Of a stretch of 36,081 bases of DNA, positions 1 through 36,081 are shown piece by piece (position 1 is the stretch's first letter; every line of letters begins with the position of its first letter). The notes under the pieces are model-generated. The model was not told the origin of the DNA and searched no databases. It saw only the letters and a list, made by a program, of their open reading frames with translations. The stretch spans positions 11,785 through 47,865 of the forward strand of contig JAEMQU010000012.1 of the NCBI GenBank assembly GCA_016463705.1, written 5' to 3'. Made by a program: the position numbers and the translations under genes. Origin of the DNA: Opitutales bacterium (GTDB lineage: Bacteria > Verrucomicrobiota > Verrucomicrobiia > Opitutales > UBA953).

Positions 1-453
1 AAAAAGAATTTAGTAGAGACAAAAAAATCCAATCAAAGTGAATCAATTCCCGAGCGTCCTCGTGCCACTATCCCTTCAGGTACCATGGGCATATTGCTCA
101 AGAATAATATCGGCGTGAATCGAGCGGGTGCCATCGCCGTAGATGCCAAGTTCAGTAATTATGGTGATTATTCTCAACGTATGATGGAGGCGATTCAATC
201 CAGCTGGTGGGCCCTGATTGATCGTGCGCGCTTTGAATCGATTTCGCGGGGCAGTGTCGTGATCCGTTTTATTCTTTGTCGCGATGGTAGTGTAGTGAAT
301 GCAGAAATTCTTCACAGCGATGTTGCCCAAGTCATGGCACTGGCCTGTAAAGACGCGGTGATGGCCCCGGCGCCCTTCGACAACTGGCGCGAAGATATGG
401 TTGCCCTTTTTGGGAATGAGCAGACGGTGACTATCACGTTTCACTACCTCTAA
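1..453 (+). CDS. TonB/TolA-like C-terminal domain protein (5' end outside window)
   Basis: The reading frame is open from the first base to the TAA at 451-453, so the gene begins upstream of the window and the ATG at 85 is probably internal. About 150 residues are visible. The first ~28 are hydrophilic and rich in K, E, S and P, like a periplasm-spanning linker. The rest has the layout of a TonB C-terminal domain: a YGDYSQRM..I..SWW helix, a strand pair built on VVIRFILCRDGSVVNAEI, a helix with PAPFDNW, and a final strand ending TFHYL. TonB-type proteins carry proton-motive energy from the inner membrane to outer-membrane receptors, but ExbB and ExbD are not in view. The RluA-family gene starts 4 bases after the stop, which suggests co-transcription. 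The family call is fair; the specific function is inferred. Confidence 0.6.
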   Translation, partial: KKNLVETKKSNQSESIPERPRATIPSGTMGILLKNNIGVNRAGAIAVDAKFSNYGDYSQRMMEAIQSSWWALIDRARFESISRGSVVIRFILCRDGSVVNAEILHSDVAQVMALACKDAVMAPAPFDNWREDMVALFGNEQTVTITFHYL

Positions 454-457
454 AACA

Positions 458-1306
458 ATGACGACACTGGATTGGATTCCCTTTGCCTCTGGTGTGAAGA
501 TTTTAGAAATTCACCCCGCTGGACTTTTTGCGGTCGAAAAACCTGCGGGCGTTCTGGCGCATCCTAATTCGAGCGAGAAAAAGGAAAAAGAGACTGTCCT
601 CATCGACACTAATTATTCGATGGCGGAAGAGGCTTTCCACATTCGTGATGGTAAAGGCGGAGTGAAAAAAGTTTATCTCCTCAATCGTCTCGATTCGCCG
701 ACCAGCGGAGTTTTACTGCTCTGTCTCGATGAAAAATTAGCTGATGCAGTTAAGGAATTATTTGCTGAATCAAAAGTTTCTAAAAAATACGCGGCGATTG
801 TGAAAGGTCGCGGTCTGCGTAGCCCACGTGGCACTTGGCAAGATTCCCTCGTGAAATCAAGCGGTCCAGGCGGTGGCGTGCGCTCCTCCGCTAAATCAAC
901 CGGCGGCTCACAGGCCATCACCGTGTATCAATGGGTGCGTGCTGCTCAAAATAATTTACCTCTTTCCTTATTACAGCTCGAACCGCGCACGGGTCGTACG
1001 CATCAATTACGTGTGCAGACGGCTGAGCACGGACATCCTATCCTCGGTGATCGCACCTACGGAGATTTCGATTTCAATAAGACCACGGGTACGGCTCGAG
1101 GATTAAAACGATTATTTTTACACGCCCAATTCACCGAACTTTCTCTCGCTTGGCAGGGCGAAAAACTTCATTTCAAAGTTGAATCACCTTTGCCCAAAGA
1201 ATTTTTAGCGGCCTTAGGTGAATCGGGCGATGGCCCGCCCGCGAAAATAAAAAAACCGTCGCCTACTGGCACAACGGTTTCTCCCCGTCTGCGTATTCGC
1301 CTCTAA
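458..1306 (+). CDS. RluA-family RNA pseudouridine synthase
   Basis: This is a 282-residue enzyme predicted to isomerise uridine to pseudouridine in rRNA or tRNA in the cytoplasm. The catalytic motif is RLDSPTSG, with the presumed nucleophile Asp79; the family consensus is HRLDxxTSG and here Asn76 stands where His is usual. The N-terminal strand motif FAVEKPAGVLAHP (about 24-36) and the later EPRTGRTHQLRVQ...GHPILGDRTYGD block (about 176-204) are family signatures. There is no S4 domain at the N-terminus, so this is a short RluA/RluC-like form, and the target uridine cannot be read from the sequence. The ATG lies 4 bases after the TonB-like gene with no Shine-Dalgarno sequence. The last codons overlap, on the opposite strand, the terminator of the converging FAD oxidoreductase gene. 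Confidence 0.88.
   Translation: MTTLDWIPFASGVKILEIHPAGLFAVEKPAGVLAHPNSSEKKEKETVLIDTNYSMAEEAFHIRDGKGGVKKVYLLNRLDSPTSGVLLLCLDEKLADAVKELFAESKVSKKYAAIVKGRGLRSPRGTWQDSLVKSSGPGGGVRSSAKSTGGSQAITVYQWVRAAQNNLPLSLLQLEPRTGRTHQLRVQTAEHGHPILGDRTYGDFDFNKTTGTARGLKRLFLHAQFTELSLAWQGEKLHFKVESPLPKEFLAALGESGDGPPAKIKKPSPTGTTVSPRLRIRL
1244..1281 (-). terminator. Rho-independent terminator for the FAD oxidoreductase gene
   Basis: Read on the minus strand, arms AAACCGT (1280-1274) and ACGGTTT (1259-1253) pair over 7 bp. An inner GCC-AGTA-GGC helix extends the hairpin, and a T-rich tract (TTTTTTTATTTT) follows immediately. It sits 27 bases beyond the stop of the minus-strand oxidoreductase gene and inside the 3' coding end of the converging pseudouridine synthase gene. 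On the plus strand the hairpin is followed by CTCCCC, so it should act only on minus-strand transcripts. Confidence 0.7.
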
Positions 1307-1307
1307 T

Positions 1308-2924
1308 TTATTTTCCAGTCCAGGAAATTTTCTGATCTTGGGCGACCAGAGTTTTCTGTAAATCAGCGAGCGTGATTTTTTGGACGGGAACTTTCTCGCG
1401 TAAGGATTGTACTGCCGCATGTCCGGCGGATTGACCTAGGATAATCCAGACTGGTTCCATGCGGATAGAGGTCATGGCGATGTGGCTGGCTGAACAACAC
1501 ACGGGTACCAGCAGATTGGTGCATTCCTCGACTTTGGGTACAATCGCCCGGTAGGGCAGAGCGTGTACTCCAATAAAATCAGGGTTAGGTTTAAGAATAC
1601 TAAACTCTCCGCCCCCGATAGAAATCTTTCCTTGATCAGCGTAGGTCGCATAAGGCCAATCATCGATACCGTACGAACCGAGCCCAATCGAATCACTGAT
1701 TGAGCCAGCTCGACCTTCTAAATCTTTCTGCGTAATGACGTAGGTCGACTGCATACGTCGCGCTTCACGTACATAGAACTGGTGTGGCCAGCCCCCGGTC
1801 TCGTCAAAAATTCCTGGAGTGAGTCCCGTTTCGTTTGCTAATTTTTTATAGATTTCTGGAACCACTTCATCGGTGCGAAGGAACTGAACCATACCACGAA
1901 TAAATTCTTGATGGAACTTCCAGATTTTTGAACGCGTTGCCCAATCGCCCGTCGGATAATCTTGATTCGATCCTGCTACGGATTGCGCCCAGAGGGATCG
2001 ACTGGAGTTTTCGTTAAAGATGCCACCACCCGGATAGTCTTCTAATTTTCCGGGATGACGCATTTTTAGCCCGGCATTAATTTTAATATTATTTTTAAAG
2101 GCGCGACGGAAAATCTCGTATTGGCGTGGATCATAATTTTCCGGTGAGCCAAAGGGAATGCGGTCGGGCTGGCGGGAAATTTTCCATCTAAAACAGTACG
2201 CCATGGTCAGTTTATCCGCCTTTCCAGTCCCGATCGGCTGGTAGTCCTGGAGTAGGGGTAAAAGCCCGCTGGAGGGCTTTCCAGGGGTGTTATAGGGGTC
2301 GATATCGTAAGTCACGAGGGCCGGGCGTTCCCCTGCGTAGGACTCATCGTAGGTATCTTGGCTCTCGCGACCGTAGGTATGCGAAACCCCGGCCTGAGCC
2401 ATTAAATCACCTTCGTAACTACAATCGATAAATACGCGCGCGGCAATGCGACGCGCCTCCACTTGTTTCGCTTGGGCGGCGGGTGCACCTAAAGAATCGG
2501 GCGGAGCTAAATCTAAAGTAATGGATTGGATGCGGGTATTTTCTTTAACGACTTTATTTAAGCGATGTTCGTAAATCACTTTAATATTTTTTTCTGCACA
2601 TAACTTTGTATAAAGTTTTCGCATCGCGACGTTGTCGTCATCGATTAATAATTTTAACGCGAGTCCGCCTACGCTGGATTTGGTGCCCCAGTCGATGCGG
2701 TGTAGTCCACCCCCACTCATGCCACCAAGCCATCGGCTCGGTTCGACAATCACGACGCTGAAACCTTGTTCCGCGACGGATATCGCCGCGGCGATACCTG
2801 AGCCAGTGGCACCGTAAACACAGACATCAAAACTTTCAGGAGAGTTGTCCGACTGTGCGCGCAGTGCTGCACCGAGCAGAGCTGTGCCACTGAGGGCGAT
2901 AAAATGACGACGGGGTAGTTTCAC
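1308..2924 (-). CDS. Tat-exported FAD-dependent oxidoreductase (FAD_oxidored family)
   Basis: This 538-residue protein starts with a GTG. Its N-terminus, with PRRHFIALSG and a hydrophobic stretch ending ALRAQ (residues 4-24), is a twin-arginine signal peptide, so the folded flavoprotein is probably exported. The nucleotide-binding fold follows at once: VCVYGATGSGIAAAISVA (about 34-51) is a GxGxxG-type Rossmann loop and VIVEPSRWLGGMSGGGL carries the ribose-binding acid. IDCSYEGDLMAQAG is typical of the FAD_oxidored (PF12831) proteins common in Verrucomicrobiota and Planctomycetota, often tied to polysaccharide or sugar-acid breakdown. The substrate is unknown. The GTG lies 9 bases after the stop of the response-regulator gene, which suggests co-transcription. 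A tatC gene lies at 7695-8663. Confidence 0.85.
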   Translation of the reverse strand: MKLPRRHFIALSGTALLGAALRAQSDNSPESFDVCVYGATGSGIAAAISVAEQGFSVVIVEPSRWLGGMSGGGLHRIDWGTKSSVGGLALKLLIDDDNVAMRKLYTKLCAEKNIKVIYEHRLNKVVKENTRIQSITLDLAPPDSLGAPAAQAKQVEARRIAARVFIDCSYEGDLMAQAGVSHTYGRESQDTYDESYAGERPALVTYDIDPYNTPGKPSSGLLPLLQDYQPIGTGKADKLTMAYCFRWKISRQPDRIPFGSPENYDPRQYEIFRRAFKNNIKINAGLKMRHPGKLEDYPGGGIFNENSSRSLWAQSVAGSNQDYPTGDWATRSKIWKFHQEFIRGMVQFLRTDEVVPEIYKKLANETGLTPGIFDETGGWPHQFYVREARRMQSTYVITQKDLEGRAGSISDSIGLGSYGIDDWPYATYADQGKISIGGGEFSILKPNPDFIGVHALPYRAIVPKVEECTNLLVPVCCSASHIAMTSIRMEPVWIILGQSAGHAAVQSLREKVPVQKITLADLQKTLVAQDQKISWTGK

Positions 2925-2933
2925 CCCGCTACC

Positions 2934-3617
2934 CTAGAGTCCTTCGCAGGGGTCATACAACCCTTGACGAATAACAAATCGTATAACCCCCGCCGAATCA
3001 TGAACATTAAGCTTTCTCATCAGGTTGGTGCGGTGGTTTTGAGCGGTTTTGACACTTATGTTAAGCTCCACAGCGACTTGTTTACTAGAAAAGCTCTTTG
3101 CAATCATCACCGCCACCTCACGTTCTCGGTCTGTTAGCATCATCGCCATCTGATCCACCGTCACTTCAGGATTTTTCAGCGCCGTAATCAGTGCATCATT
3201 AAATTCTGTACTAAAACACGTTTTCCCCTGAGCAACGATTTCCAGTGCCGTTTTTAATCGGCTCATATTTTCGTTCTTACTGACAAATCCCCGTACTCCA
3301 TCACGGACCAAACACCGGGCAATTTTTCCCTCGATTTTTCCAGAAAAAACTAAAATTTTAATTTCCGGATAGGCATTCTTTAAACGATACAAAACCTCCA
3401 CTCCACTGATGTCGGGTAATTTAATATCTAGAATAAGAATATCGGGCTGATGGTGCAGCGCTAATTCGACGCCCTCTTTGCCCGTCGAAGCCGAAGCCAC
3501 CACCGCATAATTTAATTTTTCTTCGATGACTTGCGTGAGCATTTCTCTGACCACCGTCTGATCTTCGATGATCATCACCGATGGATTACGGGGAATAGTA
3601 ATACTCTCTGGTATCAT
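2934..3617 (-). CDS. NarL/FixJ-family response regulator (copy 1)
   Basis: This is a 227-residue two-domain regulator. The receiver domain (about 13-130) has acidic residues Glu18/Asp19, the phosphoacceptor Asp64 in ILDIKLPD, the switch serine in LVFSGK and the conserved lysine in GFVSKNE. A LuxR/NarL helix-turn-helix follows, with LTDREREVAVMIAKSFSSKQVA and NISVKTAQNHRTNLMRKL as dimerisation and recognition helices. It should bind DNA when phosphorylated. It is clearly paralogous to the next gene upstream (copy 2, 3687-4418) and both end in a similar RF.(I/V)R(Q/H)GL.DP tail. No histidine kinase is present in the window. It is followed after 9 bases by the FAD oxidoreductase gene. Confidence 0.92.
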   Translation of the reverse strand: MIPESITIPRNPSVMIIEDQTVVREMLTQVIEEKLNYAVVASASTGKEGVELALHHQPDILILDIKLPDISGVEVLYRLKNAYPEIKILVFSGKIEGKIARCLVRDGVRGFVSKNENMSRLKTALEIVAQGKTCFSTEFNDALITALKNPEVTVDQMAMMLTDREREVAVMIAKSFSSKQVAVELNISVKTAQNHRTNLMRKLNVHDSAGVIRFVIRQGLYDPCEGL

Positions 3618-3686
3618 TGAGATTAAAATGAGTGATTTAGAGCGTAAAGAAAACTTAAAGTATATGGGGTGTTTACCCTATTGACA

Positions 3687-4418
3687 TTAGGGGTCGATGG
3701 ATGGGTCGACTAGGCCATGGCGCACCGCAAAGCGCACCAAGCCTGCGACGTCATGGACCCCCAATTTACGCATCAAGTTTGCTCGATGGTTCTCTGATGT
3801 TTTCAGGCTAATGCTCAGCTGACTCGCCACTTCTTTGCTGCTATGACTCCGGGCAATGAGCACCGTGATTTCTCGTTCGCGTGGTGTGAGTAATTCGATC
3901 ATGGAGTCCGCATGTGAATTGGGTTTAGCGAGTGCCTCGCGGACGGTCTGGCTAAAGGTATCGTTGTACCAGTTTTCCCCTTGAGAAACTTTATCGAGTG
4001 CCTGTCGAAGTTCGGAGAGCGATGAATTTTTATTAACGAACCCATGCATGCCTTCTTGAATCAGTCCGCGAATAATTTGTGGTTCCTGTTTCGCCGAAAA
4101 CACCACCACGCGCATTCGGGGAATCGATTTATTCAAGCGTCGTAAAACTTCGATACCGCTTAAACCAGGCATTAAGACATCGAGCAACAAAACGTCGGGT
4201 CTTAATCTTAGCGCTAATTCCACCGCCGCTTGCCCCTCGGCGGCGGTGCCTACGATTTTGAACTGATTGTACGACTTGAGAACCTCCGTAATCATCTCAC
4301 GAATGGCCGCCTGATCTTCGACAATGAGAATCGTCTTACGTAAATCAGCCACCGGGAGCGGCGGTGGGGCTGAGTCTCTGGGCTTTTTCTTTAAGTTGTC
4401 TTTTAGAGAGGTTTTCAT
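3687..4418 (-). CDS. NarL/FixJ-family response regulator (copy 2)
   Basis: This is a 243-residue response regulator with a basic, proline-rich N-terminal extension of about 27 residues before the receiver. The acidic pair is Glu34/Asp35, the phosphoacceptor is Asp80 in LLDVLMPG, the switch serine is in VVFSAK and the conserved lysine in GFVNKNS. The NarL helix-turn-helix contains LTPREREITVLIARSHSSKEVA and SISLKTSENHRANLMRKL. It is paralogous to copy 1, 69 bases downstream, and the two probably arose by tandem duplication. The recognition helices are nearly the same (TAQNHRTN and TSENHRAN), so the two may share or compete for sites. The partner kinase is not in the window. Confidence 0.92.
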   Translation of the reverse strand: MKTSLKDNLKKKPRDSAPPPLPVADLRKTILIVEDQAAIREMITEVLKSYNQFKIVGTAAEGQAAVELALRLRPDVLLLDVLMPGLSGIEVLRRLNKSIPRMRVVVFSAKQEPQIIRGLIQEGMHGFVNKNSSLSELRQALDKVSQGENWYNDTFSQTVREALAKPNSHADSMIELLTPREREITVLIARSHSSKEVASQLSISLKTSENHRANLMRKLGVHDVAGLVRFAVRHGLVDPSIDP

Positions 4419-4548
4419 AATCTGACGGCTATTTCATGCGTTGATTTGTGCTAAGCAACCGTGACAACTTGGGCATTATGCTCCACAGAAAGGGTGGGGG
4501 TTTGTGGTAAAATCGTGTCAGGCTTGACTGTCCCCAAAAACAGATAAA
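4419..4548. promoter_or_regulatory. Divergent intergenic region with an imperfect inverted repeat
   Basis: This 130-base gap separates the minus-strand regulator gene from the plus-strand BI-1-like gene, so it must hold promoters for both directions. CCACAGAAA (4483-4491) and TTTGTGG (4501-4507) form an imperfect inverted repeat around a G-rich loop. TAAAAT at 4508-4513 could be a -10 element toward the BI-1 gene, but no convincing -35 is spaced with it. Assignment as a regulatory site is inferred from position only. Confidence 0.25.
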
Positions 4549-5280
4549 ATGGAGATTATGGAAAACACCTCACGACTCGTCGCTCAAGCTGACCAAAATG
4601 ATGCTGCTTCATTCTACCGTAAAACCTACGGCCTCGTCGCCTTAGCCTTCGCTGGCTTTGCTGGTTTACTTTATCTCTTCTTCGTTACGCCTATTGCTGG
4701 GCTATTCATGAACACCTTGGGCTCATTACATAATTCCCTAGGCGGTTTTTCATGGCTGATCGTTCTTGGAGTATTCTGGGGTGGTAGTTACTTCGCCCAA
4801 AAACTCGCCGCTAATAGAGCTTCCCGCGAATCTCAGTATGCCGGTCTCGGACTCTATGTTTTCCTAGAGGCCCTAATATTTATTCCCTTAATCTCTATTG
4901 TGGCAATGACCACTAAGGGAAATGTCGGAGATATCCTGATTCCCGCTTGTGCTCTTACGGGTGCATTGGTTCTGGGTCTGACTCTCGCTGTTCAATTCAC
5001 TCGGGTAGATTTCTCGTTCCTACGTATCGTCATTGTGGTTGGTTCAATCTGTGCGATTGGTGCCATTATCATGTTCAGCATTATGGGTATCAACCCTGGT
5101 ACTTGGTTCGCCCTAGCGATGATTCTCTTGATGGCTACGGTCATCCTTTATCAGACCCACCAGATTAAGAACAGCTGCAGCACCGAGGACTACGTGATGG
5201 CCGCCTTTATTTTATTCTCCGCCTTCGTTACCTTACTCTTTTACGTGATCCAATTCTTCATGGGTCGCCGCAGCGAGTAA
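4549..5280 (+). CDS. Bax inhibitor-1 (BI-1/YccA/TMBIM)-like membrane protein
   Basis: This is a 243-residue integral membrane protein with a short hydrophilic N-terminus (about 25 residues) and seven likely transmembrane helices, matching BI-1/YccA topology. The FYRKTYG start of the first helix and the long run of I/L/V/A helices fit the family, whose bacterial members act as pH-gated calcium leak channels or FtsH-interacting proteins. The two aspartates of the calcium/pH sensor are absent: where the family has YDT, this protein has Y201-Q202-T, and where it has LYLDF, it has LFS-A225-F. The spacing of 23 residues is nearly that of the normal pair. A second ATG at 4558 is a possible alternative start, and neither has a well-placed Shine-Dalgarno. 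The stop abuts the converging methyltransferase gene. Confidence 0.82.
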   Translation: MEIMENTSRLVAQADQNDAASFYRKTYGLVALAFAGFAGLLYLFFVTPIAGLFMNTLGSLHNSLGGFSWLIVLGVFWGGSYFAQKLAANRASRESQYAGLGLYVFLEALIFIPLISIVAMTTKGNVGDILIPACALTGALVLGLTLAVQFTRVDFSFLRIVIVVGSICAIGAIIMFSIMGINPGTWFALAMILLMATVILYQTHQIKNSCSTEDYVMAAFILFSAFVTLLFYVIQFFMGRRSE

Positions 5281-6003
5281 TCACGGACGCTCAGCGATAT
5301 AAAAGCGGGTTTCGCCGGCGAAGTTTTTCACACTAGAATTTTCCTGAGCTACTTCTGAACGAAGTGGGCTTTGGATGATTTTAAATCCCGCATTCAGTAG
5401 TTCCTGATGAGTCTCACTCTCCGTGCTGCTATGCATAAAGACGGGAGTAGAATCGGTTTCATGCCACCGGTCGCCATTCTGACATCCTGATAGAACAGGT
5501 TCACTTTTCCACAAGCCAGCATGCTCGCCCTTTTCACGATCATTCGCCGTGAACACAAACTTTCCACCCGGTTTAAGCACTCGATAAATCTCTGCCAGCG
5601 CCTCTAGGCGGTCGGCTCGACCCCTCAGGCACATGAGTCCATTAAACGCAAAGACCACCCCATCCCACGACCGTTCAGGATACGTTAATCGACAGGCATT
5701 AGCGATTTCGATGGTCGCCGATTGAGTCATACCCGCTTCGGCAAAAACCCCACGGGTCATATCGACCATCACCGGAGAAAAATCCGTCACGGTTAGATTA
5801 TTGTAACCCTCTTTCGCTAGGCCCAATCCGACCCGACCTCCACCGCACCCGAGTTCCAATACCTTAGCAGATTTATTCGGAAAAGTCTGATTAATTAAAA
5901 TTCGTTCCGACGCCCAGAGGCCGACCTGCACCGCCGCTCTGGCATAATTGAGCGCGGTTTGTGGACTGAGCCAGTGGGCTTGGCGGTCGTCTGCCATAAA
6001 CAT
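5281..6003 (-). CDS. Class I SAM-dependent methyltransferase
   Basis: This is a 240-residue soluble protein. SAM-binding motif I is VLELGCGGGRVGLGLA (about 48-63), followed by VTDFSPVMVDMTRG, whose Asp should contact the SAM ribose. WDGVVFAFNGLMCL and YRVLKPGGKFVFTAND are motifs IV and VI of the Methyltransf_11/25 type. The acceptor molecule cannot be predicted. The ATG at 6003 and a second in-frame ATG at 5997 are both possible starts. The gene converges on the BI-1-like gene with no bases between the stops, and diverges from the DUF192 lipoprotein gene across 48 bases. Confidence 0.85.
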   Translation of the reverse strand: MFMADDRQAHWLSPQTALNYARAAVQVGLWASERILINQTFPNKSAKVLELGCGGGRVGLGLAKEGYNNLTVTDFSPVMVDMTRGVFAEAGMTQSATIEIANACRLTYPERSWDGVVFAFNGLMCLRGRADRLEALAEIYRVLKPGGKFVFTANDREKGEHAGLWKSEPVLSGCQNGDRWHETDSTPVFMHSSTESETHQELLNAGFKIIQSPLRSEVAQENSSVKNFAGETRFYIAERP

Positions 6004-6051
6004 ATTTCAAGCCACTCTTGCCAATAGCGCAACCCTAGGAAAATCTTACGC

Positions 6052-6591
6052 ATGCTTCGAATTGCTTTAATCGCTCTGACCTTGGCGTTCACTTCCTGCG
6101 ATCAGCCCACCCGACCATCGGCTCATAAAGTTATTCAAGAGGCAGGAATCGATACCGTTTTTACGATTCAACAAGGAAGTAAAGTAACGTATCTCAAGAT
6201 AGCTGGCACTGATCTCGAAAAGAGTCGTGGGCTCATGGGTGTTGAGAAATTACCTGCGGATACCGGAATGATTTTCATGTATGAAGCCGATCAAGTGATG
6301 CGCTTTTGGATGAAGGGCACCCCCTTGGACTTGGATATCGCTTTTGTGCAGGCGGATGGAGTGATTACTGAAATCCGCACGATGAAAGCAGACGACCTTA
6401 CTGAGGTGGCTTCACAATCTTCACGCATTCGCTTCTGCATCGAAATGCCCGCCGGTTGGTATGCCGCTTCGCAAGTGAAAGCCGGTGATACCATCAACCT
6501 TGCGCAACTTAAAGAGGCTCTCACGGCTCGCGGCTTTAACGTGCAGCGGTATTTTTCAGTGACTTCAGAGCGCGCGCCAAATCGCCAATAA
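6052..6591 (+). CDS. DUF192-family lipoprotein
   Basis: This is a 179-residue protein. Residues 1-16 form a lipoprotein signal peptide with lipobox FTSC and lipidated Cys16, so the protein should be anchored in a membrane facing the periplasm. The body matches DUF192 (PF02643): SRGLMGVEKLPADTGMIFMY, then FWMKGTPLDLDIAFV and the closing GWYAASQVKAGDTI. Family members are small beta-rich domains of unknown biochemical role, sometimes found near sugar or arabinan genes. A weak AGGAAA lies about 11 bases before the ATG. The final 27 bases overlap the small minus-strand ORF at 6565-6669. Confidence 0.87.
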   Translation: MLRIALIALTLAFTSCDQPTRPSAHKVIQEAGIDTVFTIQQGSKVTYLKIAGTDLEKSRGLMGVEKLPADTGMIFMYEADQVMRFWMKGTPLDLDIAFVQADGVITEIRTMKADDLTEVASQSSRIRFCIEMPAGWYAASQVKAGDTINLAQLKEALTARGFNVQRYFSVTSERAPNRQ

Positions 6592-6669
6592 AATAGCACC
6601 AATCATCCAACCACTCAGAACGAACGCCAACGCGATTCTTTCGTAGTATGTGGTTAAAAATAATTTCAT
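6565..6669 (-). CDS. Small single-span membrane protein, 34 codons
   Basis: The ATG at 6669-6667 overlaps the TGA stop of the polyprenyl synthase gene in an ATGA arrangement typical of translational coupling. The product begins MKLFLTTYYERIALAFV, continues with a hydrophobic span of about 20 residues (roughly 12-31, including SGWMIGAILLAIW) and ends RAL. The charges before and after the span (K2, E10, R11; R32) suggest one transmembrane helix. Its 3' end overlaps the converging DUF192 gene by 27 bases. I do not recognise a family. The position implies co-expression with the isoprenoid enzyme and TatC. The ORF could be fortuitous, but the coupled start and clean hydrophobic pattern favour a real gene. 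Confidence 0.55.
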   Translation of the reverse strand: MKLFLTTYYERIALAFVLSGWMIGAILLAIWRAL

Positions 6670-7616
6670 GGGGTCGGCGCAAGTTTCGCCGCACTTAATT
6701 TTAAATATTCAGTCAGTCGAAGAAGATAAATAGGGGACGGTGAACCAGCGATGGGCCCAAGGGCTTGTTCAGCTTGTGCGATTTCAGCATCGAGAACGCG
6801 GAAACACTCCCTCCAGGTTTCAGCGGAAATTACTTTTCGAGGATCAGCACCCTGCCGGAGCTCTCCAGCGGGATCGCCCCCGCGACGATTGCGTTCCAAA
6901 ATCATCGGTAAGGTAAGTTTTCCACTCGCTGCATCCGTCCCCAAAGTTTTCCCCGCCCACTTGTCATCCTGTAATAAATCAACGAAGTCGTCGTAGATTT
7001 GATACGCAATACCGAGGTGCGAGCCAAACTGCGCACAGGCTTCAATATGTTCCCGAGGGTGGCCGGCTAAAAGGGCACCGACGCGACAGGAGGCTTCAAA
7101 TAATACGGCCGTTTTCATGCGGATTTGCTTACGGTATTCTTCCAGCGTTAATCCCGTATTGCCCCGCGCAAAAGTTTGGCAGACCTCGCCCGAACAAACA
7201 TCGCGCGATGCCCGTGCCACAATCGAACAAATTTCTGATGACGTATGTTCGCTGGCTAAAACGAGCGCGTGAGCAAATAAGGCATCACCAAATAATACCG
7301 CCGCATGGGCACCATATATTTGGTTGGGTGTATCCGCGCCATGTCGCTTGTCCGCCCCGTCCAACACATCGTCGTGAATCAAGGTCGCTAAATGCACCAG
7401 CTCAACAATGGCCGCGCCTTTAATGAGGGAAGCGTGTGGACCCACTCCGGCACCCGAACCAAAAGCGAGAAGCGGTCGTAATCTTTTTCCCGGATGTGCC
7501 AAAACTCCACGAAGTAAGGGATGCACTTCGGGCTCGAAGCAGCTTTCTTGTTCTTCAAGAAAAGTTTTCAGCGCCGCGAAGTGGGCCTCAAATCCTGCAT
7601 GGAGGTCGATATTCAC
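6666..7616 (-). CDS. Trans-polyprenyl diphosphate synthase (IspB-like)
   Basis: This 316-residue enzyme is predicted to condense isopentenyl diphosphate onto an allylic primer to make a long-chain all-trans prenyl diphosphate, such as a menaquinone side chain. GKRLRP (43-48) binds diphosphate. The first aspartate-rich motif is DDVLD at 82-86 inside LIHDDVLDGADKRHG, and the second is YDDFVDLLQDD. GKTLGTDAASGKLTLPMI matches the octaprenyl/heptaprenyl synthase pattern better than the short-chain farnesyl type. The start is GTG. MenD, encoded at 25658-27376, makes the quinone head-group consistent with such a side chain. The stop overlaps the ATG of the 34-codon membrane ORF. Chain length is not determined here. 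Confidence 0.9.
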   Translation of the reverse strand: MNIDLHAGFEAHFAALKTFLEEQESCFEPEVHPLLRGVLAHPGKRLRPLLAFGSGAGVGPHASLIKGAAIVELVHLATLIHDDVLDGADKRHGADTPNQIYGAHAAVLFGDALFAHALVLASEHTSSEICSIVARASRDVCSGEVCQTFARGNTGLTLEEYRKQIRMKTAVLFEASCRVGALLAGHPREHIEACAQFGSHLGIAYQIYDDFVDLLQDDKWAGKTLGTDAASGKLTLPMILERNRRGGDPAGELRQGADPRKVISAETWRECFRVLDAEIAQAEQALGPIAGSPSPIYLLRLTEYLKLSAAKLAPTP

Positions 7617-7694
7617 TTCCGCAAAGTGTCCCAGCCACGCAACGCTGGCAAGTGCTAGGTTGCATCTAAGGTATAATTTTAAATGACCTCTAAA

Positions 7695-8663
7695 TTAGTC
7701 TAAGGAACTGATATCACCATCGGTCGATGGCGGGCTCGATTTGGGCTTGGAAGCGGGCTTTTTGACATTCTTTTCACTATCCTCTTCATCGTCATCCTCA
7801 TCGTCTAAATTGATCGGTTCATCTTCTTCAGGATTGGGCGTGTCGCCACGCGCGACTCGTTTGCGTCGTACTAGCACGCTACCGATGCCAATCGCGAAGA
7901 GATAGAAACCAAAGAGAATACTCGTTAAAATAGCCAATGAAATGATATCGCCAATCGGCGTAAGTACGCCAACCACGATAACGATACCAAAAAGCATCCC
8001 GCGCCAATGCTTGAGCAGGGTTTTCGGACGCACAATTTCCGTCCACATTAAAATGATTAACGCCAGGGGAAACTGGAAAGTGATTCCCGTGATTAAACTC
8101 ATCATCGTGACGAGTCCAAAGTAGTCAGAAGCTTTCCAAATCACTTCCATGCCCATACCCGAGGCGAAATGGTGCCAGACTTGAATTGAAATAGGAGTCA
8201 GCCAGAAAAACGCGAGCGCTGCCCCCGCTAAGAACAGAAAAAAAGCGGCCACGCAAAACGGAATCAATGCTTTCTTTTCTTTCGTTGTTAATGCCGGCCC
8301 CACGAACCGTGCAGTTTCATAAAGAAAGACCGGCGAGGCCACCGCCACGCCCGCTGAAAATGCCGCGTACATTAAAACCGACCACACACCCATGAAAGTG
8401 AATTCTTTGAGTTCGCCCATAGACTTTAACGACTCATCAGCACCACCCAAAATAAAGTGTAGGGGCGAGGTCTCCGGATTTTTAGCCCAATTTAAGGGCA
8501 GACTCAGCAGAGTAGGAATATACTCATAGTAGATCAGAGCTGTCACCATTCCGACCGCAAATACCATCAAAACACGAATCACCGAAACACGTAAATCCTC
8601 AACGTGCTCGAGAAAAGTCATCTCGCTACGTTCTCTTTTTCTACGGATGAGTGAGGAAAGCAT
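7695..8663 (-). CDS. tatC: Sec-independent protein translocase TatC
   Basis: This 322-residue inner-membrane protein is the twin-arginine signal receptor of the Tat translocase. FLEHVEDLRVSVIR (about 17-30) matches the conserved FxxHLxELR cytoplasmic motif. Six hydrophobic helices follow, and VGVLTPIGDIISLAI corresponds to the conserved region between the last helices. An unusual C-terminal tail of about 70 residues is acidic first (PEEDEPINLDDEDDDEED) and then rich in K, S and P; it should be cytoplasmic. The ATG lies 2 bases after the stop of the SNF2 helicase gene, so the two are probably one transcript. TatA/TatB are not in the window. A likely Tat substrate is encoded at 1308-2924. Confidence 0.93.
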   Translation of the reverse strand: MLSSLIRRKRERSEMTFLEHVEDLRVSVIRVLMVFAVGMVTALIYYEYIPTLLSLPLNWAKNPETSPLHFILGGADESLKSMGELKEFTFMGVWSVLMYAAFSAGVAVASPVFLYETARFVGPALTTKEKKALIPFCVAAFFLFLAGAALAFFWLTPISIQVWHHFASGMGMEVIWKASDYFGLVTMMSLITGITFQFPLALIILMWTEIVRPKTLLKHWRGMLFGIVIVVGVLTPIGDIISLAILTSILFGFYLFAIGIGSVLVRRKRVARGDTPNPEEDEPINLDDEDDDEEDSEKNVKKPASKPKSSPPSTDGDISSLD

Positions 8664-8665
8664 GA

Positions 8666-11569
8666 TTAGACAGTGAGGAGGGCTTTGATGTCATCTAAGC
8701 TGATGGCTGAGGAGACTGAGTCTGATTCGCTCAAGAGCTTACGCAACATTTCTGACTTCGATTTCTGTAAATCCATCACACGTTCTTCAATGGTCCCAGT
8801 AGCGATTAATTTAATGCTCGTGACCGTGCGCGTTTGTCCAATGCGGTGAGCGCGGTCTGTCGCCTGAGCTTCTGCTGCTGGATTCCACCAAGGGTCGAAG
8901 TGAACCACGGTATCCGCCCCTGTGAGATTAAGCCCCGTTCCACCTGCTTTAAGTGACATGAGCATAACGGGAATATCGGGCGAACTGTTAAATTTATCGC
9001 AAACGGATTGTCGATCGGTCGTTGAACCGTCGAGGTAGCAATATTTGACGCCTCTTTCTTCGAGCGCTTTTCTAAGAATTTTAAGTGCCGATACGAATGT
9101 GGAGAAGACCAACATGCGGTGATTAGCATCTTTGGATTCTTCGAGTAATTCGAGGAAGGCCTGCAGTTTAGCTGAATCAGCTTCGTCCATTTTCGGATCC
9201 AGAATGCGTGGGTCGGCACAAATCTGACGGAGACGAAGTAATTGATTAAACGCCGCCATACGAATGCTGGCTTCCTTGGCGCCACTCATTTCCATCTCGA
9301 AAATTTCCTTACGGGTGTTTTCCTGCATCTCATCGTAGAATTTCTTTTGGTTATCTTCGAAATCGCAGTAAATGATTTGTTCAATCTTCGCCGGTAACTC
9401 GGGAGCTACGGCCACCTTCGAGCGACGTAATAAATACGGCGCTGCCATTTGTAAGAGGCGGTCGTCGTGCCATTTGCGGTCATCAATCGCCACGCGTTCT
9501 TCAACCTTCGGTAAGTAGCCAGGCATCAGATAACCAAAGAGAGAACGTAGGTCTTCTAGTGAGTTTTCCACAGGCGTACCGGTTAAAATATAGCGACCTT
9601 TAGCAATGAGTTGTTTGACGGCCTTGGTCGACTGCGCTCGGGGGTTTTTAATATTCTGTCCTTCATCGCAAATCGCCACACCCCAATTAACCATCGAGAA
9701 AGAGCCGATATCGCGGGCCAATGTACCGTAAGAGGTAATGACTAAATCGTAACGCTTTAGGAATTCGGGTGACGACTCACGGAACTGTCCATGGTGCGGT
9801 AAAACTTTCATGCTCGGCGTAAATCTACGCGCTTCCCGTCGCCAGTTCTCAACCAACGAGGCCGGGCAGATCACGACACAGGGTCCATCAGCCGGACGTT
9901 CCCGGCGCACGACTTCCATGAACGCCAAGGCTTGCACGGTTTTACCGAGACCCATTTCGTCAGCGAGTAAACCGCCTAAATTATTTCGGTGTAAGTGCCA
10001 TAACCACGCCACGCCCAATTTCTGATAAATGCGAAGCATCTGATCCAATTCTTCACGAATCGGTGCGGGCTGTAATTTTGAAAGATTACGAATCGCATCG
10101 GAACGCTTGGTCCAAGTTTCGGGAGGAGCAAAGGCCGCTTGTAATTCTTCGGCAATTGCATCGGCACTCGCTAAGTCAGCAAAGCCGATTTTCAAATCCA
10201 TATCTAAGTCTACATCGCGCTTGGATTCGCCGGTGATACGACGTTGGGCATTGCGAATCGACTCAAGCAATTCAGGGGTAATCAGACGAGGCCCGCGGTC
10301 AGTATAGAAGAACATTCTGCCACTCGCTAAGGCCTCTTGAACGACTTTCGGTGTTTTGCTCTCAGGATCAATGCCGATGGCAAATCGATAGCCTTCCTTG
10401 TCTTCGGCGGCTGCACATTTCGCCTTGGCTAATTGTACATTGCGCAGGGAGTGTGATAGATTGTGCGTAAAATAAGCATGGTTATCTTCGCAAAGAATTT
10501 TGTGATGTCGGGCTAAGAAATTCAGCACCTGAATCGTGCCGCCTAATCTCCATTCGCGTGTACTGGTTTCTAAAATAAATCCGTTGCGTTGTAAAACTTC
10601 ACGCAATTCGGCAACGGCTCCACCCGCTTTTTGTGGCAGGCGAATGCGTAACCATTTCATCGAACCATCTACCCAGGTCGTATCTTCGCTGCCCCGATCT
10701 TGCGCACGAATTTCTTCTTTCTCGTCATCTAATTCTTCTCCGTTCGCTGTCGTTTGCGGAGTGGGATTAGGGTCATCTAAATATTCATGCACGCCCGCGA
10801 GTTGATTACCATTCCACGCCATCGGTATTTCCGGTGCATTGGCCATCCGGAAAATAGTCAGGTCTTTTCCGAAGGCCAGTAGCTGTCGTAGATGTCGACG
10901 CGTGAGCGGGAGGATTCCTTGCAGTTTTCCGTTACAAAGATTTTCCAGAATCGACAGGAAAATAACAGTATTGGTTTCAATTGTCCAAGCCTTCGTCCGA
11001 TCAATATTTTCCGGCGCCACTTGTAGGTCATCAACCCGTAGTTCGAGACGACAAATAATTTCATCACGTTGTGAAGAGGTCGCGATATTCGGCGGAATAA
11101 TAAAGCGGACTTCAATGGGATCACCTTTTTTGGCCGAAAGATTAATCGTGCGTAACTTGGGACCGGCACTGGATAAATTGCTCGCTAGAGTAGTTTTCTT
11201 TTCTTCCGTCTGCTTGTCTGCATTGGCTTTTACCTCAGTCGGCTCAATTTCGTCGGTGAGTTTAAGGTAACCTTCTTTGACGGCTAAAACTAAATAGGCA
11301 GCGAGGGAGTGCACGCAGAGTTTGCGCTGCACGAGAGAAACTTCGCAGGCACACTCATTGCGCTGGAAGGTGATCGATCGTAAGTTCCAGCAGACCTCAC
11401 GCGATTCTTTACCGTCATCGACCACCGCTTTAACTTCGGGAAAAGTCCAATTGGCCTTCTTTACTTTGCCTTGGGCAATAAGCTCCTTGGCGAGGAGCAT
11501 AGTGGCTCCACCGGCGAGATCAATGAGCTCGTCTTCGGAGATGTTTGGCAACGGCTGACGTGGAGCCAT
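8666..11569 (-). CDS. SNF2-family helicase/ATPase with N-terminal SWIM zinc finger
   Basis: This is a 967-residue protein. A SWIM zinc motif, C73-x-C75...C85-x-H87, lies near the N-terminus. A middle region of about 400 residues without clear motifs resembles the bacterial SNF2-associated region. The SNF2 ATPase begins with LADEMGLGKT (Walker A Lys543); the Walker B box is ICDEGQ (Asp635) instead of the usual DEAH/DEAQ; and LTGTPVEN is motif III. The C-terminal helicase half has LMSLKAGGTGLNLTGADTV and DRAHRIGQ (motifs V and VI). Bacterial members act as DNA translocases, for example RapA-like or HepA-like, but the target is unknown. It is followed after 2 bases by tatC. Confidence 0.93.
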   Translation of the reverse strand: MAPRQPLPNISEDELIDLAGGATMLLAKELIAQGKVKKANWTFPEVKAVVDDGKESREVCWNLRSITFQRNECACEVSLVQRKLCVHSLAAYLVLAVKEGYLKLTDEIEPTEVKANADKQTEEKKTTLASNLSSAGPKLRTINLSAKKGDPIEVRFIIPPNIATSSQRDEIICRLELRVDDLQVAPENIDRTKAWTIETNTVIFLSILENLCNGKLQGILPLTRRHLRQLLAFGKDLTIFRMANAPEIPMAWNGNQLAGVHEYLDDPNPTPQTTANGEELDDEKEEIRAQDRGSEDTTWVDGSMKWLRIRLPQKAGGAVAELREVLQRNGFILETSTREWRLGGTIQVLNFLARHHKILCEDNHAYFTHNLSHSLRNVQLAKAKCAAAEDKEGYRFAIGIDPESKTPKVVQEALASGRMFFYTDRGPRLITPELLESIRNAQRRITGESKRDVDLDMDLKIGFADLASADAIAEELQAAFAPPETWTKRSDAIRNLSKLQPAPIREELDQMLRIYQKLGVAWLWHLHRNNLGGLLADEMGLGKTVQALAFMEVVRRERPADGPCVVICPASLVENWRREARRFTPSMKVLPHHGQFRESSPEFLKRYDLVITSYGTLARDIGSFSMVNWGVAICDEGQNIKNPRAQSTKAVKQLIAKGRYILTGTPVENSLEDLRSLFGYLMPGYLPKVEERVAIDDRKWHDDRLLQMAAPYLLRRSKVAVAPELPAKIEQIIYCDFEDNQKKFYDEMQENTRKEIFEMEMSGAKEASIRMAAFNQLLRLRQICADPRILDPKMDEADSAKLQAFLELLEESKDANHRMLVFSTFVSALKILRKALEERGVKYCYLDGSTTDRQSVCDKFNSSPDIPVMLMSLKAGGTGLNLTGADTVVHFDPWWNPAAEAQATDRAHRIGQTRTVTSIKLIATGTIEERVMDLQKSKSEMLRKLLSESDSVSSAISLDDIKALLTV

Positions 11570-11589
11570 TAGTGGTTGTTACGTGGGTA

Positions 11590-11612
11590 GATGCTTCACG
11601 GGTGGAAGCATC
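11590..11612. repeat. Perfect 8-bp inverted repeat between the dapF homologue and the SNF2 gene
   Basis: GATGCTTC (11590-11597) and GAAGCATC (11605-11612) pair perfectly around a 7-base loop. Two smaller dyads lie just beyond, GAAAAG-A-CTTTTC (11628-11640) and CGCTT-TAAG-AAGCG (11640-11653), the last spanning the dapF stop. No T-run follows the 8-bp hairpin on either strand, so it is not a standard terminator. It might be an attenuator, an RNA-processing site or an operator for the SNF2-tatC genes, all inferred from position. Confidence 0.45.
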
Positions 11613-11643
11613 AAATAATGAATGTGAGAAAAGACTTTTCGCT

Positions 11644-12498
11644 TTAAGAAGCGACGTCTTGGTCCGTTACACCAGGGTGCATCTCATAGATGCCTACCGG
11701 AGTCGTCGGACCTGTCATCACGATGGAGTAGTCGGCCCCGATGCCAATCACAATCTTACCCCCCGGCATATTTACCGTTAAATCAGCATCAACTAACCCC
11801 ATTTTATAGGCTACCGCCGCACAGGCCGACGAGGAAGAGCCCGAGGCTAAAGTGTAACCTGCACCACGCTCCCAAATTTCAATTTGAATGTTCTTACGAT
11901 CCAAGACCTTTAAAAATTGTACGTTGGTGCGATTAGGGAAATGAGAATGTAATTCTAAATCAGGACCGTAAGTCTTTGCTAAATCAGCCGTCAGATTATC
12001 AACCAGAATCACACAGTGTGGATTTCCCACGGTCGCTGCCCAATATTTAAAGGTCTTACCTTTTACGGTGATTTCTTCACCCAAGACTTCGCGGTCAGGA
12101 CCGACGTGAGGAATCTGCGGTGCGCGAAATGAGACTTTACCCATTTCGACCCGAATACGATTTCCCCCTTCAAAAACAGAACAGCCCACTAAACCGCCCG
12201 GTGTATGGATTTTAAATTCTTCTTCTTCTTTAATGCGACGAGTTTCTAAAAGGTGACGACAAAAAATTCGAATACCATTTCCCGACTTCTCGGCTTCCGA
12301 GCCATCAGGATTTAAAATGCGTAATCCAAAAGTACCATCCTTGCGTTCAATCGGACCATAAAGAATTCCGTCCGAACCTAAACCGTAATGCCGATGACAA
12401 ACTTTGCGGATGACTTCAGGCGAAAAGAGGGCGGGACAATCTTTGGGCTCTAAAACCAAATAATCGTTTCCGAGGGCATGATACTTCGCAAAGCGCAT
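11644..12498 (-). CDS. dapF: Diaminopimelate epimerase homologue lacking both catalytic cysteines
   Basis: This is a 284-residue DapF-fold protein counted from the ATG at 12498. A GTG at 12540 would add 14 residues, but the family start MxFxKYHALGNDYLV favours the ATG. DapF inverts the meso centre of LL-diaminopimelate for lysine and peptidoglycan synthesis using two cysteines. Substrate-binding features are intact: GLGSDG, NPDGSE, VGNPHCV, NRTNVQF and ERGAGYT. The first catalytic cysteine position (usually E.CGNG) is Ser72 in EKSGNG, and the second (usually ACGTG) is Ser219 in TLASGSSSSA; the DNA codes TCG at both. It may be a slow Ser/Ser epimerase, a different enzyme of this fold, or the clade's normal form. 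The comM gene lies 53 bases upstream. Confidence 0.85.
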   Translation of the reverse strand: MRFAKYHALGNDYLVLEPKDCPALFSPEVIRKVCHRHYGLGSDGILYGPIERKDGTFGLRILNPDGSEAEKSGNGIRIFCRHLLETRRIKEEEEFKIHTPGGLVGCSVFEGGNRIRVEMGKVSFRAPQIPHVGPDREVLGEEITVKGKTFKYWAATVGNPHCVILVDNLTADLAKTYGPDLELHSHFPNRTNVQFLKVLDRKNIQIEIWERGAGYTLASGSSSSACAAVAYKMGLVDADLTVNMPGGKIVIGIGADYSIVMTGPTTPVGIYEMHPGVTDQDVAS

Positions 12499-12551
12499 AA
12501 GAGTATAATGGCTCGTTTTTGTAGATAAAAGCAAGCCCACGCATACCTAAA

Positions 12552-14078
12552 TTATCGTCGATCCAGCGAGCGATAATGAATCGCCTCAAGTAAATGTGCC
12601 GTCGCAATTTGCTCCGCATTGGCTAAATCCGCAATCGTCCGCGACACCCTTAAAATGCGGTCATAAGCTCGTGCTGATAGTGATAATTTCTCCATGGCCT
12701 GTTGTAATAAATCTCCTTGGGCCCGATCTAATGCACAGTTATCACGTAAGCCTTTGCCTGACAGCAGGGCATTGCAGGCATAGGGTTGATCTTGAAATCT
12801 TTTTCTCTGAATGGCTCTCGCCGCTTCAATGCGTTGACGAATTTCTTTCGAGGCTTCACCTGGTTGTGTATTTCTGAGCTCTTCAATCGAAAGCGCCGGT
12901 GCCTCAATTTGAATATCAATCCGATCCAAAAGCGGTCCAGAAATTTTTGCTCGATAGCGTTGAATATGAACTTGAGAACATCGACATTCCTTCTGGCGAT
13001 CTCCTAAATGCCCACAGGGACAGGGATTCATCGCCGCCACTAACATAAATCGGGCTGGCAGCATCACTTTCGCCGCCGCCCGCGAAACGGTCACACAGCC
13101 ATCTTCGAGGGGTTGACGAAGTACCTCGAGCGCTGAGCGACGAAACTCTGGTAACTCATCGAGAAATAATACTCCTAAGTGTGCGAGTGAAACTTCTCCC
13201 GGCCCGGGAATACTTCCACCACCGATTAATCCAATATCACTGATGGTATGATGCGGAGATCGAAAGGGTCGCCGCCATTTACGATTCTTATCCTGAAAGG
13301 CTAAACCCGCGGCCGAATGTACCGATAAAATCTGGATATATTCATCGGCATTGGGCGTAGGTAAAATCGAAGGAAGTCGTTTGGCGATGAGCGATTTCCC
13401 TGAGCCTGGTGGGCCTAAAATGATGATATTATGCCCGCCTGCCGCCGCGACTTCGACCGCTCGCCGCACTTTAATTTGTCCTTTCACCTCGGAAAAATCG
13501 GGCTCTCCCTCATCCGTGGTTAATAACAAATCTTCATCTCTCGGTGGGAGTGGCTGAAACTTCGGATCGTTGGATAAAAATCGTAAAGCACCATCGAGCG
13601 AATCAACCGCCACCGCTTCAATGCCTTTCACCAACGCTGCTTCTTCGGCTGACGCTCTGGGTAAAATCACACCCTTTAGTTTCAATTTTTTGGCAAGCAA
13701 GGCAATCGCCACTCCGCCTTTGACCGCTCTTGTTCCGCCACTGAGACCTAATTCGCCCGCAATTAAATAGTCGGATAACTTATCTTTACTAATTTGCCCC
13801 GTCGCCGCCGCCATCCCTATCGCAATGGGCAAATCATACATCGAACCTTCTTTGCGTAAATCACCCGGCGCTAAATTAATGGTGGTCTTCGTCTCATATC
13901 CCCGAAGGCCAGTGTTTTGTAATGCCGAGAGAACACGGTCTTCCGATTCCTTCACGCCTTTATCGGGCAGACCTACGATCTCTAATCTAAGATCGCCGAC
14001 CTCACCCGTATTCACTTCTACCTCAACCGGAACCGCTTCAACACCAACCAGCGCAGCTGAATGAAGGGATGCAAACAT
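12552..14078 (-). CDS. comM: ComM/YifB-family Mg-chelatase-like AAA+ ATPase
   Basis: This is a 508-residue protein from the ATG at 14078, chosen because [12 protein letters not shown] matches the family start; an in-frame ATG at 14102 would add 8 residues. The N-terminal ChlI-like domain has [11 protein letters not shown] and [12 protein letters not shown]. The AAA+ core has Walker A GPPGSGKS (Lys228) and Walker [11 protein letters not shown] Cys-rich [10 protein letters not shown]...CRCS motif follows, and the C-terminal Mg_chelatase_C domain begins near [12 protein letters not shown]. ComM is a hexameric helicase that promotes branch migration during natural transformation in some Gram-negative bacteria. 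No other competence gene lies nearby, so a role in DNA uptake is inferred from family only. Confidence 0.93.
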
Positions 14079-14159
14079 GCTCCCAAGAACCAAAATCATC
14101 ACCCCACGACAAGAGGTGATTAATGGGCTATTTATTGAGGAAAACCTACCAGCGACCGA

Positions 14160-15311
14160 CTATTTCTTGATCGATTTTAGTAGGGCAGGGATATCGACCG
14201 ACTCCCGAATCATTTTCTCAATAATTGGAATCTTATCCGAGTCCTGACGCATGGTTTTCACGGTCATATTATTAATACGCGCCGTCACTGCAAACGACTC
14301 GGCTTCGACAGCTGCGACGGGGATACCTGCATCGGTCAACTTTTTCATCAGGATATCGTTCGGCAGTAAACCATTTGATAAAATAATTCCTGATAAAGAT
14401 TTGGCACCCCCACCTTCGATAAAAGCTTCTAATAAGTCTTCTCGATCTCCTGGAACAATGACGAGGGTTCCATTGACCCGGAAATATTCGGCGGCACGGC
14501 GGGCCGACATCGCCCCAATCACCACGCGACGTACCCGACGTAATCCAGCAGGCTGGTGAATCCAGCGTGCCTTGGTTTCTTCAGCTACCTGATCGAGATT
14601 GGGATAAACCAAAGTTTCTTGCAGTGGGACGACTCCAATTAAAGGTATGCCTAATTTCTTTAATCCACGGCTGGCGAAGTCGCGAATGAAATCAATTTTA
14701 TCAGGTAATACTTTATTTAAAATGACACCGACCACTTCGACGCCTGATTGGTCAAAAAGTGCCTTATTTAAAGCGATTTCATCAATCGGTTTACCAATCC
14801 CGCCTGCTGCCACAATGAGCGCCTTAGAGCCTAACACCTTGGCGTTATCAGCATTGGACGCACCGAATACTGAACCCACTCCTGCGTGGCCGGAACCTTC
14901 CACGACAATAATATCTTTTCCGTAAGCGGCACGGTCGAAGGCCCGACAGATTCGGTCCTTCAGTTGTGGTCCAATCTCATTGGGATTTTCTAAATAATTT
15001 TTAGTGAACTCAGGCCCAATCGCCACGGGAGACATCGCTGAAATAGGAATATCTAAGGAAAATAATCCATCGATGAGTAAAGTATCTTCATCCACTTGAT
15101 CGTCGCCCGATTGTACAATGCGCTGCGCTATCGGTTTAATATATCCAACATTCAGACCCATCGTTTGCAAAGCCGCGGTTAAACCAAGGCAGGTCGTAGT
15201 CTTTCCATCATTCATCCGCGTGGCCGCGACAAAGATCCGGCTGGTTTCCTTGTTCATGGGGCTGGTGAATAAGCCCGGAATATTATCAGCGAAGCGTTTG
15301 GTTGAAGCCAT
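14160..15311 (-). CDS. P-loop (BioD-like) plus DRTGG domain protein, Pta N-terminal-half homologue
   Basis: This is a 383-residue protein. Residues about 24-240 form a dethiobiotin-synthetase-like P-loop domain (FVAATRMNDGKTTTCLGL, VVEGSGHAGVGSVFG), in which the usual GxxxxGKT loop reads TRMNDGKTT. The remainder is a DRTGG domain (IGAMSARRAAEYFR, LVIVPGDREDLLEAF). This domain pair forms the regulatory N-terminal half of long phosphotransacetylases such as E. coli Pta. Here it is a separate gene, 12 bases after the stop of the catalytic pta gene and in reverse order relative to the fusion. It probably regulates or stabilises Pta, which is inferred from synteny. It lacks any catalytic acetyltransferase domain. 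Confidence 0.85.
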   Translation of the reverse strand: MASTKRFADNIPGLFTSPMNKETSRIFVAATRMNDGKTTTCLGLTAALQTMGLNVGYIKPIAQRIVQSGDDQVDEDTLLIDGLFSLDIPISAMSPVAIGPEFTKNYLENPNEIGPQLKDRICRAFDRAAYGKDIIVVEGSGHAGVGSVFGASNADNAKVLGSKALIVAAGGIGKPIDEIALNKALFDQSGVEVVGVILNKVLPDKIDFIRDFASRGLKKLGIPLIGVVPLQETLVYPNLDQVAEETKARWIHQPAGLRRVRRVVIGAMSARRAAEYFRVNGTLVIVPGDREDLLEAFIEGGGAKSLSGIILSNGLLPNDILMKKLTDAGIPVAAVEAESFAVTARINNMTVKTMRQDSDKIPIIEKMIRESVDIPALLKSIKK

Positions 15312-15323
15312 AGTGCAACCTGC

Positions 15324-16367
15324 TTAGTCTTTTAATTTGGGATACAGAAATAATTTATCGACGGCTTGTGCTGCCACAATCACGGCGGTACCGAAAATAT
15401 CATGCGCACTCGCGCCCCGAGAAATTTCTGCGGCTGGACGATCCAGACCGGTTAAAATCTGACCATACGCTGGAATATCGGCAATAAATTGAGCCATCTT
15501 GGAGGCGATGTTTCCGGAATTTAAATCAGGAAAGACGAGCACACTGGCTTTGCCAGCAACGCTGCCAGTGACGCCTTTGGACAGTGCGGCAAAAGGATTA
15601 ATCGCAGCGTCCGCTTGGAGTTCACCATCAATATCCGCGTTAATCCCCAAATCTCTCGCGAGAATCTTGGCTAACTTCGTCGCTGACTGAACTTTTTGTA
15701 CTGAAGCTAAACGCGCATTCTCTGAGTGCGTTGAATAAGCGAGCAGGGCAACTTTCGGTAAAGTATTGGTGAGGTGACCGGCTAAACTAGCGGTTGTTAC
15801 AGCGATATCGGCAAGCTGTTCCGCGGTGGGTTCGGGAATCACACCGCAATCCGCTAAGAATAAAACACCTTCGCAACCAAAGCGTGCTTCTTCCGATTCA
15901 AGAATGAGCATCGATGAAACTGTTTCGACGCCATGCTGACGTGGCATGACTTGTAAAATAGTTCTTAAGCCCGATGAGGCATGTTGCGTTGCACCAGAAA
16001 TCAAGGCGTCGGCACCAGAGGTCGCGACCATCAAGCAGGCAAAGTAATTACGTAATTTAGCTAATTCTTCGGGGTTTCCCTGAAGTTGCGTGTTTCCGTA
16101 TTTTTGGATGGAGGCGAGTTTCTCCGCAAAACTTTTCAGCTCATCACTGCGTTCGGGTTCAATGATACGAATACCATCTAAATTAATATTCAGACGGGCG
16201 GCCGCAATTTTAATTCTCTGACGATCACCGAGTAAAATTGGAACCCCCAGTTTCTTGGTGGCGAATTGGCGGGCCGCTTGAATGATCCGAGGATCTTCTC
16301 CTTCGGCGAAAACCACGCGCTTCGGGTGATTTTGTAAACGAGCAGAAAGTTTGGAAATGAGTGACAT
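15324..16367 (-). CDS. pta: Phosphate acetyltransferase (catalytic domain)
   Basis: This 347-residue enzyme interconverts acetyl-CoA plus phosphate with acetyl phosphate plus CoA. It is the length of a stand-alone PTA_PTB domain. Signatures include RVVFAEGEDPRIIQAA at the N-terminus, ACLMVATSGADALISGATQHAS in the middle, GVIPEPTAEQLADIA, and the C-terminal LNSGNIASKMAQF and SRGASAHDIFGTAVIVA, which form the active site and CoA-binding face. An acetate kinase gene, the usual partner, is not in the window. The downstream gene supplies the P-loop/DRTGG module that long Pta proteins carry fused at the N-terminus. The start is ATG, with no clear Shine-Dalgarno in the 95-base upstream gap. Confidence 0.93.
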   Translation of the reverse strand: MSLISKLSARLQNHPKRVVFAEGEDPRIIQAARQFATKKLGVPILLGDRQRIKIAAARLNINLDGIRIIEPERSDELKSFAEKLASIQKYGNTQLQGNPEELAKLRNYFACLMVATSGADALISGATQHASSGLRTILQVMPRQHGVETVSSMLILESEEARFGCEGVLFLADCGVIPEPTAEQLADIAVTTASLAGHLTNTLPKVALLAYSTHSENARLASVQKVQSATKLAKILARDLGINADIDGELQADAAINPFAALSKGVTGSVAGKASVLVFPDLNSGNIASKMAQFIADIPAYGQILTGLDRPAAEISRGASAHDIFGTAVIVAAQAVDKLFLYPKLKD

Positions 16368-16462
16368 GTTAAATTAAATCATAATTAGACTATGAAATAG
16401 AAAAGTGCGAGGCAGAAGGAATAGCCTCCTGTCCTTTAACTTTAGGGTTTAACCGACCGGTT

Positions 16463-17317
16463 TTAGCGGAAAACAACCGTCTTTGTCCCTGCGATAAGAA
16501 CTCGATCCTCCACCACAGCACGCAGGCCACGGGCGAGGACGATTTTTTCAATATCTTTGCCTAAATGGGCCATATCTTCTGCGCTTTCCGAGTGGTCCAC
16601 GCGAATGACGTCCTGCTCCACAATCGGACCTTCATCTAACTCAGGCGTCACAAAATGACAGGTCGCACCAATTAACTTAACCCCTTTACCGTGCGCCTGG
16701 TGATAAGGTTTGGCCCCCGCAAACGAAGGTAAGAATGAGTGGTGAATATTTAAAATTTTTCCAGCGAAGTTGCGGCACAGCGCATCGTCCAAGACCTGCA
16801 TATAGCGAGCGAGGACAATTAAGTCCGCATTTTCTTTACGGAAAATTTCTTCCATCTTTCGGTACGCCGCGTTTTTGTTTTCAGGTGTTACCGGTACGTA
16901 ATGAAAAGCTAGACCATGTGCCTCCACGATTTTTCGGTGGTTCTCGTGGTTGGAAATCACACAGGGAATAACAAACGCGAAATCTTGAGCCACGTAGCGT
17001 GCTAATAAATCGTACAAGCAGTGTTCTTGTTTGGAACAAAGAATAATCACGCGTTTCGCTTTGGCGGAGTCGGACACTTTCGCATCCATTTTGAATTTCT
17101 GCGCAATGGGCTGGAAGCGGACGTTAAATTCTTCGGGCGGGAAGTCTAAGGAGTCGGCCTTGATTTCCACCCGCATGAAGAATTGTGAAAGTTCATTTTC
17201 GCTGTGCTGATTTGCCTCGGTGATCCAGCCTTTGTGCTGCGCAATAAACGTAGACACCTCGGCCACGATACCAGTGGTATCGGGACAGGAAAAACTGAGG
17301 GTTAACGTTCGGGTCAT
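16463..17317 (-). CDS. purU: Formyltetrahydrofolate deformylase
   Basis: This is a 284-residue enzyme that hydrolyses 10-formyltetrahydrofolate to formate and tetrahydrofolate in the one-carbon pool. An N-terminal ACT domain (about 1-85: LSFSCPDTTGIVAEVSTFIA) senses amino acids such as glycine and methionine in the E. coli enzyme. The formyltransferase-like domain has LARYMQVL, NIHHSFLPSFAGAKPYHQA and GATCHFVTPELDEGPI; the N-H-D catalytic set is present (Asn and His of NIHH, Asp of LDEG). The gene diverges from leuC across 156 bases and may share regulation with it. It could support the purine gene purH by controlling formyl-folate supply. Confidence 0.94.
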   Translation of the reverse strand: MTRTLTLSFSCPDTTGIVAEVSTFIAQHKGWITEANQHSENELSQFFMRVEIKADSLDFPPEEFNVRFQPIAQKFKMDAKVSDSAKAKRVIILCSKQEHCLYDLLARYVAQDFAFVIPCVISNHENHRKIVEAHGLAFHYVPVTPENKNAAYRKMEEIFRKENADLIVLARYMQVLDDALCRNFAGKILNIHHSFLPSFAGAKPYHQAHGKGVKLIGATCHFVTPELDEGPIVEQDVIRVDHSESAEDMAHLGKDIEKIVLARGLRAVVEDRVLIAGTKTVVFR

Positions 17318-17377
17318 GCGCGTAGGAGAATGGTTGAGGGCGGAAGGGTCAAGTATTAGGGGTGGGGAGTGCCTATT

Positions 17378-17411
17378 TTTGGCAAAATCGGGACAATCTT
17401 TGGCTAAAATC
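17378..17411. promoter_or_regulatory. Tandem TTTGGC(T)AAAATC repeat in the purU-leuC intergenic region
   Basis: TTTGGCAAAATC (17378-17389) recurs as TTTGGCTAAAATC at 17399-17411. The starts are 21 bases apart, two turns of B-DNA, so a dimeric regulator could contact both on one face. The pair lies 63-96 bases upstream of the leuC start and on the purU side of the same gap. No sigma-70 -10/-35 pair is convincing here. A role as operator for leuC or purU is inferred. Confidence 0.35.
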
Positions 17412-17473
17412 TCAATGCTAGGGGATTGACCAACTTGCCTCTGTTCCTACGTTGAACCTTCACTCTACTCAAG

Positions 17474-18880
17474 ATGGCAAAGACATTGTTCCAAAAAGTC
17501 TGGGATGCGCACGCTGTGACGCAGTTACCAAACGGCCAATCCCAACTCTTTATCGGTACCCACCTGATTCACGAGGTGACCAGCCCGCAAGCTTTCGGCA
17601 TGCTTCGCGACCTGGGTCTCCCAGTGAAGTACCCTCATCGTACTTTCGCGACGGTCGACCATATCGTGCCGACCAACGAAATCCAAGAGCCTTACTCGGA
17701 TCCGATCGCGCAAGAGATGATCGAAGCTCTGCGCAAAAATACCAAAGACTACGGTATCCGCTTTTTTGATACAAATACCGGTCAACAAGGTATCGTCCAC
17801 ATGGTGGGTCCGGAGCAGGGTATCACCCAACCTGGAACGACCATCGCTTGCGGTGACTCACACACCGCCACCCACGGCGCTTTCGGGGCTATCGCTTTCG
17901 GTATCGGTACCACACAAGTTCGCGATGTTCTCGCTACCCAAACTTTAGCACTCAACCCTCTCAAAGTTCGTCGCATCGAAGTGAACGGAAAATTAAAACC
18001 TGGTGTGTACGCGAAAGACGTTATTCTCCATATCATCCGTGCTCTCGGGGTGAACGGCGGCATCGGTTTTGCTTACGAATACGCGGGTTCGACTTTTGAT
18101 AACTTCTCGCTCGAGGAGCGTATGACGGTTTGTAATATGTCCATCGAGGGTGGCGCGCGTTGCGGTTATGTTAATCCCGACGACAAAACTTTCGAATACA
18201 TCAAGGGCCGTCCTTTCGCACCTCAAGCGGCTGATTGGGATGCTTCCGTCACTCGCTGGAAATCTTTCGCTTCGGATTCAGGCTGTAAATACGATGATAT
18301 TAAAGTTTATCAGGCCGAAGACATCCGCCCGACCGTCACTTGGGGTATCACTCCAGGCCAAGCGATTTTCATCGACGAAAAAATGCCTGCGTTGGAAACA
18401 CTCAACGCCGCTGACCGTCTGACCGCGGAAGATGCTTACAAGCATATGAAGCTCACTCCGAATACTCCTATTAAGGGTACGAAGATTGACGTCGCATTTT
18501 TAGGTTCCTGCACCAACGGACGAATCTCCGACCTTCGTGAAGTCGCTAAATATCTTAAGGGCCACAAAGTTAAATCGAGCGTGAAGGCTATCGTCGTTCC
18601 TGGTTCAATGCTTACCTCCATTCAGGCGCAAAAAGAAGGTCTCGATAAAATCTTTATCGAAGCTGGCTTCGAATGGCGCGGTGCGGGTTGCTCGATGTGT
18701 CTCGCGATGAATCCCGATAAATTAGTCGGCGATCAACTTTGCGCTAGTTCCTCCAATCGTAATTTCAAAGGCCGTCAAGGCTCTCAAACCGGTCGTACCA
18801 TATTGATGAGTCCGCTCATGGTTGCCGCTGCTGCCATTACGGGAGAAGTCACCGACGCTCGCGAAGTATTCCAAGTTTAA
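17474..18880 (+). CDS. leuC: 3-isopropylmalate dehydratase, large subunit
   Basis: This is a 468-residue aconitase-superfamily subunit of the leucine pathway; with LeuD it isomerises 2-isopropylmalate to 3-isopropylmalate. The [4Fe-4S] ligands are visible: Cys346 in LGSCTNGR, and Cys406 and Cys409 in [38 protein letters not shown] and [17 protein letters not shown] are family signatures, and the length matches bacterial LeuC. The ATG at 17474 begins [13 protein letters not shown], the expected N-terminus, with no clear Shine-Dalgarno. The stop TAA overlaps by one base the ATG of the next ORF (TAATG), so the next gene is probably translationally coupled. No other leu gene is in the window apart from leuD. 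Confidence 0.96.
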
Positions 18881-19200
18881 TGCCAATCAAATCAACAGTC
18901 GCTCGTGTACTCGATCGCGCTACCCGCGGTGAATCGATTTTGCTCTCCGCTCAACTCGAACGTGTGGATATTAAAACGATGGTGACGATGGATGCTCATT
19001 ATGACGGTAAACCCGTTTGCCCCGTTTTAATCGATTATATTATTGATGGTGTTGCGGTGCAGTGGCTGGATTCAAATGTTCCTTCATCGATTGCAATGCA
19101 ACGCGCAGAATCTCTCGCCTCTGCTTTACTCATTCCTCTTTGTGCCATCCACGATCAAGGCTGGCAGGAAGTTTCTAAACTCACTCCTTCACTTTCTTAA
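18880..19200 (+). CDS. Unknown 106-codon protein between leuC and leuD
   Basis: The ATG overlaps the leuC stop as TAATG and the stop lies 6 bases before the leuD ATG, so the three genes are packed as one operon. The 106 residues show no signal peptide and no long hydrophobic span. The first half is charged (STVARVLDRATRGES, SAQLERVDIKTMV), the middle is beta-like (PVCPVLIDYIIDGVAVQWLD), and the end has a helix (AMQRAESLASALLIP) followed by CAIHDQGWQEV. I do not recognise a family. Leucine-operon membership suggests a role with the isomerase, such as subunit assembly, Fe-S handling or regulation, but that is inference. Confidence 0.7.
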   Translation: MPIKSTVARVLDRATRGESILLSAQLERVDIKTMVTMDAHYDGKPVCPVLIDYIIDGVAVQWLDSNVPSSIAMQRAESLASALLIPLCAIHDQGWQEVSKLTPSLS

Positions 19201-19206
19201 AATCGT

Positions 19207-19812
19207 ATGTCGCTCGCAAAAATCACCCAAGTTAAAGGTCTCGCACTCGCTGTTCCTGGCGATGACATCGACACCGACCGCATTATTCCCGCACGCTTCT
19301 TGCGTTGTGTGACTTTTGATGGTCTCGGCGAACACGCCTTCCGCGATGAACGCACGGGTCCTGATGGCGTCGATCGTCCTCACCCGATGAACTCTGACCA
19401 AGCTAAGCAATCCAGCATCATGGTGGTCGGCTTTAACTTCGGTTGCGGAAGTTCCCGCGAACACGCTCCTCAATCACTCTGGCGCTTTGGTTTCAAAGCT
19501 TTTGTCGGTGGTAGCTTTGCTGAAATTTTCTTCGGTAACTCCACCACGCTCGGCGTACCTTGCGTCACTCTTTCCAAAGACGACCTCGCTCAGCTCTCTG
19601 ACTTTGTCCAAAAAAATCCAACGATTGAAGTCACCATCGATGTCGAAAAATTAACGGTCACCGCCGGCGATAAATCTTGGAAAGCATCGATTGCCTCCTC
19701 GGCCCGTGAAGGCCTTATCACAGGTAAATGGGATCCGATTGCCGATTTACTCGAGGGTGCATCTAAAGTTGAAAAGACCGCTGGCGCCCTTGTTTACGTC
19801 GCAAAAAACTAA
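19207..19812 (+). CDS. leuD: 3-isopropylmalate dehydratase, small subunit
   Basis: This is a 201-residue swivel-domain subunit that completes the isopropylmalate isomerase with LeuC. GDDIDTDRIIPARFLRCV near the N-terminus and GFNFGCGSSREHAPQSL are the family signatures, the latter forming part of the substrate-binding loop. SFAEIFFGNSTTLGVPCVTL follows as expected. The length is the usual ~200 residues. The ATG lies 6 bases after the stop of the unknown 106-codon gene. A strong terminator begins 21 bases after the stop. Confidence 0.96.
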   Translation: MSLAKITQVKGLALAVPGDDIDTDRIIPARFLRCVTFDGLGEHAFRDERTGPDGVDRPHPMNSDQAKQSSIMVVGFNFGCGSSREHAPQSLWRFGFKAFVGGSFAEIFFGNSTTLGVPCVTLSKDDLAQLSDFVQKNPTIEVTIDVEKLTVTAGDKSWKASIASSAREGLITGKWDPIADLLEGASKVEKTAGALVYVAKN

Positions 19813-19833
19813 TTATTAAAAATAAGTATTAAT

Positions 19834-19862
19834 AAAAAAGCCCACGGACCCTGGGCTTTTTT
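19834..19862. terminator. Bidirectional Rho-independent terminator between leuD and purH
   Basis: AAAAAAGCCCA (19834-19844) and TGGGCTTTTTT (19852-19862) pair over 11 bp around a 7-base loop. The A/T arms give a T-run on both strands, so it can end leuD transcripts on the plus strand and purH transcripts on the minus strand. It sits 21 bases past the leuD stop and 13 bases past the purH stop. Confidence 0.92.
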
Positions 19863-19875
19863 ATGGGGAGAGTGA

Positions 19876-21417
19876 TTAGTGTCGGAAATGTCGCATCCCC
19901 GTGAAGACCATCGCCATGCCGTGCGCATCAGCGGCAGCAATGACTTCAGCGTCCTTCACCGAACCTCCTGGCTGAATCGCACAAGTTGCACCCGCTTCGG
20001 CTGCAGCGATTAAACCGTCAGGGAAGGGGAAGAAGGCATCCGAGCACACGGCTGAACCTTGTAATGAGAGTTTGGCCTCCTGGGCCTTCCAGACGGCAAT
20101 ACGCGATGAGTCTATGCGTGACATCTGACCTGCCCCCACGCCGAGCGTGCGTTCCTTGCCGGTGTAAACGATCGCATTGGATTTGATGTGTCGGACGACG
20201 CGCCAGCCAAACATCATCGCAGTCATTTCATCCGCAGTGGGCTGACGTTTGCTGACCACTTTAAAGTCTCTTGAATTTACCGGCTTTTGATCGCGGTCTT
20301 GAACGAGTACTCCGCCAATCACCGCACGCACTTCGCGTAAACTTTCGGCACGCAATCCGACTTTTGCTTTCATGAGTCGAAGATTTTTCTTCTTACCAAA
20401 AATCGCCAAAGCGTCTTCATTAAATTCGGGGGCGATAATGACTTCCGAGAAAATTTCTGCAATCGCCTCAGCGAGTTCTTTATCGACGGTGCGATTAGCG
20501 ACAATGATTCCGCCGAACGGAGCCTGGCGGTCAGTCTCAAACGCTTTATGCCACGCTTCGACCAAAGTATCGGCTGAAGCGACCCCACAGGGATTAGTGT
20601 GCTTGAGAATCGCTAGAGTCGGACGTTCAAACTCACCAATGAGATAAGTGGCCGCAGTGATATCTAAAATATTATTATAGCTGAGTTCCTTGCCTTGTAG
20701 TTGTTCGAACACTTCGTGGAAGGATCCGTAGAGTGCCGCCTGTTGATGGGGATTTTCACCATAACGCAGACGCTGGGCAATGGGCAGGGTAGTGCTGTAA
20801 ATGGCAGGTAAACCTAGGATATTTCCTAGACCAGGTTGAGCTTGAGATTCTAAATAATTAGCAATCGCTGCATCGTACGCCGAGGTGCGTTGAAATACTT
20901 TGAGGGCGAGTTGACGGCGGAGATCACCGAGCGTCGAAGGATTTTCGAAAGCCGCTAAAACTTTTTCGTAATCACTCGGATCGGTTACCACGGTCACTGC
21001 GGAATGATTTTTAGCCGCACTGCGCAGCATCGAAGGGCCACCGATATCGATGTTTTCAATCGCATCTTCAAAAGTACAATCCGCTTTCGCAACCGTGCTT
21101 TCAAAGGGATATAAATTAACTACCACGAGATCGATTAAGTCGATGCCGTGTTTTTTCGCTTCATCAAGATGCTCTTGGGAGTCGCGGCGACAAAGTAATC
21201 CGCCGTGAACTTTGGGATGTAAAGTTTTCACGCGACCTTCCATAATTTCTGGAGAGCCAGTGTGTTCGCTCACATCTTTTACGGGTAAGCCAGCTTCACG
21301 TAAAATTTTCGCTGTTCCGCCGGTTGAGAGAAGTTGATATCCATGCTTCGCAACGAGCGCCTTGGCGAAGGGAAGTAGGCCAGTTTTATCGCTTACAGAA
21401 AGAAGGGCTAAAGGCAT
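19876..21417 (-). CDS. purH: Bifunctional AICAR transformylase / IMP cyclohydrolase
   Basis: This is a 513-residue enzyme for the last two steps of IMP synthesis: it formylates AICAR with 10-formyltetrahydrofolate and then closes the ring. I place the start at the ATG at 21417, because [19 protein letters not shown] is the family N-terminus; a GTG at 21450 would add 11 residues. The MGS-like cyclohydrolase domain (about 1-190) has [15 protein letters not shown] and [14 protein letters not shown]. The transformylase domain has [25 protein letters not shown] and [18 protein letters not shown]. The gene diverges from fabD, 104 bases away, and ends at the shared terminator with leuD. Confidence 0.95.
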
Positions 21418-21521
21418 AAAAGTAAGCACTATGAGGTAGGGTTTTGGCACTCGGGGGTCAAGGAAAGGCGGTTTTGCTCTTACCCTTGACCCTTGCAGGC
21501 ATTTCCCCTCCTTATTTTAAC

Positions 21522-22430
21522 ATGTCCACCGCGTTATTATTCTCAGGCCAAGGTGCTCAAGTCGTCGGAATGGGTAAGTCCCTTTTCGAAGGCTCAAACA
21601 CCGCCCGCGACCTCTATAATCGTGCCAATAAAGTGCTGCCGTTCGACCTCCAAAAGGTCTGCTTCGAAGGCCCCGCCGAAGTGCTCACCGAAACACGCGT
21701 CTGCCAGCCCGCACTTTACGTCCAAGGTTACGCTATCGCTCAGATCTTACGCGAACGTGGTAAACTGAATAATCTCACAGCTTGTCTCGGACTTTCTTTA
21801 GGCGAACTCACCGCCTACGCCGTTGCTGGTGTTTGGGATTTTGAAACGGGTCTCAAAATTGTCGCCGAGCGCGGACGTCTTATGCAACTGGCTTGCGATC
21901 AAACGAAAGGCGGTATGGCTGCCGTCATCGGCGGATCTCGTGAAGACATCGCCAAACTTTGCGCCGCATTTGATGTCGATGCCGCGAACTTTAATTGCCC
22001 TGGCCAAGTGGTTATCTCGGGCGATAACGAAAAAGTAACGGCAGCGGTAGCACGTGCCAAAGAATTTGGTCCTTTCAAATTAGTAAAACCTCTCGTCGTC
22101 GCTGGTGCGTATCACAGTCGCCTCATGGAACCCGCTCGAAAAGAATTCGAAAAATTTCTAGCGACGATTGAATTCAAAACACCTCAAGTCACGGTCTACT
22201 CAAACACCACCGGTGGCGTATTGAAGAATCCTGACGACTTACGTGCTGCCTTAGTTAAACAGGTCGTGTCTTCAGTTCTCTGGGAAGATGATTGTAGGGC
22301 CGCTGCTGAGTCGGGCATCACCCAATTTTACGAGTGTGGCCCAGGCGGCGTTCTCGCAGGTATGATGAAGCGCACCGCACCCACCGCACCGATTACATCG
22401 ATTCACGAGTTTGCTGAGATTCCTGCCTAA
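21522..22430 (+). CDS. fabD: Malonyl-CoA:ACP transacylase
   Basis: This is a 302-residue enzyme moving malonyl groups from CoA to acyl carrier protein for fatty-acid synthesis. The start at 21522 gives MSTALLFSGQGAQVVGMG, the expected N-terminus; an upstream in-frame TTG at 21444 is unlikely. The catalytic serine is Ser92 in GLSLGE (consensus GHSLGE) and the catalytic histidine is His198 in GAYHSRLM. FNCPGQVVISGD is a further family signature. No Shine-Dalgarno precedes the ATG. Other fab genes are not in the window; lepA and lepB follow on the same strand. Confidence 0.94.
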   Translation: MSTALLFSGQGAQVVGMGKSLFEGSNTARDLYNRANKVLPFDLQKVCFEGPAEVLTETRVCQPALYVQGYAIAQILRERGKLNNLTACLGLSLGELTAYAVAGVWDFETGLKIVAERGRLMQLACDQTKGGMAAVIGGSREDIAKLCAAFDVDAANFNCPGQVVISGDNEKVTAAVARAKEFGPFKLVKPLVVAGAYHSRLMEPARKEFEKFLATIEFKTPQVTVYSNTTGGVLKNPDDLRAALVKQVVSSVLWEDDCRAAAESGITQFYECGPGGVLAGMMKRTAPTAPITSIHEFAEIPA

Positions 22431-22503
22431 TTTGCGGTTCTTTGGGGCTAATGCTGGACAAGGCCCCGCACTCGCATCCTATTAAACCTTTCCGCTCTCA
22501 CCT

Positions 22504-24303
22504 GTGTCTTTAGATCATATAAGAAATTTCTGCATTATCGCTCACGTCGACCACGGTAAGACGACGCTGTCCGACCGCTTGCTCGAACATACGAAGACGA
22601 TTGAGAAGCGACAAATGAAAGAGCAGTTGCTCGACGGGATGGATTTAGAACGCGAGAAGGGTATCACGATTAAGTGCCACCCGGTGACGATGAATTTTAC
22701 CGCACCCGATGGTAAAAAATATATTTTAAATTTAATCGATACACCCGGACACGTGGACTTCGCCTACGAGGTCTCACGCTCTCTCGCCGCTTGTGAAGGC
22801 GCTTTGCTTTTGATTGATGCCTCACAAGGCGTCGAAGCTCAAACCGTCGCCAATGCGACTCTCGCTATGAGCCAAGGTCTGGAAATCGTTCCGATTATTA
22901 ATAAAGTCGATCTGCCAAGCGCTCGACCCGAAGAAGCCCGCCGTCAGGTGGAAGATATTTTAACGATCCCCGCACAAGACGCGGTTCTCGCTTCAGGAAA
23001 ATCAGGTATCGGCATCGATGAGATTTTTGCCGCAATTATTAAACGCGTCCCGCCACCACGTTGGTCCGAATATCCACAACATCGTGCCCTCGTTTTCGAT
23101 TCACTCTTCGATTCCTACAAAGGAGTGATCAGCTACGTCCGCGTATTTTCAGGAACTTTCAAACCCGGCCAAACGATCGAGCTGATGTCCAATGGTGTTC
23201 GCTCAGTGATTAAAGAAGTCGGCGTGTTCTCCCCTAAAATGAAGCCGCAAGATGAACTGGGTCCCGGTTCAGTGGGTTACATTGTGATTAATATTCGTGA
23301 AGTTGCTGATGCGAAAGTGGGCGACACCATCACGCTCGCTAACGATCCCGCTAAAGAACCTGTTCCGGGATTCAAAGAAGTACGTCCGATGGTCTTCAGC
23401 GGTATTTATCCTTTAGACACTGCCGATTACGAAAAACTAAAAACTTCACTGTCAAAATTAGCGATTAACGATGCTTCGCTCACTTACACTGCTGAGAGTT
23501 CAACAGCTTTAGGTTTTGGTTTCCGTTGCGGATTCCTCGGACTGCTCCATATGGAAATTGTGCAAGAGCGTCTGCGTCGCGAATACGATTTAGATATTCT
23601 CTCTACGTATCCATCCGTTGTTTATAAAGTTTTCACGACGGATGGGGTTGAACACATCATGGATAATCCAGTGGTCATGCCCGATCCGTCGGCCATCGAA
23701 CACATCGAAGAGCCCACCATCCGTGCTCATATCCACATTCCTGGCACTTCCATTGGCGACATGCTCGCGCTCGTTCAAGAGAAACGTGGTATCTGCGAAA
23801 AAACTGAAACCATCGACGGCGAACGCGTGGTCTTGGTCTGCTTGTTGCCCCTGAACGAAATCTTAGTCGACTTTAATGATCGTCTCAAATCCATCACCCG
23901 CGGTTATGGTTCGATGGACTATGAGTTGGGTGAGTATGTCACATCTGACCTCGTTAAGATGGACATTCGTGTGAACGAAGAGCCGGTCGACGCTTTCTCC
24001 TCTATTGTCCACGCCAGCAAGGCCGAAGGTCGCGGTCGTGCCCTCTGCGAAAAGCTTAAAGAACTCCTCCCGCGCCAATTGTTCAAAGTGGCTATCCAAG
24101 CGGCTATCGGTTCCAAGGTTATCGCCCGCGAAACCATCGGATCCGTCGGCAAAGACGTGACCGCTAAGTGTTACGGTGGTGATATCACCCGTAAGCGTAA
24201 ATTACTCGAAAAACAAAAAGAGGGTAAGAAACGGATGAAACAAATTGGTAAAGTGGATATTCCCCAAGAGGCCTTTATTAAGATTCTTAAGAACGAAGGC
24301 TAA
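22504..24303 (+). CDS. lepA: Elongation factor 4 (LepA)
   Basis: This is a 599-residue translational GTPase, the usual LepA length, thought to affect back-translocation or ribosome assembly at the membrane-associated ribosome. The start is GTG (22504), giving SLDHIRNFCIIAHVDHGKTTL. G-domain motifs follow: HVDHGKTT (G1), REKGITIK (G2), DTPGHVDF (G3) and NKVD (G4). The LepA-specific C-terminal domain is clear, with GSKVIARETIGSVGKDVTAK, CYGGDITRKRKLLEKQK and GKKRMKQIGKVDIPQEAF. It lies 73 bases after fabD and 44 bases before the signal peptidase gene, an arrangement reminiscent of the classic lepA-lepB operon. Confidence 0.97.
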   Translation: MSLDHIRNFCIIAHVDHGKTTLSDRLLEHTKTIEKRQMKEQLLDGMDLEREKGITIKCHPVTMNFTAPDGKKYILNLIDTPGHVDFAYEVSRSLAACEGALLLIDASQGVEAQTVANATLAMSQGLEIVPIINKVDLPSARPEEARRQVEDILTIPAQDAVLASGKSGIGIDEIFAAIIKRVPPPRWSEYPQHRALVFDSLFDSYKGVISYVRVFSGTFKPGQTIELMSNGVRSVIKEVGVFSPKMKPQDELGPGSVGYIVINIREVADAKVGDTITLANDPAKEPVPGFKEVRPMVFSGIYPLDTADYEKLKTSLSKLAINDASLTYTAESSTALGFGFRCGFLGLLHMEIVQERLRREYDLDILSTYPSVVYKVFTTDGVEHIMDNPVVMPDPSAIEHIEEPTIRAHIHIPGTSIGDMLALVQEKRGICEKTETIDGERVVLVCLLPLNEILVDFNDRLKSITRGYGSMDYELGEYVTSDLVKMDIRVNEEPVDAFSSIVHASKAEGRGRALCEKLKELLPRQLFKVAIQAAIGSKVIARETIGSVGKDVTAKCYGGDITRKRKLLEKQKEGKKRMKQIGKVDIPQEAFIKILKNEG

Positions 24304-24347
24304 TTTCTATTCTTTTCACTTTAGGGTTTTAGTCTTAACTTTTCGTC

Positions 24348-25655
24348 ATGTTCCCTGTCTTCACCGAAAAACAAGCGCTCCGTAAAGAAGCCAAGGCTGT
24401 GTTGGAAGGGGCAGAGAAAGTTGTGCTTTATCGTCAGGATGTTTTACCAGCCGACGTCGTTGAAAATATTAAGCGTCTGGAGACTCAATTAAAAGCGACC
24501 TACAAAGCGAAAGAGTTTAACGCTGAAAAACTTGAACACGACACCACCGCGTTAAAGGAAGTACTCCTTGAATACGGCGGAAAGATTTTCCCGGTAACCA
24601 TGCTCGGTGATTGGGTTGAAATGCTTGTGATGGCGGCCATCGTCGCTGGCGGTATCCGTAGTTTCTTTCTTCAGCCTTTTAAAATTCCCACGAACTCGAT
24701 GTGGCCGACTTACAACGGTATGACGTCCGTGGTGCGTGCCCCCTCAGCTGCTGTTCCGACTTTAACTGAGAAGGTGATCAGCAAAATTACCGACTGGTCC
24801 TCAACTTACGTAATTCAGGCAGAAGCGTCGGGCATCGTTAAAATCCCCTTAGAGTATTTAGGCTATGATGGTGCAGTTAAACGCTATCGCCTCCGTCATC
24901 GTAGTGCCGGTGCTGAGTACCAAGAAATTTATATTGGCAATCGCGCACAGGCGATTTCCGTGCCTCAGGATTTTAATTTAGACGGTGTTTTACTGCGCAC
25001 CTTTTATCCGAACTACGCTGCCATGCCGCTGCGTCGTCAAGACAACGAGCGTTGGGAAAAACTAATCGCAGAAGCTCAGCTCAATAACTTAATCGAAGAG
25101 ACCGCCAACGGCCCGATGTTAAAAACTTCCATGACCGTGCAAGCCGGAGAAAATATATTAAACTTTGATATTCTTACCGGAGATATGCTTTTTGTGGACC
25201 GCGTATCCTATCACTTCGTGAATCCATCCCGCGGTGATACTTTTGTCTTCCGCACGCATCATATTCCAGGTCTAGCCGTCCAAGGTGTCCCTTCCCAAAA
25301 TTATTACGTCAAACGACTCGTCGGTACTCCGAGTGATAAACTTCGCGTCGATGGCGAGGGAAGATTATTCGTGAATGGCAGCGAAGTCACTAGCCCTGAG
25401 CCGATGGCGCTGAACTCACAAAGAGCTATTTCACGAAATTATTACGGGTATTTGGCTGATATTGGAAACTTTGCTTATTCTATTCCGCTGACCAATGAAT
25501 ACCCGGTGACGGCCGGACATTACTACGCCCTCGGAGATAACTCCGCGAATAGTTTCGACTCACGTGGTTGGGGTGAGGTGCCAGAAAAAGACGTTGTCGG
25601 ACGACCCGTAGTCATTCTGCACCCGTTCGGACCACGTTGGGGTTGGGCTAAGTAA
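24348..25655 (+). CDS. lepB: Signal peptidase I, long form
   Basis: This is a 435-residue membrane protease that removes signal peptides from secreted proteins; most forms are 200-330 residues. The catalytic Ser117 lies in FKIPTNSMWPTYNGM and the catalytic Lys322 in YYVKRLVGTP. YALGDNSANSFDSRGWGEV is the conserved substrate-pocket box. Two features are unusual: a charged, probably helical or coiled-coil N-terminal segment of about 80 residues before the single membrane helix (about 88-107), and about 205 residues between the Ser and Lys boxes, against about 55 in E. coli. It follows lepA by 44 bases. The stop lies 2 bases from that of the converging menD gene, leaving no room for a terminator. 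Confidence 0.9.
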   Translation: MFPVFTEKQALRKEAKAVLEGAEKVVLYRQDVLPADVVENIKRLETQLKATYKAKEFNAEKLEHDTTALKEVLLEYGGKIFPVTMLGDWVEMLVMAAIVAGGIRSFFLQPFKIPTNSMWPTYNGMTSVVRAPSAAVPTLTEKVISKITDWSSTYVIQAEASGIVKIPLEYLGYDGAVKRYRLRHRSAGAEYQEIYIGNRAQAISVPQDFNLDGVLLRTFYPNYAAMPLRRQDNERWEKLIAEAQLNNLIEETANGPMLKTSMTVQAGENILNFDILTGDMLFVDRVSYHFVNPSRGDTFVFRTHHIPGLAVQGVPSQNYYVKRLVGTPSDKLRVDGEGRLFVNGSEVTSPEPMALNSQRAISRNYYGYLADIGNFAYSIPLTNEYPVTAGHYYALGDNSANSFDSRGWGEVPEKDVVGRPVVILHPFGPRWGWAK

Positions 25656-25657
25656 AA

Positions 25658-27376
25658 TTATTTCTTAGTGCCGAAAGACTTCAGCCGATACTCGGCATTC
25701 TTTTCGCGATCCGTCCAGAATTCGATGACGCGCACTCCGCGTCCACGAATCTCTAAAAGTTTTCTTAACTCCGCCCAAGTTTTGGCCGTGCTATGACGTA
25801 CTAAATGAGCCGCACAGAGTTTTCCAATATCGGCAATTTGCGGCGTGCCCCAAAGTTTTTCGAAATGCTTATTATTTTCCGCCACCGTAAGATGGTTAAA
25901 AATACCGCCTCCTTGATTGTTGATGACTAAAATAGTTAAATCACCCGTGTGGCCTGAGGCGGTGAGTAGGGCATTGCTGTCGTGTAAAAAGGTTAAATCT
26001 CCACAGACAAACACATTGTGCTTACCTTCAACCGACGCTCCTAGTGCGGTAGAAACAGTTCCATCGATGCCATTAGCACCCCGATTACAGAGTACTTCTG
26101 GACCTGCACCTGCTGGATGGTAAAACCACTCCACGTCGCGGATGGGCATACTGCTGCCAATGAATAAGCGATCATCAGCCCCCAGCGCTTCATCAATCAG
26201 CGAAATGACTTTTCCTTCAAACGCCCAATCCACATTCACCATCTTCTCTAGTTTAACCAGAGATTGTTTGTGGTGTTTTTTCCACAACGATAAATATTTA
26301 AGTTCTTTGGGTTTAAAGGTCTTGGTCGATGCATGTAATAGACCGTCTAGACGAGTCCATCGCGAGTGAGTCATATCAGAATTATCACTTGGACGATTTA
26401 ACTGAATCGCAGGCAAGTCAGCAGCCTTAAGCCATTGGCGTAAAACTTTACTGGTCGGCAATGGACCGATGATTACCGCATACTCTGCTTTCAGTTGTTT
26501 TGCTGCCGTTGCATTACGTAGAATATAATCGTAAGTGCTGACGAGCTGACCGCTCTTGGCTAAATCGCCACGCAATGTTCCCGCACCATCCGCTAAAATA
26601 GGCCATCCGGTTAGTTGAGCTAATTGTAAGATGGCTTGAGCAGACTCCGCCCGATCAGCGAAGGCATGGGGTCCGACTACAATCACTCCGCGGTCGGTCT
26701 TAGGAAGAAGGGTAGCTACGCTTTCAGGCAATAAATTCGGGGTTACGCTGACCGTGTGAGGTAAATCCGTGAAGGTCTTTAGATTGAAACCCTTGGGGAT
26801 TTTAAACCCTTGTTCTTTTTCACTCGGATTCAGTGGATCACGGAAGGGGAGATTGAGATGGACCGGGCCCGCCACAGGTCCTTGCGCGCGCTGCCACGCA
26901 TCAACCAACGTCTGTCTCCAATATCTCAAAAGATTTATTTCACTCGACGGTACCGCTACTTCCGTCGCCCACACTGGATAAACTCCAAAAATATTATTTT
27001 GTGTAACGGTCTGACCCGAATGGCAGTCGCGTAACTCGGGTGGACGATCCGCCGATAAAATAATTAAGGGCGTCGCCGATAAACGTGCTTCAATGATCGC
27101 CGGTAAATAATTTGCGACCGCAGTGCCCGATGTACATAAGAGTGCCACGGGCTGACGTGAGGCCTTGGCGATTCCTAAAGCAAAAAATGCCGCCGATCGT
27201 TCGTCTAAAACCGAGTATGAAGTAATTTTTTTCGATTCGGCAAAGACCGCTGCTAAGGGTGTGGAACGTGATCCGGGGGAAATGACGACGTGCTTTAAGC
27301 CGAGTGATTCAAGGGTGCTGACTCCGACCGCTCCCCAGAGTGCATTGGTATTTCGAATGGTTGTTAACCCAGCCAT
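25658..27376 (-). CDS. menD: 2-succinyl-5-enolpyruvyl-6-hydroxy-3-cyclohexene-1-carboxylate synthase
   Basis: This is a 572-residue thiamine-diphosphate enzyme of menaquinone synthesis; it joins isochorismate and 2-oxoglutarate with loss of carbon dioxide. The start is the ATG at 27376; a TTG at 27397 is a weaker choice. VISPGSRSTPLAAVF and LDERSAAFFALGIA near the N-terminus, AVANYLPAIIEA, and the C-terminal cofactor motif GDLTFLHDSNALL...VINNQGGGIF fit MenD. Other men genes are absent from the window. It is consistent with a menaquinone-based respiratory chain and with the polyprenyl synthase encoded at 6666-7616, which could provide the side chain. Confidence 0.92.
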   Translation of the reverse strand: MAGLTTIRNTNALWGAVGVSTLESLGLKHVVISPGSRSTPLAAVFAESKKITSYSVLDERSAAFFALGIAKASRQPVALLCTSGTAVANYLPAIIEARLSATPLIILSADRPPELRDCHSGQTVTQNNIFGVYPVWATEVAVPSSEINLLRYWRQTLVDAWQRAQGPVAGPVHLNLPFRDPLNPSEKEQGFKIPKGFNLKTFTDLPHTVSVTPNLLPESVATLLPKTDRGVIVVGPHAFADRAESAQAILQLAQLTGWPILADGAGTLRGDLAKSGQLVSTYDYILRNATAAKQLKAEYAVIIGPLPTSKVLRQWLKAADLPAIQLNRPSDNSDMTHSRWTRLDGLLHASTKTFKPKELKYLSLWKKHHKQSLVKLEKMVNVDWAFEGKVISLIDEALGADDRLFIGSSMPIRDVEWFYHPAGAGPEVLCNRGANGIDGTVSTALGASVEGKHNVFVCGDLTFLHDSNALLTASGHTGDLTILVINNQGGGIFNHLTVAENNKHFEKLWGTPQIADIGKLCAAHLVRHSTAKTWAELRKLLEIRGRGVRVIEFWTDREKNAEYRLKSFGTKK

Positions 27377-27445
27377 AAGCCCTATCCAACCAGCCAAAGC
27401 GTTAGTCGCAAGCGGGAAGGGGATTTAGCCCATTAAATTGGGATT

Positions 27446-29296
27446 TTATTTAGATTGGGTCGCTAGTCGAGTCGCCGCTTGTTCCCAGAGCTGCGTGGTC
27501 GACGCCAAGGCTTCGTTGGTCGCCTTTAATTCCGCATTTAACTCAGCTACCTTGGTACCTTGAGTGTAAGTTGCTGGATCGCTCAGAACCGCCATGAGTT
27601 TCGCCTGCTTGGCCTCTAAATCAACAACCTGCTGTTCTAGTTTGCTGACCTCATTCTTAACTTTTTTAATTTCTGCTGGATTAGGTTTAGCCTCAACGGG
27701 CTTTGATGACTTCTCGACCGCTTTGGTACTTTGTACGGGTCGACCATCAGTGAATCCTGCAGTCAACGCGGCGCGTTCATTCGTCGCTTTAGATTTTTCT
27801 AAATAATAATCGTAGTTGCCAGAGTAGGGCGTCAGGCGACCGGAGTGCACGTGCAATACATTTTGGGCAATGGCTTTAATAAAGTGCACGTCGTGACTAA
27901 TAAAAATAAGTGTGCCTTCGTAAGTTTTCAGCGCGCCAATGAGTGCGTCAATCGATCCCATATCCAAGTGAGTGGTCGGCTCATCCATCAGTAATAAGTT
28001 AGGCGGATTAACGAGCAGACGCACTAAGGCTAAGCGCGATTTTTCTCCACCCGACAGAACTTTCACGGGCTTATTAACATCGTCTTTCCTGAATAAAAAT
28101 GAACCTAAAAGCCCACGCGCTTGTTGCTCAGTGAGTTTATTTTCCATCGTACGTAATTCCATCACGTTCTCTAAGACAGTCAGACTGGGATTAAGACTAT
28201 CGACCCGATTCTGCGCGAAATATCCTGGGATAACATTACTCCCTAATTCTCGTAGACCCGCCTTGATGGGAATGACATTGGCTAAAATTTTAAGTAAGGT
28301 CGATTTACCCGCGCCATTAGGACCCACTAACACAATGCGTTGTCCGCGCTCCGACGTGAAATTGAGATCCTCATAAACGACGTGTTCACCATACGATTGT
28401 TGAATGTGTTCAAGGTTAACGACTTTTAATCCTGACCTTATCGGCTGCGGAAATCTAAAATGAATTTTCTTTAAATCGTCCTCGGGTTCATCAATCGCCA
28501 CTTCTTCCAATCGAGCAATTTGCTTTTCTTTCGACTTCGCTCGCGATGCCATGGACGCCTTCGCACCGAATCGATCGACGAATTTCTGCAAGTGTTCGAT
28601 TTCACGCTGCTGATTTTTAAAAGCGGACTGATGTTGTGATTTGCGGGCTTCTTTTTCGATTAAATACTCATCGTAGTTACCGTTGTAGCGATGCAGGCGT
28701 TGGCCACGTAACTCAATGATTCCGGTACACAAAGCGTTTAAGAATGCACGGTCGTGCGATATCACCACGAGTCCGCCTGAATAACGCATTAAGTAGTCCT
28801 GAAACCAAAGCAGAGCTTCGAGGTCGAGGTGATTGGTTGGTTCGTCCAATAAGAGTAGGGTGGGTTCACTCACGAGTAATCGTGCAAGGTGAGCACGCAT
28901 GACCCATCCACCCGAGAAAGTTTTCGCCTGCTTATCCGCATCGCCTTCACGAAATCCCAAACCCGCTAAAATTTTATGCGCTTTCGGTTCGAGCGTGTAA
29001 TCATAATCTTCATCCTCGGGATTTAAGCTGCGTCCGCTCGTGGCAATTTGCATCACTGTTTCATCGCCGACGGGTGCGCTTTCTTGTGGTAGATATCCAA
29101 AATCCGAACCGCGTTCCCATTCGATAATTCCGTCATCTGCTTTCTCTTTCCCTAAAATTAAATTAAAGAGGGTCGATTTCCCAGCACCGTTTGCGCCCAC
29201 GAGTCCGAGTCGATCGTAGCTCGCAATGTTCAGCGAAACCTCGGCGAATAATTCGCGAGGTCCGTAGGACTTAGAAACATTGGCAATCGTGAGCAT
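27446..29296 (-). CDS. ABC-F family ATPase (Uup/EttA-like)
   Basis: This is a 616-residue soluble protein with two ABC cassettes and no membrane segments. Cassette 1 has Walker A GANGAGKST (34-42), signature FSGGW and Walker B LLLLDEPTNHLDLEAL. Cassette 2 has Walker A GPNGAGKST, signature LSGGEKSRLAL and LLLMDEPTTHLD. The linker between them has the basic helical stretch typical of ABC-F proteins, with SMASRAKSKEKQIARLEE. A C-terminal coiled coil (about 535-612), as in Uup, is visible. Family members act on the ribosome in translation rescue or antibiotic resistance. The exact subfamily (Uup, YbiT, YheS or EttA) is not settled by eye. Confidence 0.92.
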   Translation of the reverse strand: MLTIANVSKSYGPRELFAEVSLNIASYDRLGLVGANGAGKSTLFNLILGKEKADDGIIEWERGSDFGYLPQESAPVGDETVMQIATSGRSLNPEDEDYDYTLEPKAHKILAGLGFREGDADKQAKTFSGGWVMRAHLARLLVSEPTLLLLDEPTNHLDLEALLWFQDYLMRYSGGLVVISHDRAFLNALCTGIIELRGQRLHRYNGNYDEYLIEKEARKSQHQSAFKNQQREIEHLQKFVDRFGAKASMASRAKSKEKQIARLEEVAIDEPEDDLKKIHFRFPQPIRSGLKVVNLEHIQQSYGEHVVYEDLNFTSERGQRIVLVGPNGAGKSTLLKILANVIPIKAGLRELGSNVIPGYFAQNRVDSLNPSLTVLENVMELRTMENKLTEQQARGLLGSFLFRKDDVNKPVKVLSGGEKSRLALVRLLVNPPNLLLMDEPTTHLDMGSIDALIGALKTYEGTLIFISHDVHFIKAIAQNVLHVHSGRLTPYSGNYDYYLEKSKATNERAALTAGFTDGRPVQSTKAVEKSSKPVEAKPNPAEIKKVKNEVSKLEQQVVDLEAKQAKLMAVLSDPATYTQGTKVAELNAELKATNEALASTTQLWEQAATRLATQSK

Positions 29297-29358
29297 ACAG
29301 TCAGCATAGCAAAAACAACCTTTGCCACCCGCGTCAATGTCTGGCTTGAGTTTCTAAA

Positions 29359-30171
29359 TTACGACCACTTTAGCTTATTTCGAATAACCTCGAAATGGCT
29401 CAAGTTCTTCGGACGAATAAGGCTTAACTGCACTTTGGCTGAGCGAACTCGGAGGGGGAGGCGACCTTGGGCCTCGAGTGTGGCCCGTCCATCGACCGAT
29501 ATACCCAAGGGATTCACTTCCTCGCTGCTTACTTCGAGCTCAGCTTCACCATCAAAAATCATCGTACGATTCGAGAGTGTATGTGCACAAATCGGAGTGA
29601 GTGCGATGATTGCCGCGGCTGGATCCACCAGGGGGCCGCCCGCCGCTAAATTATAAGCAGTGGACCCAGTGGGCGTAGCCAAAATTAAACCATCGGCACG
29701 AAATTCATTAACGACCTCACCATTGGCTTTCACTATAAAACGTCCCATTCGAAAAACTTCACGTGTCTTAAGCACAATATCATTGAGTGCTAAAGCGAAT
29801 GAACCGTCGGCAAAGCGAATCTCAATGAGCGCACGGCGATCGAGTTGATAGTCTCCCGCTAAAATAGATTTAATCGAAGCGCTTACATCTTCGCTCGGAT
29901 ACGCCGCTAAGAATCCTAATTTACCGCGATTGATTCCAAAGAGTGGAATGCCTTCGAGTGCCGCAGCTTCAGCGAGTCCTAAAAAGGTTCCGTCGCCACC
30001 GACCACTCCACAGGCATCACAGCCCGCAATACTCTCCCGCTTTACGGGCCACGCATCGGCAATCGTCAGACTCACTCCTGCCTTGCGGGTGGTCTCCTCT
30101 ACGGCACGCACAATCTCGTCCACCCCAGGCTTGGTGCGGTTGACGAAGAGTGCTAGGCGACGAATAGTCAT
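29359..30171 (-). CDS. nadK: NAD kinase
   Basis: This is a 270-residue enzyme that phosphorylates NAD to NADP. The GGDGTFLGLA loop (58-67) and TPTGSTAYNLAAGGPLV carry the ATP and NAD binding residues, and ALNDIVLKT is the conserved NE/ND motif region. PICAHTLSNRTMIFDGEAEL near the C-terminus completes the pattern. The length is at the short end of bacterial NadK, with no obvious missing segment. It lies between alaS upstream and the ABC-F gene downstream on the same strand, with gaps of 89 and 62 bases. Confidence 0.94.
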   Translation of the reverse strand: MTIRRLALFVNRTKPGVDEIVRAVEETTRKAGVSLTIADAWPVKRESIAGCDACGVVGGDGTFLGLAEAAALEGIPLFGINRGKLGFLAAYPSEDVSASIKSILAGDYQLDRRALIEIRFADGSFALALNDIVLKTREVFRMGRFIVKANGEVVNEFRADGLILATPTGSTAYNLAAGGPLVDPAAAIIALTPICAHTLSNRTMIFDGEAELEVSSEEVNPLGISVDGRATLEAQGRLPLRVRSAKVQLSLIRPKNLSHFEVIRNKLKWS

Positions 30172-30179
30172 GGCGGCGA

Positions 30180-30249
30180 AAAACCACTATGCGGTTTTAG
30201 CCACAAAGGGAAAGTGCGAAACTATGCTATTTTCCCAATAGAAATTGGG
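30180..30249. repeat. Two inverted repeats between alaS and nadK
   Basis: CCCAAT-AGAA-ATTGGG (30234-30249) is a perfect 6-bp hairpin just past the alaS stop. AAAACC-ACTATGC-GGTTTT (30180-30198) is a second 6-bp hairpin that on the minus strand ends in GGTTTTT. The second could be a weak terminator for alaS or a structure in the nadK leader. Copies of CTATTT flank the first. Function is inferred only from position. Confidence 0.35.
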
Positions 30250-30260
30250 CTATTTGAGAA

Positions 30261-32951
30261 TTAACTCAAACTGGCGAGCACTTCAGCAAGTTTTGAAGCA
30301 TCGGTGCCACCACCCATCGCAGCGTCGGGCTTGCCTCCGCCTTTGCCACCGAGGCGACCACAGGCATCGGCGACAATCTTGCCGGCTTGATGTCCAGCCT
30401 TCACAGCATCGGCACCGCAGTTAACGACCAAGGAAACTTTTCCGGCGTTCACACTCGCTAAAATAATCACGGCAGCAGCCCCAATCTTGCCTGCTACTTT
30501 CGCTCCGAGTTCGCGAAGCTCAACGGGATTTTCAATCGCCACTTGTTTAATCACGAAACTTAAACCGTTTTTAATTTTAGCTTCGTGAGTTAACTGATCG
30601 GCTAATTGCGAGGCTTCTTTATCGCGATAAACTTTTAATTTCTTTTCCGCAGCATTCGCTTGTTCGCTCAGCGCGTCTATTTTCTTAGTCAACTCAGACA
30701 CGGGTGTATTGTGAGTATGTGCTAAGGATTTTAAAATTTCGGATTCCTGACGTGCTCGATCATACGCTGCTAATCCAGCGACGGCTTCGATCCGACGCAC
30801 CCCTGCGGCGATGGCACTTTCTCCGATAATACGGAATAAGCCGATTTCACCGGTGCTTTGTACGTGCGTTCCGGCACATAATTCCATCGACCATCCATTG
30901 AGTCCGTGAGCCTTGCCGCCCACTTGAACGACTCGAACGGTTTCACCATATTTATCGCCGAAGAACTGCATGATGTCGGCGCGACCTTTAACCTCCGTGA
31001 GTTTAACTTCCTTCCAGGAAACGACTTCGTTTGCTAGAATACGCTCATTCACCAGATGTTCAATATCCGCTAATTGATTGGGTGAAAGGGCCTGTCCGTT
31101 GAAATCGAACGTCAGTTTATCAGGCGCCACCGCAGAACCTTTTTGTGAAGCTTCTTTGGAAACCACTTCGTGCAGAGCCCAGTGTAGAATGTGGGTCACG
31201 GTGTGGTGACGTTGAATAGCGTTACGTCGAGATTGATCGAGCGTCACAGTGACTGTCGCACCTTCTTCAGGTGTATCGCTGCCTTCAATAATATGAACAG
31301 TCGTTTGACCCGACTTCTGTGTATCGACAATACGCCACTCGCGTCCACCCGCAGATAAAATTGCGGTATCGCCCACCTGTCCGCCCATTTCCGCGTAACA
31401 AACGGTGCGGCTGAGAATGACGACATTACGGTCTTTGATTTTGGCGACCTGTAATACTTTGGCTTCTGTCGTGGTTAAATCGTATCCAACAAATTCTGTC
31501 GCGTGATCCGCTTTAACGTCGGAGAGAGTAATGACTTCTTTTTTCTGCGCAGCTCGTGCACGTGCGCGTTGCTCTTCCATCAGTTTTTCGAAGCCTGCAC
31601 CATCGACCGTTAAACCACGTTCACGGGCCATTAATTGAGTTAAATCTAAAGGGAAGCCTTGTTCATCATATAAACGGAAGGCAAGGGCACCGGCAATTGA
31701 TCCGCCGGATTTGAGTTTCGATGCAGCTTCTTCGAACAGAGCGATACCTTTATCCAGTGTGCGATTAAAGGATTCTTCTTCGGTACGAATAACATCAGCG
31801 ACAATCCCACGACGGGTGCGAATCTCTGGGAATGTGTCACCCATCGTCTCAGCTAAGACATCGACTAGCTTGTGGAAGAATCCGCCTTTGAGACCGAGGG
31901 TGCGACCATAACGAACGGCGCGACGGAGAATACGACGCAAGACGTAGTTACGATCGGTGTTACCGGGTTGAATGCCGTCAGCTATGGCAAAGGAAAGTGT
32001 GCGGATGTGGTCGGCGATGACCCGGAAAGCGACGTCAGTTTTTTCCTGTTCGTTGTCACCCGTCGATCCTGCTACCGGAAGCGTCGAACAATATTTTTTA
32101 CCGGAAAGTTCTTCGAGTCGACGGAAGAGCGGCGAGAAAACATCGCTCTCGTAATTCGAAATAGTGCCGGAGAAATCTTTGAAGTTCTTGGTGCACTGCA
32201 TGATGCCAGCCACACGCTCAAAGCCCATGCCGGTGTCTACGTGACGAGCGGGCAGGGGTGAGAAAGTGCCATCGGGATTCGCATTGAATTGAATGAAGAC
32301 CAAATTCCAAATTTCCATGCAACGTGCGTCGCTGCCGTTCACGAATTTGCCTTGGGTGTCACCATCAGGCGTCAAATCGACGTGTAGTTCGGTGCAAGGA
32401 CCACAGGGTCCGGTGTCACCCATCATCCAGAAATTATCTTTTTTATTTCCGTTAACAATATGGACGGCGGGATCGAGTCCAGCAGCGCGGAATTTTTCTG
32501 CCCACGCTTCCCACGCTTCTTGATCGAATTCCGAAGGGTCGCCGTTCGCCTTATTCGGAGAGTACACGGTCGCGTACAATCGATTCTTCGGGAATCTCCA
32601 GACTTCCGTGATCAGCTCCCACGCAAAATCAATCGCCTCACGTTTAAAGTAATCGCCGAAGGACCAGTTTCCAAGCATCTCGAAAAAGGTGTGGTGATAG
32701 GTGTCGAGACCGACGTCTTCTAAGTCGTTATGCTTTCCGCCGGCACGAATACATTTTTGAGTGTCGGCAGCGCGACCAGGTTTATAAGGGCACTGGGTTT
32801 GACCTAAGAAGATGGGAACGAACTGATTCATCCCGGCGTTTGTGAACAGTAAGTTCGGGGAGTCGGGCATCAGGCTCGATGAGGTAACAATCGAGTGCTG
32901 CTTGGACTTAAAGAAGTCGAGGAACGATTGACGGACTTGCGCGGAGGTCAT
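30261..32951 (-). CDS. alaS: Alanyl-tRNA synthetase
   Basis: This is a full-length 896-residue synthetase that charges tRNA-Ala. The N-terminal class II core has FFKSKQHSIVTSSSLMP, LLFTNAGMNQFVPIFLG and HHTFFEMLGNWSFGDYFKREA; GFERVAGIMQ is class II motif 3. The editing domain carries zinc ligands in HTVTHILHWAL and CAGTHVQSTGEIG. The C-Ala tail includes a coiled coil (SELTKKIDALSEQANAAEKKL) and the glycine-rich GGKGGGKPDAAMGGG. It starts with ATG and has no Shine-Dalgarno. AGGGTC (32996-33001) and GACCCT (33021-33026) form a dyad in its upstream gap, of unknown meaning. Confidence 0.97.
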   Translation of the reverse strand: MTSAQVRQSFLDFFKSKQHSIVTSSSLMPDSPNLLFTNAGMNQFVPIFLGQTQCPYKPGRAADTQKCIRAGGKHNDLEDVGLDTYHHTFFEMLGNWSFGDYFKREAIDFAWELITEVWRFPKNRLYATVYSPNKANGDPSEFDQEAWEAWAEKFRAAGLDPAVHIVNGNKKDNFWMMGDTGPCGPCTELHVDLTPDGDTQGKFVNGSDARCMEIWNLVFIQFNANPDGTFSPLPARHVDTGMGFERVAGIMQCTKNFKDFSGTISNYESDVFSPLFRRLEELSGKKYCSTLPVAGSTGDNEQEKTDVAFRVIADHIRTLSFAIADGIQPGNTDRNYVLRRILRRAVRYGRTLGLKGGFFHKLVDVLAETMGDTFPEIRTRRGIVADVIRTEEESFNRTLDKGIALFEEAASKLKSGGSIAGALAFRLYDEQGFPLDLTQLMARERGLTVDGAGFEKLMEEQRARARAAQKKEVITLSDVKADHATEFVGYDLTTTEAKVLQVAKIKDRNVVILSRTVCYAEMGGQVGDTAILSAGGREWRIVDTQKSGQTTVHIIEGSDTPEEGATVTVTLDQSRRNAIQRHHTVTHILHWALHEVVSKEASQKGSAVAPDKLTFDFNGQALSPNQLADIEHLVNERILANEVVSWKEVKLTEVKGRADIMQFFGDKYGETVRVVQVGGKAHGLNGWSMELCAGTHVQSTGEIGLFRIIGESAIAAGVRRIEAVAGLAAYDRARQESEILKSLAHTHNTPVSELTKKIDALSEQANAAEKKLKVYRDKEASQLADQLTHEAKIKNGLSFVIKQVAIENPVELRELGAKVAGKIGAAAVIILASVNAGKVSLVVNCGADAVKAGHQAGKIVADACGRLGGKGGGKPDAAMGGGTDASKLAEVLASLS

Positions 32952-33053
32952 GAACGGTAAAAGGGATTAGGTATAGGGGTGTTCTATCCTTCGGTAGGGT
33001 CAAAAGAAAAGTATTAAACCGACCCTGATTTCAATGCCCTAGGACGCTCAAAA

Positions 33054-33590
33054 CTACTCTGTGAGTTTCTTAATGTGCTTATTCAGCTGCCCGTGGAGTA
33101 AGTTGATATTATCGCACCATTCGGCAATCCAGGGGCTGATTCGATCCATAAAATCTTGTCCGTGGGGTGACACTACATTGGCCGCGGCGTAAATCCAAGC
33201 CCGTCCCATGGGCTCAGGGGTATCTTCCTCGCCATACGGGGATATCATCAAGCTCTGCATGGCCTGCTCCTCCTCGGGCGTCATTTCGAGCGCCGTGTTA
33301 AGGCCTGGGATAATCTTGGCCAAGGACTTGCTGGGCTTCTTTTTGATGTATTCTAAAATTTGATTCCGGTGTGTGGGCTCAACTGTCAGAGAAATCATAA
33401 AACTCCCTTTCACGCTCCCTTCTTTAGGTTGGTAAGTGAGGTTGATTTTTAGGGGTGGAAGCTCGCTGCTTCTACGCGTGCTGCCGGTGACGGTAGCCTC
33501 AAAGGGACTGGTTTCGCTGATCTTCAATTTCGAGCCCCTTTTCTTTAATTCCGCAGATACTGTGAGCCAGAAAGCTTCTTTTAATAGCAT
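33054..33590 (-). CDS. Hypothetical protein, 178 codons
   Basis: I do not recognise this protein. I take the ATG at 33590 as the start; a TTG at 33638 would add 16 residues including two adjacent cysteines. The first half is beta-like (AFWLTVSAELKKRGSKLKIS, LPPLKINLTYQPKEG, GSFMISLTVEP) and the second half is helical with acidic stretches (EMTPEEEQAMQSLM) and conserved-looking tryptophans (RAWIYAAANVV, ISPWIAEWCDN). No signal peptide or membrane span is evident, so it is probably cytoplasmic. It lies between an SGNH hydrolase gene upstream and alaS downstream on the same strand. Confidence 0.65.
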   Translation of the reverse strand: MLLKEAFWLTVSAELKKRGSKLKISETSPFEATVTGSTRRSSELPPLKINLTYQPKEGSVKGSFMISLTVEPTHRNQILEYIKKKPSKSLAKIIPGLNTALEMTPEEEQAMQSLMISPYGEEDTPEPMGRAWIYAAANVVSPHGQDFMDRISPWIAEWCDNINLLHGQLNKHIKKLTE

Positions 33591-33647
33591 GCAAACACTA
33601 TAAAATTTACCCCCTTTCTGGCAACAAATTTCAGACAAAAAACAAAA

Positions 33648-34355
33648 TTATTTTTTCAAATTTTTACTGATTTCTGCACTAATAACTTGACCTAAAAATT
33701 GATAACCTTCGGGCAAATAGTGAACGTCATTGGGCTTCTGGTAGCCCTTAAGTTTTGGAGTCACCGCCGCATTTAAATCAATCACTGGTATCTTTAATTC
33801 CTTCATGACCTTATTCGCAGTAGCATTGTAAAGGGCGACATCAGTATCTAGACGCACCACTTTCATCGCTGCCTTAGGTACGGGTGTGGTATTTACGAAA
33901 ATAACTTTTGCACCTGTTTTAAGCAGAGTTTGTCCGATAGTTTTCAAATTTTTTTCGTAGTCAGCAATCTCAACCTGATGTTTGCCGTCATCCATCACGC
34001 GGAGGTCATGCAGTCCAAAATTAAAAATAATCACATTCCACTTTTTATCCCCGAGCCATTTGTCGAGTTTGTCGATGGCGCGTGAAGAGGGTCCGCCATT
34101 CTCAGCTATACGCAGAATATTCGCTTTGCCTTCAAGGTTTTTCCGAACGGGCAGGGTGTAGCCCATGGAGATAGAATCTCCGATAATCAGAACGCGGGGT
34201 AGTGCCGCTACTTCCTTGATGGGAGCAAAGGATGGATCGGGAGCTCGGGCGGCTTTGGTCTTAGTGGGATTGTCAGTCTGTACCGCGTCAGATTGTGCCT
34301 CAATCGCCCAACCGTTTATACTGATGAGTAAAAGTAGGTAGGTTAAATATTTCAT
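33648..34355 (-). CDS. Secreted SGNH/GDSL-family hydrolase
   Basis: This is a 235-residue protein with an N-terminal signal peptide (about 1-20, MKYLTYLLLLISINGWA), so it acts outside the cytoplasm. The catalytic Ser61 lies in IIGDSISMGYT; ENGGPSSRA and FNFGLHDLR supply the block II glycine and block III positions, though block III reads GLHD instead of GxND; and NDVHYLPEGY gives the Asp-His pair. Such enzymes remove acyl or acetyl groups from carbohydrates or lipids. It lies 39 bases after the sialate O-acetylesterase gene on the same strand, so the two probably act on the same acetylated polysaccharide. The start is the ATG at 34355, with an in-frame GTG just before it. Confidence 0.85.
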   Translation of the reverse strand: MKYLTYLLLLISINGWAIEAQSDAVQTDNPTKTKAARAPDPSFAPIKEVAALPRVLIIGDSISMGYTLPVRKNLEGKANILRIAENGGPSSRAIDKLDKWLGDKKWNVIIFNFGLHDLRVMDDGKHQVEIADYEKNLKTIGQTLLKTGAKVIFVNTTPVPKAAMKVVRLDTDVALYNATANKVMKELKIPVIDLNAAVTPKLKGYQKPNDVHYLPEGYQFLGQVISAEISKNLKK

Positions 34356-34394
34356 CACAATACAGACCTTGTTTAAAAGAGAAGACTTCCTCGA

Positions 34395-36017
34395 CTACTT
34401 ATCTTCGAAACGGAAGGGTGAAGCGGGTAGATTGTCCTGATTCATTAAACTGCACTCAGGATTGTTAGCCCAGGCATAACGCACTGCGATGGGCTTGGTG
34501 ATGGTTGCTGCACTGATCACCACTTTGTTGTCTTTAATCACCGCTTGAGCCGGCACATACATATATTCGCTCACTTCTACCTCTTTTTTATTTTCGTCCA
34601 AAACTTTCGTTTTGATGATAGCGTCAGCGATTTCAAAACCCTTCAGTTCAATCCCGTCTCTTATTTTGAGACCATTGGCATGAGAAAAACTAACGATGAC
34701 TTTACTGCCTCTGATTTCGCGACCCGTTGGAAGGGGTCCGCTATACTCAACCTTCTTACCGTAAACTGTATTCAAAGCCCATAGTGCAAAACGACGCCCA
34801 ATCTCTTGTTTATTTTTCGGATGGATATCATTTTTATCTCCAATATCCATCGTGGTAATCATTCCAGTATTCGAAACGCTTAGGGCTTTTAATTGCGACT
34901 CACGCAATGTCGGCCACTGAGAACCCCCTGCATAATTCGGAAGCTGGGCCCAGCAGAAGGGTAGTTCATCATTCCTAAGTTTATTCCAGAAAGTCGGTTC
35001 TCCGTTCCAGCGCTTTCTCCAGTCTTTAACGAGAGTGCTTAACTGTGTATGATAAAGTAAACCTCGTTCAATGCTGTAGGAATTAGCTTCACCCTGGTAC
35101 CAAATAATTCCTCGGATTGTGAAGGGGATGAGTCCGGTAATTTTTCCGTTAAACAACTCACCTGGACCGCCACTGCCTTTGCGTTTCACAATCGGATCCG
35201 TGGGTGCTTTAGCGGTGGGTTCAGGTTGACCTTCTAACTTAGCTTTTTCTTTCGCTGCTTTCCAGTCTGCTAATTCCAGTTCGTACTTGGCCTTGGCTTT
35301 TACTTCGTCGAACGCCTTCCATGACTTGATTCTATCTTCGGTGTGTTCTTTAAGTTCGGGGACGGCGAGCTGTGCATCGATATCAATCCAGTTTTCAATC
35401 GGCGTACCGCCCACTGAGCTTTTAATAATACCTACCGGAACTTTTAATTCCTTATGGAGTTCCCGCGCCATGAAATAGAGTGAGGCGGAATAACCACTGA
35501 CAGTTTCAGGAGAGCATATGGTCCACTTCCCTTTACAATTATCTTTGGCTTCGGCGTGGGATTGGCTTTTCTCGCCGAACTCTCGGATGAGCGGATAATT
35601 AGCCGCTGCTTTTTCTACATCAGGATTTGCCGAGCGTGCGACCGGCCAATCCATGTTCGATTGTCCTGATCCAAGCCAGACCTCTCCGATTAAAACATCT
35701 TCAAAAACAAGTTCCCGAGGTTTTGCGGAGTCGGTGCTGGGTGTGCTGCCTTTAATCACTAACTTTTGTGAATTCGCATTCGCCTTCATGGAATCCAGCT
35801 TGAGCATCCATTTGCCGTTGGTACTGGCCTTGGTCGTTTTCTTCTGACCGTTAAATTCGACGGTGACTGTCTCATTGGCATCCGCCCAGCCCCAGACGGC
35901 GACTGCCTTCTCGCGCTGTAGCACCATGTGATCGGTGAAGACGCCGGAGCACTCGAGATTCGCCGCGCGTAATGCCGAAGCCAGCGCTAAGGATAATACC
36001 AATAGAAACTTTTTCAT
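34395..36017 (-). CDS. Secreted sialate O-acetylesterase (SASA family)
   Basis: This is a 540-residue exported esterase; residues 1-19 are a signal peptide ending ALRAA. A beta-sandwich domain (about 22-105, with VFTDHMVLQREKAVAVWGWA) precedes the SGNH-type catalytic domain. The catalytic Ser120 is in WLGSGQSNMDWPV, IIWYQGEAN is the conserved second block, and DIHPKNKQEIGRRFALWAL provides the Asp-x-His. A Lys/Glu-rich helical insertion (about residues 230-280) interrupts the catalytic domain. Family members deacetylate sialic acids or plant and algal polysaccharides; in Verrucomicrobiota the latter is likelier. The SGNH gene follows after 39 bases. Confidence 0.92.
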   Translation of the reverse strand: MKKFLLVLSLALASALRAANLECSGVFTDHMVLQREKAVAVWGWADANETVTVEFNGQKKTTKASTNGKWMLKLDSMKANANSQKLVIKGSTPSTDSAKPRELVFEDVLIGEVWLGSGQSNMDWPVARSANPDVEKAAANYPLIREFGEKSQSHAEAKDNCKGKWTICSPETVSGYSASLYFMARELHKELKVPVGIIKSSVGGTPIENWIDIDAQLAVPELKEHTEDRIKSWKAFDEVKAKAKYELELADWKAAKEKAKLEGQPEPTAKAPTDPIVKRKGSGGPGELFNGKITGLIPFTIRGIIWYQGEANSYSIERGLLYHTQLSTLVKDWRKRWNGEPTFWNKLRNDELPFCWAQLPNYAGGSQWPTLRESQLKALSVSNTGMITTMDIGDKNDIHPKNKQEIGRRFALWALNTVYGKKVEYSGPLPTGREIRGSKVIVSFSHANGLKIRDGIELKGFEIADAIIKTKVLDENKKEVEVSEYMYVPAQAVIKDNKVVISAATITKPIAVRYAWANNPECSLMNQDNLPASPFRFEDK

Positions 36018-36081
36018 AAGTAGGGGTGGGGTACCTGTAATCTACACCAACCCCCGCCCTAAGTTCCACTTAAAAGTTAAA

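Follow-up and report, generated by a model that had tools for sequence, protein, structure and literature searches.

Serines at Both Catalytic Cysteine Positions of an Opitutales DapF Homologue: A Probable Ser/Ser LL-DAP Epimerase

The catalytic power of racemases and epimerases that work without a cofactor is explained by a Cys thiolate adjusted so that it can abstract an α proton of very low acidity, while serine is regarded as ill suited to this role because of its higher pKa and harder desolvation (PMC8142540). By current understanding a site with two Ser should barely work, and the studied relatives all use two Cys. What, then, is the function of a dapF homologue in which serine occupies both positions? 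The gene lies in a stretch of 36,081 nucleotides from an Opitutales bacterium, called the window here. An earlier note on this DNA had left two options, namely that the lineage uses a Ser/Ser epimerase, or that the gene makes something else and the true Cys/Cys enzyme is encoded elsewhere.

The gene occupies positions 11644–12498 on the minus strand, from an ATG at 12498 to a stop at 11644, and encodes a full-length protein of 284 aa. The protein scores 222.4 bits against the DapF equivalog model TIGR00652 (cut-off 114.65) and 179 bits against PF01678 (cut-off 34.7), both repeats of which are matched, in two stretches. DapF models are the only ones that match at E ≤ 0.001; the models of histidine racemase, PhzF, and proline racemase give no match, and NF038284, which describes the bifunctional DapF/glutamate racemase, gives 59.4 bits, far under its cut-off of 350. 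The AlphaFold2 model has a mean pLDDT of 96.4, and its best match in the PDB is the inhibitor-bound Anabaena DapF (9mro, TM 0.89, 36% identity). The predicted fold is that of DapF: two central helices, 73–85 and 220–232, start in the model directly after Ser72 and Ser219, which places the catalytic positions at their N-termini. Clustering of the ORFs flanking dapF across relatives yields clusters made up mostly of antisense ORFs.

The catalytic positions were assigned by alignment with the E. coli, Arabidopsis, and Anabaena enzymes. Ser72 (codon 12283–12285, minus strand, motif EKSGNG) corresponds to the catalytic Cys73 of the solved H. influenzae DapF, and Ser219 (codon 11842–11844, minus strand, motif TLASGSSSS) to its Cys217. 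The reading of the ORF and the alignment thus bear out the observation with which the question began, that serines encoded by TCG stand at both catalytic positions, in EKSGNG and LASGSSSS. Judged from its sequence, the window protein is a non-canonical DapF variant; we file it as such because Ser72 and Ser219 take the place of the Cys/Cys thiolate-thiol pair. The fold, the length, the two-domain pseudo-repeat, the DAP contacts, and the position in the pathway are common to it and to the canonical Cys/Cys enzymes of Anabaena (9mro), E. coli (4ijz), and H. influenzae (1gqz), whereas its clade differs from them by the two serines and by Lys71, Ile78, Gln194, Glu207, Tyr215, and Ser222.

The serines are not confined to this protein. 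Among 231 aligned proteins, a set skewed to Ser/Ser because the queries themselves are of this type, 209 are Ser/Ser, 21 are Cys/Cys, and one is Ser/Cys; the Ser/Ser group contains 188 distinct proteins. After clustering at 80% identity, Ser72 and Ser219 are invariant in 106/106 representatives of the clade, which answers the earlier suggestion to check by alignment whether Ser/Ser is fixed in the clade. At position 72 the 188 distinct proteins use AGY codons in 96 cases and TCN codons in 92, and at position 219 TCN in 168 and AGC in 20. There is no single-base route between TCN and AGY that does not leave Ser, and since both codon families are used, selection appears to act on serine itself. 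The codon data therefore indicate that serine as such is conserved at both sites. A relocated catalytic Cys was considered and rejected: the sole invariant Cys of the clade, Cys34, is also found in plant and cyanobacterial Cys/Cys DapF, and no new one is present.

The genome to which the window belongs (1.47 Mb, 63 contigs, 94.7% complete, a metagenome-like draft) carries a single DapF. The second of the two options fares poorly here, as no Cys/Cys DapF was found elsewhere in this approximately 95% complete assembly; a missed second copy is possible at that completeness, although the pattern is the same throughout the genus. A DapF match is present in 51 of 55 genomes of the genus, including all 22 near-complete ones, and every sequence that was read is Ser/Ser. 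In a sample of 103 genomes of the order, for which the types were counted by match identity and the sequences checked for a subset, about 77 have the Ser/Ser type, 12 have only a Cys/Cys type (~30% identical), one has Ser/Cys, and 13 give no match. The Ser/Cys case (L076, in genome G111) is a very divergent DapF on a very long branch, with the motifs EMSGNG and KSCGSG. Two frames of Cys/Cys-type DapF, the type being assigned by match, have one internal stop each (G295:C48:1491-2189 and G085:C71:5051-5860).

Across the class and the phylum, the Ser/Ser type has a patchy distribution. Among GTDB genome contigs, at least 576 relatives were detected. The best 80 of these are all Ser/Ser and mostly from Verrucomicrobiota (Opitutia, Limisphaerales); a small number are recorded under Sumerlaeota, Myxococcota, Thermodesulfobacteriota, Planctomycetota, Pseudomonadota, and Cyanobacteriota. 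Some of these other records may be mislabelled or contaminant contigs. One cyanobacterial assembly, Westiellopsis prolifica IICB1, has a Verrucomicrobiota-like Ser/Ser DapF on the 2.65 Mb scaffold_2 (L202), possibly from a culture contaminant. Cultured Opitutia with the Ser/Ser type include Cerasicoccus frondis (L188) and strain IMCC26134 (L172). Elsewhere in the phylum, many nearly complete genomes of one genus (g133, family f65) give no DapF match with the window protein as the query. In quick trees all Ser/Ser proteins fall on one side of a single branch, and the same split is obtained when both active-site motifs are removed (SH-aLRT 99).

The change of the two catalytic residues is accompanied by changes around them. 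Comparison of the Ser/Ser proteins with the 21 Cys/Cys ones shows a switch at Leu59, Lys71, Ile78, Gln194, Glu207, Ile208, Tyr215, and Ser222, while the DAP-contact positions stay fixed. Lys71 (12286–12288, minus strand) is Lys in 102/106 Ser/Ser representatives and in none of the 21 Cys/Cys proteins, which have Met and other residues there; Tyr215 (11854–11856, minus strand) is Tyr in 103/106 and 0/21, respectively, most Cys/Cys proteins having Glu; and Ser222 (11833–11835, minus strand) is Ser in 105/106, in place of a glycine found in 21/21. The DAP contacts Asn11, Asn63, Gly73, Asn74, Asn159, Asn192, Glu210, Arg211, and Gly220 are invariant in the Ser/Ser clade, as is His161 of the catalytic site. 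In the segment Trp209-Glu210-Arg211 (11863–11871, minus strand), the last two residues are invariant in both groups; we assume that they contact DAP, a role transferred from the H. influenzae enzyme. The Anabaena enzyme has the backbone amide of Gly227 close enough to the catalytic Cys224 for a hydrogen bond (PMC12039745), and in our reading of the sequences this glycine corresponds to position 222 of the window protein.

The genes of the lysine and meso-DAP pathway show what the organism would require of such a protein. The genome encodes a MurE (481.7 bits, cut-off 257.3) with the DNPR motif, which we take to be the mark of meso-DAP ligases, and a LysA that scores slightly below its cut-off (286 against 297.9 bits). 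A fragment of a DapL-type LL-DAP aminotransferase (NF004937) is located at a contig edge, and a full copy above the cut-off is found in a congener (G004). No DAP dehydrogenase (Ddh), which would bypass the epimerase step, was found in the genome, and no match above the cut-off was obtained for DapD of the succinylase route. From its gene content, the organism appears to need the conversion of LL- to meso-DAP.

Genus g4 is a sister genus in the same family. Most of its genomes are without DapF, and the four DapF-less ones tested (G066, G067, G070, G072; L224–L227) all have Ddh, the copy of G066, the only one scanned, reaching 449 bits with TIGR01921. G065, the other g4 genome tested, encodes DapL together with a DapF of the Cys/Cys type. 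Within the family, the conversion of LL- to meso-DAP thus appears to be filled by a Ser/Ser DapF, a Cys/Cys DapF, or Ddh. The pattern is not strictly exclusive, since one genome (G112) has a protein of the TIGR01921 Ddh family (L243, G112:C1:94000-97000) alongside DapL and a Ser/Ser DapF, and the independent cases are few.

Taken together, homology, clade-wide conservation, the sole DapF copy found, the pathway context, and the predicted fold make it probable that the Ser/Ser DapF functions as an LL-DAP epimerase whose acid-base pair is formed by the two serines. This is the first of the two original options, and it gains support from the single DapF, the clade-fixed serines, the DAP pathway, and the Ddh of the DapF-less sister genus. 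We infer both the catalysis by the window protein and the role of the serines as direct acid and base. LL-DAP made by the DapL-type aminotransferase would be bound through the conserved DAP-contacting residues, after which the enzyme would close. In the closed site, from which water is largely shut out, the helix dipole and the clade-specific neighbours would most likely activate the hydroxyl of one serine to take the α proton, and the second serine would give a proton from the opposite face. The inversion of one α-carbon would yield meso-DAP, to be consumed by MurE and LysA. With somewhat less confidence, we favour the fuller proposal of a clade-wide natural LL-DAP epimerase, in which two-base inversion proceeds through two Ser hydroxyls and no Cys and is enabled by a coordinated remodelling that involves Lys71, Gln194, Glu207, Tyr215, and Ser222.

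We have also considered that the protein is a DAP epimerase in which the proton transfer is carried out by Lys71, Tyr215, Glu207, or Gln194, or by a bound water or a cofactor, and the serines only position the group in question. Several positions do switch completely along with the Cys-to-Ser changes, and a cofactor has been claimed in a related case, the racemization of glutamate by the Chlamydia DapF being described as PLP-dependent (PMC5885031). However, Lys71 is replaced by Ile in 4/106 representatives and Tyr215 by His or Arg in 3/106, while the two serines never vary, and in the predicted model the serines occupy the places of the catalytic Cys at the helix N-termini. We therefore regard this arrangement as rather unlikely.

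A shifted reaction, such as a racemization or elimination in D-Glu, D-Lys, D-His, or ornithine chemistry, with meso-DAP supplied by an unrecognised enzyme, is a further alternative. No MurI over the cut-off is found in the window's genome and five congeners, so that a maker of D-Glu is missing in the genus; relatives of DapF use His, Dab, and O-ureidoserine; and in some members of the proline racemase family the loss of Cys accompanies dehydration (PMC8142540). On the other hand, MurI is present in genomes of sister genera (G064, G061, G091) that also have the Ser/Ser DapF, all DAP contacts are retained, unlike in the substrate-shifted relatives, and the presence of Ddh in the sister genomes without DapF suggests that the DAP step is the one concerned. 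With the match to DapF models only and the score far below the bifunctional cut-off, a shifted reaction seems improbable. The Chlamydia trachomatis bifunctional DapF/glutamate racemase resembles the present case in that it comes from a PVC relative without MurI, but it retains Cys72 and Cys207, both of which are required for its glutamate racemase function (PMC5885031).

Still less credence can be given to a catalytically dead DapF that is retained for binding while meso-DAP comes from another source. Both catalytic Cys are lost, and a non-enzymatic role is possible in the family, as E. coli DapF binds RppH and stimulates it (PMC4227774); yet the substrate contacts are strictly conserved, Ser is specifically kept at both sites, and users of meso-DAP are present in a genome that yielded neither a further epimerase nor a Ddh. 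A sequencing or assembly error, a pseudogene, or a one-genome oddity, as a metagenome-like draft in 63 contigs might suggest, is refuted for practical purposes by the Ser/Ser proteins, of which 188 distinct ones come from many independent genomes, some of them complete chromosomes, with frames open throughout.

The Ser/Ser epimerase has partial precedents. The C73S and C217S variants of H. influenzae DapF (PDB 2q9h and 2q9j) each have serine at one of the two sites. They are among the best structural matches of the model but are single mutants made by engineering and lack the further changes around the site that mark the clade. Canonical DapF has a kcat/KM of about 1e4 to 1e6 per M per s (PMC12039745). 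In other enzymes, single Cys-to-Ser mutants of PddB keep <0.1% of the activity (PMC8225329), and those of HisR are greatly reduced in activity (PMC11602996). Natural replacements are known in the proline racemase family, which has the same superfamily fold: B9JQV3, a 4-hydroxyproline 2-epimerase with a Ser/Cys pair, and B9K4G4, a trans-3-hydroxyproline dehydratase with a Ser/Thr pair in which Ser is catalytic in the dehydration (PMC4113996). Their substrates differ from DAP, B9JQV3 keeps one Cys, and the Cys-free B9K4G4 is a dehydratase. The earlier view that changes of Cys to Ser or Thr go with altered chemistry in this group thus holds for the Thr case, where dehydration is observed, but not for the natural Ser/Cys enzyme, which is still active as an epimerase (PMC4113996). 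The Ser/Ser DapF, with two Ser, no Cys, and an epimerase function suggested by its context, would be one step beyond this precedent. A search of the open-access literature gave no description of a natural Ser/Ser DapF.

If a large natural family relies on two Ser, the fold would be shown to be able to use hydroxyls, and the clade-specific residues would become the candidate compensating set. Inhibitor design would also be affected, since inhibitors that target thiols would be expected to fail against the Ser/Ser DapF. In Opitutaceae, DAP and sacculi have been shown, which speaks for the epimerase reading; the level of DAP was low, its isomers were not distinguished, and TLC gave no DL-DAP, which speaks against it (PMC5303756). 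One may speculate about a link between the Ser/Ser enzyme and this low DAP, as well as the label "peptidoglycan-less" once given to subdivision 4 Verrucomicrobia (PMC5303756). As a separate observation, the genome of the window, at 1.47 Mb, is smaller than the 2.0–2.7 Mb of many congeners, which suggests that it is streamlined relative to them.
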